Origin: Deltaproteobacteria bacterium HGW-Deltaproteobacteria-8
GTDB lineage: Bacteria > Desulfobacterota > Desulfovibrionia > Desulfovibrionales > Desulfovibrionaceae
NCBI GenBank assembly: GCA_002840405.1
Contig: PHAR01000003.1
Span: forward strand, 189,946 to 253,945
Direction: 5' to 3'
DNA: 64,000 nt
Below, piece by piece: positions 1 to 64,000 of the stretch (position 1 is its first letter; each line of letters begins with the position of its first letter). The position numbers were made by a program, and so were the translations under genes. The notes below the pieces were generated by a model. It did no database searches, was not told the origin of the DNA, and saw only the letters and a list, made by a program, of their open reading frames with translations.

Positions 1-1304
1 CCAGGGTCGACCCCGGGCACCCGCCCGGACTGGACGTTTCGGACCGCGCCTACTTCCACGCAGCCCGGGAGGGCAGGAGCTTCGTCTCGGAGGTCCTCAC
101 CAGCCGCCTCACGGGGCGCAAGACCATCATCGTGGCCTCGCCGGTGCGCGACGCCCACGGCCGGTTCCGGGGCCTGGTGTTCGGCTCCGTGCCTTTGGAC
201 ACCCTGCTGCGGCACCTGCAGTCCATGTATTCCGAAAGCACCAGCCGGACCTTTCTCCTGGACGCCAGGGGGGCGTTGCTCAGCCCGCCGGTGAACCCGG
301 ACAAGCCCGGGGGGCGCCCCTTGCGCAGCCTGCAGGCCGGAGATGCGGTTTTCGACCGGGCCACGGCCCGGACTACGTATTCTGGCATCTACAGGGACCA
401 CGACGGGCAGCGCGTGGTGGGTGCCTACCGCTGGGTGCTGAACGACCGCTGGCTGCTGGTCGGGGAGAAGCCGGAGACTGAGATCATGCTGCTGCACGCG
501 GGCATCCTGGGGCTTCCGCTTGGGATCGCGGCCCTGCTGTTCCTGGGCTTCGGGCCCATGGCCCTGCGTTTGGCGCGCTCCCTTGAGGGGCCTGTGCGCC
601 GCCTGGAGGAGCACTCACGGAAGATCGAGGGCGGCGACTTTGACGTCGAGTGCGACCCGGAGCCGCTGCCGAGCGATCCCCAGGAGGTCCGGCGGCTCAA
701 CGCGGCCTACTGCCTCATGGTCGACCGCGTGCGAGACACCCTGGACACCATGCGCCAGGCCTCCCTCACGGACCATCTGACCGGCTCGGCCAACCGCAAG
801 CATCTGTTCCAGGAGGGGCCGCGGCTCATCGACGCGGGCCTGCGCGCGGGCCAGCCGGTGAGCCTGCTCATGCTCGACCTGGACCATTTCAAGACCATCA
901 ACGACACCCATGGCCACGCGGCGGGCGACGCGCTGCTGGCGGCTTTCGCCGAGTCGCTGGAGCACCAGGTGCGCCAGTCGGACATCTTCGCCCGTGTGGG
1001 CGGGGAGGAGTTCGCCGTGCTGGCCCCCAACGCCGGGCAGGAGGCCGTCCTTGAGCTGGCTGAGCGCATCCGCACGGCCGTGGCCGCGCTTGCTGTTCCT
1101 TTTGGCGACAAGACGCTGTCCATCACTGTGAGCATCGGCGCGGCCACCCTGGACGTGGTGCAGGGCGTTGACCGCGCTTCAGGACGGCGCAATTCCCTGG
1201 AAGCACTCCTGGCGGCGGCGGATGAAGCCTTGTACGAGGCCAAAAAGAACGGCCGGAACAGGGTGGAGTCACATGCTCCGATCCCTGCTCCGGCGCGTAG
1301 TTGA
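1..1304 (+). CDS. Diguanylate cyclase with periplasmic Cache sensor, 5' end outside window
   Basis: The frame is open from the left edge, so the N-terminus is missing. Visible first is the distal part of a dCache-type periplasmic sensor (DVSDRAYFHAA followed by an SPVRD..G...G pattern). A membrane helix follows at roughly nt 495-570, then a HAMP-like linker (LEGPVRRLEEHSRKIEGGDF) and a GGDEF domain. The active-site loop GGEEF is intact (nt 999-1013), and an RQSD I-site lies five residues upstream, so both c-di-GMP synthesis and product inhibition are expected. The signal is unknown; dCache domains usually bind small organic ligands. The gene converges on the small minus-strand gene ending at 1346. 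Confidence 0.93.
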   Translation, partial: RVDPGHPPGLDVSDRAYFHAAREGRSFVSEVLTSRLTGRKTIIVASPVRDAHGRFRGLVFGSVPLDTLLRHLQSMYSESTSRTFLLDARGALLSPPVNPDKPGGRPLRSLQAGDAVFDRATARTTYSGIYRDHDGQRVVGAYRWVLNDRWLLVGEKPETEIMLLHAGILGLPLGIAALLFLGFGPMALRLARSLEGPVRRLEEHSRKIEGGDFDVECDPEPLPSDPQEVRRLNAAYCLMVDRVRDTLDTMRQASLTDHLTGSANRKHLFQEGPRLIDAGLRAGQPVSLLMLDLDHFKTINDTHGHAAGDALLAAFAESLEHQVRQSDIFARVGGEEFAVLAPNAGQEAVLELAERIRTAVAALAVPFGDKTLSITVSIGAATLDVVQGVDRASGRRNSLEALLAAADEALYEAKKNGRNRVESHAPIPAPARS

Positions 1305-1345
1305 TGCGGCGGGCGTTCGTCAGCGTGGCCGAGCTGGGGTGAACC

Positions 1346-1606
1346 TCAGTTGACAGAGGCGCCTTGGGCGCGTCGTCCTTCCGGGGTCTTGCGCAGGCGC
1401 ACCACCTGGGTGCTGAAGCTGCCATGACCAGGCATGCATGTGGGGCAGCCATCGGACACGATCATGCACTTCTCGTCCAGGGCGCCGGTGTCGATCCCTG
1501 CCCAGGCCAGAATGTTCGTTGTATCTCCCGGACTCCAGAGAACGGGTTGTCCGCAACGGGCGCATTCCACGTAGAGAAGTTCGGGGTCGAAGCGTTTTCT
1601 GTCCAT
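1346..1606 (-). CDS. Small Cys-rich hypothetical protein (86 aa)
   Basis: Not a family I recognise. The start is fixed by ATG at 1606 preceded by AGGAGGTCG, a strong ribosome binding site. The 86-residue product starts MDRKRFDPELLYVECARCG and carries CxxC near residue 16 and, further on, a CMIVSDGCPTC cluster, a pattern consistent with one bound metal or a rubredoxin-like knuckle. No signal peptide or membrane segment is visible, so it is probably cytoplasmic. It is divergent from the MucR-like gene and convergent with the diguanylate cyclase. A zinc-ribbon accessory protein is one possibility, but this rests only on the cysteines. Confidence 0.75.
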   Translation of the reverse strand: MDRKRFDPELLYVECARCGQPVLWSPGDTTNILAWAGIDTGALDEKCMIVSDGCPTCMPGHGSFSTQVVRLRKTPEGRRAQGASVN

Positions 1607-1894
1607 ATCGACCTCCTGTGCTGTTCTGTCCAATTGTCCAACCTGTTTCTCTCCCACGCATTCAACATAATCTTCTCTCCATAAAGAGCAAGACCCTCTT
1701 TTTATTTTAAGCGTGTGCGCTCGACAGGACCGGGCTACGCGCTCCTCGTAGATACGTATATCTTCGTATATAATCCTATGGATTGCAACTTTACATCCTT
1801 TGGCCGATTTCGTATTTTCCAAAAAGAAAAACCGGTTAAGGCCGTGCGCAGGTGCACCGAGCCAAAGCGGACGAACCCCCCCAAGGAGGACGCG
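1607..1894. promoter_or_regulatory. Divergent intergenic region upstream of the MucR-like regulator
   Basis: This 288-bp stretch is much more AT-rich than its surroundings, and both flanking genes read outward from it. It holds a perfect TATAAT at 1769-1774 facing the regulator gene, without a convincing -35 element. TATAAT sits in a direct repeat of CGTATAT (1755-1761 and 1765-1771, 10-bp period), one helical turn apart, which could be an operator; MucR/Ros proteins favour AT-rich targets and often autoregulate. A weak hairpin with a T-rich tail lies at 1683-1708. The TATAAT and the repeat are seen directly; promoter function is inferred. Confidence 0.4.
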
Positions 1895-2290
1895 ATGGAC
1901 GATTTTTTGAAGGAAGCTCTTGATATAGTCAAAGCCCAAGCAACGGTGCGGACCATGACGGAGGATGAGATACTCTCCATGGTCAAGGGGTTGCAAAGCG
2001 GCATCCGCAAGATTGGAGCGGCCGTTGAGGGAGAGGACGAGGTTGCCAGCGTGCCGGCCTCCGACCCCAAGAAGGCCATCCGTGAGAAGAGCATCATCTG
2101 CCTGGAGTCCGGCAAGAGCTTCAAGGTGCTGACCAAGCGCCACTTGGCCAAGTTCGGCCTGACCCCGGACGAGTATCGGGAGAAGTGGGGCTACGCCAAG
2201 AAGACTCCGTTGGTGTGCAAAGAGCTGCAGCGCCAGCGCCGCAACAAGATGAAGGACATGAAGCTTTGGGAGAAGCGCATCAAGAAGTAG
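1895..2290 (+). CDS. MucR/Ros family transcriptional regulator with altered zinc finger
   Basis: Predicted DNA-binding regulator of 131 residues. The start is ATG 1895 with AAGGAGGA at 1883-1890; the open frame extends upstream to 1715 but lacks a better start. The Ros/MucR core is clear: CLESGKSFK at about 69-77, KRHL at 81-84, then GLTPDEYREKWG. In Ros the zinc is held by C-x2-C and two histidines. Here the second Cys is Ser72 and the second His position is not conserved, so classical zinc binding looks lost, as in some rhizobial homologues. Residues 1-60 form a helical region like the oligomerisation part of MucR. A terminator follows directly. Confidence 0.9.
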   Translation: MDDFLKEALDIVKAQATVRTMTEDEILSMVKGLQSGIRKIGAAVEGEDEVASVPASDPKKAIREKSIICLESGKSFKVLTKRHLAKFGLTPDEYREKWGYAKKTPLVCKELQRQRRNKMKDMKLWEKRIKK

Positions 2291-2316
2291 TGCGCCAGGC
2301 TGAAGCGTATGCGATG

Positions 2317-2346
2317 AAAAAGGGGGCCTTTCTGGCCCCCTTTTCT
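2317..2346. terminator. Bidirectional rho-independent terminator between mucR-like gene and pstA
   Basis: A 12-bp stem (AAAAAGGGGGCC / GGCCCCCTTTTCT) with a five-base loop TTTCT. The plus strand has a T-rich tail after the stem and the minus strand has TTTTT, so it can stop both the regulator transcript and the pst operon transcript that converge here. Confidence 0.9.
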
Positions 2347-2370
2347 TTTGCCTTGGCGTAGGCGCGGTCC

Positions 2371-3294
2371 CTAGCGGGTGCCCCGGCGCTGCAGCCAGGC
2401 GCGCAGAATGATGGCGAAGAGGTTCATGCCCAGCACCAGGGCGATGAGCACGAGCGCCGTGCCGTACTGGATGGGCCGGGTCTTCTCGATCTCCGTGCCC
2501 GCCGTGGCCAGCACGTAGATGTGATACGGCAGGGCCATGACGTCGGAGAAGATGGAGTTCGGCATCTTGGGCGTGTAGAACACCGCCGCCGTGAACATGA
2601 TGGCTGCGGTCTCGCCCGCCGCGCGGCTGATGCCCAGGATGGAGCCGGTGAGGATGCCCGGCAGGGCGCTTGGCAGCACCACCCGCCAGATGGTCTGCCA
2701 CTTGGTGCCGCCGAGCGCCAGGGAGGCCTCGCGGTAGGTGGCCGGGACAGAGCGCAGGGCCTCCTCCGTGGTGCCGATGATCACCGGCAGGCAGAGCACG
2801 CCAAGGGTCAGCCAGCCCGCCAGGATCGACACGCCGAGGTTCATGGCCGTGACGAAAAGCCCCAGCCCGAACAGCCCGAAGACCACCGAGGGCACGCCCG
2901 CCAGGTTGTTCACTCCGAGACGTATGATGCGCATGGTTCTGCCCGGCAGGGCGTACTCGTGCAGGTAGATGGCGCTGGCAACCCCCAGCGGCAGGGCCAC
3001 GGCCATGGCGCCGAGCGAGAGCAGCAGCGTTCCCACGATGCACGGCCAGATGCCGCCCTCGGTCATGTTGTTGCGCGGCACCTCGGTCAAGAACCCCCAG
3101 GAGATGGAGGAGATGCCGTTGATCACCAAAAAGCCAATGATGACGGCCAGGGCAGCGGCCACGATGAGGATGGCCCCGCGCAGCATCATGAAGGCCAGCC
3201 ACTGTTTGGTCTTGCGCACGCGGTCCCGGCCCGTGGTCACGGACAGGGACTGGCGGGGCGGCGTGGGGACGGAGAGGATCGCTTCGGCTGTCAT
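2371..3294 (-). CDS. pstA: Phosphate ABC transporter permease PstA
   Basis: Inner-membrane permease of the high-affinity phosphate importer PstSCAB, 307 residues. The frame runs further upstream, but ATG 3294 is chosen because it follows the pstC stop at 3312 by 17 nt and gives the usual PstA length. Six hydrophobic segments are visible. The EAA-type cytoplasmic loop reads EEALRSVPATYREASLALGGTKWQT, followed by ISRAAGETAAIMFTA, the region that docks to the PstB ATPase. It is third in pstS-pstC-pstA, and the terminator at 2317-2346 follows. No pstB or phoU follows, so the ATPase must be encoded elsewhere. Confidence 0.97.
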   Translation of the reverse strand: MTAEAILSVPTPPRQSLSVTTGRDRVRKTKQWLAFMMLRGAILIVAAALAVIIGFLVINGISSISWGFLTEVPRNNMTEGGIWPCIVGTLLLSLGAMAVALPLGVASAIYLHEYALPGRTMRIIRLGVNNLAGVPSVVFGLFGLGLFVTAMNLGVSILAGWLTLGVLCLPVIIGTTEEALRSVPATYREASLALGGTKWQTIWRVVLPSALPGILTGSILGISRAAGETAAIMFTAAVFYTPKMPNSIFSDVMALPYHIYVLATAGTEIEKTRPIQYGTALVLIALVLGMNLFAIILRAWLQRRGTR

Positions 3295-3311
3295 GGTTCG
3301 TCTCGCTTGCG

Positions 3312-4202
3312 TTACAGGCTGGCGGAGCCGGACTGCTGGTGCTTGTGGGAGAAATAGTCGGCCAGGATGTTGAAGAGCAGCGTCACCATGAAGAGCACCA
3401 TGGCCGTGGCGAAGAGCGCATGGTAGTGGTGGCCGCGGAACGGGGCCTCGGCCATCTCCGCCGCGATGCTGGCGGGCATGGGCCGCACCGGGCTCCACAG
3501 CGAGTTCGGGATCACGGCCGCGCCGCCCGCCACCATGAGCACCACCATGGTCTCGCCGATGGCCCGGCTCATGCCCAGGATGACGGCGGTGCCGATGCCT
3601 GAGAGCGCGGCGGGCAGGGTCACGCGCGCAAGCGTCTCCAGGTGCGTGGCGCCCAGGGCGAAGCTGGCTTCCTTGAGGTCGCGCGGGACCGCGTAGATGG
3701 CGTCCTCGCTGACGCTGGCGATGGTGGGCACGCTCATGAAGGCCAGCATGAGCGCGGCGTTGGAGAGGTTCAGGCCCACCGCGATGCCGAAGTAGTCCTG
3801 GAGGAACGGGGCCATGATGACCATGCCGAAGAAGCCGATGACCACCGAGGGCAGGCTGGCCAGCATCTCCACCACGGGCTTGACCACGGCGCGCAGGCGC
3901 GGGGACGCGATCTCGGCCAGGTACACGGCGGTCATGACGCCCAGCGGGATGGCCAAAAGCGAGGACAAGGCCGTCACCGCGCCGCTGGCCACGATGAGCG
4001 GCAGGATGCCGTAGGCCGGGTTGGCCTCATCCGTGGGGTACCAGTCCACGCCGAAGAGGAAGTCCTTCACGCTGACGAAGCTGAAGGTGGGCAGGCCCTC
4101 CATGAACAGAAAGATCATGATCAGCGCCAGAACCGCCAGGGAGGTGATGGCCGTGGCCAGAAAGGCCTGCTTGATGATGATCTCTTTGGTGCTGCGGCGC
4201 AT
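3312..4202 (-). CDS. pstC: Phosphate ABC transporter permease PstC
   Basis: The second permease of the phosphate importer, 296 residues, which pairs with PstA in the inner membrane. The first helix is at about residues 13-34 and five more follow. The EAA loop DAIYAVPRDLKEASFALGATHLET precedes a GMSRAIGETMVVLMVAGGAA stretch typical of PstC. The start ATG 4202 has AAGGAGTGACG upstream. It lies 135 nt behind pstS with a large GC-rich hairpin in between, which may set the level of the permease genes below that of the binding protein. Similarity to PstA in the EAA loop is expected for paralogous permeases. Confidence 0.97.
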   Translation of the reverse strand: MRRSTKEIIIKQAFLATAITSLAVLALIMIFLFMEGLPTFSFVSVKDFLFGVDWYPTDEANPAYGILPLIVASGAVTALSSLLAIPLGVMTAVYLAEIASPRLRAVVKPVVEMLASLPSVVIGFFGMVIMAPFLQDYFGIAVGLNLSNAALMLAFMSVPTIASVSEDAIYAVPRDLKEASFALGATHLETLARVTLPAALSGIGTAVILGMSRAIGETMVVLMVAGGAAVIPNSLWSPVRPMPASIAAEMAEAPFRGHHYHALFATAMVLFMVTLLFNILADYFSHKHQQSGSASL

Positions 4203-4232
4203 GCTTCGTCACTCCTTAAGACTTTACGATTT

Positions 4233-4294
4233 TTGCCCCTCGCCCCCTGTGCCCTGCCTCGGATGGGGACGGGCAGGGCAGGGGGGAGGGGGCA
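4233..4294 (-). promoter_or_regulatory. Long GC-rich hairpin between pstS and pstC
   Basis: An extended imperfect inverted repeat pairs TTGCCCCT, CCCCCTGT and GCCCTGCC on one side with GGGCAGGGC, AGGGGG and GAGGGGGCAA on the other, around a loop near 4259-4270. On the transcribed (minus) strand it is followed by A-rich, not U-rich, sequence, so it is not a classical terminator. Such intercistronic hairpins commonly protect the upstream binding-protein mRNA or attenuate downstream genes. The pairing is seen directly; the role is inferred. Confidence 0.6.
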
Positions 4295-4337
4295 AAGGAA
4301 GGCGGATGCTTGAACTGTCTTGGCGCGGGAAGCGTTC

Positions 4338-5192
4338 TTACTTCTTGCTCTTCTTGTCGGCCTTTGCGGGCTTGCTGGCCTTGAGGGGGATGTACTCGAC
4401 AGAGGCCACGATCTTCTGGCCGACGTCGGACAGGATGAAGCTCACGAGCTTGGCCACGTCGCCGGTGGGCTCGCCGTTGGCGTACAGGTACAGGCCGCGA
4501 GAGATGGGGTAGGTGCCGTTCAGGGTGGTGGCGATGCTGCCGGCCACGTTCTCCACGGTCAGGTCCTTGAGGCCCGGAGCCTTGGCGTAGGCCAGGCCGA
4601 CGTAGCCGATGGCGGACTTGTTCTTGGACACGGTCTGGGCCACGGCGCCATTGGACGCCTGCATCAGGGCGCCGGCGAAGACGCGCTCCTTCTTCAGAAC
4701 ATGCTCACCCCAGTACTCGAAGGTGCCGGAGGAGGAGTCGCGGGAGACCACCACGATCTGGCCGGGGGTGCCGCCCACGTCTTTCCAGTCGGTGATCTTG
4801 CCGGTGTAGATGCCCTTCAGCTGGGCCAGGGACAGGTTCTTGACCGGGTTGGCGCTGTTGACCACCGGGGTGATGCAGTCATAGGCGATGACGATCTGCT
4901 TGGGGTGGATGCCCTTGGCCTCGGCCTGCTTGAGCTCGGAGGTCTTCATCTCGCGGCTCATCATGGCCAGCGGTGAGCTGCCGTCGATGAGGGCCTTGGC
5001 GCCGTCGCCGGAGCCCGAGGCGGAGATGGAGATGCTGACGCCCTTGTTCTTGGCCATGAAGGCTTCGACGGCCTTCTGCATGATGGGCTGGACAGTGGTG
5101 GAGCCCTTGACCGGGAGGTCGCCTGCGAAGGAGGTGGCGGCCAGGCCGAGCACGGCCAGAGTAGTCAGTGCGGCAGAGAGGAGACGTTTCAT
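4338..5192 (-). CDS. pstS: Periplasmic phosphate-binding protein PstS
   Basis: High-affinity periplasmic phosphate receptor of PstSCAB, 284 residues. ATG 5192 is chosen over upstream in-frame starts because GGAGGACC lies just before it and the resulting N-terminus MKRLLSAALTTLAVLGLAA is a good signal peptide, cleaved near ATSFA/GD. The mature protein opens with VKGSTTVQPIMQ, the PstS phosphate-binding segment, and has SGSGDGAKALIDG and SRDSSSGTFEYWGE, both typical ligand loops of this short PstS class. It is first in the operon, behind a Pho-box-like repeat at 5253-5270. The Lys-rich C-terminus is unremarkable. Confidence 0.97.
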   Translation of the reverse strand: MKRLLSAALTTLAVLGLAATSFAGDLPVKGSTTVQPIMQKAVEAFMAKNKGVSISISASGSGDGAKALIDGSSPLAMMSREMKTSELKQAEAKGIHPKQIVIAYDCITPVVNSANPVKNLSLAQLKGIYTGKITDWKDVGGTPGQIVVVSRDSSSGTFEYWGEHVLKKERVFAGALMQASNGAVAQTVSKNKSAIGYVGLAYAKAPGLKDLTVENVAGSIATTLNGTYPISRGLYLYANGEPTGDVAKLVSFILSDVGQKIVASVEYIPLKASKPAKADKKSKK

Positions 5193-5252
5193 GTATGGTC
5201 CTCCGAAAGGGTTGATGTTCATGCGTGCACGAGGCATGATCTACCCACGCCA

Positions 5253-5270
5253 TGTGACGGTTGTGTGACG
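5253..5270 (-). promoter_or_regulatory. Pho-box-like operator upstream of pstS
   Basis: On the minus strand the sequence reads CGTCACA-CAAC-CGTCACA: two identical 7-bp repeats separated by 4 bp, which is exactly the 7-4-7 (11-bp period) architecture of PhoB boxes (consensus CTGTCAT-N4-CTGTCAY). It ends 61 bp upstream of the pstS ATG. A weak -10-like TAGATC follows about 10 bp downstream at 5244-5239, the spacing expected when PhoB replaces the -35 element. The base match to the E. coli consensus is partial; the geometry is the main argument. Confidence 0.65.
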
Positions 5271-5412
5271 GCCGGGAGAAAGGTGGGTGACGCGCGGCCG
5301 GTGGCGTTGGGCCGAGGTTCCGGCATGATCCGTGATAGGACACCTGTGCGTGGTGCGCAAGCGGCAAATTTGACCCGTCGCCAAATCGCGCGCGCCATCC
5401 GGGGGGAGCTTC

Positions 5413-6795
5413 ATGCAGGTCGACTATGCCATCATCGGGGCCGGGCCAACGGGCCTGGGGGCCGCGCGCAGGCTAGCTGAGCTGGGCTGCGAGAATTTCG
5501 TGGTGCTGGAAAAAAATGCCCACCCCGGCGGCCTGGCCGCCAGCTTCAAGGACGCCCACGGCTACACCTGGGACATCGGCGGGCACGTGGTGTTCTCGCA
5601 CTACGAATATTTCGACCGCATGCTCGACGAGCTGCTCGGCGCCGACCAGCTGCGCCACGAGCGCCGGGCCTACATCCGGGCGCGCGGGGCCTGGGTTCCC
5701 TATCCCTTCCAGAACAACATCCGCCACCTGCCGCGCCCGGCGCGCTGGGAGTGCGTGAGCGGGCTTCTGCCCGGCAGGCGGCCCGAAGGCCCGCCCAGGA
5801 ACTTCCAGGAGTGGATCGCCTGCGTGTTCGGCGAGGGCATCGGCAACCTGTTCCTGTGGCCCTACAATTTCAAGGTCTGGGCCATCCCGCCGGCCCTGAT
5901 GTCGGCCTCCTGGGTGGGCGAGCGCGTCAGCATCGTCAGCCTGGAAGGGGTGCTGAAGAACATCATCCTGGAACTGGACGAGGTGGGTTGGGGGCCGAAC
6001 AACGCCTTCGCCTTCCCGGCCTTTGGCGGCACGGGCGAGATCTTCCGGCGCATGGCGGCCCCGCTTTCCGGACACATCCGCTATGGCGACGGCGTGGCGC
6101 AAATCGATGCGGCGAAAAAGACCCTGACCACGGCCTCGGGCGAGAAGATCACCTTTGGTGCGCTCCTGAACACCGGCCCGCTGGACCTGCTGGTGCGAGA
6201 GCAGCTGCTCTCGCCCCCGGACGAGTGCGTGGAGGCCGCGAAGCTGCTCAAGCACAACGGGGTATATGTGGCGGGCGTGGGCGTGGCCGAGCGTCCGCTT
6301 TACGAGGGCGAAAAGGACCAGCGCTGCTGGATGTATTTCCCGGAGGACGACTGCCCGTTCTATCGGGTGACGAATTTTCACAACTACGCACCCGCCAACG
6401 TGCCGGACCCCGATCATGAGGGCGGCCCGCAGAAGGCCGCCTTCTTGTGCGAGACGAGCTTCTCCGGGCACAAGCCCGAGGACCGCGCCACGCTCATGGA
6501 GCGCACGGTTGCGGGCCTGGGCAACGTGGGCCTGCTGCCGGAACAGGCTCAGGCCAGGGTCGAGAGCCGCTTCGAGATGAGCGTGGAGTATGGCTACCCG
6601 ATCCCCTGCCTGGAGCGCGACCAGGCCCTGCGCACTCTCCAGCCCCGGCTGGAGGCGGAGGGGATCTCCTCGCGCGGGCGTTTCGGCGGCTGGAAGTATG
6701 AAGTGGGCAACATGGACCACAGCGTCATGCAAGGCGTGGAATGGGCCGAGCGCATGCTGCTGAAACAACCGGAGAAGACCTACACGTGGAAGTGA
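5413..6795 (+). CDS. FAD-dependent amine-oxidase-fold protein (UDP-galactopyranose mutase / protoporphyrinogen oxidase-like)
   Basis: A 460-residue flavoprotein. The N-terminal dinucleotide-binding motif is IIGAGPTGLGAARRLAELG with the FAD ribose-binding acid in VVLEKN, followed by PGGLAASFKDAHGYTWDIGGHVVFSHY, the signature of the NAD(P)-binding Rossmann-like/amine oxidase clan also seen in UDP-galactopyranose mutases. A second FAD contact, GGWKYEVGNMDHSVMQGVEWAERML, lies at the C-terminus. Homologues are often annotated as protoporphyrinogen oxidase or LPS-biosynthesis oxidoreductase; the substrate cannot be assigned here. There is no signal peptide. It overlaps or abuts the M24 peptidase gene. 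Start ATG 5413 has GGGGGAGC upstream. Confidence 0.9.
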   Translation: MQVDYAIIGAGPTGLGAARRLAELGCENFVVLEKNAHPGGLAASFKDAHGYTWDIGGHVVFSHYEYFDRMLDELLGADQLRHERRAYIRARGAWVPYPFQNNIRHLPRPARWECVSGLLPGRRPEGPPRNFQEWIACVFGEGIGNLFLWPYNFKVWAIPPALMSASWVGERVSIVSLEGVLKNIILELDEVGWGPNNAFAFPAFGGTGEIFRRMAAPLSGHIRYGDGVAQIDAAKKTLTTASGEKITFGALLNTGPLDLLVREQLLSPPDECVEAAKLLKHNGVYVAGVGVAERPLYEGEKDQRCWMYFPEDDCPFYRVTNFHNYAPANVPDPDHEGGPQKAAFLCETSFSGHKPEDRATLMERTVAGLGNVGLLPEQAQARVESRFEMSVEYGYPIPCLERDQALRTLQPRLEAEGISSRGRFGGWKYEVGNMDHSVMQGVEWAERMLLKQPEKTYTWK

Positions 6796-7871
6796 ACGCA
6801 GCCGACCGCACCGTGTTTGAGAACCGCCGCCAGCGCCTGAAGGCGCTGCTGGTTGCCGAGGGCGTTCCGGCCCTGTTGGTGAGCCATCCGGCCAACCGCT
6901 TCTACCTCTCCGGGTTCGAACTGCACGACTCCCAGTGCAACGAGTCCGTGGGCTGGCTGGTGATAACGGCCAGGGACCGCGACGCCCTGTTCACCGACGC
7001 GCGTTTCACGGACGCCGCCCTGCGCCTGTGGCCCCAGGAAGACCTGTGCATTTACGGGGCGGGCAAGCACGCGGCCATGGGCGAGTTCTTGAAGGGCCGG
7101 GGCGTGACCTGCCTCGGGTTTGACCCCAAGGCCGTCAGCGTGTTCGACCACGAGCGCCTGCGCGAGCAGTTTGCGCTGGTCCCGGCGGGCGGGCTGGTGG
7201 AGCGCCTGCGGCTCGTCAAGGAGCCCGGCGAGGTCGAGCTTCTGCGCGCGGCCTGCGGGCTCAACCACCGCATCATGCGGGCCTTGTCCGACGTGCTGGT
7301 GCCCGGCATGTCCGAGGCCGAGGCCGCCTGGCAGATCGAGCGCCTGTTCCGCGAGGCCGGAGCCGAGGGCCTGTCCTTCCCGTCCATCGTTGGCGTGGAC
7401 AAGAACGCGGCCCTGCCCCACGCCATCCCCGGCGACACCAGGATCGCCAGGGACTGCCTGGTGCTGGTGGACGCGGGCTGCCGCCTCTCCGGCTACTGCT
7501 CGGACCAGACGCGCACCTACTGGGTGGGCCGCGAGCCCAGCGAGCGTTTTCAGGAGACCAAGCGCCTGGTTATCAGCGCCCAGAAGGCGGCCATGGACGT
7601 CATCAAGCCTGGCGTGCGCATGGCCGAGGCTTACGGTGCCGCGCACCGGGTCTTTGAGGACGCGGGCGTGGCCGGGCAGTTCACCCATTCGCTGGGCCAC
7701 GGCATCGGCCTGGAGACCCACGAGGGGCCGAGCCTTGCGCCGCGCACCGAGGGCGTGTTCGCGCCGGGCATGGTGGTCACGGTGGAGCCCGGCCTGTACG
7801 ACCCTGCCTGGGGCGGCGTGCGCTGGGAGTACATGGTGGTGGTGACGGAGGAGGGCTGCAAGGCCCTTTAG
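6786..7871 (+). CDS. M24 family Xaa-Pro aminopeptidase
   Basis: Predicted cytoplasmic metallopeptidase that removes an N-terminal residue preceding proline, 361 residues. The N-terminal creatinase domain (to about 125) is followed by the pita-bread catalytic domain. Metal ligands are visible: Asp in VDAGCRLSGYCSDQTRT (both aspartates), His in HSLGHGIGLETHE, Glu in TVEPGLY and Glu in WEYMVVVTEEG. In the last motif the usual R-x-E-D is W-E-Y, a mild variation. GTG 6786 is preferred because GGAG lies 11 nt upstream; GTG 6792 would instead overlap the stop of the flavoprotein gene. Either way the two genes are translationally coupled. Confidence 0.93.
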   Translation: MEVNAADRTVFENRRQRLKALLVAEGVPALLVSHPANRFYLSGFELHDSQCNESVGWLVITARDRDALFTDARFTDAALRLWPQEDLCIYGAGKHAAMGEFLKGRGVTCLGFDPKAVSVFDHERLREQFALVPAGGLVERLRLVKEPGEVELLRAACGLNHRIMRALSDVLVPGMSEAEAAWQIERLFREAGAEGLSFPSIVGVDKNAALPHAIPGDTRIARDCLVLVDAGCRLSGYCSDQTRTYWVGREPSERFQETKRLVISAQKAAMDVIKPGVRMAEAYGAAHRVFEDAGVAGQFTHSLGHGIGLETHEGPSLAPRTEGVFAPGMVVTVEPGLYDPAWGGVRWEYMVVVTEEGCKAL

Positions 7872-7909
7872 GGCCTGCTTCTAAAAGTGTCATTTGGAAA
7901 CAGGCCCTA
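7869..7909 (+). terminator. Inverted repeat at the end of the M24 peptidase gene
   Basis: TAGGGCCTG (7869-7877, containing the stop codon) pairs perfectly with CAGGCCCTA (7901-7909) around a 23-base loop. No U-tract follows, so it is either a weak terminator or an mRNA 3'-end stabiliser. Confidence 0.4.
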
Positions 7910-8101
7910 GATGGAAGGATTCTGCAAAGCCTCAAGGTCTGTCGACGGGAATACGGGCCTGTCCGCCTCGCCCGCCGCTCGCCCGTCCCTCGCCCCCCTC
8001 GTCGACGGCCGCGCAAACCTCTGCTATGATCCGCCCGCACGAAACGTCTCCGGGCGGCCGTTTGCCGCTGCAACATACTGTCACCACAACGAGGAATCCG
8101 C

Positions 8102-9016
8102 ATGACCACCAGCCACCGCTTCGGCCACGTGGCCCTCATGGGGCCGCCCAACGCCGGCAAGAGCACGCTTTTGAACAACCTGCTGGGGCAGAAGCTGGCC
8201 ATCGTCTCGCCCAAGCCGCAGACCACGAGAAACGCCATTCGCGGCATCCTGAGCACGGACGCGGCCCAGCTGGTGTTCATCGACACCCCGGGCGTGCACC
8301 GCATGGCCGGGCGCATGAACAAGCTGCTGCTGGAGGCCGCCTGGGGCGCCCTGCACCAGGCCGACGCCGTGGTGCTCATCCTCGACGCCGAGCTCTACGC
8401 CAAGAAGCCGCACCTCTTCGACCGCGAGATCCAGCCCCTGTCCGACCCGGTGCAGCGTGTGCAGCGCCCGCTTTTCATCGCCGTGAACAAGGTCGACAAG
8501 GTGCGGCCCAAGGACAAGCTGCTGCCGCTTCTGCTGCGCGTGGGCCAGAGCTTCCCCGGCGCGGAGATCTTCCCCATCTCCGCCGCCACGGGCGACGGCG
8601 TGGACAATCTTTTGTCCGAGGTCACCAAGATCCTGCCCGAGGGCGCTGCCCAGTACCCCGAGGACCAGCTCTCCACCGCCTCCATGCGCTTCCTGGCTGC
8701 GGAGATCATCCGCGAGAAGCTCTTCCTGGAGCTGGAGCAGGAGCTGCCGTACAACACCATCGTCGAGATCGAGCAGTGGGACGAGCCCGAAACCGGGACC
8801 GTGCGCGTCAACGCCGCCATCCACGTGGCCCGCAGCACGCACAAGGGCATGGTCATCGGCAAGGGCGGCCAGCTCCTGAAAAAGATCGGCACCGCCGCGC
8901 GCATTGAGCTCGAAGCCATGCTCGAACGCCAGGTGCACCTGGAACTCTGGGTGCGCGTGCGCGAGGACTGGACCGAGGACACCTCGTTTTTGAGAGAGAT
9001 GGGGCTGGGAGAGTAG
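8102..9016 (+). CDS. era: GTPase Era
   Basis: Essential GTPase that binds the 3' end of 16S rRNA and assists 30S subunit maturation, 304 residues. The GTPase domain has G1 GPPNAGKST (14-22), the effector region KPQTTRN, G3 DTPG and G4 NKVD. The C-terminal KH domain carries VIGKGGQLLKKIG. Length and order match Era throughout. It appears monocistronic, with 230 nt upstream from the M24 gene and a set of hairpins downstream. ATG 8102 is preceded by GAGGAATCCGC. Confidence 0.98.
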   Translation: MTTSHRFGHVALMGPPNAGKSTLLNNLLGQKLAIVSPKPQTTRNAIRGILSTDAAQLVFIDTPGVHRMAGRMNKLLLEAAWGALHQADAVVLILDAELYAKKPHLFDREIQPLSDPVQRVQRPLFIAVNKVDKVRPKDKLLPLLLRVGQSFPGAEIFPISAATGDGVDNLLSEVTKILPEGAAQYPEDQLSTASMRFLAAEIIREKLFLELEQELPYNTIVEIEQWDEPETGTVRVNAAIHVARSTHKGMVIGKGGQLLKKIGTAARIELEAMLERQVHLELWVRVREDWTEDTSFLREMGLGE

Positions 9017-9077
9017 GCGAAGAGAAGATGCTCCGCAGGCTGTGGGGCCTGAGGCCCCCCAGACCCCCCCATTCTAC

Positions 9078-9122
9078 GCCGAAAGGGCTGTTTCAGGAGG
9101 AACCTGAAGCAGCCCTTTCGGC
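9078..9122 (+). terminator. Strong hairpin downstream of era
   Basis: GCCGAAAGGGCTG pairs with CAGCCCTTTCGGC, and an inner CAGG / CCTG pair closes the loop AGGA, giving one of the most stable stems in the window. A short CTTT follows. It lies 60 nt after the era stop and is the likely transcription end, although the U-tract is poor. Confidence 0.7.
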
Positions 9123-9182
9123 TTTGGTGGGTCAGGGAGTGTCTCTTCGCCTTTTCATCAACGTTCTCGAAAGGGGCCAACC

Positions 9183-9224
9183 GCGAGCGGATTTTCGAGC
9201 GTCTTCGCTCGAAAATCCGCTCGC
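9183..9224. repeat. Perfect 19-bp inverted repeat with TCTT tetraloop
   Basis: Positions 9183-9201 and 9206-9224 are exact reverse complements around the loop TCTT. The stem centre is AT-rich (ATTTTCGA) and the ends GC-rich. There is no T-tract on either side, so this is not a standard terminator. The perfect match and symmetry resemble REP or other palindromic intergenic elements. Confidence 0.7.
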
Positions 9225-9280
9225 ATTGCCAGGGCCAGCACAGCCAAAGACTTCGCCCCAGCCACCCCGGCCCAGCCCAT

Positions 9281-9319
9281 ATGGGGGGGGCCTGGGGGCA
9301 ATTGCCGCCCTCCCCCCAT
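9281..9319. repeat. Nested G-run/C-run inverted repeat before ndh
   Basis: ATGGGGGG (9281-9288) pairs with CCCCCCAT (9312-9319), enclosing the 10-bp palindrome GGCAATTGCC (9297-9306). Its position upstream of ndh makes it either a palindromic repeat or part of a regulatory site; nothing further can be read from it. Confidence 0.45.
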
Positions 9320-9382
9320 TGCCAGCACCCCCCGCAGGATGTACTCCAATAACGGGCGCCTTCGCCCGCCACTGGAGGCATC

Positions 9383-10675
9383 ATGCAGCAGCACACAGGT
9401 AACAGGCCGCGTGTCATCATCGTGGGGGCCGGGTTCGCCGGGGTGTTCGCCGCGCGCGAGCTGGCCGGGGCCGACTGCGACGTGCTCATCATCGACCGCA
9501 ACAACGCCCACGCCTTTTTGCCCCTGCTCTACCAGGTGGCCACGTCCGCCGTGGAGAGCGAGCACATCGCCGCGCCTGTGCGCGGCATCATCCGCAACAT
9601 GGGGCCCAAGGCCGCCAACCTGGACTTCTGCATGGCCGAGGTGCGCGGCGTGGACTTTGACCAGCGCCTGGTGCTGGCCGAGGGCCAGGACGGCATCAAC
9701 CTCGAGTTGCCCTACGACTACCTGCTGCTGGCGCCCGGCAGCGTCACCAACACCTTTGGCACGCCCGGCGTGGACGAGCACGCCTTCTCGCTCAAGAACC
9801 TGGAGGAGGCCGTGCGCCTGCGCAACCACATCCTGCGCAGCTTCGAGGCCGCAGCCTGGACCGAGGACGTGGAGCAGCGCCAGCACAAGCTCTGCTTCGT
9901 GGTGGTGGGCGGCGGGCCCACGGGAGTGGAGCTGGCCGGGGCCATGGCCGAGCTCATGGCCGGGGCGCTCCGGCGCGATTTCCCCAGGCTTGGGCTGGCC
10001 AGCCCCTGCGTGACCCTGCTTGAGGCGGGCGACGGGCTCTTGCCCGGCTTCCCGGAAAAGCTGCGGGCCTATGCCCGGAAGAAGCTCACGGCCCTGGGCG
10101 TGGACGTGCGCGTGGGCGCGGCAGTGGAACGCGTGACGCACGAAGGCGCGCATTTGAAGGGCGGCGAGTTGGTGCAGGCGGCTACGGTGGTCTGGACGGC
10201 CGGGGTCAAGGGCGAGCCCGTGGCCGCGCGGCTGGGGCTGGCCGTGGCCCCAAACGGGCAGGCGCTGGCGCGGCCCACGCTCCAGGCCCAGGACCGCCCG
10301 GAGGTCTTCCTGGCGGGCGACATCTGCCGGGCCGAGCACGCCGGGCGGCCCCTGCCCATGTTCGCGCCCCCGGCCATCCAGGAGGGCAGGCACGCGGCGC
10401 GCGGCATCCTGCGCCTGCTCGGCGGGCAGGAGCCGCAGGCGTTCCGGTATTTCGACAAGGGCATGATGGCCACCATCGGCAAGAAGGCGGCGGTGGTGCG
10501 GCTGGGCCGGTTCTCGTTTCGGGGCCTGCCCGCCTGGCTGTTGTGGCTGGCGGTGCACCTGACCTATCTCATCGGCTTCCGCAACCGGCTCTTTGTCCTG
10601 GCCAACTGGGCCGTGGACTACTTCCTGTCCGAGCGCTGCGTGCGCCTCATCAGCCGCCGGAACCCGCTGTCTTAG
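9383..10675 (+). CDS. ndh: Type II NADH:quinone oxidoreductase (NDH-2)
   Basis: Single-subunit, non-proton-pumping NADH dehydrogenase, peripheral on the cytoplasmic face of the membrane; 430 residues. FAD motif VIIVGAGFAGVFAAREL at 10-27 and NADH motif FVVVGGGPTGVELAGAMAE near 170. The quinone-site region includes PAIQEGRHAA, and the conserved C-terminal helices carry FRNRLFVLANWAVDYF, the usual NDH-2 membrane-anchoring end. It would feed electrons from NADH to menaquinone. The last 95 coding bases are duplicated 660 bp downstream (11244-11368). Confidence 0.95.
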   Translation: MQQHTGNRPRVIIVGAGFAGVFAARELAGADCDVLIIDRNNAHAFLPLLYQVATSAVESEHIAAPVRGIIRNMGPKAANLDFCMAEVRGVDFDQRLVLAEGQDGINLELPYDYLLLAPGSVTNTFGTPGVDEHAFSLKNLEEAVRLRNHILRSFEAAAWTEDVEQRQHKLCFVVVGGGPTGVELAGAMAELMAGALRRDFPRLGLASPCVTLLEAGDGLLPGFPEKLRAYARKKLTALGVDVRVGAAVERVTHEGAHLKGGELVQAATVVWTAGVKGEPVAARLGLAVAPNGQALARPTLQAQDRPEVFLAGDICRAEHAGRPLPMFAPPAIQEGRHAARGILRLLGGQEPQAFRYFDKGMMATIGKKAAVVRLGRFSFRGLPAWLLWLAVHLTYLIGFRNRLFVLANWAVDYFLSERCVRLISRRNPLS

Positions 10676-10707
10676 CGAGTTCCAGCCCCGGCAGCACCGC
10701 GCGGTTG
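10581..10707 (+). repeat. Direct repeat copy A (ndh 3' end)
   Basis: These 127 bases, spanning the ndh 3' end and 32 bases beyond it, match 11244-11368 in the same orientation with 13 substitutions and one 2-base gap by hand alignment (about 88 percent identity). Here the plus strand encodes the functional NDH-2 C-terminus. The antisense reading (NRAVLPGLELAKTAGSGG) resembles the C-terminus of the downstream GGDEF protein. Confidence 0.85.
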
Positions 10708-10786
10708 GGTATTGCCCTGAGGTGGGGCGGCAAGGGCGGGAGCCCCCAGGCCAAAGGCCGAGGCACGCGCTTGCCTGTGTAGGTGC

Positions 10787-11125
10787 CTACGGCTTCACGT
10801 AGGCGTAGCCTTCGTCTTGCAGGCGCACGAGTTCCACGATGCCCGCCGGCACGACTTCGACGCCAGCGATGAGCTGGGCCGGGGTCATGCCGCGATCCTT
10901 GAGGGCGTTGTTGCACACCAGCACGCGCAGACCCAGGCCGCGCAGCTTGGCGATGTCCGCTTCCTGCGGGCAGGAGCCGGCGCGCAGCAGTTCCACGGCA
11001 GGGCCATTGAGCACCAGCGTCATGGCCGCGCCGGGCTGGGCGTTGGCGTAGTTGCCGGCGTTGCGCAGGGCGGTGGCGAGTTCGGCGCCCCCGCCATCCA
11101 CATGCAGCAGAAGTTTCCAGGACAT
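10787..11125 (-). CDS. DsrE/DsrF-like family protein
   Basis: A 112-residue protein with the DsrE fold pattern: N-terminal beta strand KLLLHVDGG, an alternating alpha/beta body, VLVCNNALKDRGMTPAQLIAGVEVVPAGIVELVRLQDEGYAYVKP at the end (seen in YchN/DsrE-like proteins of sulfur oxidisers and reducers). The single Cys in VLVCNNAL occupies the position of the persulfide-carrying cysteine in related sulfur-relay proteins, and a second Cys is in AGSCPQE. A role in sulfur trafficking is plausible but not shown. The start ATG 11125 has AAGGAGAGCCC upstream. The gene sits alone between the two copies of a 127-bp direct repeat. Confidence 0.85.
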   Translation of the reverse strand: MSWKLLLHVDGGGAELATALRNAGNYANAQPGAAMTLVLNGPAVELLRAGSCPQEADIAKLRGLGLRVLVCNNALKDRGMTPAQLIAGVEVVPAGIVELVRLQDEGYAYVKP

Positions 11126-11243
11126 GGGCTCTCCTTGGGTGTGACCGGCCAGCAGCGGTCCAGCGGATGTTGCCGATGGCGCACTGCTTCCGTCCCGTCA
11201 TTTTAATCGCGGCAGGGGCGGGTGTCAAAAACGCGCCTGCACG

Positions 11244-11368
11244 GCAACCGGCTCTTCGTCCTGGCCAACTGGGCCGTGGACGACTTTCCGCCCGAGCGCT
11301 GCGCGCCTCAGCAGCCGTCGGAATCCGCTGTCTTGGCGAGGTCCAGTCCCAGCAGCACCACGCGGTTG
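11244..11368 (+). repeat. Direct repeat copy B (degenerate ndh 3' end, antisense to the GGDEF gene end)
   Basis: Matches 10581-10707. A 2-base deletion breaks the NDH-2 frame here, so on the plus strand it is a dead fragment. On the minus strand it encodes the last residues of the GGDEF protein (NRVVLLGLDLAKTADSDGC). The copies bracket the dsrE-like gene. Confidence 0.85.
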
Positions 11369-12576
11369 CGGCCCTGGTCCTTGGCCAGATACAGGGCCTC
11401 GTCGGCGCGGCGGATGACGTCGTCGATGGTCTGGTCCTCCGGGACCACCAGGGTGCCGCCCAGGCTGATGGTCATGGGCTCGGCCAGCCCGGTCTGGGTA
11501 GCCAGCTTCGCTTCCACCAGGGCCCTGGTGCGTTCGGCGATCTCGGCCAGGCGCTTCCCGTCCACCCCATCCAGCACCATGAGGAACTCTTCGCCGCCGT
11601 AACGGCCAAAGGTGTCGTACTGGCGCAGGGTGGCGGCGATGATGGCGGCCAGTTCCTTCAGCACCACATCACCCTTCTGGTGGCCGAAGCGGTCGTTGAC
11701 GGCCTTGAAATGGTCCACGTCGATCATCAGGCAGCCGAGATGGGAAAGGTTCCTGCGCTGCCTGGCGAAGCCCGCGCTGAAGCGGTTCATGACCGAAGCG
11801 CGGTTGGCCACGTTGGTCAGCATGTCCGTGGTGGCCATGCGCAGCAAGAGGGCCTGGGACTCTCCGAGGCGCAGTTTCATCTGGCGGAAGAAGAACCACA
11901 GGGTCAGGAGCAGCAGGGCGAGGGTGAGGCCGCCCTGGGCGGCGATGATGAGGTTGTTCTTGTGCAAGGCTTGGCTCAGTTTGTCGATGCCGAAGGACAC
12001 GCTGATGCCGTCGCGCACCTGGCCCACGCTGTACCCCTGCTTGGAGTGGCAGGAGAGGCAGGACGGCTCCACCAGGAGCGGGGCCATGTAGCGCAGGCGC
12101 GCGCCCTGAGCCTTGTCCTCCATGAGGAAGGCTTCCTTTTGCCCGGACTCGAAGCCACGCAGAGCCTGGACTTCGAAGGCATCCGGCGCGTTGTATGGGT
12201 TCAGGGGGTTCAAGCTTGTGATGTGGAAAACGGACAGGTCCTCTCTGTTCGCGAGTTCGGAGATCTCGCGGGTCATGAGGGCCGGGTTCTTCAAGGTCAG
12301 GATCCGGCCGTCAGCGGCCTTGAGGTCCGGGTTGTCCAGGTAGGGATTGGACTGCATGCCCGGGCGCTTGATGACGTAAACTCCCCCGTGCTGGGCGCTC
12401 CACTTGCGCGTGAGCACGATGGCGCCGAACTGCGCACGGGCTCCGGAGAGCGCCTGGCCCTTGAGCAACTTGCTGGTGCGCAGGGAGAGGCCCAGGAATA
12501 CGCCCGAGATGCAGAGCCCGATGAGCAGGCTGGCGATGAGGAAGAATCGTTTGTATATGGGCTTGTGTTCGAACAT
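11308..12576 (-). CDS. Diguanylate cyclase with Tll0287-like c-haem sensor domain
   Basis: A 422-residue membrane sensor that would make c-di-GMP. TM1 lies at 11-33 and a Tll0287-like/DUF3365 periplasmic domain at about 40-205, with a CLSCH haem-attachment motif at 173-177. TM2 is at 209-231, and the C-terminal GGDEF domain carries DVDHFKAVND and GGEEF (327-331). An RQYD I-site lies five residues before GGEEF, so feedback inhibition is likely. Covalent c-type haem implies sensing of redox state, oxygen or NO. It is convergent with ndh and the dsrE-like gene, and its last codons lie in repeat copy B. The start ATG 12576 is the first Met of the TM segment. Confidence 0.94.
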   Translation of the reverse strand: MFEHKPIYKRFFLIASLLIGLCISGVFLGLSLRTSKLLKGQALSGARAQFGAIVLTRKWSAQHGGVYVIKRPGMQSNPYLDNPDLKAADGRILTLKNPALMTREISELANREDLSVFHITSLNPLNPYNAPDAFEVQALRGFESGQKEAFLMEDKAQGARLRYMAPLLVEPSCLSCHSKQGYSVGQVRDGISVSFGIDKLSQALHKNNLIIAAQGGLTLALLLLTLWFFFRQMKLRLGESQALLLRMATTDMLTNVANRASVMNRFSAGFARQRRNLSHLGCLMIDVDHFKAVNDRFGHQKGDVVLKELAAIIAATLRQYDTFGRYGGEEFLMVLDGVDGKRLAEIAERTRALVEAKLATQTGLAEPMTISLGGTLVVPEDQTIDDVIRRADEALYLAKDQGRNRVVLLGLDLAKTADSDGC

Positions 12577-12740
12577 ACACTACTCCACGGCACTACATTG
12601 ACAGAAGGTGTCCGTGCTGTGCAGGGCGCACGGTACACGAGACGGGGAGTGCACATGCAACACACGCAGAATCTGGCCAGATCTTGGCGCGTTTTTGGGG
12701 GGAGGAGATTTCGCCCCGTCGCGGGGCGGGGCCGGGGCGG

Positions 12741-12959
12741 TTACGAGTTTTTTGATCTGCGCCTGTTCAGGTAGCCCAGGGCCAGCTCGGACACCTGGAT
12801 GCCCAGGCCAAGGCCCAGGCTGGCCAGGGAGAGCTTGCGGCGAAAGCCCGCCCAGGCCGTGTGGGTCTCCAGCAGGACCAGCTGGCGGCGCAGGTCGCAA
12901 CGCGCGACCAGGCGCGCCTTGGCCGCCCGGATCTCGTTCAGCTCGCTGTCTAGAAACAT
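12741..12959 (-). CDS. YqjK-like small protein
   Basis: A 72-residue basic protein starting MFLDSELNEIRAAKARLVARC; the N-terminal half is an amphipathic helix and residues 45-62 are weakly hydrophobic. Start ATG 12959 overlaps the 3' end of the holin-like gene by 10 bases. The order ElaB/YqjD-like, YqjE-like, then this gene matches yqjD-yqjE-yqjK of E. coli, and the pattern of a helix with RL.L..RR resembles YqjK. Identity is by synteny more than by sequence. Function unknown; the E. coli genes are stationary-phase membrane proteins. Confidence 0.65.
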   Translation of the reverse strand: MFLDSELNEIRAAKARLVARCDLRRQLVLLETHTAWAGFRRKLSLASLGLGLGIQVSELALGYLNRRRSKNS

Positions 12960-13327
12960 GCCTTGTCCTTTTTCAGTTCGGCCACGCTTTGGGCAAAGAG
13001 CCCTGGCCCGGACTTGAGACGCCGCCTGAGGGAGCACAATGCGGCCCCACCCATGCCCAACGCCACCAGGGCCGCCAGGACGAGCCCGGCAAGGCGCCAT
13101 TCCTGGGGCAGGGCGTAGATCCCGGCCGCCACCAGCAGCAAGAGCCCGCACAGCAGCAGCGCCGAGCCCAGGAAGGCCAGGATCAGCTGCTGGAGGATGT
13201 GGACCCTGTCCTCGCGCAGTTCCAGGGCCAAGAGCTCCAGGCGGTCGCCCAGGGTCTCGGCGGCGAGGCCGCCCAGACGCCCGGCCGCAGCCGCGAGCTC
13301 TGTAAGGGCCGTGCCCACCCCGGACAT
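12950..13327 (-). CDS. YqjE / phage-holin superfamily-like membrane protein
   Basis: A 125-residue protein. Residues 1-45 form a helix (GTALTELAAAAGRLGGLAAETLGDRLELLALELREDR), followed by two hydrophobic segments near 48-69 and 77-98 and a basic C-terminus. This is the layout of the YqjE (DUF1469, putative holin-X) family. The start ATG 13327 begins one base after the stop of the DUF883 gene (13329), indicating coupling. In enterobacteria the family accompanies YqjD and is induced under stress; its molecular role is unknown. The long open frame upstream to 13465 is rejected because it would overlap the DUF883 gene. Confidence 0.85.
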   Translation of the reverse strand: MSGVGTALTELAAAAGRLGGLAAETLGDRLELLALELREDRVHILQQLILAFLGSALLLCGLLLLVAAGIYALPQEWRLAGLVLAALVALGMGGAALCSLRRRLKSGPGLFAQSVAELKKDKACF

Positions 13328-13328
13328 G

Positions 13329-13637
13329 CTACTTCCTCGACAGGACCCAGCCAAGCAGCAGGCCCACGATGAAGGTTCCGCCGATGACGTGGTAGGGCTT
13401 GTCCTTGACGATCTTGTCGGTCTCGCTGGCGGTGCTCTTGACGCTGTCCAGGAACTTGTAGCCATACTCGCCGTAGCGGTCCTTGGCCGTGGCCATGGAC
13501 TCGGACAGGGCCTGGCGCGCCTTCTTCACCTGTTCGTCGAGCTCGCCGCCCGTGGCCTCAAGCAGGGCCTGGGCGTGGTGCATGATCTCGTGCAGCTCCG
13601 CACTCATCCGTTCCGTGTTGCTGAGGGAGTCGGACAT
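13329..13637 (-). CDS. ElaB/YqjD/DUF883 family membrane-anchored protein
   Basis: A 102-residue protein with a long amphipathic helix (residues 5-60), the KDKPYHVIGGTFIVGLLLGWVLSRK C-terminal tail-anchor and the ....D..V.DKPY..IG....G.L.G....R pattern typical of ElaB/YqjD. Some E. coli members bind ribosomes and anchor them to the inner membrane in stationary phase; this is family knowledge, not shown here. The start ATG 13637 has AAGGAGACAAAACC upstream. It is first gene of a three-gene minus-strand operon. Confidence 0.9.
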   Translation of the reverse strand: MSDSLSNTERMSAELHEIMHHAQALLEATGGELDEQVKKARQALSESMATAKDRYGEYGYKFLDSVKSTASETDKIVKDKPYHVIGGTFIVGLLLGWVLSRK

Positions 13638-13964
13638 GGTTTTGTCTCCTTGCACGCCAAGGCCTGTCTGCGCGCCTTGCCGTATTAAATGAACATCTCT
13701 CCACGTAGTTTCCATATACCACGCATTGTTTTGGTTTGTCCATGTTTGCCGAGCATGTTTGCAAAGGCGGATTTCTTTTGGACCGTGCGCTTTGCGACCT
13801 GCGCGCTCACCCATTCTCCGGTCCGGCGCCGCGCCGCCCCGTTTACCTGCGCGCGGTTTTGCTCTAGAAGGGTCGCAGGCGAGGCGGCTCGCCTTCACTT
13901 GGCATGCCAATTGGCCGGAAAAACGGCCGGGCACAACGGACGGACACAACGGACGGGCAACCCA
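13638..13964. promoter_or_regulatory. Divergent promoter region between the DUF883 operon and the aminotransferase gene
   Basis: These 327 bases hold no supported gene. The left half is AT-richer and likely drives the minus-strand operon. Toward the aminotransferase are a 7-bp hairpin with GCGG loop (13877-13894), a perfect 12-bp palindrome TTGGCATGCCAA (13899-13910) that overlaps CCAATTGG, and two copies of CACAACGGACGG with a 13-bp period (13932-13943 and 13945-13956) ending 8 bases before the start codon. These could be operator or translational control elements; no clear -10/-35 pair was found. Confidence 0.45.
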
Positions 13965-15140
13965 ATGCGCATCTCCGACAGACTCAAGAAACTTAAACCT
14001 TCCGCAACGTTGGCGGTCAACGCCAAGGCCCAGGAGCTCAAGGCCCAGGGCCGCGAGATCCTCAGCCTGGCCGTGGGCGAGCCGGATTTCGGCACCCCGC
14101 TGCACGTCTGCGAGGCCGCCAAAAAGGCCATCGACGACGGCTTCACCCGCTACACCCCGGTGCCGGGCATCCCGGACCTCAGAAACGCCATCGCCGGGTA
14201 CTACGGGCAGTTCTACGGCGTTGCCGCCAAGGCCGAGCAGACCATGGCCAGCACCGGCGGCAAGCAGGTGCTCTACAACCTGCTCATGGCGCTCATCAAC
14301 CCCGGTGACGAGGTGCTCATCCCCGCGCCCTACTGGGTCAGCTACCCGCCCATGGTGGAGCTGGCCGATGGCGTGCCGGTCATCGTGCCCACCACCCCGG
14401 AGAACGGGTTCCTGGTCCGGGTGCGCGACCTGGAGGCCTCCTGCACCCCGCGCACGGCCCTGCTCATCCTGAACACGCCGAGCAACCCCACGGGCTGCCA
14501 TTACGACCAGGCCGCCCTGGACGAGATCGCCCGCTGGGCCAAGTCCAAGGGCATCTTCATCATCTCCGACGAGGTCTACGACCGCCTGGTCTTCGACCCG
14601 GCCAAGCCGAGCACCCTCTCCGGCTTCTGGCAGAAATACCCGGAAAACGTGGCCGTGGTCGGCGCGCTGTCCAAGAGCTTCTGCATGACCGGCTGGCGCA
14701 TGGGCTGGCTGCTGGCCCACGCCGACCTCATCAAGGCCTGCTCCAAGATCCAGGGCCAGAGCACCTCGAACGTCAACAGCATCGCCCAGAAGGCGGCCGT
14801 GGCGGCCTTGACCGGCCCCTGGGACCTGGTGGAAGAGATGCGGACGGCCTTTATGCGCCGCCGCGACCTGGCGCTTTCCGTCATCCGCTCCTGGCCGGGC
14901 GTCACCTGTCCCACGCCCGACGGCGCGTTCTATCTCTTCCCCGTGCTCGACGCCTACTACAGCGCCGAGACCCCGGACTCCGCCGCGCTGTGCACCAGGC
15001 TGCTCGAGCAGGCGGGCGTGGCCCTGGTGCCGGGCAGCGCCTTCGGCGACGATCGTTGCGTGCGCTTCTCTTACGCCGTGGCCGACGAGGTCCTGGCCAG
15101 CGCCCTGGGCAAGGTCGGCAAGGCCCTGCTCGGCAAATGA
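13965..15140 (+). CDS. Pyridoxal-phosphate aminotransferase, aspartate aminotransferase type
   Basis: Class I/II aminotransferase of 391 residues. ATG 13965 is chosen since homology starts at MRISDRLKKLKPSATLAVNAKAQEL, typical of prokaryotic aspartate aminotransferases; the upstream extension from 13689 lacks coding character. The PLP-binding lysine is Lys237 in GALSKSFCMTGWRMGW, with ILNTPSNPTG and IISDEVYDRL before it. It interconverts aspartate plus 2-oxoglutarate with oxaloacetate plus glutamate, but other amino acids cannot be excluded. pgi follows after 39 nt and probably shares the transcript. Confidence 0.93.
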   Translation: MRISDRLKKLKPSATLAVNAKAQELKAQGREILSLAVGEPDFGTPLHVCEAAKKAIDDGFTRYTPVPGIPDLRNAIAGYYGQFYGVAAKAEQTMASTGGKQVLYNLLMALINPGDEVLIPAPYWVSYPPMVELADGVPVIVPTTPENGFLVRVRDLEASCTPRTALLILNTPSNPTGCHYDQAALDEIARWAKSKGIFIISDEVYDRLVFDPAKPSTLSGFWQKYPENVAVVGALSKSFCMTGWRMGWLLAHADLIKACSKIQGQSTSNVNSIAQKAAVAALTGPWDLVEEMRTAFMRRRDLALSVIRSWPGVTCPTPDGAFYLFPVLDAYYSAETPDSAALCTRLLEQAGVALVPGSAFGDDRCVRFSYAVADEVLASALGKVGKALLGK

Positions 15141-15179
15141 TCCGCTTGTGAGATACCGCAAACCCTGAAGGGGGCTCCC

Positions 15180-16544
15180 ATGACCGCAGGTTCAAAGCGA
15201 CAGGACATACTGGACTGGACCAATGCGTCGTGGGAGCGCCTCCCGGCCTCGGTTGACCTGCGCAAGCGCGCGGGCGAGATGGCCCAGAAACTCGCGGGCG
15301 AGATCACGGCAGGCAAGCTGCCGTTTCTCTCCACGCCCTTCATGGCCGCCCTGGAAAAGGACCTGGCCGGGCTGGAGAGCGGGTTCCTCGCAGGCTTCGA
15401 GCATATGCTGCTGCTGGGCATCGGCGGCTCGGCGCTCGGCGCGCGCGCCCTGCAAAAGGCCTTCGCCTCGGGCCAGGACCTGCCCGGCCATACGGGCAAG
15501 TCCCTCTGGATCATGGACAACGTGGACGCGGCCGTGCTTGAGGCCCATCTGGACCGCCTGCCGGCGGACAAGACCCTGGTCTACGTGGTCAGCAAGTCCG
15601 GCGACACCATCGAGACCATCGGCCAGTACTTCCTGGTCAAGGACTGGCTGAAGAAGGCCCTGCCGGGAGCCTGGAAAGACCACCTGCTGCTGAACACCGA
15701 CGAGCAGAAAGGCTACCTGCGCCAGGAGGCCGAGACCTTCGGCATCCGCACCCTGCCCGTGCCCGACAACCTGGGCGGCCGCTACTCGGCCATCTCCGCC
15801 GTGGGCCTGGTGCCCGCCGCGTTTTTGGGCATGGACTGGCGCGCGCTGGTCAAGGGCTTCCAGGCCGTGGCCGCGCCGCTCACCGACCCGAAACTCGACG
15901 CGGCCAGCCTGGCCGCGCACCCGGCGTTCGAGTTCGCGGTGTGGGGCAAGGCGCTCATGGACGAAGGCTTCTGCGAGCTCATCACCTTTTTCTACATCCC
16001 GGCCTGGTCCAGCTTCGCCGACTGGTTCGCGCAGCTCTGGGCCGAGAGCCTGGGCAAGGACGGCATGGGCTCCCAGCCCCTGCCCGCAGTGGGCGCAACC
16101 GACCAGCACAGCGTGAACCAGATGTTCCTGGACGGCCCGCGCAACAAGGCCTGCCTGTTCGTGGAGCGGGCCGGCGGGCCTGAGGGCCTGCCCTTCCCGG
16201 CGGACATGCCGCCCATCTTCGACTACCTGCAGGGCAAGCGCTTTGGCGTGCTTTTGCCCGCCGAGGCCCTGGGCACGCGCATGGCGCTGACCCAGAGCCA
16301 GGTGCCGCTGGTCGCCTTGCGCCTGGGGGCGGACGACGCCCAGGCCGCAGGCAAGATGATGGCCCTGCTCGGCGCGGCCACGCTCTTGACCGGCTGGCTC
16401 ATGGGCATCAACCCCGTGGACCAGCCCGCCGTGGAGCTGGGCAAGCGCCTGGCCAAGGCGCGCCTGGGCGCGGACGGCCTGGCCGAGGAGAAGGCCGCGC
16501 TGGCCGCCTTTGTCACCGGCGGACGCGACGAGCGGGGGTTTTAG
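15180..16544 (+). CDS. pgi: Glucose-6-phosphate isomerase
   Basis: Converts glucose-6-phosphate to fructose-6-phosphate in the cytoplasm; 454 residues, a compact bacterial length compared with about 550 in E. coli. Sugar-isomerase domains are evident: LLLGIGGSALGARALQKAF, VVSKSGDTIETIGQYFLVKDWL (phosphate-binding SKSG-T), PDNLGGRYSAISAVGLVPAA and the GATDQHSVNQMFLDGP segment. It supplies hexose phosphates that could feed the sugar nucleotide genes further right. The start has GGGGGCTCCC upstream. The antisense frame 15192-18092 is a GC-driven shadow. Confidence 0.96.
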   Translation: MTAGSKRQDILDWTNASWERLPASVDLRKRAGEMAQKLAGEITAGKLPFLSTPFMAALEKDLAGLESGFLAGFEHMLLLGIGGSALGARALQKAFASGQDLPGHTGKSLWIMDNVDAAVLEAHLDRLPADKTLVYVVSKSGDTIETIGQYFLVKDWLKKALPGAWKDHLLLNTDEQKGYLRQEAETFGIRTLPVPDNLGGRYSAISAVGLVPAAFLGMDWRALVKGFQAVAAPLTDPKLDAASLAAHPAFEFAVWGKALMDEGFCELITFFYIPAWSSFADWFAQLWAESLGKDGMGSQPLPAVGATDQHSVNQMFLDGPRNKACLFVERAGGPEGLPFPADMPPIFDYLQGKRFGVLLPAEALGTRMALTQSQVPLVALRLGADDAQAAGKMMALLGAATLLTGWLMGINPVDQPAVELGKRLAKARLGADGLAEEKAALAAFVTGGRDERGF

Positions 16545-16547
16545 CCC

Positions 16548-18071
16548 TTGGGCATCTACAAGAGCCTGATGGCGGCGAAAAAGCCGCTGCAGTTCGTGAA
16601 GGTCCTCACCTGGACCTTCCTCATCCTGATCCTGGTGACCAACCTGGGCCTGGCCGTGTTCTTGTCCAAGTACGCCGAGCGGGTGCTGCTGGAGAAGCAG
16701 AAGGAGTTCGGGCTGCTCTTGTCCGAGAACCTCTCGCACCAGATCTTCACGCGCTTCACCCTGCCCACCATCATCGGCTACGGGACCATCAGCCTGCGCA
16801 ACCCGGAGCAGTTCACGAGGCTGGACCAGGTGGTGCGCAGCACCATCCACAGCTTCCGCGTGCGCGAGGTGCGCATCTACGACCCGGAGTTCCGCATCTC
16901 CTACAGCACGGACCCGAACATGGTGAACCGCAGCGGCCTGGCCGGGGAGGGCGCCAAGCGTGCCTTGACCCTGGAGGAGCCGAGCTTTGAGCTGTTCAGC
17001 AAGATCAGCGGGGGCACGGCCCTGTTCCGGCTGCAGCTGCGGCCCGGCAGCGTGGTGCTGCGCGGGTTCGCGCCCCTGCGCATGGAGCGCAGCTTTGGCC
17101 CGGGTGTGAAAAACCCCATCATGGGCATCCTGGAGTTCAACCAGGACATCACCGATGACTACATGGCCGTGGTCAACTTCGAGCGCCTGGTCTATTCGAC
17201 CTCGCTCGTCACCAGCATGGTCTTGTTTTTCCTCATCATCAGCATCCTGCGCCGGGTCGACCGCATCAGCGCGGAGCGCCAGGCCGAGAAGGAGAAGCTG
17301 CTGCGCGAGCTGCACCAGCAGGAGAAGCTGGCGGGCATGGGCCGCATGGTGGCGGGCGTGGCGCACGAGATCAGAAACCCGCTCGGGATCATCCAGAGCA
17401 GCGCCGAGCTGGTGTTCAAGAAGGCCAAGGCCGACAACCACCCGCACACGCGCATCATCGAGGCCATCTACGACGAGAGCCGCCGGCTCTCGCGCACGGT
17501 GAACGACTTTCTGGACTACGCCCGGCCGCGCCAGCCGCGCATGGACGTGGTGGACCTCTGCCGCATCCTGGAGCAGGCCGCGGTGTTCCTGGAGCACGAG
17601 TGCGAGGCCAAGGGCATCCGCCTGGAGCGCGACTGCCCCCCCGGCACCCGCGTGCTGGGCGACAAGGACCTTTTGTACCGCGCGGTGTACAATGTGCTGG
17701 GCAACGCCATGCAGGCCATGGTCGAGGGCGGGCTGATCCAGGTCGCGGCGCGGCAGGCGGAGACCGGCGAGGAGGGCCTGCCGGAAGAGGGCGGCCCGTG
17801 GCTTGAACTCAGCGTGCGCGACTCCGGGCCGGGCTTCGACGTGACCAACCTGGACAAGATGAAGGACCCATTTTACAGCACCAAGGACACGGGCACGGGC
17901 CTGGGCCTGGCCATCGTGACCAGCATCGTGGAGAGCCACGGCGGTTTCGTGACCCTGAAAAATCACCCTGAAAGCGGGGCCGTGGTGTCGCTTTTGCTGC
18001 GCGCGGCAAAATCGGCCGAACCCGCCCCGGCGGAAGCTCCCGCCGCACCCACCGTCGCCCCCAGGGCCTAG
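16548..18071 (+). CDS. Two-component sensor histidine kinase, NtrB/ZraS-like
   Basis: Membrane histidine kinase of 507 residues, partner of the NtrC-type regulator encoded next. TM1 at 20-40, periplasmic sensor about 41-210 (no named domain recognised), TM2 at 215-235, then HisKA with phospho-acceptor His273 in GVAHEIRNPLGIIQSSAEL, and a HATPase with N box near NVLGNAMQAM, DSGPGF and GTGLGLAIV. The first start is TTG 16548, 4 nt after the pgi stop, with GGGGG upstream; ATG 16569 is an alternative. The C-terminal Pro/Ala-rich tail (AEPAPAEAPAAP) is unstructured. Confidence 0.92.
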   Translation: MGIYKSLMAAKKPLQFVKVLTWTFLILILVTNLGLAVFLSKYAERVLLEKQKEFGLLLSENLSHQIFTRFTLPTIIGYGTISLRNPEQFTRLDQVVRSTIHSFRVREVRIYDPEFRISYSTDPNMVNRSGLAGEGAKRALTLEEPSFELFSKISGGTALFRLQLRPGSVVLRGFAPLRMERSFGPGVKNPIMGILEFNQDITDDYMAVVNFERLVYSTSLVTSMVLFFLIISILRRVDRISAERQAEKEKLLRELHQQEKLAGMGRMVAGVAHEIRNPLGIIQSSAELVFKKAKADNHPHTRIIEAIYDESRRLSRTVNDFLDYARPRQPRMDVVDLCRILEQAAVFLEHECEAKGIRLERDCPPGTRVLGDKDLLYRAVYNVLGNAMQAMVEGGLIQVAARQAETGEEGLPEEGGPWLELSVRDSGPGFDVTNLDKMKDPFYSTKDTGTGLGLAIVTSIVESHGGFVTLKNHPESGAVVSLLLRAAKSAEPAPAEAPAAPTVAPRA

Positions 18072-18103
18072 CCCGGCGACCCAAAGCCTCACGGAGCATG
18101 CAC

Positions 18104-19477
18104 ATGCCAGGCAACATTCTCATTCTGGACGACGAGCTGAACTACCTGCTCGTGCTCGAAGCCATCCTGTCCGACGCGGGCTACAAGGTCACCACCCTGT
18201 CCGACCCGGAGATGGGCCTGGCCTTCCTCGAGGAATCCGAGGTCGACGTGGTGGTCACGGACATGAAGATGCCCAAGCTCACGGGCAAGGACGTGCTCGA
18301 CCACGTCAAGAAGCACTACTCCTACATCCCGGTGCTCATCATGACCGCGTTTGGCAGCATCGAGGCCGCGGTGGAGGCCATGCGCACCGGCGCGTTCGAC
18401 TACATCACCAAGCCCTTCAGTAACGAGGAGCTTCTGCTCTCCATCTCCAAGGCCATGCAGTTTGCCCGCGCCCAGCAGGAGAACAGGCACCTGCGCATGC
18501 AGATCCAGGAGCGCTTCGGCCCGGAGAACATTGTGGCCCGGGACAAGAGCATGCGCCACGTGCTGGACATGGTCCACCGCGCCGCGCCCAGCCGCAGCAC
18601 CGTGCTCGTCACCGGCGAATCCGGCACCGGCAAGGAGCTCATCGCCAAGGCCATCCACAACCAGTCCCCGCGCAAGGACGGCCCCTTCATCTCGGTCAAC
18701 TGCATGGCGCTCAATACCGGCGTGCTGGAGAGCGAGCTCTTCGGGCACGAGAAGGGCAGCTTCACCGGCGCGGTTTCGCGCAGGCGCGGCCGCTTCGAGC
18801 TGGCGGACAAGGGCACGCTGTTCCTGGACGAGATCGGCGAGCTGTCCCACGACATGCAGGTGAAGCTCTTGCGCGTGCTGCAGGAGCGCCAGTTCGAGCG
18901 CGTGGGCGGCACCGAGTCCGTGGAGGTCGACATCCGCATCGTGGCCGCCACCAACCGTGACCTGACCAAGGCCGTGGCCGACGGCCGCTTCCGCGAGGAT
19001 TTGTTCTACCGCCTGAACGTGGTCAGCATCGAGCTGCCGCCCCTGCGCGAGCGCCGCGAGGACATCCCGTTTCTGGCCGCGCACTTCCTGGACCGCTACG
19101 CGCGCGAGAACAAGCGCGAGTTCAAGGGCTTCACGCCCTCGGCCATGGACTACCTCTCGGCCTACGAGTGGCCGGGCAACGTGCGGCAGCTTGAGAACGT
19201 CATCGAGCGCTGCGTGGTCATGTGCACGGGCGACACCGTGAGCGCCGAGGACCTGCCGCCGGAGATCAAGGACGAGGAGTCGCAGTTCAAGAGCGCTGTG
19301 GACCTGCTGCCCACCAAGCTCGACCTCTCCGACACCCTGGAGAAGATCGAGGGCGCGGTGATCCGCCGGGCGCTGGTGCGGGCCGACTTCGTGCAGGTGA
19401 AGGCTGCGGAGCTCTTGAACGTCTCCAAGAGCCTGCTCCAGTACAAGCTGAAAAAATACAACATCTCGGCGAAGTAA
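18104..19477 (+). CDS. NtrC-family sigma-54-dependent response regulator
   Basis: DNA-binding activator for sigma-54 promoters. From ATG 18104 it has 457 residues (18098 is the other in-frame ATG, but GGAG lies only one base before it). Receiver with phospho-Asp in VVVTDMKMP (about 53), AAA+ domain with Walker A GESGTGKE, the sigma-54 contact loop GSFTGA (a Ser variant of GAFTGA), Walker B GTLFLDEIGE and a Fis-type helix-turn-helix at the C-terminus (VQVKAAELLNVSKSLLQYKLKKYNI). The adjacent kinase is its likely partner. I found no good -24/-12 site nearby, so the target genes are probably elsewhere. Confidence 0.95.
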   Translation: MPGNILILDDELNYLLVLEAILSDAGYKVTTLSDPEMGLAFLEESEVDVVVTDMKMPKLTGKDVLDHVKKHYSYIPVLIMTAFGSIEAAVEAMRTGAFDYITKPFSNEELLLSISKAMQFARAQQENRHLRMQIQERFGPENIVARDKSMRHVLDMVHRAAPSRSTVLVTGESGTGKELIAKAIHNQSPRKDGPFISVNCMALNTGVLESELFGHEKGSFTGAVSRRRGRFELADKGTLFLDEIGELSHDMQVKLLRVLQERQFERVGGTESVEVDIRIVAATNRDLTKAVADGRFREDLFYRLNVVSIELPPLRERREDIPFLAAHFLDRYARENKREFKGFTPSAMDYLSAYEWPGNVRQLENVIERCVVMCTGDTVSAEDLPPEIKDEESQFKSAVDLLPTKLDLSDTLEKIEGAVIRRALVRADFVQVKAAELLNVSKSLLQYKLKKYNISAK

Positions 19478-19602
19478 GGGCTGGCGCAGGGGAGGGTTTC
19501 CGCTCCCCGGTCTCCCTTTGCCACAGGGCGTTGTCTCTTTGGCCCCCTGCCGGCAAGAGCTGAACACCCCATCCTGTCGCGCGGGCGGCGAAGGAGAGGT
19601 TC

Positions 19603-20505
19603 ATGGAAACGGGCGCGAACAAGAAACGGTTCCTGATCTGCACAGCCTTGGGCCTTGTCGCCGTGGCGGCTGTGGTGTTCATGGTGCTGTCCGGGCCTGG
19701 TCTGCAGGGCGGAAAGTTCAAGGAGATCTTTGGCCGCAACGTGCAGATGGCCCGGCTGGTGGGAAGCATGCGCGTGAACCTGTACGCCGTGTCCGAGGCC
19801 GAGAAGAGCGCGGTGCTGGCCGATACCGACGAGGCCTCTGTGGAGTACGCCCGGCGTGCGCGGCTCTCCCTGGACGAGGTGGCCAAGGCCCTGGCCGAGT
19901 ACAAGACCCTGGTCAGCGCGCCCTCGCCCGATGCGGACCTCTTGAAGAGCTTCGAGCAGGCCTTCGGGGAGTTCCGCAAGGTCAACGAGGAGGTGCTGGC
20001 CCTGGCGGTGCAGAACACCAACCTGAAGGCCCAGGCCTTGTCCTTTGACCAGTCCTTTGCAGCCCTGGCGCGCATGGAGCAGGCGCTCTCCCCGTACCTG
20101 GAAGGCCAGCGCGGCAACCCCAAGGCGGGCCGGGTGGCTGCCCGCGCCCTGGCCGAGGCCCTGCGCATCCAGGCCTTGCAGGCCCCGCACATCATGGAGA
20201 AGGACGAGGCGCGCATGACCGGGATCGAGGCGCGCATGGGCGCGGCGGACACGCTGGTGCGGGCGTCGCTTGCGTACCTGTCGAGCCGCCTGGGCGGCAA
20301 GGACGTGGCGGACAAGGCGCTGGTGGCCTACAACGATTTTCAGAAGGTCACGGCGCAGGTGCTGCTGCTCTCGCGCGCGAACACCAACGTGCGCTCCCTG
20401 GTGCTGACGCTCGACCGCAAGACCAAGACGCTGGCCATGTGCGACGAGGCCCTGCGCGCCATGGAGGCCAAGGTCCACGAGGACATGGCCAAGGGGACGA
20501 GGTAG
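19603..20505 (+). CDS. Membrane-anchored four-helix-bundle sensor-like protein, no output domain
   Basis: A 300-residue protein with one N-terminal membrane anchor (10-31) and an all-helical periplasmic body. The segment SMRVNLYAVSEAEKSAVLADTDEASVEYARRARLSLDEV resembles the 4HB_MCP ligand-binding domain of chemoreceptors, and it appears about twice (a second helix pair starts near residue 155). There is no HAMP, MCP, kinase or GGDEF module, so it cannot signal alone. It lies 125 nt behind the NtrC-type gene and could be an accessory sensor for that kinase; that link is inferred from position only. Confidence 0.8.
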   Translation: METGANKKRFLICTALGLVAVAAVVFMVLSGPGLQGGKFKEIFGRNVQMARLVGSMRVNLYAVSEAEKSAVLADTDEASVEYARRARLSLDEVAKALAEYKTLVSAPSPDADLLKSFEQAFGEFRKVNEEVLALAVQNTNLKAQALSFDQSFAALARMEQALSPYLEGQRGNPKAGRVAARALAEALRIQALQAPHIMEKDEARMTGIEARMGAADTLVRASLAYLSSRLGGKDVADKALVAYNDFQKVTAQVLLLSRANTNVRSLVLTLDRKTKTLAMCDEALRAMEAKVHEDMAKGTR

Positions 20506-20512
20506 GGGGGCG

Positions 20513-20525
20513 GCCTCCGGCGGCC
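20513..20525 (+). repeat. Left 13-bp inverted repeat flanking the AT-rich gene
   Basis: GCCTCCGGCGGCC, exact reverse complement of 21118-21130. Part of a CG-rich run right after the stop of the preceding gene. Confidence 0.7.
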
Positions 20526-20546
20526 AAAGGGCCTGCGGCCCTTTGG
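20524..20546 (+). terminator. Hairpin after the four-helix-bundle gene
   Basis: CCAAAGGGCC-TGC-GGCCCTTTGG, a perfect 10-bp stem with a 3-base loop 19 nt after the stop codon. It is followed by AATCCCC rather than T residues, so termination would be weak, or it is an intergenic palindromic element. Confidence 0.55.
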
Positions 20547-20574
20547 AATCCCCATAAACGTTTTGTGGGGTACT

Positions 20575-21111
20575 ATGAACGCAGCTGAACACATCGTTGC
20601 ATGCTATCTTCAGAACTTCTGGAATTGTTTCGTCATGACAGATGTTAAGGTTCTAAAAGGGAACAACAGGCAATGCGACATTCTCGCTTGTCAGCTAGCG
20701 AAGCCAAAACGCCAGTATCATGTTGAAGTTTCTGTCACTCACCATAAACACTGGAATCCGAATGAGTTTGATGTTCACGGGATAATTGATGCAAAATTCT
20801 TAGGAATTGGCAAGGGTAGTAAGAGCTACAAAACTGCCATCGAAGATACGTATCGGTCTGTCGGGCTTGATCTGGAAAAAGTAATTCGCGTTTTTGTTTC
20901 ATGGATTTTGCCAGAGAAGGACATCGCGGATCGAATTTCTCGTGAGTATAAAATGAGCCACGGGATTAATGTTGAGCTCTGGAGTTTGAGAGATGAATTG
21001 TTGCCAGAAATTATTAAAGATATTTCTACCAGTAACTTTGATGATGAAATTCTTCGGACGCTATCATTGGTAAAGCAATTACAGAGGCAACGGCCTAACT
21101 GGTTGGATTAG
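20575..21111 (+). CDS. AT-rich horizontally acquired gene, unknown function (possible nuclease fold)
   Basis: The 178-residue product is not a family I recognise. The start is ATG 20575 (TTG 20563 is the alternative). By hand count individual lines run from about 32 to 43 percent G+C, in contrast to the GC-rich genes on both sides, and codon use is AT-ending, so it is clearly foreign. The region CDILACQ...YHVEVSVTHH puts an Asp (35) and a Glu (51) on successive predicted strands, loosely like a PD-(D/E)xK nuclease core, but the usual Lys two residues after Glu is Ser. No signal peptide or membrane segments. It lies between a hairpin and 13-bp inverted repeats. Confidence 0.7.
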   Translation: MNAAEHIVACYLQNFWNCFVMTDVKVLKGNNRQCDILACQLAKPKRQYHVEVSVTHHKHWNPNEFDVHGIIDAKFLGIGKGSKSYKTAIEDTYRSVGLDLEKVIRVFVSWILPEKDIADRISREYKMSHGINVELWSLRDELLPEIIKDISTSNFDDEILRTLSLVKQLQRQRPNWLD

Positions 21112-21117
21112 CCCCCC

Positions 21118-21130
21118 GGCCGCCGGAGGC
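21118..21130 (-). repeat. Right 13-bp inverted repeat flanking the AT-rich gene
   Basis: GGCCGCCGGAGGC, exact reverse complement of 20513-20525. It starts 6 bp after the stop of the AT-rich gene. Confidence 0.7.
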
Positions 21131-21178
21131 TGAAACCCACCTCTCGACCCCCGGCCCCCTTTCCCCTACACTCGCCTC

Positions 21179-24097
21179 ATGTCGCCCCATGACTCTTCCC
21201 CCATCGCCGAATACATAGCCGCGCTGCTGGCAAGCGAGCGCCTGGGCCGCCAGGTGTGCCACCACCGGCTGGTGCCGGGGCACGAGTCCGAGTTCGCCGA
21301 GCCCAGGCGTCCCTGGCCCAAGGCCATCCGCGAGGTGCTGGCAGCCAAGGGCATCGACGCGCTGTACAGCCACCAGGCGCTGGCGGCGGACCTCGTGCGC
21401 GCCGGGCGGCACGTTGTCGTGGCCACGCCCACGGCCAGCGGCAAGACCTTCGCGTTTCAACTGCCGATCATCGAGGCCGTGCTCGCGAATCCCGATTCCA
21501 GGGCGCTGGCCATCTACCCCCTGAAAGCCCTGGCCCAGGACCAGCTGCGCGGGTTCAATGAGCTGCTCGACAGCCTGCCCGAGGGCTTCCCCGCAGCCTC
21601 GCGCCCCACGGCCGCCATCTACGACGGCGACACCAAGCCCTCGCAGCGCGCCAAGATCCGCAAGAAGCCGCCCAACCTCATCCTGACCAACCCGGAGATG
21701 CTGCACCTGTCCATGCTGCCGTACCACGGCACCTGGGCCCAGGTCTTTGCCACGCTCACGCACATCGTCATCGACGAGGTCCACACCTACCGGGGCGTGC
21801 TGGGCGCGCACATGAGCCAGGTGCTGCGGCGCATGCAGCGCATCTGCCGCTACTACGGCTCGGATCCGGTGTTCGTGTTCTGCTCGGCCACGGTGGGCAA
21901 CCCGGCGGAGCTCTGCCAGCTCTTGACCGGCCTGGAGCCTGTGGCGGTGACCAAATCAGGCGCTCCGGCCGGGGCGCGGCACATGGTCTTCCTGAACCCC
22001 GAGGACTCGCCCGCCACGGCGGCGATACAACTGCTGCAGGCGGCGCTTTCGCGGGGCCTCAAGACCATCGTCTACGCCCAGAGCCGCCGCATGACCGAGC
22101 TCATCGCCATGTGGGCCAGCGAGAAGAGCGGGCAGTACCGCGACCAGATCAGCGCCTACCGCGCGGGCTTTTTGCCCGAGGAGCGCCGGGAGATCGAGGC
22201 GCGCATGGCCTCGGGTGATCTGCTCGCGGTCATCAGCACCAGCGCCCTGGAGCTGGGCATCGACATCGGGGGCTTGGACGTCTGCATCCTCGTGGGCTAC
22301 CCCGGCAGCGTCATGGCCACCTTGCAGCGCGGCGGCCGCGTGGGCCGGGCGCAGCAGGAGTCGGCCGTGGTGCTCGTGGCCCAGGAGGACGCGCTGGACC
22401 AGTATTTCATGCGCCACCCCGAGGACTTCTTTGCCCGCCCGGCCGAGCGCGCCGTGCTGAACCCGGAGAATCCGGTGATCCTGCCGCGCCACCTCATCTG
22501 CGCTGCGGCCGAGCTGCCGCTGGTGCAAAGCGAGCCGTATCTCAAGTCGCCTGGGGTGCGCGCCGCCCTGGACGGGCTCATCGCCACAGGCAAGCTCTAC
22601 TGGAGCGCGGACGGCCGCGACATCATCTCCCCGCGCAAGCGCCCCCAGCGCGACGTGGACCTGCGCGGCGCGGGCTCGCAGATCTCCATCGAGGACGCCG
22701 ACACCGGGGCCGTCATCGGGGCTGTGGACTCCCTGCGCGCCTGCCGCGAGACCCACCCCGGCGCGGTGTACCTGCACCGGGGCCGCACCTGGCTGGTGGA
22801 GTCCCTGGACATTCCCAGCGCCACGGCCAAGGTCCGCGCGGCCCGCGTGGGCTACTCCACCCGCGTGCGCTCGACCAAGGACACCGAGATCCTGGAGGTC
22901 TACGACCGGCGCGAGGTGCTGGGCACGCGCTTCACCCTGGCCCGGCTGCGCGTCACCGAGCAGGTCACCGGCTACGAGAAGCGCTCTACGCGCGGCGGCA
23001 ACCTGCTGGGCATGGTGCCGCTCGACATGCCGCCCAGCGTGTTCGAGACCGAAGGCCTGTGGCTCGACGTGCCCGACGACGCCCGGTGCAAGGCGGAAGA
23101 CCAGTACCTGCACTTCATGGGCGGCATCCACGCCGTGGAGCACGCGGCCATCGGCATCCTGCCGCTGCTCGTCATGACGGACAGAAACGACCTGGGCGGC
23201 ATCAGTACGCCCCTGCACCCGCAGACCGGCGGCGCGGCCGTGTTCATCTACGACGGCATGCCCGGCGGCGCGGGCTTGACCAGGGAAGCTTTCAGCCGCG
23301 CGGAAGAACTGCTCGACCGCACCCTCGCGGTCGTGCGCGACTGCCCCTGCGAGCTGGGCTGCCCCTCCTGCGTGCACTCGCCCAAGTGCGGGTCCGGCAA
23401 CCGGCCCATTGACAAGGCCGCAGCGCATTTCCTGCTGCGCGAGCTGACCGGCGGCGCGCCCGGCCCGGACATCGCGCCCGACATTTCCGAATCCTCAGCC
23501 CAGGAGGCCGCCATGCCCAAGGAAGGCGTATTGCCCGGAATAGACATGCCCGGCGTGCATATCCCCAAGCGTTTCGCCGTGGTGGACGTGGAGACGCGCC
23601 GCAGCGCCGCAGAGGTGGGCGGCTGGACCCGGCCCGACCTCATGGGCATCTCCATCGCCGTGCTCTACGATTCCGGCACGGACGAGTACGTGGACTACCA
23701 GGAGCACGAGATCGCATTGCTCGCCGAGCGCCTGAAATCCTTCGACCTTGTGGTGGGTTTCAACATCCTGCGGTTTGACTACGGCGTGCTGGCCGGGGTG
23801 CACCCCTTCGCCTACGCGAGCCTGCCCACGCTGGACATGCTGGCCCACGTGCACGAGCGCCTGGGCTATCGCCTGAAGCTGGACAACCTGGCCCAGGCCA
23901 CGCTGAACGTGGGCAAGAGCGCCGACGGGCTCATGGCCCTGCAATGGTGGAAGGAAGGGCGGCTGGACGAGATCGCCAAGTACTGCCGCCAGGACGTGGC
24001 CGTGACCCGCGACCTGTACCTCTACGGCCGGGAGAACAAGCACGTGCTGTTCTCCAACAAGGCCGGGCAAAAGGCGCGGCTGCCGGTGGGCTGGTAG
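21179..24097 (+). CDS. DEAD/DEAH helicase (MrfA/YprA-like, DUF1998) fused to a YprB-like exonuclease
   Basis: A 972-residue protein. Residues 1-400 are a superfamily 2 helicase: Walker A ATPTASGKT (82-90), DEVH box (199-202), motif III CSAT (235-238), and helicase C-terminal domain STSALELGIDIGG..QRGGRVGRA. Residues 410-740 are the DUF1998 region with the cysteine cluster CPCELGCPSC...C (722, 724, 728, 731, 737), probably zinc-binding. Residues 795-950 are a RNase H-like 3'-5' exonuclease: Asp803 and Glu805 in VVDVETRR, Asp867, and Tyr935/Asp939 in KYCRQDV (DEDDy type). In Bacillus subtilis mrfA and mrfB encode these activities separately for mitomycin C lesion repair; here they are fused. 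A 17-nt gap precedes the pentapeptide gene. Confidence 0.92.
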   Translation: MSPHDSSPIAEYIAALLASERLGRQVCHHRLVPGHESEFAEPRRPWPKAIREVLAAKGIDALYSHQALAADLVRAGRHVVVATPTASGKTFAFQLPIIEAVLANPDSRALAIYPLKALAQDQLRGFNELLDSLPEGFPAASRPTAAIYDGDTKPSQRAKIRKKPPNLILTNPEMLHLSMLPYHGTWAQVFATLTHIVIDEVHTYRGVLGAHMSQVLRRMQRICRYYGSDPVFVFCSATVGNPAELCQLLTGLEPVAVTKSGAPAGARHMVFLNPEDSPATAAIQLLQAALSRGLKTIVYAQSRRMTELIAMWASEKSGQYRDQISAYRAGFLPEERREIEARMASGDLLAVISTSALELGIDIGGLDVCILVGYPGSVMATLQRGGRVGRAQQESAVVLVAQEDALDQYFMRHPEDFFARPAERAVLNPENPVILPRHLICAAAELPLVQSEPYLKSPGVRAALDGLIATGKLYWSADGRDIISPRKRPQRDVDLRGAGSQISIEDADTGAVIGAVDSLRACRETHPGAVYLHRGRTWLVESLDIPSATAKVRAARVGYSTRVRSTKDTEILEVYDRREVLGTRFTLARLRVTEQVTGYEKRSTRGGNLLGMVPLDMPPSVFETEGLWLDVPDDARCKAEDQYLHFMGGIHAVEHAAIGILPLLVMTDRNDLGGISTPLHPQTGGAAVFIYDGMPGGAGLTREAFSRAEELLDRTLAVVRDCPCELGCPSCVHSPKCGSGNRPIDKAAAHFLLRELTGGAPGPDIAPDISESSAQEAAMPKEGVLPGIDMPGVHIPKRFAVVDVETRRSAAEVGGWTRPDLMGISIAVLYDSGTDEYVDYQEHEIALLAERLKSFDLVVGFNILRFDYGVLAGVHPFAYASLPTLDMLAHVHERLGYRLKLDNLAQATLNVGKSADGLMALQWWKEGRLDEIAKYCRQDVAVTRDLYLYGRENKHVLFSNKAGQKARLPVGW

Positions 24098-24114
24098 AAG
24101 GCAGGCATCTCATC

Positions 24115-24714
24115 ATGCAGGAAGCGACTCCACCAGACATCTCTGCCCTCAGCGGCGACCACGAGGACGAGACCTTCACGGGTGTTGAGGGCGACAACGC
24201 CGAGCTTCGCTCCGCCAGTTTCTCTCGGTGCGTCTTCCGCAACTCGTCCTTTCAGTTTGCCAGGCTTACCAACTGCACCTTTGAACACTGCGTTTTCGAT
24301 TGCTGCAACTTGTCGCTGCTGCATCTGCATGCAACAAAAATCATCCGCGCAAAGTTTCTCAACTCAAAACTGAGCGGCATCAACTGGAATAGCGCGAGCG
24401 GTTTCTTTTCCGCAACCTTCAACGGCTGCGTGATGGACAACACCTCATTTTCTTCTATGAACCTCTCGAAATACCTGTTCCATGCCTGCTCCTTTCGCGA
24501 CGCCTCCTTCATGGACACGAAACTTGCCCATGCGACATTCGAAGAGTGCGACCTCCGCAATTGCACCTTCCATAATACGGACCTCAGCCATGCGGACTTT
24601 TCCACCTCGTACAATTACTTCATAAGCGCGGACACGAACAAGCTGTACAAAGCAATATTTTCCTTGCCGGAGGCTGTCTCCCTTCTTTCCAATTTCAACA
24701 TCATCTTGAAGTAG
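24115..24714 (+). CDS. Pentapeptide-repeat protein
   Basis: A 199-residue cytoplasmic protein made almost wholly of pentapeptide repeats (A/C-x-F/L type): ELRSASFSRCVFRNSSFQFARLTNCTFEHCVFD and similar stretches, forming a right-handed quadrilateral beta-helix. ATG 24115 lies 17 nt behind the helicase-exonuclease gene, so the two are probably one transcript. Qnr/McbG-type members mimic DNA and protect gyrase, which would fit a DNA-lesion context, but most pentapeptide proteins have unknown roles. The gene is visibly less GC-rich than its neighbours and cysteine-rich (about 9 residues). No DNA-binding motif is seen. Confidence 0.88.
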   Translation: MQEATPPDISALSGDHEDETFTGVEGDNAELRSASFSRCVFRNSSFQFARLTNCTFEHCVFDCCNLSLLHLHATKIIRAKFLNSKLSGINWNSASGFFSATFNGCVMDNTSFSSMNLSKYLFHACSFRDASFMDTKLAHATFEECDLRNCTFHNTDLSHADFSTSYNYFISADTNKLYKAIFSLPEAVSLLSNFNIILK

Positions 24715-24918
24715 GGCCTGGCCGCGCATTTTGTCGCGTCCCCCCGGTTGGCGCGCCACTGCGAGGCGCACGCTGGCGTTCGCCCACGGCAAGGGCCGAT
24801 TTCATCTTGCGGAGTCGTTGACGGAGTTGTATTTCTTCCGGTCAATCGCCGAAACATGGCGAATTTCCCTTGCCCGCAGCCACGTTACGGCAGAGGCTAC
24901 AGCCCATAAGGACCTGCA

Positions 24919-25818
24919 ATGCAAGCACGACTGTTCAAGGCCGACGCCCTGCTCATGCTCACCGCGCTCATCTGGGGCGCGGCCTTTGTGGCCCAGCGCC
25001 TGGGCATGGAGCATGTGGGCCCGTTCACCTTCAACGGCGTGCGCTTCGCCCTGGGCGCCTTGGCCCTGCAGCCGCTCATCTGGCGCATGCAGCGCACCCG
25101 CGCCAACGAGGGCAGAAGCTCGGACTTGCACCAGGGCCTGGCTTCGACGCGGCTCATCCGCTACGGGCTTTTGGCCGGGTGCGTGCTCTTCGCGGGCGCG
25201 GCCCTGCAGCAGGTGGGCATTGTCTACACCACGGCGGGCAAGGCCGGGTTCATCACCGGCTTGTACGTGGTCATGGTGCCGCTGTTCGGGCTGTTTCTGC
25301 GCCAGCGGGCCGGGGCGGGCACGTGGATCGGGGCCATCGCCGCGGCGGTGGGCCTGTACCTGCTCTCGGTGAACGAGGACTTCTCCATCGCTTACGGGGA
25401 CGTGTTGGAGCTCATCGGCGCGGTGTTCTGGGCCGGGCATGTGCTGCTCATCGGGCGGCTCTCGCCGGGCATGGATGCCACCGACGCGGTGAAGCTGGCC
25501 TCTGCGCAGTTCGCTGTCTGCTCGCTGCTCAGCCTGGGCGTGGCCGTGGTCATGGAGCCCATTGCCCTGGCCGGAATCTCCGCCGCCGCCGTGCCCATTC
25601 TCTACGGCGGGCTCATGAGCGTGGGCGTGGCCTACACGCTGCAGGTGGTGGCCCAGCGCGACGCCAACCCGGCGCACGCGGCCATCATCCTGAGCCTGGA
25701 GGCGGTGTTTGCGGCCGTGGCCGGATACTTCGTGCTGGGCGAGGTGCTGGCCGTGCGCGCGCTCATCGGCTGCGGGCTGATGCTCGGCGGCATGCTCCTC
25801 TCGCAGCTCCGCCCCTAG
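24919..25818 (+). CDS. EamA/DMT-family metabolite exporter
   Basis: A 299-residue inner-membrane protein with ten predicted helices in two EamA halves, starting KADALLMLTALIWGAAFVAQRLGMEHVGPF, whose pattern matches drug/metabolite transporters such as RhtA/YdcZ-type exporters. The second half carries VLELIGAVFWAGHVLLIGRLSPG and ALVLSLEAVFAAVAGYFVLGEVL-like motifs of the fold. The substrate cannot be deduced. The start ATG 24919 lacks a strong Shine-Dalgarno (AAGGACC). The upstream 204 nt contain TTGACG...GTCAA at 24819-24846, a possible -35 or operator element. It converges with the small coiled-coil gene. Confidence 0.92.
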   Translation: MQARLFKADALLMLTALIWGAAFVAQRLGMEHVGPFTFNGVRFALGALALQPLIWRMQRTRANEGRSSDLHQGLASTRLIRYGLLAGCVLFAGAALQQVGIVYTTAGKAGFITGLYVVMVPLFGLFLRQRAGAGTWIGAIAAAVGLYLLSVNEDFSIAYGDVLELIGAVFWAGHVLLIGRLSPGMDATDAVKLASAQFAVCSLLSLGVAVVMEPIALAGISAAAVPILYGGLMSVGVAYTLQVVAQRDANPAHAAIILSLEAVFAAVAGYFVLGEVLAVRALIGCGLMLGGMLLSQLRP

Positions 25819-25834
25819 GGGCCGAAGCCCTGGC

Positions 25835-26143
25835 CTAGTAGAGCCCGGCGTTCTCCGGCCCGTCGATCTTGGCGCAGGTCTCGTCCATGTAGCGCACCAT
25901 GTCCTCGTAGACCTTTTCGGCCTTGGCCTTGATGGGGTGCCAGCCGTCGTCCGTGGCGGCCTCGGCGGCCTTGAGCTGGTCGCGCAGCTCGTCGCGGCGG
26001 GCCTTGAGGAGGAAGTACGTCTTCTCGAGCTCCGCCCTGGCGTGCTCGCTCTTCGGCTTGGGACGCGCCTTGAGCTTCTCCATGTTGGCGTCGAAGGTCT
26101 TGAGCCTCGTCTCCATCTCGTTCATGAACTGCTGCTTGACCAT
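25835..26143 (-). CDS. Small coiled-coil hypothetical protein
   Basis: A 102-residue protein, Met at 26143 (GGAGAGTGGCCC upstream). It is almost entirely helical with a charged heptad pattern (MEKLKARPKPKSEHARAELEKTYFLLKARRDELRDQLKAAEAAT) and ends in ENAGLY. No signal peptide, membrane segment or cysteine except one near the C-terminus. No family recognised. It is divergent from dapF and converges with the EamA gene. Confidence 0.75.
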   Translation of the reverse strand: MVKQQFMNEMETRLKTFDANMEKLKARPKPKSEHARAELEKTYFLLKARRDELRDQLKAAEAATDDGWHPIKAKAEKVYEDMVRYMDETCAKIDGPENAGLY

Positions 26144-26346
26144 GGGCCACTCTCCGGTGGTTGCGGGGTATGTGCGGGGCGCATCGAGAATATTTAGATG
26201 GCCAGAACATATAACAATCTGGCGATGCTGTCCACGCATCCTGGAAAAATTGCGGCTGCGCGGGCGCCAATGGAGCCTGGGGCCTTGACGAAGGGGGGCT
26301 CAATGCTTTCTATTCCAGGCACCACACCAGCGGAGGACCCCCCAGG

Positions 26347-27210
26347 ATGAGTACCATGTTCGGCGCGCGCGCGCCTTTCTACAAGCTGCAGGGTTGCGGC
26401 AACGATTTCGTGGCCCTGGACAACCGCGTGTTGCGCCTGCCGGAGTCCCTCATGGCCGAGTGGGCGCAAAAGATCTGCCCGCGCGCCTTTGGCGTGGGCG
26501 CGGACGGCCTGTTTTTCCTGGATCTGCCCGCGCCTGGCGCGGACGCGGACTACCGCTGGCATTTCTACAACGCCGACGGCTCGCGCGCAGAGATGTGCGG
26601 CAACGCGTCGCGCTGCGCCGGGCGCCTGGCCTTCGCCCTGGGCCTGGCCGGAACGCGCCAGCGCCTGGCCACGGACGCCGGGGTCATCGCCATCGAGGTC
26701 CTGCCCGACTCCGGCCAGGTCAAGGTGCAGCTCACCCGGCCGGAAAAGCTGGTCCTGGGGACGCGCTTGAGCGTGCCGGGCAGCGAGCTGGAGGTGCATT
26801 TCGTGAACACCGGGGTGCCCCACGCGGTCATCTTCGTGGACGATGTGCGCGCCACAGACGTTGCGGCCCTGGGCCCCGCGGTGCGTTTCCACGAGCATTT
26901 CGCCCCGGCCGGCACCAACGCCAACTTTGTCCAGGTGCTGGACTCCGGGCATGCGCTGGTGCGCACCTACGAGCGCGGGGTGGAGGGCGAGACCCTGGCC
27001 TGCGGCACGGGCGTGTCTGCGGTGCTGGTGGTGGCGAGCGCCCTGGGCCGCACCGGCGAGCGTGTGGAGAACACCACCAGCGGCGGCGAGATCCTGGTGA
27101 CGAGCCTGGAGGGCGGCAGCGTGTTCCTGCAGGGCGCGGCGGAGCTGACCTTCACCGGCGAGCTGAACCTCCCGGCCCTGGGGCTGCCCCTGCCCGGCGC
27201 AACGGGCTGA
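26347..27210 (+). CDS. dapF: Diaminopimelate epimerase
   Basis: Interconverts LL- and meso-diaminopimelate for peptidoglycan and lysine; 287 residues. Both catalytic cysteines are present: MCGNASRC (family norm MCGNGARC) and LACGTGVSA. The active-site motifs GNDFV and ...PHAVIFVDD also match. Two in-frame starts exist (26347 and Met4); 26347 is chosen as GGAGGA lies 9 nt upstream. The 3' end is 6 nt from the convergent kinase gene. The SR for GA substitution in the first Cys loop is notable but does not alter the catalytic Cys. Confidence 0.97.
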   Translation: MSTMFGARAPFYKLQGCGNDFVALDNRVLRLPESLMAEWAQKICPRAFGVGADGLFFLDLPAPGADADYRWHFYNADGSRAEMCGNASRCAGRLAFALGLAGTRQRLATDAGVIAIEVLPDSGQVKVQLTRPEKLVLGTRLSVPGSELEVHFVNTGVPHAVIFVDDVRATDVAALGPAVRFHEHFAPAGTNANFVQVLDSGHALVRTYERGVEGETLACGTGVSAVLVVASALGRTGERVENTTSGGEILVTSLEGGSVFLQGAAELTFTGELNLPALGLPLPGATG

Positions 27211-27216
27211 TTCCCG

Positions 27217-30200
27217 CTACTTCGCGAAGTCCTTCCGGGCCTCCAGCAGGGCCTCTTGCGTGGCTTCCAGCAGGCTGTCCAGGGTCTCGCTGAGCCCTGG
27301 CACCAGCGCGGTCCGGCCGTCCTTGGCGGCATCCTCCAGATTTCCGGCGGCCCGGCTGGCCGGGAGAGCCCCCACGCTGGCGCAGGAGCTCTTGAAGGAG
27401 TGCGCGGCCAGGCGCATGGCGACCAGGTCGCCCTGCAGGACGGCCTGGCTGAGCGCCTGGCGTTTGGCAGGCAGGTCGGCCAGGAAGATCTCCAAAACCT
27501 CTTCTAAGATTTCGCGGTGTCCGCCCAGCATGTCCAGGGCGGTGCGCAGGTCCACCAGGTTCGGCCTGGACCTGTCCGCGTCCTTTTCGCTCTGGCGGGG
27601 GGCGCCGGCGCTCTGTCCCGCCAGGATCTTGGTCAGGTCGTGGAAGCTCACAGGCTTGGGCACGAACCCGTTCATGCCCGCTTCTGCGCACTGCTCGTGG
27701 AAGGAGGCCAGGGCGTGGGCGGTCATGGCCAGCACGGGCACGAAGCGGTTCAGCTCCCCGGCCTCTCCGGCGCGCAGCCTGCGGGTCGCCTCCAGGCCGT
27801 CCATGAAGGGCATCTCCACATCCATGAGCACCAGGTCGAAGCTCTCGCGGCCCAGGAAATCCAGGGCTTCCTGGCCGTTGGCGGCGTGGCGGCAGGTGTG
27901 CCCCAGCCGCCGCAGGAAGGCCTGGGCGATGACCGTGTTGGCCGGGGTGTCCTCGGCCAGGAGCACGTGCAGGGAGCGGAGCTGCTTCGGCGCGGCCTGG
28001 TCCTTGGCCTCGGCCTGCGGCATTGCCGGCACCTCGGCCAAGGCAAAGGGCAGGGTGACGAAGAAGGTGCTGCCCGCGCCGGGCTCGCTTACCAGCCAGA
28101 TGTCTCCGCCCATGAAGCGCGCCAGCTGCCGGCAGATGGCCAGGCCCAGCCCGGTCCCGCCAAACTTGCGCGAGGTGGAGTTGTCGGCCTGGGTGAAGTT
28201 GTCGAACACCAGGTGCTGGGCATCCTCGGGGATGCCGATGCCCGTGTCCTGAACGCTCAGCAGGAGCTGCACCCCGCCCATGAGCGCGCCGGTTGGGCTC
28301 TTGGCCCTGGACGGGGAGTTCGGCCCGACCACGTCCAGGGTGACGCTGACCACGCCCTCCTGGGTGAACTTGATGGCGTTGGAGACAATGTTGACGAGGA
28401 TCTGGCGCAGGCGCGCGGGGTCGCCCCGGACCAGGGCGGGCACGTCCCGGCCGATCTCCATGGTGAGCCGCAGGCCCTTGCGCTCGGCCTCCACGGTGAG
28501 GTCGCCCACGGCGCTGTCCATCATCCGGCGCAAGTCGAAGGGGATGCGCTCCAGGATGATGCTCCTGGACTCCACGCGTGAGAGGTCGAGGATGTCGTTG
28601 ACCAGGGTCAGCAGGGTGCGCCCGGAATCGCGCAGGCCGGCCAGGGCGCGGTTGCGGCCCTCGGTCGAGTGGGCCATCTCGGCCAGCTCGGAGAAGCCCA
28701 GCACGGCGCTTAGCGGCGTGCGGATCTCGTGGCTGACCTTGGCCAGGAAATCGCTCTTGGCGCGGCTGGCCTCCTCGGCGGCCTCCTTGGCGGCGCGCAG
28801 CTCACGCTCCAGACGGACGCGCTCGGTGATGTCCGTGGCGATGGTGCAGACCTTGTCCGGGGCGCCGGTCTCGTCGCGCAGGGGGAACTTGCTCAGCAGC
28901 ATGGTGCGCACATTCCCGTTTTTCGTGGGCAGGTCGGTGATCTTGGACAGGGGCAGGCCGTTGTCCAGGATGTCCTGGTCCTCTCTCTTTGAATTCGCGG
29001 CGATGTCCGGGGGGAAGATTTCCGCCAGGGTCTTGCCGAAGGCCTCACTGGCCGGGTGGTCCCAGAACTCCTCCAGGCGTTTGCTGGCCAGGATGAAGCG
29101 GCCTTCGCGGTCGCGGATGGTGATGACCGAGGGGCTGTTCTCGAGGATGCCGCGCAGATGCCCGCTGGTGCTGTGCAGGTCCTCCTGGACGCGCTTGATG
29201 TCGGTGATGTCGGTGATGGTCTCCAGGCGCGCCAGGCGTCCGTCGACCCAGCGGATGGCTTGCACGCGCACCAGGGTCCAGGTTCCGGAGGCCTGGTCGT
29301 GCTCTTCGCGGGTGTGCACGCCCGAAGGCTCGCCGTCCTCGTCCAGGAGGGCCAGGCGCGGGCATTTGCCGCACTGCTCCCGGCCGCCGCGCACGGCCTC
29401 CCAGCAGGGCTGCCCCAGGACGTCCCTGCCCATGACCCTGTGCACGGCGTCGTTGGCGAAGAGCACCATGTCGGTTTCGGCGTCGGTCACGAAGATGGCG
29501 TCGGCCTGGTTCTCCAGCACGCGCAGGAAGCGCTCGTTGGAGCGTTGCAGCTGCATCTCCGCCTGCCGCCGCGCGGTGATGTCGGTTGAGAAGCCCTGCA
29601 CGCCGATGATGTCGCCGGCCTCGTTGCGCAGGGCGCGCGCGGTGAGCGCGGCCCAGATGGTGGTGCCGTCGCGGCGGTAGATCTCGTGCTCGACCTGGAA
29701 GACGCAGCCGACGGTGTGCAAGGCCTCCAGCAGCAGCGCGCGGCTTTTGGGGTCGACGTAGAATTGCCGAGAGATGTCGGTGATCTCCGCCTGCATCTGC
29801 TCCAGGGAGTCGTAGCCGAGCATCCGCAGGTGCGCCGGGTTGGCCTCCAGGAAGCGGCCCTCCACGGAGCTGACGAAATAGCTCACGGGCACGTCCTCCA
29901 GGAACTGGCGCAGCCGCTGCTCCGAGCTGCGCAGGCTGGCGTGGGAGAGCTGCAGGGCCTCGGCCATGGCGTCCACGGCCTTGGCCACCTCGCCCAGCTC
30001 GCCCCTGGCCTTGTTGTTGACGCGGAAGGAGAGGTTCCCGGCCCCCAGCTCCCTGAGGGCCATGAGCACCGCCCCGGCAGGCCCGAGGATGGTCCTGGCC
30101 ACGAGGCCGGCCCCCAGGAGGCTCAACACTGCGGCCGCGAGAAGCGCCAGGGCGTTGCGTTTGCCGCTGGCTGCGGCCGGGGCGAAGATGCTCTCCACCG

Positions 30201-31008
30201 GGATGCCGACGCGCACATAAAGCTCACGTCCCGGCTGGGAGGAGAGGACGCTGTAAGCGTAGATGCGCCGCACCCCGTCCTGGCCAAGCTCCTGGATGAT
30301 GGTTTGGCCCTGGCGCACCTGGTCCATGACGGCGCGTGAATCGGGAATATATTTTGCATGTTCCGCTGTGCGCTCGGGAAAATGGGCACTGATGTCCCCC
30401 TTTGCGTCGACGACGCACACGGAGGAGTTTGGCGGAAGAGCCAGCGCAGCGCCAATCTGCTGGAGCCAGTCGAAGCGTGTCCCGATGGCCAGGGCGCCAA
30501 CCAGGCGGCCTGCGGGATCGAGCACTGGGCAGCCCTGGGTGATGACCGGGTCGCCGGAGCAGCGGCTCACAAGGAATTCACCTTGGGTGCAGGCAAGCGT
30601 TTCGCGGACGGTCTGGAACCAGGGCCGGTCGACTGCGCTGAAGGGCGGCACCTCTGGGGCGGAGCTGGCGATGAAGTCGCCGCGGCTGTTGAAGAGAATG
30701 CACACGGAGTAATGCGGGGACTGACGGACGATGTCGCGCAACAGGTCGGAGACGCGGGATGCCACGGGGCGCCGCATTTCCGGCAGGCGGGACAGGGCAA
30801 AGATCATTTGCCTGCTCCCGGCAAGGATTTCACGCCCCTGGGCCGCCACGTGGTCGGACTGGTTCTGCGCATCCTGCAGCGCCACGCTGTTCAGGTGCTG
30901 GCGGAAGTCCCGGTCCAGAAAACCGGCGGCCAGGATCACGGGCGCAAGGGCGATCAAGGCCAACAGGCCCAGACGGAAGGTGAGGCTGTGAAAGAAGGAC
31001 GACCGCAT
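27217..31008 (-). CDS. Hybrid sensor histidine kinase with dCache, HAMP, three PAS, receiver and Hpt domains
   Basis: A 1263-residue phosphorelay kinase. TM1 11-30, dCache sensor about 31-285, TM2 287-306, HAMP 307-360, PAS1 361-480, PAS2 490-605 (contains an unusual CGKC at 546-549), PAS3 615-730, HisKA with His760 in KVSHEIRTPLS, HATPase with DTGIGIPED and FGGTGLGLAI, receiver with phospho-Asp1063 in LVLMDVEMP, and C-terminal Hpt with His1203 in AAHSFKSSCASVGA. All three phosphotransfer residues are intact, so a BvgS/ArcB-type relay His-Asp-His to an unseen regulator is expected. The gene is divergent from a glycosyltransferase gene 73 nt away. Confidence 0.95.
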   Translation of the reverse strand: MRSSFFHSLTFRLGLLALIALAPVILAAGFLDRDFRQHLNSVALQDAQNQSDHVAAQGREILAGSRQMIFALSRLPEMRRPVASRVSDLLRDIVRQSPHYSVCILFNSRGDFIASSAPEVPPFSAVDRPWFQTVRETLACTQGEFLVSRCSGDPVITQGCPVLDPAGRLVGALAIGTRFDWLQQIGAALALPPNSSVCVVDAKGDISAHFPERTAEHAKYIPDSRAVMDQVRQGQTIIQELGQDGVRRIYAYSVLSSQPGRELYVRVGIPVESIFAPAAASGKRNALALLAAAVLSLLGAGLVARTILGPAGAVLMALRELGAGNLSFRVNNKARGELGEVAKAVDAMAEALQLSHASLRSSEQRLRQFLEDVPVSYFVSSVEGRFLEANPAHLRMLGYDSLEQMQAEITDISRQFYVDPKSRALLLEALHTVGCVFQVEHEIYRRDGTTIWAALTARALRNEAGDIIGVQGFSTDITARRQAEMQLQRSNERFLRVLENQADAIFVTDAETDMVLFANDAVHRVMGRDVLGQPCWEAVRGGREQCGKCPRLALLDEDGEPSGVHTREEHDQASGTWTLVRVQAIRWVDGRLARLETITDITDIKRVQEDLHSTSGHLRGILENSPSVITIRDREGRFILASKRLEEFWDHPASEAFGKTLAEIFPPDIAANSKREDQDILDNGLPLSKITDLPTKNGNVRTMLLSKFPLRDETGAPDKVCTIATDITERVRLERELRAAKEAAEEASRAKSDFLAKVSHEIRTPLSAVLGFSELAEMAHSTEGRNRALAGLRDSGRTLLTLVNDILDLSRVESRSIILERIPFDLRRMMDSAVGDLTVEAERKGLRLTMEIGRDVPALVRGDPARLRQILVNIVSNAIKFTQEGVVSVTLDVVGPNSPSRAKSPTGALMGGVQLLLSVQDTGIGIPEDAQHLVFDNFTQADNSTSRKFGGTGLGLAICRQLARFMGGDIWLVSEPGAGSTFFVTLPFALAEVPAMPQAEAKDQAAPKQLRSLHVLLAEDTPANTVIAQAFLRRLGHTCRHAANGQEALDFLGRESFDLVLMDVEMPFMDGLEATRRLRAGEAGELNRFVPVLAMTAHALASFHEQCAEAGMNGFVPKPVSFHDLTKILAGQSAGAPRQSEKDADRSRPNLVDLRTALDMLGGHREILEEVLEIFLADLPAKRQALSQAVLQGDLVAMRLAAHSFKSSCASVGALPASRAAGNLEDAAKDGRTALVPGLSETLDSLLEATQEALLEARKDFAK

Positions 31009-31081
31009 GACCGAGCACCCCTGTTGGCGCGTGGGTTCACGCCCCTGGCCGGGAAGCTAGCAGTTTTGCCGCGCAGGCACA

Positions 31082-32011
31082 ATGCGCCGCCGCGCCTGGA
31101 GCATGGGCATGCCCACGGATAGGCGCTCCGCAGCGCTCGACCGCCCGCTGGTGAGCGTGGTCATCCCCTGCCACGACTACGCCCGGTTTCTGCCCCAGTG
31201 CCTGGAGTCCCTGCTGGGCCAGGAGTTTGACCCGCAGGAGCTGGAAGTGGTCTTCGTGGACGACGAGAGCGGCGACGACTCCCTGGGGGTGGCGCGCTCC
31301 CTCCTGAGCACCATGGGCTTCGGCTCCTGGCAGAGCCTGGCCCTGAAGCGCGTGGGGCGGCCCGGCCCGGTGCGCAACGCCGGCCTGGCCCTGGCCCGGG
31401 GTGAGCATCTGCTGTGCCTGGACCCGGACGACCGGCTCTTGCCGGGCTTTCTGAGGCGCTGCCTCAAGGCTCTGGCGCGCTCGCGCGCGGACGTGGCCTA
31501 CACCGGATATTTCGAGGACTCCGGCCCGGACCGCCGGGAGGTTGAGCCGCCGGACTACAGCCCGCTGCTCCTGGCCAACCAGAACATTCTGCACACGGCC
31601 TCGCTCATGCGCCGGGCGGTGTTCGAGCGCGGCGCGCGTTACCGCAGCGTCACCTCCTACGAGGACTGGGATTTCTGGGTCCAGGCGGCCGTGCTGGGCG
31701 CAAGGTTCGTGCGCGTGGAGGGTCCGCTCTTGGTCTACAGCCTGCACGAGCAGGGCTATTTTCAGGCCGCGAAGAAAAAGGACGGCGAGGCCAAGGCGCG
31801 CATCGTCCTGGACAACCCGGCCTTCTTTCCGCCCTGGACCAGGGCCTGGGCGCGGGGCCTGCTGCGCGGGGAGGCCTGGGCCGAGCCTTTCGGGCGGGGG
31901 CTCATCCCGGTGCTGCGCGAGCAGACCGGCCTGGCCCGGCAGCAGGGGCCGGAGCACAGCCCTGGACCGCCCCGCGGGAATCAACTACCCTGCGAACCCG
32001 CGTCGACCTGA
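31082..32011 (+). CDS. Family 2 glycosyltransferase
   Basis: GT-A fold glycosyltransferase, 309 residues. LVSVVIPCHDYARFLPQCLESLLGQ near residue 23, VDDESGDDS, and the DxD-type CLDPDDRLLPGF are visible, with SYEDWDFWVQAA as the acceptor-side ED..D motif. Start ATG 31082 or ATG 31109; the family motif begins well downstream of both. Cytoplasmic, membrane-associated sugar transferase; the sugar is unknown. First gene of the export/glycosylation block. Confidence 0.9.
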   Translation: MRRRAWSMGMPTDRRSAALDRPLVSVVIPCHDYARFLPQCLESLLGQEFDPQELEVVFVDDESGDDSLGVARSLLSTMGFGSWQSLALKRVGRPGPVRNAGLALARGEHLLCLDPDDRLLPGFLRRCLKALARSRADVAYTGYFEDSGPDRREVEPPDYSPLLLANQNILHTASLMRRAVFERGARYRSVTSYEDWDFWVQAAVLGARFVRVEGPLLVYSLHEQGYFQAAKKKDGEAKARIVLDNPAFFPPWTRAWARGLLRGEAWAEPFGRGLIPVLREQTGLARQQGPEHSPGPPRGNQLPCEPAST

Positions 32012-32061
32012 CGGCGGGCGCATTTGTGACGAGATGAACCGAGCAGCCACGGCGGAATGAA

Positions 32062-32604
32062 ATGAGCACCCAAGGCGACACCAGCAACAGGCACGAGTGC
32101 CTCCCGGAGACCGAGCACCGCCGCTACGGCCGCATCCTCCTGGCCGTCACCGTGGCCGGCGCGCTTTTCTGCGCCGGGCAGGCCGTGCGCTGGTGGCAGG
32201 AGTACGCCCGCGCCGCGCGCCTGGAGCAGGCCGTGCACAAGGTCTACGAGCGCGCCCTGGGCGGCGATCCGGGCAAGTCGCCCTACGGGCGGCTGCAGTT
32301 TGAGCTGGGCAAGCTCCGGGCCGAGGCCTCGCAGCGCCTGGACCTGGTGGAGCTTCTGGCGGCCCTTTCCCGGCGCGCGCCGGAGGGGCTGCACATCACC
32401 TCCGTGTCCATGGCCGCGCAGAGCGGCGTGGTCAGCGGCACGGCGCCCAGCGCCCAGGATCTGGAGCGCTACCAGTCGGCCCTGGCCACCGAGAGCCTGT
32501 TCACCTTCAGCCTGCGCTCGGTTGAGACCCTCAAGGCACCGATGCCCTTCGAGCTTTCGGTGAAGGCCCGCGACCGGTCCGCGCCGCCAAAGGTGGACCA
32601 ATGA
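32062..32604 (+). CDS. Type II secretion GspL-like (periplasmic half) / PilN-like protein
   Basis: A 180-residue protein with one membrane helix at 24-42 and a periplasmic ferredoxin-like domain (LQFELGKLRAEASQRLDLVELLAALSRRAPEGLHITSVSMA), resembling the C-terminal half of GspL or PilN. The cytoplasmic actin-like half of GspL is missing, as in the PilN/PilM split, so a separate cytoplasmic partner would be needed. The next gene (M-like) overlaps by ATGA. It likely anchors the secretion ATPase complex to the inner membrane. Confidence 0.75.
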   Translation: MSTQGDTSNRHECLPETEHRRYGRILLAVTVAGALFCAGQAVRWWQEYARAARLEQAVHKVYERALGGDPGKSPYGRLQFELGKLRAEASQRLDLVELLAALSRRAPEGLHITSVSMAAQSGVVSGTAPSAQDLERYQSALATESLFTFSLRSVETLKAPMPFELSVKARDRSAPPKVDQ

Positions 32605-33095
32605 CCTGGCAATGGATCGCGCGGCTGACGCACCTCACGGCCTCGGCCCAGCGCCGCCTGTGGCGGCTGATGGTGCTGGCCTGGAGCGTCGGCCTGCTGG
32701 CGGCCTGGGCGGTGCTTTCGGCCTTTACCCGGGTGGCCGAGAAGGCTTACGAGGACGCCGGGCAGACCTACGTCATGGTGGCCCCCCTGGCTGCGGAGGT
32801 CATGGACCTGCGCGGCCGCCGCATGACCCTGGGCAACGCGCCCCCGGTGCAGGCGGCGGAGCAGGTGGCCCAGGCCGTTGGCATCGGGCCGGACCGCCTG
32901 CGCGTATTGCCCTTGCCAAGCCTCCAGGGGCCGGAGAGGCTGAGCATGACGGCCCGGGGCCTGACCCTGCGCGAGCTGGTGGACATCCTGCGCGACCTGC
33001 GCCTGCAGGCTGGGCTGACCACCGAGTCCGCACACATCTTTCTGCGGTCGGACAAGGACAAGCGCGTGGACCTGGACCTGGTCCTGACGCACTAG
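32601..33095 (+). CDS. GspM-like inner-membrane secretion protein
   Basis: 164 residues: cytoplasmic N-terminus, single TM helix at about 22-43, then a periplasmic domain with two alpha-beta motifs (...RLSMTARGLTLRELVDILRDLRLQAG...). This is the GspM/PilO-like topology of the type II secretion inner-membrane platform. Assigned mainly by synteny and topology; sequence conservation in GspM is generally low. ATGA overlap with the preceding L-like gene. Confidence 0.75.
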   Translation: MTWQWIARLTHLTASAQRRLWRLMVLAWSVGLLAAWAVLSAFTRVAEKAYEDAGQTYVMVAPLAAEVMDLRGRRMTLGNAPPVQAAEQVAQAVGIGPDRLRVLPLPSLQGPERLSMTARGLTLRELVDILRDLRLQAGLTTESAHIFLRSDKDKRVDLDLVLTH

Positions 33096-33109
33096 GATAA
33101 AAGGCGCAC

Positions 33110-33901
33110 ATGAAGACGGAACAGACACGGCCGGAAGGCGAGGGCGCAGCCAGCTGCCCGGAGCAGGGCTCGCGCTGGTTGCGCGGCGCCGGGTTCGCGG
33201 CCCTGTGCGTGGGGCTGCTGGCCGGGCTGGTGCTCTACCTGCCCTGGGACACCATCTGGCACCTGGGGCTCCGGCAGTATGCGGCGCGTCACCCCGAGCT
33301 GCGCATGAGCTGGCAGAACGTGGACCGCGCCGGGATGCTCGGCTTCCGGGTCAACGGGTTCGCTGTGGAGGCGGCGGGCTGGAACGTCTCGCCCCGGATG
33401 CAGTGGGTGGACGTGCGCCTGGGCGTCACCCCGCTTTTGACCGTGCGCGTGGACAGCGGCGGCCGCGAGGCCCGGCTGGTGTATTTTGATTCCGGCGCCT
33501 TTGACGCCCAGGGCCAGGTCAATCTGGCCTGCCTGGGCCGCCGCGACATCCAGGGCAGCCTGGACGTGCGCAGCGACGGGGTGTTCCTGCGCGCGGGCAA
33601 TGTTCTGGAGAAGGGCTTCCTGGACCTGCGCGGGGTCTCGCTGACCCTGCCGGGCAACCTGTGGCTGGGCGACGTGGCTCTGGCCCTGGCCTACCAGGAG
33701 GGCAGCCTGCGCATCCGCTCCTTCACCCTGCGCGAGCCCGTGCAGATCCGCGCCGAGGGCACGGCGGCCCTGCGGCCGGACGCCCTCCTGCGCTCGCCCT
33801 ACACCGTGAGCGGCGAAGTCATCCGCGGCCGCGAGACCTTCCCCTTCAGCACCGCTGGCGTCCTGGGCGATTTCCTGGGCCACGCGGCCCTGTCGGAGTG
33901 A
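33110..33901 (+). CDS. GspN-like secretion protein
   Basis: A 263-residue protein with TM helix at about 27-47 and a beta-rich periplasmic region (VNGFAVEAAGWNVSPRMQWVDVRLGVTPLL, LDLRGVSLTLPGNLWLGDVALALAYQEGSL), as in GspN/AsmA-like T2SS accessory proteins. The LPWD following the TM resembles known GspN. It follows the M-like gene by 14 nt. GspN is dispensable in some type II systems. Confidence 0.75.
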   Translation: MKTEQTRPEGEGAASCPEQGSRWLRGAGFAALCVGLLAGLVLYLPWDTIWHLGLRQYAARHPELRMSWQNVDRAGMLGFRVNGFAVEAAGWNVSPRMQWVDVRLGVTPLLTVRVDSGGREARLVYFDSGAFDAQGQVNLACLGRRDIQGSLDVRSDGVFLRAGNVLEKGFLDLRGVSLTLPGNLWLGDVALALAYQEGSLRIRSFTLREPVQIRAEGTAALRPDALLRSPYTVSGEVIRGRETFPFSTAGVLGDFLGHAALSE

Positions 33902-33999
33902 ATTGCCCTCCAGGGTAAAAGCAGATACTATCGCGTGGTTGAGACGCACCTGAAGCTTGGCTGCGCGGGGGAAGCCCTGCGGCCGTGGGGAGCAATCGC

Positions 34000-35733
34000 A
34001 TGGGACGTCCTGGAGCCCCGGGAACCTGCGGCCTCATTGCCGCCCTCCTGCTCTGCCTGCTGGCCTGTGCGGGCCTTTCGGCCGCGTCCGAGGCCCGCGC
34101 CGGGGTCGCGGAGAGCGCCAGTGGGTTGAGGATCGGCCTGGAAGGGGTGTCGTTCAAAGACTTTCTCCTGTTCATGGGCCAGTTCTCAGGCAAGAACCCG
34201 GTGTTCCGCGCGGACCAGCTCCCCGACGCCACGGTGACCCTGGTCTCACGTCAGAGCGTGGCCGAGGCCGAGCTGGCGGAGATGCAGGCCTTGGTTCTGG
34301 GGGTCGCAGGTTTGAGCGCCATTCCGCGTGGCGAGGTCGTGTACCTGCTGCCTGGTCCCAGGCCCCCGGTCCCGACGGCCGGGCCGACGCAGATCCTGGC
34401 CCAGCGGCTCAGCCAGGGGCTCGCGCCGGAGCGGGCGGCCCGCGTGCTGGAGCGCCTGCGCTCGGACAGCGGGCAGGTGGTTGCGGCGGAGCACGGCCAC
34501 TGGCTGGTCATCCGCGACCAGGCCGAACGGGTGGCCAGGGCGCGCACAGTGCTCGCAGCCCTGGACGGCGCGCCCGCCGGGGCCGCGTTCGAGCTCACAC
34601 CCCTGGGGCGGGCCGAGGCCCGGCTGGCGGCGCGCAAGCTGGAGATGCATTTTCGGGGTTTGCCGGGCAAGGCCCCGGTGGTCCTGGCCTTGGAGTGGAG
34701 CAACAGCGTGCTCCTGGCCGGAGACTCAGACCAGCTTGCCCAGGCCCAGCGCCTGCTCGCGCAGATGGACGCGGGCGGCAGCGCGGCCCCGGCGCTCAGG
34801 GCCTTCCGGCTGCGCTACGCCAAGGCCGGGAAGGTGGCCGAGGTGCTGCGCGGGCTGGCCGAATCGGACAAGCGCCTGAGCGGCCTGCGCGTGCGCGTGG
34901 ACGCCGAGGCGGGCGCGGTGGTGGTGCTGGCCGAGCCGGAGCTCATGGCCCGGGTGGAGCGTCTGGTGGCGGACCTGGACCAGCCGCGGCCCAGGGTGCT
35001 GGTGGAGGCCCTGGTACTGGAGCTGCCGGCACAGATTTCAGGCCAGGCCGAGGTCCTGGCGGTTCTTCCTGCTCCGGGCGGCGTCGCGTCGGTGCTGGCC
35101 AGCCCGCCGCCCGGGGCGCCCGCCGGGGGGCGCGGCTTTGCCCTGGCGGCTGTGGGCGCGGGCATGAGCCTGCGCGGAGGCGCGCCCACCGGCTCTGCGC
35201 CTGGTCCGGCTGCGCTGGACGCCCTGGCCGCGCAGCTGGCCTTGGACCCCGAGGTCCGGGTGCTGGCCCGGCCCAGGGCCGCGGTTCCGGACGGCGGCGA
35301 GATGCGCCTGAGCATCACCCGGCCCGAGTTGACAGGATCAGGCCCGGGCAGGACCGGACCGGAGGTGGAACGGCAGCGGCTGGTGTTCACGCCGCTCCAG
35401 GATCCGGACAGCGGCCAGCTGTCCGTGCGCGTGAGCATGGAGGACGCTTCGGCTCCGGGGCGGCCCCAGGTGGCCGAGGCGCAGCTGCCCGAGGGCGCGC
35501 TGCTGCTGCTTGTCGCCGAAGGTTTGGGCGGCAAGGGCCTGGGCGCGCCGGGCTCGGCCCCCAGTTCGGACCAGGGCGGGGCGAAGTCCAGCGCTGACTG
35601 GACGTTGTTTTCCCCCAGCCAGGGGACCAGGGCCGAGGCCCGGCGGTTGGGCATCGTGCTCATGGCCCGGGTGATCCGTGGCGGAGAGCCCGCGCCGGGA
35701 GCGAGCCGGAGCTTGAGCGAAACAAAACCATAA
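34000..35733 (+). CDS. GspD-like secretin, divergent
   Basis: Outer-membrane secretin-like protein, 577 residues from ATG 34000 (GGGGAG upstream; GTG 33985 also possible). Signal peptide at the N-terminus (LIAALLLCLLACAGLSAA). N-domain: N0-like segment ISLEGVSFKDFLLFMGQF-type, then repeated N1-like modules (FRLRYAKAGKVAEVLRGLAE, with VRVDAEAGAVVVLAEPELMARVERLVADLD). The C-terminal secretin domain is recognisable (LALDPEVRVLARPRAAVPDGGEMRL) but shorter and lacks the typical G-rich I-G-G-L of classical GspD. It could be a variant assembling in a different complex. No GspE, F or G follows. Confidence 0.8.
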   Translation: MGRPGAPGTCGLIAALLLCLLACAGLSAASEARAGVAESASGLRIGLEGVSFKDFLLFMGQFSGKNPVFRADQLPDATVTLVSRQSVAEAELAEMQALVLGVAGLSAIPRGEVVYLLPGPRPPVPTAGPTQILAQRLSQGLAPERAARVLERLRSDSGQVVAAEHGHWLVIRDQAERVARARTVLAALDGAPAGAAFELTPLGRAEARLAARKLEMHFRGLPGKAPVVLALEWSNSVLLAGDSDQLAQAQRLLAQMDAGGSAAPALRAFRLRYAKAGKVAEVLRGLAESDKRLSGLRVRVDAEAGAVVVLAEPELMARVERLVADLDQPRPRVLVEALVLELPAQISGQAEVLAVLPAPGGVASVLASPPPGAPAGGRGFALAAVGAGMSLRGGAPTGSAPGPAALDALAAQLALDPEVRVLARPRAAVPDGGEMRLSITRPELTGSGPGRTGPEVERQRLVFTPLQDPDSGQLSVRVSMEDASAPGRPQVAEAQLPEGALLLLVAEGLGGKGLGAPGSAPSSDQGGAKSSADWTLFSPSQGTRAEARRLGIVLMARVIRGGEPAPGASRSLSETKP

Positions 35734-35749
35734 GGCAGGCGGCAACGGC

Positions 35750-38023
35750 ATGACGGCCTTTTCTCAGAAATATGCGGCGCTGAGCGAGTTCCTGGACGAA
35801 CCCCCGGTTTGGCGGAAGGACTGGAAGTGGCTCCTGGCTATTTCACTGTTGGGCTATGGGGTGACCCTGGCCATCCGCCTCATGGACATGGGCAACTGGG
35901 CCGCGCCGGGCCTCATGGCGGGCGGGGAAAGGCTCATGGCCACCCATGACTCTTACGGCTGGCTGGCCGGAGCCAAGGGCGTGGCCAACTTCACGCAGTA
36001 TGGCATGTCCGTCCTGGCGCGCTTTCTGAGCGCTGTTTTTGGGGCGCCCCTGTGGAAGGTCGGCTTCTGGGCGCCGGCCTTTCTGGGCAGTTTCGTGGCC
36101 GTGGGCACGGCCCTTTGGGGCTGGCTCCTGGGCGGACGGCGGGCGGCCATCGCCGCAGGATTCATCGGGGCGCTTGCGCCGGGCTTCTACTACCGCTCGC
36201 GCCTGGGCTACTACGACACCGACCCCTTCACCCTGCTCATGCCCCTGCTGCTGGGCTTCATGCTGGCGCACCTGCTCTCGTTCTGCTGCACGCGCGGCTG
36301 GCTGGCCACGCCCGAGGAGCGCCAGGAGGGCGAACCGCTTCCGGCTGCCCTGCCCTGGCTGGCCCTGGGCTACGGCCTGGTGGCGCGCGTGGCCTATTTC
36401 GCCCACGACGATATCCGGGTCATTGGCATCGCGCTGTTCTGGATCGCCGCCATCCTGGCGGCCGCCACAGGCCGCCCCGGGCGCCGGCTGGACGCCCTCA
36501 AGCTTCTGGTCGTGTATGCGCTGGCCGCATATGGCGGGAAGCACGTATGGGGTTTGCTGGTCTTTTACATGCGGCCCGTTGATATTGCTGTTTTTGCCGC
36601 TACGGTGGGCCTTGTCGTGCTCCTCTGGCGTCGGCCCGAGCGCCTGCGGCCCCTGCTGGACCATCCCTGGGTCTGGCTGGCCGCGCTGCTGGTCGTGGCC
36701 GTGCTCGGCAACATGGTGGAGCCCTTCGGGCCTTTCGCGGCGAAGGTGATGAACTACCTGAAGCCCGTGGCCGACGTGGCCCAGCCCGGCGGCGGCGCGG
36801 CGGCAGGAGTCGGGGAGGTCTCTGGCCCCGTCTACCCCGGCATCACCCAGAGCATCCGCGAGGCCAAGAACGTCTTGGACTGGAAGACCTTCTTCCTCGG
36901 GGTCTCGATGTCGTCCTGGACGGGCGTGCTGGGCGGGCTCGGACTGTTGCTCATCCTGGCGCTGCGCCCGGCGTTTTTGCTGACGCTGCCGCTCACGGTC
37001 CTGGGCGTGTGCAGCCTGTTCATGGGCGTGCGCTTCGCCATGTTCGGCGCGCCGTCCTTTGCTCTGGGCCTGGGCCTGGGCGTCCACTGGCTGGGCAAGG
37101 CCATCCTGGACCGCACCGGGCCGCGCGAGAACGTGCTGACCCTGGTGCAGATCGTTTTGACCGGGGTCTGCCTCCTGGGCTACACCGTGATTTACCGCGA
37201 TCTGCCGCCCACCCCGGTGCTGGCCCCGGCCCACGCCGAGGCCCTGATGAGGCTCAAGACCTTTGCGCCCAAGAACGCCTCAGTCTGGACCTGGTGGGAC
37301 TACGGCTACGCCACCCAGTACTATGCCGAGCGCCTGACCCCCACCGATGGCGGCAGGCACGCGGGCCGCGACATCTACCCCACGGCCCTGGCCCTGATGA
37401 CGGCCTCCGCCCGCCAGGCCGCCCAGGTCATCAACATGAGCGCGGGCCTGGATCAGGACCCGGCGCGCCGCTGGGACAAGCAATCGGCCCAGGAGGTGCA
37501 ACAGTCCCTGGCCCTGCTGGCCACCTCGGACCAGCCCATGAAGCGCCCGCCCACGCAATACCTGGTGGTCTGCTGGGAGACCATGAATCTGCTGCATTGG
37601 ATGGGCTTTTACGGCACCTGGGACGTGGTGGCCGGAAACGGAACCTTTGCCAGAACCCAGGCGATCGACGAGGCCTTCACTGTGGACCAGAACCGCGGGG
37701 TCATGCTCTTCCGGGCGGGCAACCAGCCGATCCCGGTCAGGGGCGTGGACATGCTTACGGAGGGGGGCGCGCGGCACGTCAGCTTCCCCGTGAACCCCGG
37801 GGCGCCGCACCTGATCATCAATGACGTGGCCAAGAGCGTCAAGCTCATGGACGACGAGGCGTATAACAGCATGGCGGTGCAGCTGCTCATCGGCGACCCG
37901 AACCGGGCCGAGGTGTCCAGCTACTTCAAACTCGTGCACGAGGGCTTCCCCCTGGTGCGCATCTACGAGGTCCTGCCCCCGGCCCAGGAGCCGCAGGGAC
38001 AGGCGGAGGCATTCACCCAATGA
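35750..38023 (+). CDS. STT3/PglB-type oligosaccharyltransferase
   Basis: Transfers an oligosaccharide from a lipid carrier to Asn in N-x-S/T sequons at the periplasmic side; 757 residues. About 12 membrane helices. Catalytic motifs fit PglB/AglB: ATHDSYGW (Asp67), YYDTDPF (156-158), the TIxE-like ITQSIREAKN (Glu371) and WWDYG (515-519). Start ATG 35750 is 16 nt after the secretin gene; DegT follows with ATGA overlap, so they are one transcript. The lipid-linked sugar is unknown; nearby sugar-modifying genes are candidates. Confidence 0.93.
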   Translation: MTAFSQKYAALSEFLDEPPVWRKDWKWLLAISLLGYGVTLAIRLMDMGNWAAPGLMAGGERLMATHDSYGWLAGAKGVANFTQYGMSVLARFLSAVFGAPLWKVGFWAPAFLGSFVAVGTALWGWLLGGRRAAIAAGFIGALAPGFYYRSRLGYYDTDPFTLLMPLLLGFMLAHLLSFCCTRGWLATPEERQEGEPLPAALPWLALGYGLVARVAYFAHDDIRVIGIALFWIAAILAAATGRPGRRLDALKLLVVYALAAYGGKHVWGLLVFYMRPVDIAVFAATVGLVVLLWRRPERLRPLLDHPWVWLAALLVVAVLGNMVEPFGPFAAKVMNYLKPVADVAQPGGGAAAGVGEVSGPVYPGITQSIREAKNVLDWKTFFLGVSMSSWTGVLGGLGLLLILALRPAFLLTLPLTVLGVCSLFMGVRFAMFGAPSFALGLGLGVHWLGKAILDRTGPRENVLTLVQIVLTGVCLLGYTVIYRDLPPTPVLAPAHAEALMRLKTFAPKNASVWTWWDYGYATQYYAERLTPTDGGRHAGRDIYPTALALMTASARQAAQVINMSAGLDQDPARRWDKQSAQEVQQSLALLATSDQPMKRPPTQYLVVCWETMNLLHWMGFYGTWDVVAGNGTFARTQAIDEAFTVDQNRGVMLFRAGNQPIPVRGVDMLTEGGARHVSFPVNPGAPHLIINDVAKSVKLMDDEAYNSMAVQLLIGDPNRAEVSSYFKLVHEGFPLVRIYEVLPPAQEPQGQAEAFTQ

Positions 38024-39204
38024 GCATCCCCTTCATCGACCTGAAGACCCAGTATCGTCGCGTGGCGACGGAAGTGGAGCAGGGCATCCAGGCCGTGCTT
38101 GCGTCCGGCGCGTATATCAACGGCCCTGCGGTGGCCCGCCTGGAGGAGCGACTGGCCGGATATTGCGGCACGCGCTTTGCCGTGGGCTGCGCCTCCGGCA
38201 CGGACGCGCTCATGATGGCCCTCATGGCCCTCAAGGTCGGCCCCGGCGACGCGGTCTTCTGCCCGCCCTTCACCTTCATGGCCACGGCCGAGGTGGTGGC
38301 GCTGCTCGGCGCGACCCCGGTCTTCGTGGACGTGGACCCGGCGACCTGCAACATCGACCCTGCGCAGCTTAAAAAGGCAGTGCGGGCCGTGCGCAGCGGG
38401 GACGCCTCGCTGCACCCGCTGCCGCAGCACGCGGGCAAGCTCACGCCCAAGGCCGTGATCCCGGTGGACCTCTTCGGCCTGTTGGCCGACTACCAGGCCA
38501 TCCTGCCCGTGGCGGCGGAGCACGGGCTTTTCGTCATCGAGGACGCGGCCCAGGCCTTCGGGGCCACCGTTGCGCTGCCCGGCGAGCCCTCCGGCGCCGC
38601 GCGCCGGGCCTGCTCCTTCGGCCAGATCGGCTGCACCTCGTTCTTTCCGGCCAAGCCGCTGGGCTGCTACGGCGACGGCGGCATGTGCTTCACCGACGAT
38701 CCCGAGCTGCTGGAGCTGCTGCGGTCCATCCGCGTGCACGGCCAGGGCCGTGAAAAGTATGACAACGTGCGCCTGGGCATCACCGGGCGGCTGGACACCA
38801 TCCAGGCCGCAGTGCTCCTGGCCAAGTTCGAGATCTTTGAGGACGAGGTGCGCCTGCGCCAGGACGTGGCCGCGAGATACGCCGAGCTCCTCGGCGCGCT
38901 CCCCGGTCTGACCCTGCCCGCGGTGCCTGGCGGGCATGTCTCGGTCTACGCCCAGTACTGCATCCTGGCTGAAAGCAGCGCCCACCGCCAGGAGCTGCTG
39001 GACCGCCTGACCAAGGCCGGGGTCCCTTCGAGCATCTACTATCCCAAGCCCCTGCACCTGCAGCCGGCCTTTGCGAACCTGGGCTACCAGCCAGGCTCCA
39101 TGCCCGTGAGCGAGGCTTTGGCCGCGCGCATCTTCAGCATCCCCATGCATCCCTACCTCACGGTGGAGACGCAGCAAGAGATCGTCAACGCCCTGGCCGG
39201 GTAG
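38020..39204 (+). CDS. DegT/DnrJ/EryC1 sugar aminotransferase
   Basis: PLP-dependent aminotransferase that aminates keto-sugar nucleotides, 394 residues. The PLP lysine is in SFFPAKPLGCYGDGG; upstream PVDLFGLLADYQAI and ASGTDALMMAL are typical. It resembles the WbpE/ArnB class. It follows the oligosaccharyltransferase with ATGA overlap, consistent with making an amino sugar for its donor. The ArnB-like Asp/His active-site region matches by position. Between it and gspC lie 26 nt. Confidence 0.9.
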   Translation: MSIPFIDLKTQYRRVATEVEQGIQAVLASGAYINGPAVARLEERLAGYCGTRFAVGCASGTDALMMALMALKVGPGDAVFCPPFTFMATAEVVALLGATPVFVDVDPATCNIDPAQLKKAVRAVRSGDASLHPLPQHAGKLTPKAVIPVDLFGLLADYQAILPVAAEHGLFVIEDAAQAFGATVALPGEPSGAARRACSFGQIGCTSFFPAKPLGCYGDGGMCFTDDPELLELLRSIRVHGQGREKYDNVRLGITGRLDTIQAAVLLAKFEIFEDEVRLRQDVAARYAELLGALPGLTLPAVPGGHVSVYAQYCILAESSAHRQELLDRLTKAGVPSSIYYPKPLHLQPAFANLGYQPGSMPVSEALAARIFSIPMHPYLTVETQQEIVNALAG

Positions 39205-39230
39205 GCCCAGGGCGGAGGCGGGAAGGAGTC

Positions 39231-40085
39231 ATGCGGATAGTCTGGCGCACGCTGCCCAAGCTGGCCCTGCCTGCGGCCATCGGCCTGGGCCTGGCCTACC
39301 TGGCCACGAGCTTCGTGCCACGGCCCGCGCCTTTCCTGCGCCCGCCCGAGACGTTGCGCGCCCAGGGCCAGGCCTACGGCGCGGAGTCGCCCGTGCGCAT
39401 CATCCTGGAGCGCAACGTCCTGAAGCTTGAGAGCACCCCGTTCTATCCCCTGGGGCAGCCTCCCGTGCCCATTGCCGCTCCCGAGCCAGTGGCTGCGGCC
39501 CAACCGTCTGCCAACGCCACGGCGCCCGCCAAGGCCGCCTTTGCCCAGGCCGACACCAGCGTGACGCCGCAGGGCGCGAACCCGTCCGCCCCTGCCAACG
39601 CCGGGATCAGCTCCACTGCGCCCCTCTCCGGCGGGCCCAGCGTGCAGGGCCAGGCCGTGCGTCCGGGGGCGTCAGCAGAATCTCCGCCACAAGCGGCCCC
39701 AGGTGCGTCCCTTGCTGCCGCCCAGGCCCAGGCCGCCCCGCTGGCGGCCAAGGCCTTGACGCCGCAAGCCAGCGCCGTAAAGACCCGGGCAGGTGTCCAG
39801 GTGAATGCCCAGGCCAATGCCCATACGGGTACCCCAGCGGTCCCGTCCGCGCCGCGCCTGGGCCTGCAGGGTTTCCGGCTGGTGGGCGTCATCGCCGGCG
39901 GCGAGCGGCCCCTGGCCATGCTCCAGGTGGACGGAGCTGCGGTGTCCTTGCGCATTGGCGAGCAGGCGCGCGGCTGGACCCTGGTCTCCGTGGAGCCGGG
40001 GCAGGTGCTGCTGCAGAACGGCGAGGAGCGGCGCAGGCTGGAGCTTGGCACCGCCGGTGCGGCGCCGCGCGTGAAAGCGCCCTAA
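39231..40085 (+). CDS. GspC-like type II secretion protein
   Basis: 284 residues: TM helix at 10-27 (LALPAAIGLGLAYLATSF), an Ala/Pro/Gln-rich linker from about 80 to 210, then an HR-type domain at 217-275 (FRLVGVIAGGERPLAMLQVDGAAVSLRIGEQARGWTLVSVEPGQVLLQ). In type II secretion, GspC links the inner-membrane platform to the secretin GspD. It is separated from the L-M-N-D genes by the oligosaccharyltransferase and the DegT gene, an unusual arrangement. Linker length suggests a flexible periplasmic tether. Confidence 0.8.
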   Translation: MRIVWRTLPKLALPAAIGLGLAYLATSFVPRPAPFLRPPETLRAQGQAYGAESPVRIILERNVLKLESTPFYPLGQPPVPIAAPEPVAAAQPSANATAPAKAAFAQADTSVTPQGANPSAPANAGISSTAPLSGGPSVQGQAVRPGASAESPPQAAPGASLAAAQAQAAPLAAKALTPQASAVKTRAGVQVNAQANAHTGTPAVPSAPRLGLQGFRLVGVIAGGERPLAMLQVDGAAVSLRIGEQARGWTLVSVEPGQVLLQNGEERRRLELGTAGAAPRVKAP

Positions 40086-40155
40086 ATCAAAAGCGCCAGG
40101 CGTCCGATGAGGGTCTAGAGCCAAAGCCCGGCAGCCGCAGCCAAGGAGAGCGCCA

Positions 40156-40977
40156 GTGTCCCGCCCCAAAGAGTCCCGCCCCAAAGTCTCCCTTGTGGTC
40201 CCGGTGTACAATCAGGCCCGGTACCTGCCCATCTGCCTGGACTCCATCTGGTTTCAGGACTACCCGGAGCTTGAGGTCATCCTGGTCAACGACGGCTCCA
40301 CCGACGAAACGGCCCAGGCCATCGTTGAATACGAGCGCGCCCTGAAGCAGGACGAGACGTCCTACGCTTCGTATTTCAATACCCAGCGCGATGTCATCGA
40401 GCGCGTGCGGCACCCGCGCTTTCCGCAGACCGGGCGCACCCTGCGCGTCATCGAGCACGAGAAGAACAAGGGCCTGGCCCCGGCGCTGAACACCGGCTTC
40501 GCTGCGGCCACGGGCGAGTTCTGCACCTACGTGCCCGCCGACGACGTGCTCCTGCCGTCCATGGTCTCGGAGATGGTGGACGCGCTCCAGGCCGGGGCGG
40601 ACTTCGTCTACGCCGACATGGCCATCGTGGACGACGCCGGCCGCGTGGTGCGGCGCTTCGAGCTGCCGGACTACTCCTTCGAGCGCTGCTTCGGCGACTG
40701 GTATCTGTGCGGCGTGGCCAAGCTCTACCGCACCGAGCTGCATCAGCGCTTCGGCGATTACGACGAGGCGCTCCTGGCCCACGACCACGAGCTGTTCCAG
40801 CGCTTCGCCGAGGGCGGGGCGAAGTTCACGCACATCCCCCGCGTGCTCATGAACGTGCGCGACCACGCCAAGCGCGAGGTGGACATCCACGCGCCCTCCA
40901 GCTGGAACCGCCTGCTGGAGGAGTCCAAGGTGCTGGTGCGGCGGGCGCGGGCGCACCTGGCTGGGGGTCGAGGCTAG
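40156..40977 (+). CDS. Family 2 glycosyltransferase
   Basis: 273-residue GT-A enzyme: KVSLVVPVYNQARYLPICLDSI, the NDGSTDE donor loop, a DxD-like PADDVLLPS and HDHELFQRFAEGG, an ED/DHE acceptor motif. Cytoplasmic. It is followed by galE1 with only a one-base overlap (TAGTG), so it probably works on a product of the galactose-epimerase step. Start ATG 40156 has AAGGAGAGCGCCAGTG-type region upstream; GTG 40156 is also possible in the same frame. Confidence 0.9.
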   Translation: MSRPKESRPKVSLVVPVYNQARYLPICLDSIWFQDYPELEVILVNDGSTDETAQAIVEYERALKQDETSYASYFNTQRDVIERVRHPRFPQTGRTLRVIEHEKNKGLAPALNTGFAAATGEFCTYVPADDVLLPSMVSEMVDALQAGADFVYADMAIVDDAGRVVRRFELPDYSFERCFGDWYLCGVAKLYRTELHQRFGDYDEALLAHDHELFQRFAEGGAKFTHIPRVLMNVRDHAKREVDIHAPSSWNRLLEESKVLVRRARAHLAGGRG

Positions 40978-42020
40978 TGGCCAGGGTTCTGGTGACCGGA
41001 GGCACCGGGTATATCGGTTCGCATCTGGCCGTGGCCCTTATCCAGGCCGGGCACGAGGCCTTGCTTCTGGACAATCTCAGCCGTAGCCGCCGCGAGGTGC
41101 TGGAGCGCATCCGACGCATCACCGGCCTGAAGCCGGTGCTGCTGGAAGTTGACGTGCGCGACGAGGCGGGCCTGGATGCCGCCCTGGCCCGTCACCGGCC
41201 GGATGCGTGCATCCATTGCGCCGGGCTCAAGGCTGTGGCCGAGTCCGTGGCCAAGCCCCTGCTCTATTTCGCCAACAACGTGGAGGGAACGCTGCTGCTG
41301 TTGGGGGCTCTGGATCGCGCTGGGGTCACCCGTGTGCTCTTCAGCTCCTCGGCCACTGTGTATGGCATTACGGAGAAGATGCCTCTGGTGGAGGAGTCTC
41401 CGCTCGCGCCCATCAACCCGTATGGTCATGGCAAGCTCATGGTGGAGCATTTTCTGAATGATCTGGCCAAGGCCGATCCTCGCTGGCGTGTGGGCATCCT
41501 GCGTTATTTCAACCCCGTTGGCGCACACGAGTCCGGCCACATCGGGGAGGAGCAGAGCGACGTGCTGGGCAACCTGATGCCGATTCTGCTGCAGGTGGCG
41601 GAGGGCCAGCGCACGCACGTGGAGATTTTTGGCACCGACTACGACACCCCGGACGGCACATGCATCCGGGACTTCGTGCACGTGATGGACCTGGCCGAGG
41701 CGCATGTGGTCGCCTTGGAGAAACTTGCGTCTTGCGCTGGGTCGTTCACGCTTAACCTGGGCACAGGTCGCGGGCTGAGCGTGCTGGAGGCCTTGCAGAC
41801 CCTTGAGCGGGTCTCGGGGCGGAAGATCCCTTGGCGCGCCGCATCGCGCCGCGAGGGCGATATCCCGGTGTGCTACGCGGCGGTGGATGCGGCCCGGAAC
41901 CTCTTGAAGTGGAGCGCGAAGCGAGGGCTGGAGGCCATGTGCGCGGATGCGTGGCGCTGGAAGGAGATGAATCCTTCGGGGTACGCCCCCCACGCTGGCG
42001 AAGGTGGTGACCTCGCATGA
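40977..42020 (+). CDS. galE: UDP-glucose 4-epimerase GalE (first copy)
   Basis: Extended SDR converting UDP-glucose and UDP-galactose; 347 residues. GTG 40977 overlaps the previous stop by one base, with a G-rich site upstream; the first codons read VARVLVTGGTGYIGSHL. Tyr-Lys in NPYGHGKLMVEH and SSSATVYG are the catalytic SDR residues. The pattern KAVAESV..., LRYFNPVGAHESGHIGEEQ, DGTCIRDFVHVMDLAEAHV is the E. coli GalE type. A second, different epimerase follows immediately. Confidence 0.95.
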   Translation: MARVLVTGGTGYIGSHLAVALIQAGHEALLLDNLSRSRREVLERIRRITGLKPVLLEVDVRDEAGLDAALARHRPDACIHCAGLKAVAESVAKPLLYFANNVEGTLLLLGALDRAGVTRVLFSSSATVYGITEKMPLVEESPLAPINPYGHGKLMVEHFLNDLAKADPRWRVGILRYFNPVGAHESGHIGEEQSDVLGNLMPILLQVAEGQRTHVEIFGTDYDTPDGTCIRDFVHVMDLAEAHVVALEKLASCAGSFTLNLGTGRGLSVLEALQTLERVSGRKIPWRAASRREGDIPVCYAAVDAARNLLKWSAKRGLEAMCADAWRWKEMNPSGYAPHAGEGGDLA

Positions 42021-43066
42021 GCCACACCGGAGCGGAGCCTCTGTCCAAAAACATCCTGGTCACCGGCGGCGCGGGCTACATCGGCAGCCACACCTGCAAG
42101 GTCCTGGCCCAGGCCGGGTACACCCCGGTGACCCTGGACAACCTGGTCTACGGCCACGAGTGGGCCGTGCGCTTCGGGCCCTTTGTCCAGGCCGACGTCC
42201 TGGACCGTGCCGCCCTGGACCGCGTGTTCGCCGAGTTCCACCCCTCGGCTGTGCTGCATTTTGCCGCCTTCACCTACGTGGGCGAGTCCGTCACCGACCC
42301 CGGCAAATACTACCGCAACAACGCCGTCGGCACGCTGACCCTGCTGGAGGCCATGCGCGACCACGGCTGCGGGCGGCTGGTGTTCTCCAGCTCCTGCGCG
42401 GTGTACGGCCTGCCCCAGGTCCTGCCCCTTACCGAGGAGCATCCCCAGGCGCCCATGAACTCGTATGGGGTGAGCAAGGCCATGAGCGAGCGCATGATGG
42501 CCGACTTCGGACTGGCCCATGGGCTTCGCTCCGTGTGCCTGCGCTATTTCAACGCCGCCGGGGCCGATCCCGGGGGCCTGCTCGGCGAGGACCACGACCC
42601 GGAGACGCACCTGATCCCCCTGGCCGTGGAGGCCGCCTTGGGCAAGCGCCCGCCGCTCCAGGTCTTCGGCTCCGACTATCCCACCCCGGACGGCACCGCA
42701 GTGCGCGACTATGTGCATGTGCTGGACCTGGCCCAGGCCCACGTGGCCGCCTTGCGCCACCTGGAGGCTGACGCCGCGCCGGATTCCGCACCCTGCGCGG
42801 CCTTCAACCTGGGCACGGGGCAGGGCGCCTCCGTGGCCGAGGTGCTGGCGGCGGTCAAGGCCGTGTCGGGCCGCGCCGTGCCGCACAGCATGGCCCCGCG
42901 CCGCGCGGGCGATCCGCCCATGCTGGTGGCCCAGGCCGGGCTGGCGGAGCGCGTGCTGGGCTGGCGGCCCGCGTACACGGACATCAAGGACATCATCCGC
43001 ACGGCCTGGGACTGGCACGCGCGGGAACGCGCAAGCCTGCGCACACAAGAAGGGCGGTCTTCGTGA
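42017..43066 (+). CDS. galE: UDP-glucose 4-epimerase, second copy
   Basis: A 349-residue SDR with GGAGYIGSHTCK, SSSCAVYG, YGVSK (catalytic Tyr-Lys) and LRYFNAAGAD..GLLGEDHDPETHLIPL, the Bacillus/ExoB-like group. It is not a recent duplication of the preceding epimerase because the two sequences differ greatly, so they probably act on different sugars (for example UDP-Glc and UDP-GlcNAc). ATGA overlaps connect it to galE1 and the methyltransferase. Confidence 0.94.
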   Translation: MSHTGAEPLSKNILVTGGAGYIGSHTCKVLAQAGYTPVTLDNLVYGHEWAVRFGPFVQADVLDRAALDRVFAEFHPSAVLHFAAFTYVGESVTDPGKYYRNNAVGTLTLLEAMRDHGCGRLVFSSSCAVYGLPQVLPLTEEHPQAPMNSYGVSKAMSERMMADFGLAHGLRSVCLRYFNAAGADPGGLLGEDHDPETHLIPLAVEAALGKRPPLQVFGSDYPTPDGTAVRDYVHVLDLAQAHVAALRHLEADAAPDSAPCAAFNLGTGQGASVAEVLAAVKAVSGRAVPHSMAPRRAGDPPMLVAQAGLAERVLGWRPAYTDIKDIIRTAWDWHARERASLRTQEGRSS

Positions 43067-43701
43067 AGAGCAATCTGGAAGAGTGGAAAGAATTGCAGGG
43101 TACGGGCTACTTTGAAAATCACCACTGCTACGCCAAGAAGGACGGCAAGCTCCTGGCTGAGGGTGAGGATGCCGCAATCATCCAGCGCTACACTGCGCTC
43201 ACCCCGGACAAGAAGGTCGCGATCATCGGCTGCGGCTTCGGGCGGGAGTCCTCTCTCATCGCCCCACTGGTGGGCCATGTCTGGGGCGTGGACGTGAGCA
43301 GGTACATCCTGGACAAGGCCGAGGCATTTCTTTCCGCCCGCGGGGTGGGAAACTTCACTCCCGTGCTGGCCGAGCGCTGGAAGCAAGACATCCCGTACGG
43401 GCTGGACCTGGTATACTGCTACATCGTGTTTCAGCACATCACCAAGGATCTGGTGCGCGACTATCTCTCCGGCATGCGCGGCAAGCTGGCTCCCGGTGGG
43501 GAGTGGGTCTGCCAGTTTGCGGAGCTTTCCTACGGCACGGAGGATGCAGAGCAGAAGGTGTACGAGCCGTGCGTGCGCTGGACGAGCCGGGAGATCCGTG
43601 AGGTCGTGGCCCTGTGCGGGTACGAGCTGCTGGCGCTGGACACCCAGGACATCGAGGGCCACGGGCTCTGGCACTGGGTGCATTTTCGGCTTGCAGCCTA
43701 G
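43063..43701 (+). CDS. SAM-dependent class I methyltransferase
   Basis: A 212-residue protein with Rossmann motif I VAIIGCGFGRESSLIA and motif II VWGVDVS, FVFQHI-like acceptor region (YCYIVFQHITKDLVRDYL) and LAPGGEWVCQFAEL. GTG 43063 overlaps the galE2 stop by GTGA. Probably methylates a sugar or a small acceptor in the glycan pathway; the substrate is unknown. Not related to the FkbM protein at 46112. Confidence 0.87.
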   Translation: MKSNLEEWKELQGTGYFENHHCYAKKDGKLLAEGEDAAIIQRYTALTPDKKVAIIGCGFGRESSLIAPLVGHVWGVDVSRYILDKAEAFLSARGVGNFTPVLAERWKQDIPYGLDLVYCYIVFQHITKDLVRDYLSGMRGKLAPGGEWVCQFAELSYGTEDAEQKVYEPCVRWTSREIREVVALCGYELLALDTQDIEGHGLWHWVHFRLAA

Positions 43702-43732
43702 AGCGGGGCCGGACAGGGAAACGGAGGAGACG

Positions 43733-43777
43733 GTGCAGAAAGAGACAGCCCCGGGGGGCGGGATTCAGGACTGGTGA
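43733..43777 (+). CDS. Possible 14-residue peptide upstream of the radical SAM gene
   Basis: A GTG (43733) follows GGAGGA with 4-nt spacing and opens a 14-codon frame ending in TGA (product VQKETAPGGGIQDW, the first residue Met in use). It lies 63 nt before the radical SAM gene. It may be a chance ORF, a leader peptide or a regulatory upstream ORF. The good ribosome binding site is the only support; the length is below that of any known precursor-peptide class. Confidence 0.2.
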   Translation: MQKETAPGGGIQDW

Positions 43778-43839
43778 GACGACTGCCATACGGGGCGCCG
43801 CCCCGAAACTGACCCAAGCCCCCCAGACAAGGATACGCC

Positions 43840-44904
43840 ATGATCAAGGATGAATACAGCCCCTACAAGGTGGTCCACCACCCCGAGAGGCTTGCCCAGT
43901 TGCGCCACGGGGAGCAGATCAACCCGGTGCAGGTCCACCTCGTTCCGAGCAACCGCTGCAACCAAAGCTGCACCTTCTGCGCCTACCGCATGCCGGAGTA
44001 TTCCAGCAGCCAGAACTTTGACAGCCGGGACATCATGAGCGGTCCCAAGCTCATGGAGATACTGGACTCCTGCAAGGCGCTGGGCGTGCGGGCCGTGCAG
44101 TACACAGGTGGAGGCGAGCCCCTTACCCATCCGGACATCGCCGAGGCCTTCCGCCGCACCCTGGACCTGGGCCTGGACCTGGCCCTTGTGTCCAACGGCA
44201 TGGCCCTTACGGACGAGCTCATAGACCTGCTCACGGACGTCGCCTGGGTCCGCGTCAGCGTGGACTGCGGCAACCCGGCAACCTACTCGCTTATCCGGCG
44301 GGTCAAAAGCCAGGTCTTCACCCGCGTCACGGAGAATGTGGGCAAGCTGGCCCGCCGCAAAAAGGGCACCACCCTGGGGATCGGTTTTGTGGTGAACGCG
44401 GAGAACCACCGCGAGATCTATGACGCCTGTCGCCTGTTCAAAGACCTGGGCGTGGACAATTTCCGCATCTCCGCAGCCTTCACCCCGAGCGGCGTGGGCT
44501 ACTTCGACTCCTTCTTCCAGTCCGCGAGGGACCTGGCCCAGCGCGCCAAGGAGGAGTTCGAGGATGCGAATTTTACGGTGTTCAACCTCTTCGGCGACCG
44601 CATCGCCGATTTGTTCCACGGCGACCAGGACTACGACTACTGCCCCATGAAGGAATTCGTGCCCTACATCGGCGCGGATCTGGGCGTCTACACGTGCTGC
44701 ATGCTGGCCTACAACGACAATGGGTACATCGGCTCACTCAAGGACAAGAGCTTCGAGGAGCTGTGGAACAGCAAGGAAAAGCGTGAGTTTTACCAGGGGC
44801 ATTCACCGCGCACGCTCTGCCGCATCCCCTGCATGTTTGAGAAGAAGAACCGGTTCATCCACTACTGCATCAAGGACGACCCCCGGCACATCAATTACAT
44901 CTGA
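43840..44904 (+). CDS. Radical SAM enzyme with SPASM-like C-terminus
   Basis: 354 residues. The [4Fe-4S] motif is CNQSCTFC (Cys40, 44, 47), followed by YTGGGEPLTHP (GGE motif). The C-terminal half has eight or more cysteines (YCPM, YTCCM, LCRIPC, HYC), an auxiliary-cluster pattern as in SPASM/twitch proteins. In carbohydrate loci such enzymes often act on sugars or modify lipid carriers; here nothing indicates the substrate. Start ATG 43840 follows GGATACGCC. The preceding short ORF may be a regulator. Confidence 0.88.
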   Translation: MIKDEYSPYKVVHHPERLAQLRHGEQINPVQVHLVPSNRCNQSCTFCAYRMPEYSSSQNFDSRDIMSGPKLMEILDSCKALGVRAVQYTGGGEPLTHPDIAEAFRRTLDLGLDLALVSNGMALTDELIDLLTDVAWVRVSVDCGNPATYSLIRRVKSQVFTRVTENVGKLARRKKGTTLGIGFVVNAENHREIYDACRLFKDLGVDNFRISAAFTPSGVGYFDSFFQSARDLAQRAKEEFEDANFTVFNLFGDRIADLFHGDQDYDYCPMKEFVPYIGADLGVYTCCMLAYNDNGYIGSLKDKSFEELWNSKEKREFYQGHSPRTLCRIPCMFEKKNRFIHYCIKDDPRHINYI

Positions 44905-44928
44905 CCGCCCTGCGTGGGCAGGGGCCGC

Positions 44929-46074
44929 ATGCGCGCAGCACCGCGATTCTCCATTCTGGTTCCCACCTTCAACCAGGCGCACTACCTGGGCCAGGCCCTG
45001 GACTCCCTGCTGGCCCAGACCTGTGGGGACTTCGAGGCCCTGGTGGTGGACGACGGCTCCGTTGACGACACCCCCCAGGTGCTGGCCGCTTATGCCGCGC
45101 GCGACGAGCGCGTCCGGCCCTTCCGGCGGGACAACGGCGGCTGTGGCGCGGCCCTGAACACAGGCCTGGAGCAGGCTCGCGGGGCTTGGGTGGGTTGGCT
45201 GTCCTCCGATGACCTGTTCGAGCCGGACAAGTTGGCCGTGCATGCGCAAGCCATCCTCCAGCACCCGGAAGCCGGCTTCTTCCACACGCATTTTTATTAT
45301 CTCGACGAGGCCACGGGCGAGAAATCCTCCCCGGACCCTTGGCGTCCCGTCCCGCCTGCGCACTTCCAGGTCTCGCGCCTGCTGGAGGGCAACTATGTGC
45401 ATGGCAACGCGGTCATGGTGCGCAAGGATGTCTTTGACGAGGTCGGCTCTTTTGACGAGAGCCTGCGCTACGGCCAGGATTTCGACATGTGGCTGCGCAT
45501 GAGCGCCCGGCACAGGTCCGTGTACCTGGAGGCGCGCACCTGCGTCACGCGGTGGCACAGCGGGCAGACCACCAACCTGTTCCCCGTGGCCGGGCTGTAT
45601 GACTCCTGCCGGGCCTGCCTGAATTTCCTGAACGCCTTCGCGTTCGCCGGACTGTTTCCCCAGCTTAATCTGGCGCACCCGGATGAGGCCGCCGCAGCCG
45701 TGGACGAAGTGCTGGGCATCGTCTGCAACACCGGGGCGTACATCTACCAGCTGGGCTACAACACGCTGCTGCCGGACAGGCTGCGCGAGTGGCTGGGCAC
45801 CGACGCAGCCTCCGCAGCCCAGGCCGCGCGGGAGGTTCTGCGCCAGCGGCTGTCCCGGCCGCAGACCCAGGCCCTGCCCCGGGTCATCCTGCAGAGCCTG
45901 GCCGCCGCGCTGGAGCAGACGGACGCCTGGGCCTTCACCCCGCGCGGTGTGGAGCAGGTCATCGCCGACACCCTGGCCGACCCGGCCACGCCGGAGCAGA
46001 AGCGCCAGAACCTGCTGCGCTACCGGGAATACTTGGCGGCCGCCCACGCCAGGCTCGGGTGCGTGCGCGCATGA
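44929..46074 (+). CDS. Family 2 glycosyltransferase with long C-terminal extension
   Basis: From ATG 44929 (GTG 44914 possible) 381 residues. N-terminal GT-A: FSILVPTFNQAHYLGQALDSLLAQ, VVDDGSVDDT, a DD-type SSDDLFEPDKL, YGQDFDMWLRM. After about residue 240 a helical extension without obvious motif (DEAAAAVDEVLGIVCNTGAYIYQLGYNTLLPDRL). Possibly adds an outer sugar to the glycan. It is convergent with the FkbM gene 37 nt away. Confidence 0.88.
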   Translation: MRAAPRFSILVPTFNQAHYLGQALDSLLAQTCGDFEALVVDDGSVDDTPQVLAAYAARDERVRPFRRDNGGCGAALNTGLEQARGAWVGWLSSDDLFEPDKLAVHAQAILQHPEAGFFHTHFYYLDEATGEKSSPDPWRPVPPAHFQVSRLLEGNYVHGNAVMVRKDVFDEVGSFDESLRYGQDFDMWLRMSARHRSVYLEARTCVTRWHSGQTTNLFPVAGLYDSCRACLNFLNAFAFAGLFPQLNLAHPDEAAAAVDEVLGIVCNTGAYIYQLGYNTLLPDRLREWLGTDAASAAQAAREVLRQRLSRPQTQALPRVILQSLAAALEQTDAWAFTPRGVEQVIADTLADPATPEQKRQNLLRYREYLAAAHARLGCVRA

Positions 46075-46111
46075 GCGCCCAGGCGCTCGGCGCGGCCTGA
46101 AAAGCAAGGGG

Positions 46112-46888
46112 CTAGGCGCGCACGAAGATTCTGTTGCCGGTTCCGGCCCAGCGCGTTCCGGCCAGCTGCTGGTCGGAGTGCTCAGGGTAGTCGCTCTCCT
46201 CCGCGAAACCGGCTTGGCGGAGCGTTTTGTAGAAATCCTCGTGCTCCCCCTGCGTGAAGGTGATCTCCACGAGCAGCGTGCGCAGCCCAGGGTCGCGCAA
46301 GAGCCTGTCCGCCCCGGCCAGAACCTTCCCCTCGTGCCCGTCCACATCAATCTTGAGGTGGGCCGGAGTCGGCAATCCCAGTTCGTAGCACAGCCTGTCC
46401 AGGGGCACGCCAAGCATCATCTGGACGTGGAACGGCGTGAAGTCCTTGCCTTCGAAGTCGCGGGTCGAGCCGAAGCAGTGCATGGCCGCGCCCGGAACGT
46501 AGGCCCCCTGGTCCATGAGGTCGAGCCCCAGAGGGTGGATGTTCAGGGGGGCCACGGCCAGGGTGTCGCTCACCGCAATGCACAGCGGCAGCACCAGCCC
46601 TGAAAGCCCGTTGAGGTGCGTGTTGCGGTTGAGCTTCGCGTGGTTCAGCGCTTCCGGTTCAAAGGCGTACACAAGCCCCCGCCGCTCCATGCGGAGCGCG
46701 GCATAGAGCGAGTAAAGCCCGATGTTGGCCCCCACGTCAAAGAACGTGTCGCCGGGGCGGAAGTGGCGGTCCATCCATTCCAGGGTTTCCGGCTCCTTGC
46801 TGGCATAGGTGTCGCCCCGCCAGGATTCGGCCTTGGAGTCCACGTCAAGAAGGATGGGAAGCCCTCGCACCGTGTATTGCTGTATCAT
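46112..46888 (-). CDS. FkbM family methyltransferase
   Basis: 258 residues. FkbM methyltransferases transfer a methyl group from S-adenosylmethionine to hydroxyls of sugars or polyketides. Motif I is TFFDVGANIGLYSLYAAL, with VYAFEPEALNHAKLNRNTHLNGLSG following, and HLKIDVDGHEGKVLAGADRLL near the end, both diagnostic for FkbM. The gene lies opposite to all surrounding glycan genes, between two plus-strand operons, so it has its own promoter in the 349-nt gap to neuA-like. Sugar O-methylation of the surface glycan is likely. Confidence 0.92.
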   Translation of the reverse strand: MIQQYTVRGLPILLDVDSKAESWRGDTYASKEPETLEWMDRHFRPGDTFFDVGANIGLYSLYAALRMERRGLVYAFEPEALNHAKLNRNTHLNGLSGLVLPLCIAVSDTLAVAPLNIHPLGLDLMDQGAYVPGAAMHCFGSTRDFEGKDFTPFHVQMMLGVPLDRLCYELGLPTPAHLKIDVDGHEGKVLAGADRLLRDPGLRTLLVEITFTQGEHEDFYKTLRQAGFAEESDYPEHSDQQLAGTRWAGTGNRIFVRA

Positions 46889-47237
46889 GCTGCTGCTCCA
46901 ATGTTCTTTTGCTCAAGGGTTCGGCACCGCCGACCGGCATGCGCGCAGGACACGAATCTTGCAGGGATTATGCCGCGTTTGAGCGCGTTGCGGCGCGAGC
47001 ATAAGCTTATCGGCCGGAGAACGCCAGTTCTCAAGGCCTGCGGGGGGTCCGTGTTGCTGCGTCAGTTTTTTTCGTGTAGTGAACAATCGAGGAAATGGCC
47101 ATTTTTGCCGCTACGCGTCCAGCACCGGGCAAAGAGGTCCGCAATGCGCTGGAAAAGAACCGCAAACCAGGAGTTTGGGCCGCGCTGGACAGGGTGCTGG
47201 GCCGCGCGCTAAACTTTCTAAATCGTTTTGACGATGA
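46889..47237. promoter_or_regulatory. Divergent intergenic region between FkbM and the sugar operon
   Basis: No strongly supported gene, but a possible 53-residue ORF at 47095-47256 (see next entry) occupies part of it. Visible elements are a 10-bp palindrome ATAAGCTTAT (47001-47010), an inverted repeat GAGAAC-GCCA-GTTCTC (47017-47032) and TAAACTTT (47210-47217) followed after 12 bp by GACGATGA, a distant likeness to the flagellar sigma-28 promoter (TAAAGTTT-N11-GCCGATAA). The left half has the likely promoter for fkbM. All functional statements are inferred. Confidence 0.45.
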
Positions 47238-47256
47238 ATGGTTATGGTGCCCATGA
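47095..47256 (+). CDS. Possible small protein overlapping the neuA-like start
   Basis: ATG 47095 opens a 53-codon frame whose TGA overlaps an in-frame ATG (47253) of the neuA-like gene in the ATGA manner common in this operon. Translation begins MAIFAATRPAPGKEVRNAL and ends with DDEWLWCP. AGGA lies too near the ATG (about 2 nt) and third-position G+C is near 55 percent, below the neighbours. Seen directly: the ORF and overlap. Whether it is expressed is open. Confidence 0.3.
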   Translation: MAIFAATRPAPGKEVRNALEKNRKPGVWAALDRVLGRALNFLNRFDDEWLWCP

Positions 47257-47990
47257 ATCGACTCTCTTCTCACCCCGTGGACGCATGGCCGCGCTCCATG
47301 CAGGAAAGCAACCCTCCCGCCCCGGCCGAGGGGGGCGTGCTGGCCATCATCCCCGCGCGCGGCGGCTCCAAGGGGCTGCCGCGGAAGAATGTCCTGCCCC
47401 TGGGCGGCAAGCCCCTGGTGGCCCATTCCATCGAAACAGCCCTGCGCGCAGCGAGCATCAACCGGGTGGTGGTTTCCACCGACGACGACGAGATCGCGTC
47501 GATCGCCGCCGCCTACTCCGGGGTGGACGTGGTGCGCCGCCCGGCGGACCTTGCCACGGACCGGGCGGATCTTGGCGACGTGCTGGAGCACGCTCAGGAA
47601 ATGCTGGCCGAGCGGAAAGTCTTCGCCGCGCATGTCGTGGTGCTGCTGCCCACGCACCCCTTCCGCACGCCGGGCCTTGTTGATTTTTTGACGGGCAAGC
47701 TGCTGCAGGGATTCTCCACCGTGCTGACGGTGCGCAGAATAACCGCAGCGCCGTGGCGCAACCTGGTTCTGAACGACGGCGTGCTGGCCCCGCTGAAGGA
47801 CGAACACGGCAGGGAGGTCTTTTTCCGTTCGTATGGCCTGTTCTCCGCCTACACCCCGGGCGTGGCGTCACGCTGCTACTGCCACGAGATAATTAATTTC
47901 ACCGAGTGCGTGGACATTGACGAGCCGAGCGACTTCGCCCTGGCGGAGCGGGTGCTTGCGGACAACTTGTTTTCCTTTGGCGTGGACTGA
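47238..47990 (+). CDS. Acylneuraminate/pseudaminate cytidylyltransferase (NeuA/LegF-like)
   Basis: Activates a nonulosonic acid with CTP to the CMP-sugar; 250 residues from ATG 47238. Further in-frame ATG at 47244 and 47253 exist; the domain starts near residue 33, so any is possible, 47253 having the ATGA overlap with the small ORF. The CMP-Kdn/NeuA signature is IPARGGSKGLPRKNVLPLGGKPLVAHSIE, then VVVSTDDDEIASIA and FTECVDIDEPSDFALAE at the end. It leads a run of overlapping genes. Legionaminate and pseudaminate synthetases share this fold; the exact sugar is unknown. Confidence 0.9.
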   Translation: MVMVPMNRLSSHPVDAWPRSMQESNPPAPAEGGVLAIIPARGGSKGLPRKNVLPLGGKPLVAHSIETALRAASINRVVVSTDDDEIASIAAAYSGVDVVRRPADLATDRADLGDVLEHAQEMLAERKVFAAHVVVLLPTHPFRTPGLVDFLTGKLLQGFSTVLTVRRITAAPWRNLVLNDGVLAPLKDEHGREVFFRSYGLFSAYTPGVASRCYCHEIINFTECVDIDEPSDFALAERVLADNLFSFGVD

Positions 47991-47991
47991 G

Positions 47992-50574
47992 ATGCGTGCC
48001 CTGATTCCGTTCTGCTTTTCGCCCGGCCAGAGCCGGGAAACCGGGTCCGCCGGATTGAAGGTCTTGCTGCGCGAGCTTCTGGCCCGGCCGGAGATCACCC
48101 TCGTGGTGCTGGCGCACGATGGCCCGCCTCCGCTTCAGGACTGCACGGATGCGCGCGTGGTCCTGCTGCCTGTGGCTGCGGAATTCGCCGAGCCATCGTC
48201 TGAAAGTCCCTTTGCCCCTGGTTCGGAGGAGGCGCTTGCCGCCGCGCAGGCCAGCGGCCTCTTGGCGGACGGGCCCGTGCTCCTGCTGGATTGGCGCGAT
48301 CAGCGCCTGACGGGCTCCCTGGCGCAGGAGGCCCTGCGGGAAATGCAGGCCGTCCGGGCCGAGGCGCTCGTGAGCGTGACGCTGTGCCGGGACCATCCGT
48401 GCCAGCTGCAGGAGCCCGTGGAAATCCTCGGCAGGTGCCTCGCGGTTCTGCGCGAGACCGGCGGCGCGGTCGAGACGCCGGGCCCCGGACTGTGGCAGAG
48501 CCGCGCGCTGGCCTTCCCCTGGGCCAAGCGCCTTGTGCTTTTCGAGCAGGGCGAAGGCCCCTGCTTTGTCCAGGAGGACGGAACCTGCCAGACCGCGTTT
48601 TGCGCCGTGGCCGACCCGGCGCGCGCCGTGGCGGCCGGGGAGACTGTCTGGCTGCGCCGGAGCGAGACCCAGGCGAGTCTCCTGGCCGGGGCCGCTGAGC
48701 TGGAGCTCCTGGCCGAGCGCCACGGCGTGCGGTGTGACGAGGTCCTGGGGTGGTCCCCCAAGGCGTTGGCCGAGGGCCTTGAGGCGGACGTGCTGGCGTC
48801 TGCGCGGCAGGCGGGCGGCCAGGAACTGCGTGTCCGGCTGCGCAGCCCCGCCGGGCCGCGGGCCAGGGTGTTCGTGCTGCCGGTGCCTGTGGCTGTCCCG
48901 GGGGCCGGGCTGGCGAGTTGCGAATTTCTGGAGAGGCCCTTCCCGGCCGGAGCCCTGGAGGCTACATTCGCCCTGCCGCAGGAGCCTGCGGCGGGCTATC
49001 TCGTCTGCGCGTTGCAGACCGCTGCCGGGGCGCAGTGCGACCTGCTGCTGCCCTATGTTCCCAGTGTGCCGCTGTGGTGCCGCGACCCCAAGGATGGCGG
49101 ATGCGTTCGGATGGACAGCGGCCAGAGCATCACCGGGCGGCAGGATTTTCCCGAGGTCTTCGAGGTGGACGGAAGCCTCGCGCTGCTTGGACCCGGCATC
49201 CGCTCGCTGCGGGCGGCCCTGGCCTCGCCCCGCCTCGCGCATCTGGTGCTGCCGATCGCTGCGGGCGTCGCAGCCGCAAAGGAATGGGCTGCCGCCAGGC
49301 GCGCCATGGCCTGCGAGCTCCCCGGCGGCGCCGGGCATGAGCGGTCCGTCCCGGCCTTGGCCGAGGCGCAGGGGCCGGAGCAGGCAGGCCCGGATCCGCA
49401 AGGACCGGAGTCGGCGGCAAGGCGTCTGGCCCTGTTGCGCACACGGGTTTTGGATGCCCAGCGCCTGGCCCTGCGCTGTCGCCTGGTGAGGCACATCCTG
49501 GCCGGAATGGAGGACTGCCCCGCACATGTCGGACAGATTTTCGGTGTCGGGCGGGATTCGCCGACCGCAGCGGCCCGGGGATTGACCGCAGCCGTACTGG
49601 CGGCGCTGCCCGGGCCGCAGGAGCTGTCCGCAGAGGGTGCCTGGCTGGACATGCTCGGGCTGGTCCAATGGGCCTGGCCGGGCAGGTGGGAGGCGACATT
49701 CCTGCCCACCCTGCGCCGGGCTGGAACGCCGGAAGGGCGTCTGCGGTCCCTGGCGCGGCGGCACGCCCTGAGACGCTGCGCAACGATCGAGCACCCGGCC
49801 ATTGAGCGCCCCTTTGGCCTGAGCCTGAGCGCGGCGGCGGACGAACTGGCCGTGGCCAACGAGCAGCGCGGCACCGTGAGCCTGTTCAGCCTCCAGGGGC
49901 GCTTCCTGCGCGAGGTGGAGCACCCGGGGGCGCTGTCCGTGGGGCTGGCCCATGACGAATCGGGCCGGCTGTGGGTCGCCACGTCCTGCCCCAGCGGCCA
50001 CAACCTGCTGCGGTCCAACGCGGAGCGTACGGCGTTTGAGCCCGCAAGCCCGGCCGGAGGGTTCCCGGAGGGGACCCCATGCCCATGGTTCCTGTGCGCC
50101 GGTGGCGGGGAGATCTTCGTGCAGTGCGCAGATCCGGCGACGTCCACGAGCCGGGTGGCGGCCTTGCGCGCGGACGGGCGGCAAGGCTTTGCGGCCAGGG
50201 TGTTGCCGCAGCGTTGGGGCATGCCCGGCGGCCTGTTCCTGCATCAGGGAAAACTCGTCGTGGCCGAACGAAGGTTCCCGGCTTTGTGGCTTTGCGATCC
50301 CGGCGGGGGGCAGGCGCGCTGCCTCGTGAGGCTTGATCCGCGGTTCGGCCAGATCTTAAGCGGGCTCTCCACTGGCGAGGACATGTTTTTCGCCACGTCG
50401 CAGGGCGTGCTCAAGCTCGACGGCACGGGGCGCATGGTCTTTTTTGCGGAGGCCGATTCCCTGCGCCTGAAGCGGCCCTCGGGCGTGGCACTGGTCCCCG
50501 GGGCGGACCGGGCGCGCCTGTACGTTGCGGATTACGGAAGCCATTTGGTGCAGATTTACGAGGTGGGGCCATGA
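47992..50574 (+). CDS. Large protein of unknown function with C-terminal beta-propeller
   Basis: 860 residues, starting at ATG 47992, two nt after the neuA-like stop. The N-terminal part (1-220) begins MRALIPFCFSPGQSRETGSAG and has the feel of a nucleotidyltransferase-like Rossmann domain (LLREL.ARPEITLVVLAHDG, GPVLLLDWRDQRLTGSLAQ), but no NTP-binding signature is convincing. The middle (about 290-580) is unrecognised. The last 260 residues are NHL/SMP-like beta-propeller blades (GLAHDESGRLWVATSCPSGHNLL, GGLFLHQGKLVVAERRFPALWLCDPGGGQ, GEDMFFATSQGVLKLDGTGRMVFF, ADRARLYVADYGSHLVQIYEVG). There is no signal peptide, so it is probably cytoplasmic. The next gene overlaps by ATGA. Confidence 0.85.
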   Translation: MRALIPFCFSPGQSRETGSAGLKVLLRELLARPEITLVVLAHDGPPPLQDCTDARVVLLPVAAEFAEPSSESPFAPGSEEALAAAQASGLLADGPVLLLDWRDQRLTGSLAQEALREMQAVRAEALVSVTLCRDHPCQLQEPVEILGRCLAVLRETGGAVETPGPGLWQSRALAFPWAKRLVLFEQGEGPCFVQEDGTCQTAFCAVADPARAVAAGETVWLRRSETQASLLAGAAELELLAERHGVRCDEVLGWSPKALAEGLEADVLASARQAGGQELRVRLRSPAGPRARVFVLPVPVAVPGAGLASCEFLERPFPAGALEATFALPQEPAAGYLVCALQTAAGAQCDLLLPYVPSVPLWCRDPKDGGCVRMDSGQSITGRQDFPEVFEVDGSLALLGPGIRSLRAALASPRLAHLVLPIAAGVAAAKEWAAARRAMACELPGGAGHERSVPALAEAQGPEQAGPDPQGPESAARRLALLRTRVLDAQRLALRCRLVRHILAGMEDCPAHVGQIFGVGRDSPTAAARGLTAAVLAALPGPQELSAEGAWLDMLGLVQWAWPGRWEATFLPTLRRAGTPEGRLRSLARRHALRRCATIEHPAIERPFGLSLSAAADELAVANEQRGTVSLFSLQGRFLREVEHPGALSVGLAHDESGRLWVATSCPSGHNLLRSNAERTAFEPASPAGGFPEGTPCPWFLCAGGGEIFVQCADPATSTSRVAALRADGRQGFAARVLPQRWGMPGGLFLHQGKLVVAERRFPALWLCDPGGGQARCLVRLDPRFGQILSGLSTGEDMFFATSQGVLKLDGTGRMVFFAEADSLRLKRPSGVALVPGADRARLYVADYGSHLVQIYEVGP

Positions 50575-51254
50575 GCATCGGCGTGATCGTCCAGGCGCGC
50601 ATGTCCTCGTCGCGGCTGCCGGGGAAGGTTCTGCGCGAGGTCCGGGGCCGGGCCCTGCTCGGGCATCTTCTGGATGGCCTGCGCCAGGCCAAGGGCCCGG
50701 ACACCCTCCTGGTGGCGACATCGGTCGACCCCAGCGACGATGCGGTGGAGCAGTTCTGCCGGGCGGAGGGTGCGCGCTGCTGGCGCGGGCCGCTCGACGA
50801 TGTGGCGGCGCGATTTTTGGGCGCGGCGGAGGCGGCCTCGCTGGACGCCGCAGTGCGTATCTGCGCCGACAGCCCGCTCCTGGACCCTGCGTTGGTCGAC
50901 CAGGCCGTGGCCCTGTTTCGCCTGGGCGGGGCCGATCTGGTGAGCAACGTGCTGCGGCGCACCTATCCCAAGGGGCAGTCCGTGGAGGTGGTGTCTGTCG
51001 AAGCCCTGCGCCTGGCTGTGCGGGACATGGCTGAGGCCGAGGACCGCGAGCACGTGACGCGTTATCTGTATGCCCGGCCTGAGCGCTTTGCCATCCGTGG
51101 CTTTGAGTCCGGAACGGACTTGGGCGGGGTCAACATGAGCGTGGACACCGAGGCGGATCTGGCCCGATTCGCGGCGGTCATGGCCCGGCTCGCGCGGCCG
51201 CATTGGGAATATGGCTGGCGGCGGCTCATGGAGCTGGCCGGGGAGGGCGCATGA
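50571..51254 (+). CDS. SpsF-type nucleotidyltransferase (spore-coat polysaccharide family)
   Basis: 227 residues with VIVQARMSSSRLPGKVL at the N-terminus, the NTP-binding signature of SpsF/PtmE-type cytidylyl/guanylyltransferases, and ADSPLLDPALVDQAV. In legionaminate synthesis a related enzyme (PtmE/LegF variants) activates the sugar. The overlap with the previous and next genes (ATGA both) places it in one translation unit. The exact donor nucleotide is not determinable. Confidence 0.9.
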   Translation: MSIGVIVQARMSSSRLPGKVLREVRGRALLGHLLDGLRQAKGPDTLLVATSVDPSDDAVEQFCRAEGARCWRGPLDDVAARFLGAAEAASLDAAVRICADSPLLDPALVDQAVALFRLGGADLVSNVLRRTYPKGQSVEVVSVEALRLAVRDMAEAEDREHVTRYLYARPERFAIRGFESGTDLGGVNMSVDTEADLARFAAVMARLARPHWEYGWRRLMELAGEGA

Positions 51255-52264
51255 AGGAACTGCGGGTGGGCGTCCTCGGTCTGGGCATCGGCATGCGCCA
51301 TGCACGCACGGTGCAGGGGCACCCCGCCGCTGCGCTGGCCGCCCTGTGCGACCCGGACACTACGGCCCTGGCAGCGGGCGGGAAGGAATTTCCCCAGGCG
51401 CGCCTCTTCTCCAGCCCGGAGGAGTTCCTCGACGCCCCGGACCTGGATGTGGTCTGCATCGCCTCTCCGGACGACGCGCATTTCGCGCAGGCCAGGGGAG
51501 CCCTGGAGCGCGGCCGGCATGTCTTTGTGGAAAAGCCCCTCTGCCAGCACGAGGGGCAGACCAGGAGCCTGGCGGAGCTGCTGGCCAGGCGGCCGGAGCT
51601 GCGCCTGTCCTCCAACCTGGTGCTGCGGACCTGTCCGCGTTTTTTAGCCCTCCGGCAGGGGCTGGAGCAGGGCCGGCTCGGCACGCTGTACCACATCGAG
51701 GCCGACTATTTCTGGGGCCGCAAGCACAAGCTGCTGGGGGGCTGGCGGGCGGAGATGGATTTCTATTCGATCATCCAGGGAGCGGCCGTGCACATGGTCG
51801 ACCTGGCGCTGTTTCTCACCGGCCGGCGGCCCCTGGCGGTGACGGCTCTGGGCAGCGATGTCGGCGTGCGGGGCACGGCCCAGCGGCACAACGCCTTTGC
51901 CGTGCTCCTGCTGCGTTTCGCCGACGGCCTCTCGGCCAAGATCGCGGCCCACGGCGGGTGCGAGCATCCGCATTTCCACCGCGTGGCGGCCTATGGCGAG
52001 CGCGGAGTGTTCCAGGCCGAGCTGGCCGGGGCCGGCTGGATCGGGTCGAGCGAGCCGGAGGCCTCACCCGAGCCGGAGGCTGCGGCCTATCCCGGCCGGG
52101 AGGAGCGCGGCCTGGTGCTTGCGAGTTTTCTGGATGCGCTGCGCGGATCGGCTGTTCAGCCCCTGGTGAGCCAGGCGGACAGCTTTGCCGCCATGAGCAT
52201 CTGCCATGCGGCGGACCGGTCCGTCGCCACCGGGCAGGAGTGCCCCATCGAATACCTGTGCTAG
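51251..52264 (+). CDS. Gfo/Idh/MocA family oxidoreductase
   Basis: 337-residue NAD(P)-dependent dehydrogenase with VGVLGLGIGMRHARTV at the N-terminus, catalytic EKP motif in HVFVEKPLCQHEGQTR and a C-terminal beta-sheet domain with FHRVAAYGERGVF. It probably oxidises a C3- or C4-hydroxyl of a sugar nucleotide, as its family does in other bacterial amino sugar pathways. ATG 51251 overlaps the SpsF-type stop (ATGA). The longer frame to 51203 is not used. Confidence 0.9.
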   Translation: MKELRVGVLGLGIGMRHARTVQGHPAAALAALCDPDTTALAAGGKEFPQARLFSSPEEFLDAPDLDVVCIASPDDAHFAQARGALERGRHVFVEKPLCQHEGQTRSLAELLARRPELRLSSNLVLRTCPRFLALRQGLEQGRLGTLYHIEADYFWGRKHKLLGGWRAEMDFYSIIQGAAVHMVDLALFLTGRRPLAVTALGSDVGVRGTAQRHNAFAVLLLRFADGLSAKIAAHGGCEHPHFHRVAAYGERGVFQAELAGAGWIGSSEPEASPEPEAAAYPGREERGLVLASFLDALRGSAVQPLVSQADSFAAMSICHAADRSVATGQECPIEYLC

Positions 52265-52279
52265 GGCAAAGGGGAAAAC

Positions 52280-53434
52280 GTGACACGACAGATACCGTTT
52301 GGAAAACCGATCATAGGGGATGAGGAGCGGCGGGCCGTGGCCGAGGTGCTGGAAGGCACCACGCTGGTGCACGGCCCACGGGTGAAGCGCTTTGAGGCGG
52401 ATTTCGCCGCGTATGCTGGCGCGCCGCACGCCCTGGCCGTGGGCTCGTGCACCGCCGGGCTGCACCTCGCCTGGTTCGACCTGGGCATCGGCCCCGGCGA
52501 CGAGGTCATTGTGCCCGCGCAGACCCACACGGCCACGGCCCATGCCGTGGAGTACACGGGCGCGCGTCCGGTCTTCGTGGACTGCGACCCGCAAACCGGC
52601 AACATCGACCCGGAGGGCGTCGCGGCGGCTGTGGGGCCGCGCACGCGGGGCATCTGCGTGGTGCACTACCTGGGGCTGCCGGTGGACATGGACCGCATCA
52701 ACGCCATCGCCGCGCCGCGCGGCCTGTTTGTCCTGGAGGACTGCGCCCTGTCCATCGGGGCCAAGTACAAGGGGGTGCACACCGGCCTGCTCGGCGACGC
52801 CGGGGTGTTCTCTTTCTACCCCGTGAAGCATATGACCACGGCTGAGGGCGGCATGTTCATCACCCGCCATGCGGACTTGGCCGAGCGCATCGGCAAGAAG
52901 CGCGCCTTCGGCGTGGACCGCGTGGTGGGCGAACGCAAGCAGCCCGGCGTATATGATGTGGTCTGCCTGGGCTACAACTATCGCATGAACGAGCTGGAGG
53001 CGGCGCTGGGCGTGGAGCAGCTGCGCCGCATGGACGGCTTTCTGGCCCGCCGCAGGGAGAACTACCTGCGGTTGGAGCTCGGGCTGGGCCGCCTGGAAGG
53101 GCTGCGGGTGCTGGCCTCTGCCGGCGGTGACGAGGCGCAAGGCAGCTTCTACTGCCTGAGCATGGTGCTCGACGAGGCGCTGCGGCCACACCGGGCGGAC
53201 CTCGTGGAGAAGCTCTCGGCCCTGGGCGTGGGCACCAGCGTGTACTACCCCAGGCCCGTGCCGCACATGAGCTACTATCGGGAGAAATACGGCTTCGGCG
53301 AGGACAGCTTCCCCCACGCCGCGGCGATCAGTTACGGGTCCGTGGCGCTGCCGGTGGGGCCGCACCTGGGACCCGAAGACATGGACTACATCGTCGATTC
53401 GGTGAAACATGCCATAAGCGAGGTGCGCGGATGA
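52280..53434 (+). CDS. DegT/DnrJ/EryC1 aminotransferase (second in window)
   Basis: PLP-dependent sugar aminotransferase of 384 residues. GTG 52280 has AAAGGGGAAAAC upstream. It starts TRQIPFGKPIIGDEERRAVAEVL; PLP lysine in FSFYPVKHMTTAEGGM, with ALSIGAKYKG preceding. It is of the PseC/LegC-type class that aminates a keto intermediate made by the following dehydratase/epimerase in the same operon. The overlap with the epimerase is ATGA. Confidence 0.9.
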   Translation: MTRQIPFGKPIIGDEERRAVAEVLEGTTLVHGPRVKRFEADFAAYAGAPHALAVGSCTAGLHLAWFDLGIGPGDEVIVPAQTHTATAHAVEYTGARPVFVDCDPQTGNIDPEGVAAAVGPRTRGICVVHYLGLPVDMDRINAIAAPRGLFVLEDCALSIGAKYKGVHTGLLGDAGVFSFYPVKHMTTAEGGMFITRHADLAERIGKKRAFGVDRVVGERKQPGVYDVVCLGYNYRMNELEAALGVEQLRRMDGFLARRRENYLRLELGLGRLEGLRVLASAGGDEAQGSFYCLSMVLDEALRPHRADLVEKLSALGVGTSVYYPRPVPHMSYYREKYGFGEDSFPHAAAISYGSVALPVGPHLGPEDMDYIVDSVKHAISEVRG

Positions 53435-54480
53435 TTCCCATTCAAGGCAGAAGAGTCGTTCTCATCGGCGGGGCGGGGTTCATTGGCCACAACCTGGCCC
53501 TTCAGCTCAAGGCGCTCGGCGCCGAGGTCTCGGTCATCGACGGCCTGCAGGTGAACAACGTGCTGGCCTTTTCCTCCACGGATACCAAGGTGGCCAACCG
53601 CGCCTTTTATCTGGCCATGCTGAACCAGCGGCTGGAGCTCATGCGCAAGCACAACGTGCCGGTGTACATCCAGGACGCGCGCGACTACCACGCCCTGAAC
53701 CGGCTCCTGATCGACATCGCCCCGCAGGTTGTGGTGCAGCTGGCCGCAGTCTCCCACGCCAACAAGTCGAACAAGGACCCATTTTCCACCTTCGACCACA
53801 GCTTCCGCACCCTGGAAAACGCCCTGGACTGCTCGCGCGGGTTCAAGGTGGAGCACTTCATCTATTTTTCCTCCAGCATGGTCTATGGCCATTTCGAGGG
53901 CGGCCACGTTACCGAGGACACGCATTGCGAGCCGCTGGGCATTTACGGCGCGCTCAAGTACGGCGGGGAGAAGCTTGTCATCGCCTACAACCAGGCCTTT
54001 GATCTGCCCTACACCATCATCCGCCCCTCGGCGCTCTACGGGCAGCGTTGCGTCAGCCGCCGGGTCGGGCAGATCTTCATTGAGAACGCCCTGCAGGGCA
54101 CGGAGATCACGATCCAGGGCGACGGCTCCGACGGCCTGGATTTCACCTACATCGACGACGTGGTGCAGGGCATTGTGACCGTCATCGGCAACGAGAATTC
54201 CCGCAACCAGATCTTCAACATGACCTATGGCGAGGCCCGGACCCTGAAGCAGATGGCCGAGATAGTGCTCGAACATTTTCCGGAGGTGCGCATCAACTAC
54301 GTGCCCAAGGACAAGCTGATGCCCGACCGCGGCACCCTCTGCATGGACAAGGCCCAGGCGCTGCTTGGCTTCACCCCGGCCTGGTCCCTGGAGCGCGGCT
54401 TCCCCGAATACATCCGCTGGTATCAGGAGATGGTCAAGACCGAGAAGATGGACGGCAAGATGCCGGTAACCTACGGGTAG
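53431..54480 (+). CDS. NAD-dependent epimerase/dehydratase (SDR)
   Basis: Extended SDR of 349 residues: VVLIGGAGFIGHNLALQLKALG, YFSSSMVYG, catalytic YGALKYGGEK, and IRPSALYGQRCVSRRVGQIFIENALQG. The QVNNVLAF segment after the nucleotide-binding domain is characteristic of some nucleotide-sugar epimerases. Position behind the aminotransferase and before GNAT and neuB suggests a 4,6-dehydratase, as in legionaminate/pseudaminate or GDP/UDP-sugar routes, but a 4-epimerase is also possible. Confidence 0.88.
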   Translation: MIPIQGRRVVLIGGAGFIGHNLALQLKALGAEVSVIDGLQVNNVLAFSSTDTKVANRAFYLAMLNQRLELMRKHNVPVYIQDARDYHALNRLLIDIAPQVVVQLAAVSHANKSNKDPFSTFDHSFRTLENALDCSRGFKVEHFIYFSSSMVYGHFEGGHVTEDTHCEPLGIYGALKYGGEKLVIAYNQAFDLPYTIIRPSALYGQRCVSRRVGQIFIENALQGTEITIQGDGSDGLDFTYIDDVVQGIVTVIGNENSRNQIFNMTYGEARTLKQMAEIVLEHFPEVRINYVPKDKLMPDRGTLCMDKAQALLGFTPAWSLERGFPEYIRWYQEMVKTEKMDGKMPVTYG

Positions 54481-54486
54481 CGTGCT

Positions 54487-55212
54487 GTGGACTGGTTCGT
54501 GCCGGATGGCTTCCTCTCTGCGGTGATGGACCGCGACGCCTGCTGGCTCAAGGCCGCGCCCGCCGCTGCGGAGGTCGGGGGCTTTGCCGCGGCCTGCGCC
54601 GCCAGGAGAGACGATCCCCGCTGGTTTGCCACGAGCAAGGTGGCCGCCGCGAATAGGGAGGCGCTGGACTGGGTGCAGCAAGAGGGCTTCCGCGTCGTGG
54701 ACATGAACCTCTGCTTCGAGGGCCATCCGGAGGCTCCGGGCGGCTGGGACGGAACGGTGCGCCCGGCCATCCCGGAGGATGAACCCTGGGTGCGCAGCCT
54801 GGCCGCAGGCAGCCTGACCCTGAGCCGCTTCCACCAGGATCCGCGCATCCCGGATGAGCTGGCCGGACGCATCAAGGCCGGGTGGGTGGGGAACTATTTC
54901 TCCGGCTTGCGCGGGCAGGCCATGCTGGTGGCTGAGAAAGACGGCCAGGGGGTGGGTTTCCTGCTGCTGCTCGTGACGGCCGAGGCCCTGGTGGTGGACC
55001 TGGTGGCCGTGGACGCGTCGCTGCGCCGCCAGGGGGTGGCCCGGGCCATGCTCGGCGCGGCCATGGGCGGCGTTGGCGCGGGCCTGCGCCTGCGCGCGGG
55101 CACCCAGGCGGCAAACGCGGCCAGCATCCGGCTGTACGAGAACCTGGGCCTGCGTCTTTGCGCCGCGCACTACGTGCTGCACGCCCACGGGGGGAGCCAT
55201 GCGCATCGGTAG
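54487..55212 (+). CDS. GNAT family N-acetyltransferase
   Basis: 241 residues from GTG 54487. The C-terminal GNAT domain is clear: VVDLVAVDASLRRQGVARAMLGAAM (acetyl-CoA binding loop RRQGVA) followed by GTQAANAASIRLYENLGLRLCAAHYVLH. The N-terminal 100 residues are a diverged half. It is likely the N-acetyltransferase that acylates the amino sugar before condensation by NeuB. Its end overlaps the NeuB-like start by 14 bases. Confidence 0.85.
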   Translation: MDWFVPDGFLSAVMDRDACWLKAAPAAAEVGGFAAACAARRDDPRWFATSKVAAANREALDWVQQEGFRVVDMNLCFEGHPEAPGGWDGTVRPAIPEDEPWVRSLAAGSLTLSRFHQDPRIPDELAGRIKAGWVGNYFSGLRGQAMLVAEKDGQGVGFLLLLVTAEALVVDLVAVDASLRRQGVARAMLGAAMGGVGAGLRLRAGTQAANAASIRLYENLGLRLCAAHYVLHAHGGSHAHR

Positions 55213-56215
55213 CCACGACACCGCCGAGCGGGTCTTCATCATCGCCGAGATCGGCAACAACCACGAGGGCGACTTCGGCCTGGCGCGCGAGATGGTCGCA
55301 GCGGCGGCGGCCTGTGGCGTAGACGCCGTGAAGTTTCAGACCATCGTTCCGGAGCGGCTCGTCTCCGCGCTGCAGAAAGAACGCGTGGCTCAGCTTTCGC
55401 GCTTCCGCCTGAGCCGCGACCAGTTTGTCCTGCTGGCTGGGGAGGCCCGGGCACGGGGCATCGAGTTCCTGTCCACGCCCTTTGACGTGGACTCGGCGGA
55501 GTTTCTGGACACCCTGGTGCCGGCCTTCAAGGTGGCCTCGCCGGACAACACGTTCTTTCCGCTGCTGCGGGCCGTAGCCGCCACTGGCAAGCCGGTGCTG
55601 CTCTCCGCCGGGTTGTGCGACGGGCAGGAGCTGGCCGAGAGCGTGAACTTCCTGCGCGGGGCCTGGGGAGCGGGGCCAGAGGCCGACGTGTCGGACCGCC
55701 TGGCGCTTCTGCACTGCGTCTCGGCCTATCCCACCCCGGAAGCCGAGGCGGGCCTGGGAGCCATCACCCGCCTGGGAGCGTTCGGCGCCACGCCCGGCTA
55801 TTCCGACCACTGCCTGGGCATCGAGGCGGCGGTGCTCTCTGTGGCCGCCGGGGCGCGCATCGTGGAGAAGCATTTCACCATCGACAAGCACCGCTCCGCC
55901 TTCCGCGACCATCAGCTTTCCGCCGACCCGGCGGACATCGTGGCGCTGGTCGCGCGCATCCGCCAGGCCGAGGCCCTGCTCGGCTCGGGCCAAGTGTGCT
56001 GCGCCCCTTGCGAGGAAGCAGGGCGCGTGGCCTACCGCCGGTCCGTGGTTGCGGCGGCGGATGTTCCCGCAGGCACTCGGCTGGGGCCTGAGCATCTGGA
56101 CTGGGTGCGGCCCGGCGGCGGGCTGGCCCCGGGCGGGGAGGCCGCGATTCTCGGACGGGTGCTGCGCACGGACAAGCGGAGGGGCGAGATGCTCCTGGTC
56201 GGGGACGTGGAGTAG
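55199..56215 (+). CDS. neuB: N-acetylneuraminate/legionaminate-type synthase (NeuB family)
   Basis: Condenses an N-acetyl-hexosamine with phosphoenolpyruvate to a nine-carbon nonulosonic acid; 338 residues from ATG 55199 (GGGGGAG upstream). The TIM barrel starts FIIAEIGNNHEGDFGLAREMV, VDAVKFQT; metal/active-site segments are GYSDHCLGIEAAVLSVAAGARIVEKHFT. The C-terminal SAF (antifreeze-like) domain reads RSVVAAADVPAGTRLGPEHLDWVRPGGG. Together with the neuA-like gene it defines the island. A legionaminic or pseudaminic synthase cannot be distinguished by eye from NeuB. Confidence 0.95.
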   Translation: MRIGSHDTAERVFIIAEIGNNHEGDFGLAREMVAAAAACGVDAVKFQTIVPERLVSALQKERVAQLSRFRLSRDQFVLLAGEARARGIEFLSTPFDVDSAEFLDTLVPAFKVASPDNTFFPLLRAVAATGKPVLLSAGLCDGQELAESVNFLRGAWGAGPEADVSDRLALLHCVSAYPTPEAEAGLGAITRLGAFGATPGYSDHCLGIEAAVLSVAAGARIVEKHFTIDKHRSAFRDHQLSADPADIVALVARIRQAEALLGSGQVCCAPCEEAGRVAYRRSVVAAADVPAGTRLGPEHLDWVRPGGGLAPGGEAAILGRVLRTDKRRGEMLLVGDVE

Positions 56216-56219
56216 CGGC

Positions 56220-58058
56220 ATGTGCGGCATAGCCGGATACATCGGGACCAGCCCGCCAACGGACGAGCGCGTGGCCTCCTGCCTGCGCAGCCTGGACCAC
56301 CGCGGCCCCGACGGCAGCGGAGTGTACCGCCACGCGGGCAAGAACGGGCGGCACGCCTGCCTGCTGCACACCCGGCTGGCCATCATCGACCTGGACGAGC
56401 GTTCGGCGCAGCCCATGCGCCGGGAAGGGCGCGTCATCGTCTTCAACGGCGAGGTGTACAACTACCTGGAGGTGCGGGAGCGCCTGGCCGCGCAGGGCGA
56501 AGCCTTCCGCACCGGCAGCGACACCGAGGTGCTGCTGGCCGCCCTTGGCCGGGACGCCTCCCCAGGCAAGGCAGAGGCCCTGGACGGCCTGGAGGGCATG
56601 TGGGCCTTCGCCATGTACGACGAGGCGTCGGAGTCGCTGCTTTTGTGCCGCGACCGCTTCGGCGAGAAGCCGCTGTTTTTGTACGAGACCGCAGACGGCC
56701 TGTATTTCGCCTCCGAGGTCAAAGCGCTCATGGCCCTGTCCGGCCAGTGCTTTGCGCCGAACCTGCGCCATGTCCGGCGCAACCTCCTGGCTGGCTACCG
56801 CTTTTTATACAAGACCACGGACACCTTCTTTCTCGGCGTGCGCGAATTGGGCCGGGGCAGGCTGCTCGGCCTGGGGCCGGGGGGCGAGGCCGTGGAATCC
56901 GCATACTGGTCGCCGAAGGTCCGCATCGAACCGGACATGAGCTTTGCCGAGGCCGTGGCCGGGGCCAGGGAACGCCTGCTCCGGTCCATGGAGCTGCGCC
57001 TGCGCGCGGACGTCCCCTTGGCTTTCTGCCAAAGCGGCGGAGTGGATTCCAGCTCGCTCATCGCCATCGCCAAGCGCGTTTTCGGCTACGACGTGCACGG
57101 CTTCACCGTGGTCAACAAGGACGAGCGCTACGACGAGTGGGACCTGGTCCAGGCCACCATCGACGAGCTGGGGTTGCGGCACACCTCAATCCCCGTGGAC
57201 ACGGCGGACTTTCTGCCCAATCTTCGCGACGTGGTGCGCGCGCACGATGCGCCGCCCTGCACCATCAGCTACTATGCCCATTGGCTGCTGTTGCGCAGCG
57301 TGGCCGCCCACGGCTACAAGGTCTCCCTCAGCGGCACCGGGGCGGATGAGCTTTTCACCGGCTATTACGACCACCACGCCATGTATCTGGCCGAGATGCA
57401 CGGCACCCCGGACTTCGACGAGGCCCTGGCCAACTGGCGGGAGCACATACGGCCCGTGGTGCGCAACCCGCTGTTGCAGGACCCCCTGGCCTTTGTGAAG
57501 AACCCCGGCCAGCGCGGACACATCACCCTGGAGCAGGACAGCTTCGCAGGCCTGCTGTGCGACAACTGGGCACAGGAATTCACTGAGGAGCGCTACACCG
57601 ACGGGCTTCTGCGCAACCGCATGCTCAACGAGCTGTTCGTGGAGACCATCCCGCCGCCGCTGCGCGAGGACGACCTGAACGCCATGTGCTTCTCCGTGGA
57701 GAACCGCTCGCCGTACCTGGACCGCGACCTTTTCGAGTTTTGCAACGCCATCCCCACGCGGCACCTCATCCGCGACGGATTCAACAAAAAGGTGCTGCGG
57801 GAGGCCATGCGCGGCATCACGCCGGACTGCATCCTCGACCAGCGCCGGAAGGTGGGCTTCAACGCTCCGTTGTTCGATTTCCTGGACGTGGCCGACCCGG
57901 CGGTGCGCGCGCAGCTGCTGGCCGACGGCCCCATCTACGGGCTGGTGCGGCGCGAGGGCATCGCCGCCATGCTGGAGCCCGGGCGCCTGTCCAACAGCCA
58001 GAGCAAGTTCCTGTTCAGCTTTGTGGCCAGCGCGCTGTTTCTGGAAGAATTCTCCTAA
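56220..58058 (+). CDS. asnB: Asparagine synthase-type amidotransferase
   Basis: Glutamine-dependent amidotransferase of 612 residues. ATG 56220 gives Cys2 as the N-terminal nucleophile (MCGIAGYIG), with RGPDGSG and FNGEVYNY glutaminase motifs and SGGVDSSSL as the PP-loop in the synthetase domain. In glycan loci such AsnB paralogues amidate uronic or nonulosonic acid carboxyls. Whether it is a genuine asparagine synthetase or a sugar amidotransferase cannot be decided from the sequence. It starts 4 nt after the neuB stop. Confidence 0.9.
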   Translation: MCGIAGYIGTSPPTDERVASCLRSLDHRGPDGSGVYRHAGKNGRHACLLHTRLAIIDLDERSAQPMRREGRVIVFNGEVYNYLEVRERLAAQGEAFRTGSDTEVLLAALGRDASPGKAEALDGLEGMWAFAMYDEASESLLLCRDRFGEKPLFLYETADGLYFASEVKALMALSGQCFAPNLRHVRRNLLAGYRFLYKTTDTFFLGVRELGRGRLLGLGPGGEAVESAYWSPKVRIEPDMSFAEAVAGARERLLRSMELRLRADVPLAFCQSGGVDSSSLIAIAKRVFGYDVHGFTVVNKDERYDEWDLVQATIDELGLRHTSIPVDTADFLPNLRDVVRAHDAPPCTISYYAHWLLLRSVAAHGYKVSLSGTGADELFTGYYDHHAMYLAEMHGTPDFDEALANWREHIRPVVRNPLLQDPLAFVKNPGQRGHITLEQDSFAGLLCDNWAQEFTEERYTDGLLRNRMLNELFVETIPPPLREDDLNAMCFSVENRSPYLDRDLFEFCNAIPTRHLIRDGFNKKVLREAMRGITPDCILDQRRKVGFNAPLFDFLDVADPAVRAQLLADGPIYGLVRREGIAAMLEPGRLSNSQSKFLFSFVASALFLEEFS

Positions 58059-58082
58059 CCAAGGGCAAGGCAGGGACCGGGC

Positions 58083-58709
58083 ATGTTCTCCTTTCTGGCG
58101 CTTCTCACGAACTCGCGGTACTGGCTGCTCCACAGCCTGCTCATGCGGCTGGTCCTGCGCTGCTACGGCGTGCGGGTGGGGCGCGGCTTCTACATGCAGG
58201 GCGTGCCCCGGCTCAAGCTCAAGGGTTTGGGCAGAAACATCGTCTTCGAGGACAACGTCCGCATCCTGGGCGACATCGACTTGCGCAACCGCGAGAACGG
58301 CAGGATCATCTTCCGCACGGGAGTGACGGTGGAGGGGAACTGCCGGTTCGTTTCCGCCCGCGAGGGCACCATCGACATCGGCGAGGGCTCCATAGTCACG
58401 GCCTACGCCATCATCAACGGAGGAGCCGATGTCCTTGTGGGACGGCAGTGCATCATCGGCCCCCGCGCCTCCATCAACGCCAACGAGCACCGCTTCGAGC
58501 GGGACGTGCCCGTGCGGCAGCAGGGGTTCGTGCATGCGGACGTCATCATCGAGGACGACTGCTGGCTGGCCGCGAACGTCGTGCTCATGAAGGGCGTGCG
58601 CCTGGGCAAGGGGTCGATCATCGGAGCCGGGGCCGTGGTCACGCGGGACACCGAGCCGTATTCCATCAACGGCGGCGTGCCCGCGAAAAAGATCGGCGAG
58701 CGCCGCTGA
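58083..58709 (+). CDS. Left-handed beta-helix (hexapeptide) acyltransferase
   Basis: A 208-residue protein with an N-terminal hydrophobic region (FLALLTNSRYWLLHSLLMRLVL), then hexapeptide repeats (NVRILGDIDL, GVTVEGNCRFV, IGEGSIVTAYAIING, VIIEDDCWLAANVVLMKGV, GSIIGAGAVVT) and the end SINGGVPAKKIG. These belong to the WbbJ/NeuD-like O-acetyltransferases. Likely acetylates the sugar or the completed glycan. GGGACCGGGC upstream of the ATG is a weak ribosome site. Confidence 0.9.
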   Translation: MFSFLALLTNSRYWLLHSLLMRLVLRCYGVRVGRGFYMQGVPRLKLKGLGRNIVFEDNVRILGDIDLRNRENGRIIFRTGVTVEGNCRFVSAREGTIDIGEGSIVTAYAIINGGADVLVGRQCIIGPRASINANEHRFERDVPVRQQGFVHADVIIEDDCWLAANVVLMKGVRLGKGSIIGAGAVVTRDTEPYSINGGVPAKKIGERR

Positions 58710-58730
58710 CACGGTGGCCGGGGAGAGAAC

Positions 58731-59858
58731 ATGCACTACTGCGCCCGATGCCTGATGCCGGACACCAAGCCGTATCTGACCTTTGACGACGAGGGCGTGT
58801 GCGGGGCCTGCCGCGCGCACGAGCAGAAGACCGGGGCCCTGGCGGGCATCGACTGGGCGGCGAGGGCCGCGCGCTTCGAGGAGCTGGTGGAGGAGGCCCG
58901 CGCTGTGCGGGCACCGTATTTCGACGCCCTGGTGCCCGTGAGCGGCGGGAAGGACAGCATCACCCAGGTGCACAGGCTGCTTGGGCGCGGGTTGCGCATC
59001 CTGGCCGTCAACGTGGACTACGGCATCAAGACCGGCATCGGCGAGGAGAACCTGGCCCGCATCCCGGAAATGGGCGCGACCCTGTTCACCGTGCGGCCGG
59101 AGCTGGCGCTGCACAAGCGGCTCATCCGCATCGGTTTTCTGGACTACGGCGACCCGGACCTCTTGAGCCACACCCTGCTGCACGCAGCGCCCCTGCACGT
59201 GGCCATGGCCTTTGACGTTCCCCTCGTGCTGCTGGGCGAGAACTCGGCGTTCGAATACGGCGGGGACGCGGATCTCGCGGCGCTGAACCAGGTCAACCGT
59301 GCCTGGTTCTCGCGCTATGCCGCCAACGCCGGCCGCGATGCGCGCTTCGTTTCCGAGCGCTACGACATCCCCATGTCCGCCCTCGCTCTGTACGACTTCC
59401 CGGACGAAGTCGTGGGCTCGGGCACGCGCACGGTGTTTTCCAGCTATTACTTCCCGTGGGATTCCGAGGAGCACTTCCGCATCGCCCAGGGCTACGGGTT
59501 CAAGGCCCTGGACGCCCCGCGCGAGGGAACCTACCGGACCTATGTCGGCATCGACGAGAAGATCAACCGCATCCACCAGTATTTCAAGGTTTTGAAATTT
59601 GGCTACGGCCGGGCGACGGACCATGCCTGCGAGGACCTCCGGGCTGGCCGTTTGACCAGGGCCGCGGCCAAGGAGCTGGTCAAACGGTACGACCTCGAGC
59701 CGTTGTCTGAGGAGTATGTGCAAGATTTCTGCGCTTTTGCCGAGATCACGGCGCAGCAGTTCCAGGCCGTAATGGAGGCAAACCGCAACCCAGCCGTGTG
59801 GAGCCGAGGCGCAGACGGCGCCTGGAGCATTCCCGGCCACCTGGAGGACACGGCATGA
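58731..59858 (+). CDS. N-acetyl sugar amidotransferase (PseA/WbpG-like)
   Basis: PP-loop amidotransferase of 375 residues. The four N-terminal cysteines, CARC and CGAC (HYCARCLMP, DEGVCGACRAHE), are a zinc-binding pair, and the ATP-binding PVSGGKDS lies at about 70. PseA in Campylobacter converts pseudaminic acid to its acetamidino form; WbpG makes an amidino GalNAcA. No HisH/HisF glutaminase pair follows here; ammonia might come from AsnB. The start ATG has GGGGAGAGAAC upstream. Confidence 0.9.
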   Translation: MHYCARCLMPDTKPYLTFDDEGVCGACRAHEQKTGALAGIDWAARAARFEELVEEARAVRAPYFDALVPVSGGKDSITQVHRLLGRGLRILAVNVDYGIKTGIGEENLARIPEMGATLFTVRPELALHKRLIRIGFLDYGDPDLLSHTLLHAAPLHVAMAFDVPLVLLGENSAFEYGGDADLAALNQVNRAWFSRYAANAGRDARFVSERYDIPMSALALYDFPDEVVGSGTRTVFSSYYFPWDSEEHFRIAQGYGFKALDAPREGTYRTYVGIDEKINRIHQYFKVLKFGYGRATDHACEDLRAGRLTRAAAKELVKRYDLEPLSEEYVQDFCAFAEITAQQFQAVMEANRNPAVWSRGADGAWSIPGHLEDTA

Positions 59859-60196
59859 AGGCGCGGCTGACCGATACCCCGCGTGAGTTCCTGGCCGCAG
59901 GCGAGCGCATCCGCGATTTCGGGCAGGTGGAGCTGGCCCCGGGGGAGATGCTGAGCGTGGCGACGCAGTCCGGGAGGCAGTGCGACGTGACGGCCACGGG
60001 CTGGGGGCTGTACCTCGCCCCGTCGCTCGACGGGCGGCTGGCGGAGCAGGGCTTTCGCGTGGCCCTGGTGGAGAACGCCCAGGGCAAGCACTTCCTCAAC
60101 GCCGTTGAGGAGGACAAGGCCGAGCTGTTCCGCGCGTACTTGACGGAGCAGGGCGGCCGCGTCGTGCAATGGCTCGGGTGCGGGCCGCTATTTTGA
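59855..60196 (+). CDS. Hypothetical protein in glycan operon (113 aa)
   Basis: A 113-residue protein, ATGA-overlapped with the amidotransferase gene. It starts MKARLTDTPREFLAAGERIRDFG and has a GQVELAPGEMLSVATQSGRQCDVTATGWGLYL-type beta-rich core. No family recognised; the length and overlap suggest a subunit or partner of the amidotransferase. No signal peptide or membrane segment. Confidence 0.75.
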   Translation: MKARLTDTPREFLAAGERIRDFGQVELAPGEMLSVATQSGRQCDVTATGWGLYLAPSLDGRLAEQGFRVALVENAQGKHFLNAVEEDKAELFRAYLTEQGGRVVQWLGCGPLF

Positions 60197-60267
60197 AGCA
60201 GGGTTGTCTTCCCTCTCACGGGGGCGCAGCCGTTTTTTCAGAACTGAGAGCATGAGGAGCCCGCCTG

Positions 60268-60414
60268 ATGGCCCAGAATCTGGATGGTGAAAGCCGCTAT
60301 GAAATAGTTTTTGGAGAGACCTTTGCCCTGTATTCCAAAGAGGAATACCTGGAGTTCATGGCGTCGTTTCAGGTGCGTTTTGAGCGCAACGGGCGCGGAA
60401 GGGCGCACGGATGA
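60268..60414 (+). CDS. Small hypothetical protein (48 aa), coupled to the following gene
   Basis: ATG 60268 lies 8 nt after GAGGAG (60254-60259) and opens a 48-codon frame (MAQNLDGESRYEIVFGETFALYSKEEYLEF...) ending in TGA that overlaps the next ATG as ATGA. This good ribosome binding site and coupling argue that it is real. No family recognised; it is acidic at the N-terminus and basic at the C-terminus. Confidence 0.65.
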   Translation: MAQNLDGESRYEIVFGETFALYSKEEYLEFMASFQVRFERNGRGRAHG

Positions 60415-62249
60415 AGGTGTCGCGGCTTTGCCTGCTCCATAGCGTGGGCGATGCGGAGCAGTTCCTCGACGCTTCGCCTGACCTGCGCGAATGGGAGCTT
60501 GCGACCACCCACCCGGCGGTGGAGGATTTTCTGGCGGCCAGAGGTCTACGCTGCGTGGAGCTTTCCGGGTTTCTGGACCTGGAGGACCAGCGGCGCATGA
60601 AGGACGGGCTGCTGCCCGGCGGGTTTCTGCACGACCGGCTGGAGAGCCTGCTGGCCGGGCTCGACGCCCTGGCGCCGGACGATGCCTGGCGCAGGCTGGG
60701 CCTGGCCCGGCCGATCCCGCTGCTCTCGGGCATGTACAGATACCTGCTGGCCCACGGGTTGTGGGGCCGCCTGCTGTTCGAGACCGCCTTCACCCGGCTC
60801 CTGGCCGGGCGCAAGCTGGCGGAGGTTGCGGTGTTCGACTCCACTGCGGCCGTCGGGTTTTTCACCCCGCGCGAGGTTGTGGAGCACGTCCTTGCGGACA
60901 AGCCGTCCGTGCTTGTCCGCTGCATTTTGCCGGACGGCCGGCAGCGGGACAAGCCCTTGTCCATCCGGCCCTTGCCCACCCCGTCCCACCCGCAACCGGA
61001 GCCGTCCGCCCCGGAGGTCGAGGCCGTCCGCCCCTTTGCGGGCGAGCGCCAGGGGACGCTGCTGCAGTTCTTGCCGGAGTACGACCTCTGGCCGCTGCTT
61101 TCCCCGGCCCGGTCCTTTGACCTGATTCGCTGGCCCCTGGGTTCGCTGCCGGAGGCGCCGGGAATCGGCATGGAGCCGTTGCGGGCCCGCGCCCGGGCGG
61201 TCAACGCGGAGATTTTGGCGGCCCTTGAGGCCTCGCCCGTGGCGGACCTGCTGCCCGGCCACCAGGAGCGGCTGCGCCAGGACTTGGCCGCCAACGGGGA
61301 GCAGCGGCTGACGGGCCTGGCCCTGCTCGCCGTGCTGATCCGCGAGGGGCGCGTGGACGCCCTGGCCTGGGGCAACTCGCCTGGGGCCGACACCTCGCTG
61401 TCGCTGTGGCTCGGCTACGGCATGGCAAGCGGCTTGCCGGTGCTGGGCATGCAGCACGGCGGCAACAACGGCGTACAGGACTGCGGGTATCTCTCCGTGC
61501 TGGGGGAATACGCCTTCTGCACGCATCTTTTCGGGTACGGCTATGAGCGGCGGGACCTCCCCCCCTCCCTGGCGCCGGAGGTGCGCAGCAAGATCGTGCC
61601 CGTGGGCAGCACGCTGTCCGCCCCGGCGGCGCTCCTTCAAACGTATCGGCCCGTGCCCGGCCGGGTGGTCTTTCCGGCCACGAACAGCTACTCCCTGCTG
61701 CGCAGCGCGCGCATCGCCCCGGCCTTTTTGTACCAGGCCCAGCGTGAGTTTTTGAACGCCCTGGACCAGCGGCCCGACCTGGAGGTCTGGGTCAAGCCGT
61801 TCCTCTGGTCCAGCACGGCCAACTTCGCCTGCCGGGAGCAGCTGGCCGCGGCAAAAAACCTCCGCGTGGCGGGGGAGTCCTTCACCCGGTTCATGGAGCT
61901 GATGCAGCCGGAGCTCCTGGTGGTCGAGTATCCGTCCTCGCCGCTGTTCGAGGGGCTGCCCTTTGATGTGGACATCTTCCTCCTGCTCGACCCGCTGTAC
62001 CCGTTTTCCGAGCGGGCGGAGGGCATGCTGCGCCGCAGGGCTCATGTCTTCGCCTCGGCGGGGGAGATGGCCCGGGCCATCGCGGCGTATGGCCGCGAAC
62101 CCCTGGCCCGGTTGCGCAGTCCGGAGTATCATGAGCACTACATCGCCCGTCCGGGCTCGGCCGAGCGCCTGCTCCGGGAGGCGGCCGCGCTGGTCCGGGG
62201 CGCACACCGCGAGCCAACCGAAGGAGAGGTCCCATGCAGCAGCGCGTGA
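60411..62249 (+). CDS. Putative surface-glycan transferase (LIC12162-like), unknown specificity
   Basis: 612 residues. The C-terminal half has GMQHGGNNGVQDCGYLSVLGEYAFCTHLFGYGYER, a His-Gly-Gly-Asn core resembling the QHGG.YG signature of LIC12162-type putative glycosyl/sugar-phosphate transferases. N-terminal part unrecognised. The protein starts MKVSRLCLLHSVGDAEQF, cytosolic. It overlaps the small ORF by ATGA and the aldolase by 16 bases, so the three genes form a coupled block. A transferase that moves a phosphosugar or the finished nonulosonate onto an acceptor is a fair guess only. Confidence 0.75.
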   Translation: MKVSRLCLLHSVGDAEQFLDASPDLREWELATTHPAVEDFLAARGLRCVELSGFLDLEDQRRMKDGLLPGGFLHDRLESLLAGLDALAPDDAWRRLGLARPIPLLSGMYRYLLAHGLWGRLLFETAFTRLLAGRKLAEVAVFDSTAAVGFFTPREVVEHVLADKPSVLVRCILPDGRQRDKPLSIRPLPTPSHPQPEPSAPEVEAVRPFAGERQGTLLQFLPEYDLWPLLSPARSFDLIRWPLGSLPEAPGIGMEPLRARARAVNAEILAALEASPVADLLPGHQERLRQDLAANGEQRLTGLALLAVLIREGRVDALAWGNSPGADTSLSLWLGYGMASGLPVLGMQHGGNNGVQDCGYLSVLGEYAFCTHLFGYGYERRDLPPSLAPEVRSKIVPVGSTLSAPAALLQTYRPVPGRVVFPATNSYSLLRSARIAPAFLYQAQREFLNALDQRPDLEVWVKPFLWSSTANFACREQLAAAKNLRVAGESFTRFMELMQPELLVVEYPSSPLFEGLPFDVDIFLLLDPLYPFSERAEGMLRRRAHVFASAGEMARAIAAYGREPLARLRSPEYHEHYIARPGSAERLLREAAALVRGAHREPTEGEVPCSSA

Positions 62250-63298
62250 ACATCCTGGACACCACCCTGCGTGACGGCAGTTATGCCGTGGACTTCCAGT
62301 TCACGACGCAGGACACGGCGGTCATCGCCAAGGCCCTGGAGGACGTGGGCGTGGACATCGTGGAGATCGGCCACGGAGTGGGCCTTGGAGCCTCGCGCAA
62401 GGGCTTCGGCGAAGCTGCGGCCACGGACGCGGAATATCTCCAGGCTGCGGGCGAGGTGTTGAGCCGGGCCCAGTACGGCATGTTCTGCATCCCGGGCGTG
62501 GCCACGCTGGAGGATGTGGACATGGCGGCCGACCTGGGCGCGCGGTTCATCCGCATCGGCACCAACGTCACGGAAGTGCGGGCCTCCGAGCCGTTCATCG
62601 CCCGGGCCAAGCGGCATGGGCTCTTCGTCTCGGCCAATTACATGAAGTCCTACGCCCTGCCGCCGGAGCAGTTCGCCCGGCACGCCCGGGAAAGCCAGGC
62701 CTATGGCGCGGACGTTTTGTGCGTCGTCGATTCGGCCGGGGGCATGTTGGCCTCGGACCTTGTGAGCTATTTCAAGGCCGTGCGCGCGGTGTGCGACATC
62801 GACCTGGGCTTCCACGGGCACAACAACCTGGGCCTGGCCGTGGCGCATTCGCTGCTGGCCGTGGAGCTGGGCGCCACGGTGGTGGACTCCTCGCTGCAGG
62901 GCCTGGGGCGCAGCTCCGGCAACGCCGCCACGGAGCTCGTGGTGGCGGGGCTCATGCGCATGGGAGTGGAGACCGGGGTGGACCTGCTGGGGGTCATGGA
63001 CGCCGGGGAGATCCTGATCAAGCCTCTGCTGCACGCAAGCGGCCTGTCCTCCCTGGACATGGTCATGGGCTACGCCCAGTTCCACTCCAGCTACATGGGG
63101 CTGGTGCGCCAGCACGCGGGCAGGCAGCGGGTGGACCCCCGGAGGCTCATCATCGAACTGTGCAAGCGGGACAAGGTCAACGCTCCGGAGGCGCTGGTGA
63201 AGGAGGTCGCTGCGGGCATCGAGAAGAAGATGGACCAGCCCCTGACCAGCCGCTTCAACTTCGCGGCCTACCACGGCAACGAGCAGGAGGAGCGATGA
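62234..63298 (+). CDS. DRE-TIM aldolase (4-hydroxy-2-oxovalerate aldolase-like)
   Basis: 354 residues of the HMGL-like/DRE-TIM metallolyase group. LDTTLRDGSYAVDFQFTTQDT is the active-site entry (DRE-like TLRDG), GFHGHNNLGLAVAHSLLAVELG supplies metal-binding HxH/N, and LGRSSGNAATELVVAGL follows. 4-hydroxy-2-oxovalerate aldolase cleaves or condenses a 2-oxo acid with an aldehyde. It is in a sugar operon, not in aromatic degradation, so it more likely builds a small chain for a glycan decoration. It overlaps the preceding gene. Confidence 0.85.
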   Translation: MQQRVNILDTTLRDGSYAVDFQFTTQDTAVIAKALEDVGVDIVEIGHGVGLGASRKGFGEAAATDAEYLQAAGEVLSRAQYGMFCIPGVATLEDVDMAADLGARFIRIGTNVTEVRASEPFIARAKRHGLFVSANYMKSYALPPEQFARHARESQAYGADVLCVVDSAGGMLASDLVSYFKAVRAVCDIDLGFHGHNNLGLAVAHSLLAVELGATVVDSSLQGLGRSSGNAATELVVAGLMRMGVETGVDLLGVMDAGEILIKPLLHASGLSSLDMVMGYAQFHSSYMGLVRQHAGRQRVDPRRLIIELCKRDKVNAPEALVKEVAAGIEKKMDQPLTSRFNFAAYHGNEQEER

Positions 63299-63328
63299 AC
63301 CGGGCGCAGGCCGAAAACGGAGGCCCCA

Positions 63329-64000
63329 GTGGCTGAATTGGACCTGGCGGCGGCCAGCCATGCAACGCGGCCTTTCCTGGTGGATGCCCGGACCGGGCGC
63401 ACGCTGAGCTACGCGGACTTTCGCCTCGTGGTGCTTGATCTGGCCGCGGGATTGGCCCGCGCCGGGGCGGCGCGCGGCGCGCACATCGCCCTGCTGCTGC
63501 CCAACGGGCCGGAGCTGGCCTGCGCATATTTTGCCTGCCTGCGCCTGGGGGCCGTGGCCGTGCCTGTGAACGCCAAGTACCCCCCGGCGGACCGGGAGTA
63601 CATCCTTGGCGTGTCGCGGGCGGTGCTGGCGGTTGTTCCCACTGCGGGCGCGGAAGCGGCCGGGGACGCCGAAAGGGCCGGACTGCCGGTCTTCCGGGTC
63701 GGCACGGACCCGGCCGGGGAGCGGCCGGACTGGGTGCTCCCGGACAGCGCACCCGTTGTCCCGGCGGACGCACCCCCGCCCAACCAGACTCCGGACGCCC
63801 CGTTTGCGCTCACGTTCACCTCGGGAACCACGGGCCGCCCCAAGGGCATTTTTCATAGCGCGGCCACCCTGCTTGGCAACGCCAGAGCCTTCAACCAGGC
63901 CCTGTCCATCACTCCGGAGCACCGCTTTCTGCACGCCATGCCCATGGCCTACATGGCTGGCCTGCTCAACTGCCTGCTTTGTCCTTTCGCCGCCGGGGCC
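63329..64000 (+). CDS. AMP-dependent synthetase/ligase (acyl-CoA or acyl-ACP ligase), 3' end outside window
   Basis: 224 codons are visible from GTG 63329 (GGAGG at 63319-63323). Ligase motif: TSGTTGRPKGIFHS (ATP-binding P-loop), preceded by LLLPNGPELACAYFACLRLGAVAVPVNAKYPP, as in the ANL superfamily. It activates a carboxylic acid as an acyl-AMP. Being adjacent to the DRE-TIM aldolase it may load an unusual acyl group for N-acylation. A 13-codon ORF (63295-63336) overlaps both ends and likely only couples translation. Confidence 0.85.
   Translation, partial: MAELDLAAASHATRPFLVDARTGRTLSYADFRLVVLDLAAGLARAGAARGAHIALLLPNGPELACAYFACLRLGAVAVPVNAKYPPADREYILGVSRAVLAVVPTAGAEAAGDAERAGLPVFRVGTDPAGERPDWVLPDSAPVVPADAPPPNQTPDAPFALTFTSGTTGRPKGIFHSAATLLGNARAFNQALSITPEHRFLHAMPMAYMAGLLNCLLCPFAAGA

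Follow-up and report, generated by a model that had tools for sequence, protein, structure and literature searches.

The closest described system is the MrfA–MrfB pair of Bacillus subtilis, in which MrfB is encoded by its own gene as a DEDDh exonuclease (His258) with a C-terminal TPR region (PMC11194089). Published modelling of the pair places the 3' end of the DNA near the MrfB active site, and the authors call for tests of the model of the complex and of its dependence on ATP or DNA (PMC11194089). Complementation reportedly requires closely related alleles (PMC12458937). A one-chain form is already known: Bell et al. 2025 mention YprA helicases "fused to MrfB/YprB homologs" and place them on the repair branch of the family (PMC12458937). 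As far as its abstract, section 5 and figure legends go, that paper does not split a DEDDy kind of exonuclease from MrfB and gives neither a signature nor a distribution; the fusions it mentions are very probably the same proteins as those analysed here. In the literature found, as far as its accessible parts go, no activity or phenotype is reported for any fused member. Staphylococcus aureus DinG (SaDinG), another comparator, has been linked to mitomycin C sensitivity (PMC12345164).

Our analysis concerns a 64,000-nucleotide stretch (the window) of contig PHAR01000003.1 from Deltaproteobacteria bacterium HGW-Deltaproteobacteria-8. The original prediction held that one gene in it joins an MrfA-family helicase to an intact DEDD exonuclease in a single chain, and the Pfam matches, the match to MrfA (6znp) and the catalytic residues bear this out. 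The open reading frame begins with ATG and contains zero internal stops (Table 1). The five zinc-domain cysteines and Asp803/Glu805/Asp867/Tyr935/Asp939 lie at the predicted positions and are unchanged in 64/64 other full-length fusions. Our best reading is that the protein is a second helicase–exonuclease pairing, in one chain. Its exonuclease appears, from sequence comparison, to be a different enzyme from MrfB.

Table 1. Features of the fusion gene and its neighbours, in window coordinates
Feature	Position	Strand	Evidence
Fusion gene, 972 aa: MrfA/YprA-type SF2 helicase + C-terminal DEDDy exonuclease	21179..24097	+	ORF, Pfam, PDB profile, model
RecA1 / DEAD domain, residues 64-242 (TPTASGKT at 83, DEVH at 199)	21368..21904	+	Pfam PF00270, 4.2e-28; motif positions
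RecA2 / Helicase_C, residues 285-391 (QRGGRVGR at 383)	22031..22351	+	Pfam PF00271, 3.8e-14
Winged-helix domain, residues 428-498	22460..22672	+	Pfam PF22982 WHD_HRQ1, 4.1e-8
MZB / DUF1998 zinc-binding domain (MZB = MrfA Zn-binding), residues 653-732	23135..23374	+	Pfam PF09369, 2.1e-22
Predicted flexible linker, residues about 759-798	23453..23572	+	model pLDDT, alignment of fusions
DEDDy exonuclease domain, residues 799-972; D803, E805, D867, Y935, D939	23573..24094	+	alignments, fold model
Pentapeptide-repeat protein, judged outside the system	24115..24714	+	Pfam
NtrC-type sigma-54 response regulator	18098..19477	+	Pfam
Histidine kinase, companion of the response regulator	16548..18071	+	Pfam HisKA, HATPase_c

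Residues 1-760 are an MrfA/YprA-type helicase. The closest solved chain by sequence for residues 30-734 is B. subtilis YprA/MrfA (6znp, 1.9e-148), as the proposed match of this segment to MrfA had anticipated. Foldseek aligns the predicted structure with 6znp over 771 columns (2.5e-67); its first four rows for the helicase are 6znp (two chains), 6znq and 6zns, with TM scores by target length of 0.76-0.83. The DEAD, Helicase_C, WHD_HRQ1 and MZB domains all score above their Pfam cut-offs and, together with the MrfA fold, place the protein in the YprA/MrfA family. Residues T83, T85, G88, K89, D199, E200, H202, T238, Q383, R384, R387 and R390 are constant in 64/64 other full-length fusions, as are the zinc-domain cysteines (Cys722/724/728/731/737, which extend that domain to base 23389). 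Three motif positions are less strict among these 64: V201 varies in 11, S236 in 2 and A237 in 1. The best NCBIfam match, TIGR03817 (DECH_helic), reaches 751.6 bits over residues 44-757, below its cut-off of 874.1; its 742-position model stops at the end of the helicase. Mycobacterium smegmatis SftH may fall within TIGR03817.

The fused helicases lie outside MrfA proper, in a separate clade. In a helicase tree of 120 rows, built by a quick search with no bootstrap and with one locus (L099) omitted, B. subtilis MrfA groups with 26 rows (SH-aLRT 100), and all fused rows fall within 91 rows across a branch with SH-aLRT 99 from it. Six sister helicases lack the exonuclease domain. The source genome encodes one full-length helicase of this kind; three further matches are partial, at 24-36% identity.

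The two halves are joined by a segment that is largely disordered in the predicted full-length model, with pLDDT below 50 at residues 765-768 and 770-793; how the two domains sit relative to each other in that model is uncertain. Its length varies from 27 to 147 residues (median 34) among 65 full-length fusions.

The fusion is widely distributed in the phylum. The exonuclease domain occurs in 86 of 297 sampled phylum genomes, and for 80 of these 86 the open frame that holds it is 940 aa or longer, a count that, with the mention already in print (PMC12458937), speaks against a rare architecture. The other six comprise two genes interrupted within the helicase and continued on a second contig (G348, G393), one whose frame breaks inside the helicase (G197), one with helicase and exonuclease on different contigs (G432), a 46-aa fragment where a contig begins (G264) and a standalone exonuclease (G370, locus L265). 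In G348, G393 and G197, the exonuclease shares a 581-711-aa frame with the second half of the helicase. Among the order- and phylum-level loci fetched, which were hand-chosen from listings and are non-random, the one-chain state holds in 37 of 39 at the order level, the exceptions being an N-run and a contig end. A wider contig scan, which took 80 of 364 relatives, found it in 78 of 80; in the remaining two (L211, L248), helicase and exonuclease are in different frames. One scanned locus is labelled Candidatus Goldiibacteriota (L183), and 29 of the 80 carry the NCBI label Myxococcota, which we take to reflect how "Deltaproteobacteria bacterium" records are named. Because species elsewhere in the genus, family, order and phylum also have it as one reading frame, we reject an assembly or frameshift artefact. 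The exonuclease occurs without a helicase in two members (L265, L266), so the domain can persist or be copied on its own.

The exonuclease half carries the signature D-x-E-T-x3-A-x2-V-G-G-W, invariant in 80 aligned rows. The fifth catalytic residue is Tyr935 here and Tyr in 83/83 fetched fusions, which upholds the predicted DEDDy rather than His-type assignment. Asp803 and Asp939 are each kept in 82/83 of these fusions and the other three catalytic residues in 83/83. The domain model has pLDDT 92.9 and pTM 0.89. In the full-length model, Y935 and D939 (Tyr-x3-Asp) lie within helix 929-953, the long last helix of a DEDDy enzyme. The modelled fold is close to the DEDDy proofreading domains of polymerases: T7 DNA polymerase comes first among the Foldseek matches listed, and the 50 VIA structure matches listed, with Z scores of 14.1-15.2 over 149-169 residues, are DNA polymerases of family B. 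Relatives on mobile elements are weak. The phage matches comprise 11 records at 24-30% identity, nine of which bear a polymerase or polymerase-exonuclease annotation, and the plasmid match is one cyanobacterial plasmid at 29% identity. DEDDy enzymes also include the RNases NrnC and RNase D, as the MrfB paper recounts (PMC11194089), and the exonuclease could target RNA or RNA–DNA hybrids, making the fusion an R-loop or RNA-processing enzyme. However, the nearest folds among the matches listed are DNA polymerase proofreading domains and the helicase half is closest to a DNA helicase, which renders this quite improbable.

The claim that the exonuclease is MrfB-like was not supported. Separate MrfB genes of the DEDDh type exist in the same phylum, where they adjoin a different MrfA clade; 22 of 23 carry the DEDDh His motif, and the remaining one is a 194-aa piece. 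The fused domain has the four DEDD carboxylates (D803, E805, D867, D939) that MrfB has, but Tyr in place of the His. A profile of the separate MrfB proteins finds solved MrfB (8UN9) at 4.2e-52, whereas the fused-domain profile finds no MrfB chain in the PDB at E<=1. The 972-aa protein ends with the exonuclease and has no Pfam TPR match, whereas TPR models match three of five separate MrfB proteins scanned at E<=0.1 (two over the cut-off) and the joint separate-MrfB profile matches TPR chains at 304-414. The 50 Foldseek and 50 VIA matches listed do not include MrfB, an absence that does not argue for a different fold. In an exonuclease tree, the fused type (31 rows, support 100/99), MrfB (21 rows, 100/98) and a standalone DEDDy type (19 rows, 97/90) form three groups, the deep order of which is unsure because the branches are very long. 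The fused rows are 28 of the 83 fetched fusions, this protein, L265 and L266; the MrfB rows are 21 of 23; and the 19 standalone rows, from which L286 is omitted, include three used as whole proteins because the motif did not locate the core start.

An alternative is that the fused domain is MrfB after all, an ancestral mrfA–mrfB operon having fused, with later loss of the TPR region and replacement of the catalytic His by Tyr. All 43 fused domains searched match RNase_H_2 (PF13482), the Pfam family of MrfB, at E<=1, the strongest at 2.4e-12, which leaves room for a highly diverged MrfB. The profile-to-profile alignment with MrfB points the same way, although it is weak (E 2.1e-5, probability 77). 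Bell et al. describe the fusion partners as MrfB/YprB homologs (PMC12458937), and Manthei et al. describe MrfB as built like DEDDy enzymes although it is DEDDh (PMC11194089). For RNase_H_2, the suggested comparison with MrfB/YprB profiles is borderline: residues 844-947 match at 4.9e-5 with 23.8 bits, marginally above the cut-off (22 bits), and another fused domain (L127) scores 20.5 bits, compared with 112-134 bits for five separate MrfB proteins. In the PDB, the fused-domain profile finds no MrfB chain at E<=1. Against the operon-fusion history stand also the three tree groups, the separate clades of the helicase partners and the missing TPR match, and we consider it unlikely. The reading we prefer is that of a distinct DEDDy enzyme.

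The source genome has one RNase_H_2 match, the fused domain itself. At E<=1e-6, PF13482 detects this domain poorly, missing it in several carrier genomes (e.g., G192, G306), so genome searches with it were used for strong separate matches only. Of the 29 genomes with the fusion that were searched, 17 encode such a match of at least 87 bits elsewhere, which means that many also possess a DEDD exonuclease outside the fusion. No MrfB gene was found in the 5-kb flanks fetched for 83/83 fused loci.

The neighbourhood was compared by BLASTP at 1e-8 across 5-kb flanks, some loci stopping at contig ends. The pentapeptide-repeat frame does begin 17 nt downstream of the fusion, with its Met codon at 24115, as noted originally. 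Its suggested role as a partner is rejected: among 119 fetched loci it accompanies the helicase just once (L064, of the same genus), and it is absent from the congeners L065 and L066. A 182-aa ORF at 20563 was likewise rejected as a partner (0/119 fetched loci). The response regulator is a conserved neighbour in the order: 20 of 39 order-level loci have it upstream on the fusion's own strand, and in 16 of these 20 the histidine kinase accompanies it; here, two ORFs separate it from the fusion. Further genes near the fusion are pgi and an EamA transporter.

Several defence clades characteristically contain YprA–nuclease fusions (PMC12458937), and PADLOC profiles of 70 families match the helicase part, which could suggest an anti-phage protein like the YprA helicase–nuclease fusions of Druantia and ARMADA. 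However, all 25 PADLOC matches listed map to the helicase part, between residues 49 and 756. The gene recurs at the genus, family and order levels; in the window it lies near pgi, the kinase–regulator pair and the EamA transporter. No defence partner, for instance a methylase or PLD/Vsr nuclease, was found by Pfam in eight neighbours (15180-26239) or by PADLOC in two, and Bell et al. assign helicases with a fused MrfB homolog to the repair branch (PMC12458937). A defence role is therefore highly improbable.

These data suggest that the protein is likely a single-chain DNA-repair helicase–exonuclease, with an MrfA/YprA-family SF2 helicase, a linker and a DEDDy 3'-5' exonuclease. The domain composition, the conserved catalytic and zinc residues, the predicted folds, the separation from the MrfA and MrfB clades and the broad occurrence in the phylum are observed; we infer its polarity, DNA substrate, coupling of activities and role in lesion repair. 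Against this reading count the two exonucleases without a helicase, the six sister helicases without the exonuclease and the frequent presence of another DEDD exonuclease. The helicase part should translocate 3' to 5' on ssDNA, as the literature reports for MrfA. From a nick or gap, the tracking strand would be pulled through the helicase canopy. The tethered C-terminal domain, presumably a two-metal 3'-5' exonuclease fold-related to polymerase proofreading domains, would digest the 3' tail emerging behind the helicase, so one molecule could both unwind and remove a damaged stretch. The fusion would fulfil the role of B. subtilis MrfA and MrfB with an exonuclease from another lineage.

We lean towards the view that the MrfAB machine has been built twice in bacteria, once as a two-gene system of MrfA and a DEDDh-TPR MrfB, and a second time independently, when another YprA clade acquired a proofreading-kind DEDDy exonuclease in the same chain. 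If true, what selection maintains is the coupling between translocase and exonuclease, both 3'-5', rather than a particular nuclease, and the fused enzyme would offer a one-protein system for studying that coupling. Because a natural single chain fixes the stoichiometry, unwinding and digestion would be measurable in one protein. Because the fused exonuclease seems not to be MrfB, comparison with MrfAB could show which features of the pairing matter. Labelling the fused domain MrfB is an easy annotation error that is corrected here.

Among known systems, B. subtilis MrfA (6znp) has the same SF2, winged-helix, OB/connector and MZB layout over residues 30-734, but it belongs to a separate helicase-tree clade and its chain does not extend past the zinc domain, MrfB being encoded separately. 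WRN combines a RecQ helicase and a DEDDy exonuclease in one chain, with the exonuclease N-terminal and a different helicase family. The OB and connector names follow the YprA architecture of Bell et al. (PMC12458937). MrfB (YprB, 8UN9) shares the DEDD 3'-5' exonuclease core, the long last helix and the Pfam family RNase_H_2, whereas the fused domain is DEDDy, without a TPR match or a profile link to 8UN9 at E<=1. SaDinG shares the union of a DEDD exonuclease and an SF2 helicase in one chain but differs in its DinG-family, 5'-3' helicase and its N-terminal, DEDDh exonuclease (PMC12345164).

The fusion gene is intact, and its product carries every residue named in the original prediction. Residues 30-734 have B. 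subtilis YprA/MrfA as their nearest solved chain (1.9e-148), as had been expected of the helicase part. All five cysteines and all five catalytic residues are invariant in 64 other full-length fusions; across the 83 fusions fetched from relatives, Glu805, Asp867 and Tyr935 are conserved in 83/83, and Asp803 and Asp939 in 82/83. The fusion is real and well conserved. Coordinates are collected in the table.

Features of the fusion, its neighbourhood and related loci (window positions, or L for loci fetched from relatives)
Feature	Location	Description
Helicase-exonuclease fusion gene	21179-24097 (+)	Intact ORF, 972 residues
Helicase part of fusion		DEAD, Helicase_C, HRQ1-type winged helix, MrfA zinc-binding domain (MZB, 2.1e-22); Pfam
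C-terminus of fusion		RNase_H_2, 23.8 bits vs cut-off 22; Pfam
182-aa ORF	20563-21111	Just upstream of fusion
Histidine kinase and NtrC-type regulator	16548-19477, cf. L064-L102	Upstream; conserved order-level neighbourhood
MrfB-like genes	L103:2528-4015; L105:2-397	Upstream of helicase, not downstream
Standalone fused-type exonuclease	L265:4968-5627	Directly after HD-domain gene; Lon-like and Clp-type genes near
Second, standalone exonuclease copy	L266:4986-5531	Same genome (G249) also has fusion
RNase_H_2-helicase protein	L286:2020-5415	1131-aa ORF; RNase_H_2, then AAA_11/AAA_12 helicase domains

AlphaFold2 predicts the full chain with a mean pLDDT of 88.7 and a pTM of 0.86, with low confidence at residues 765-768 and 770-793; the model comes without PAE, and the relative placement of its two halves carries no weight. 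A Foldseek search with this model ranks MrfA structures first (2.5e-67). The linker, rich in Pro and Glu, is 40 residues long in this protein and ranges from 27 to 147 residues (median 34) across 65 full-length fusions, which suggests a tether. Predicted alone, the exonuclease domain reaches a pLDDT of 92.9 and a pTM of 0.89. In the model, a single long helix carries both Tyr935 and Asp939, an arrangement shared with DEDDy enzymes, which supports the predicted DEDDy assignment. The top Foldseek matches of the domain are T7 DNA polymerase, and the 50 matches listed by VIA all belong to DNA polymerases of family B (Z 14.1-15.2 over 149-169 residues).

The C-terminal segment had been predicted to be MrfB-like. 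RNase_H_2 matches each of the 43 fused domains that were scanned (E≤1, best 2.4e-12), which counts toward the exonuclease being MrfB and marks the two, judged from sequence, as distant kin; DNA_pol_B_exo2 is matched by 42/43 and DNA_pol_A_exo1 by 41/43. Profile-profile comparison finds no more than a remote likeness (probability 77, E 2.1e-5). However, identity with MrfB itself is unlikely: the fused-domain profile retrieves no MrfB among solved chains at E≤1, its best match being T7 DNA polymerase (0.028), whereas a profile of 16 separate MrfB-like proteins finds MrfB (8UN9) at 4.2e-52, its C-terminal part matching TPR chains. A control was available within the same phylum, where 119 helicase loci were fetched, 83 fused and 36 unfused (the latter including the artefacts L092 and L094). 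An MrfB-like gene lies near 23 of the 36 unfused helicases, mostly downstream, and in the fetched flanks of 0/83 fused ones. The DEDDh pattern of MrfB, His-Asn-x-x-Asp, occurs in 22 of these 23 proteins, the remaining one being a 194-aa piece. Five that were scanned match RNase_H_2 with 112-134 bits; three match TPR models at E≤0.1, two of them over the cut-off.

A tree of 71 exonuclease cores resolves three groups, namely 31 rows of the fused type, 21 of MrfB and 19 of a standalone type; the fused and MrfB groups sit on branches of more than three changes per column, so that the grouping is reliable and the deep order is not. The standalone type has a helix-hairpin-helix-like start, a label from sequence inspection, and Tyr-Asn-x-x-Asp in 18/19. 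Such DEDDy-type RNase_H_2 proteins (L267-L285; ~250-370 aa) occur in many genomes of the phylum, with no YprA helicase nearby within the fetched stretches. Two standalone copies of the fused-type domain, L265 and L266, nest within the fused group, which agrees better with later helicase loss or duplication than with a free-standing ancestor. The L265 genome (G370) has only a weak TIGR03817 helicase match (3.4e-4).

The window genome encodes one full-length helicase of the MrfA/YprA kind, and its single RNase_H_2 match is the fused domain. A further strong match was found in 3 of 20 relatives searched alongside it (G442, G002, G004). Another RNase_H_2 match of at least 87 bits is present in 17/29 fused genomes; 15 of these were fetched, and the standalone type was found in 15/15, with G249 additionally carrying the helicase-linked protein of L286, another helicase-exonuclease chain of the phylum.

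In a tree of 120 helicases, built by a quick method with no bootstrap, B. subtilis MrfA groups with rows having a separate MrfB, and all fused rows are separated from these by a branch of SH-aLRT 99. The L103 and L105 helicases branch apart from other MrfB-bearing rows. Six unfused helicases with no MrfB in their flanks (L125, L129, L143, L144, L146, L149) cluster next to the fused rows and may represent a pre-fusion state or loss; the fused-type exonuclease was found at E≤0.001 in 0/7 genomes (those six and one more) with the profile that is positive in 86/297. The fusion probably arose once; this is unproven because L127, one deep fused row, is not firmly placed.

At the order level, 140/150 genomes gave a match at E≤0.001 when those to other helicases are counted in. 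The fusion is a single ORF in 37 of 39 fetched loci; of the two exceptions, L092 has an N-run within the linker and L094 meets a contig end. Across evenly sampled genomes of the phylum, the exonuclease domain was found in 86/297 (75/245 of good quality) and not found in 211. An open frame of at least 940 aa surrounds it in 80 of the 86; three others have it in one frame with a portion of the helicase, and the last three are a contig break, a fragment and a standalone copy. A separate collection yielded 364 relatives; of the 80 that were retained, 78 are fused. Thus, the fusion is no oddity but the ordinary state of its clade, which is missing from most sampled phylum genomes.

The pentapeptide protein proposed as a partner is ruled out, as its gene accompanies 1/119 loci. 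The 182-aa ORF has no Pfam match and relatives in 0/119 loci. An NtrC-type response regulator (at least 40% identity) lies upstream on the same strand in 20/39 order-level loci, in nine of them overlapping or separated by less than 30 nt (the 239-nt overlap in L094 probably comes from taking the earliest start codon); of the 20 loci, 16 also have a histidine kinase and 7 have pgi. Such counts are lower bounds, some loci being cut by contig ends. The neighbourhood is possibly an operon; in the window, two ORFs separate regulator and fusion. From gene order, we take the pair to be possibly DVU3220/DVU3221 of Desulfovibrio vulgaris. DVU3220 is described as a probable nitrogen regulator targeting an ammonium transport operon (PMC3333781; PMC4641369), and we draw no functional link between it and the fusion.

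The helicase-exonuclease architecture is already in print (Bell et al. 2025, PMC12458937). It is both common in its group and known, and the protein is probably a DNA-repair enzyme. Our literature search, with most subscription journals outside its reach, found no paper separating the DEDDy fused kind from MrfB; within the literature covered, this distinction seems new, as do the signature and the distribution. The interest lies in the probability that YprA helicases were paired with a 3'-5' exonuclease a second time, independently. In the B. subtilis system, the 3'-5' helicase MrfA and the 3'-5' exonuclease MrfB are reported to act jointly on mitomycin C lesions, and in modelling the 3' end of the DNA lies close to the MrfB site (PMC11194089). 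By analogy, the helicase half would draw a strand 3' to 5' while the tethered exonuclease would trim its 3' tail, the same division of labour in one chain. SaDinG likewise joins helicase and exonuclease in one chain, and its authors liken it to a natural MrfA-MrfB fusion (PMC12345164).
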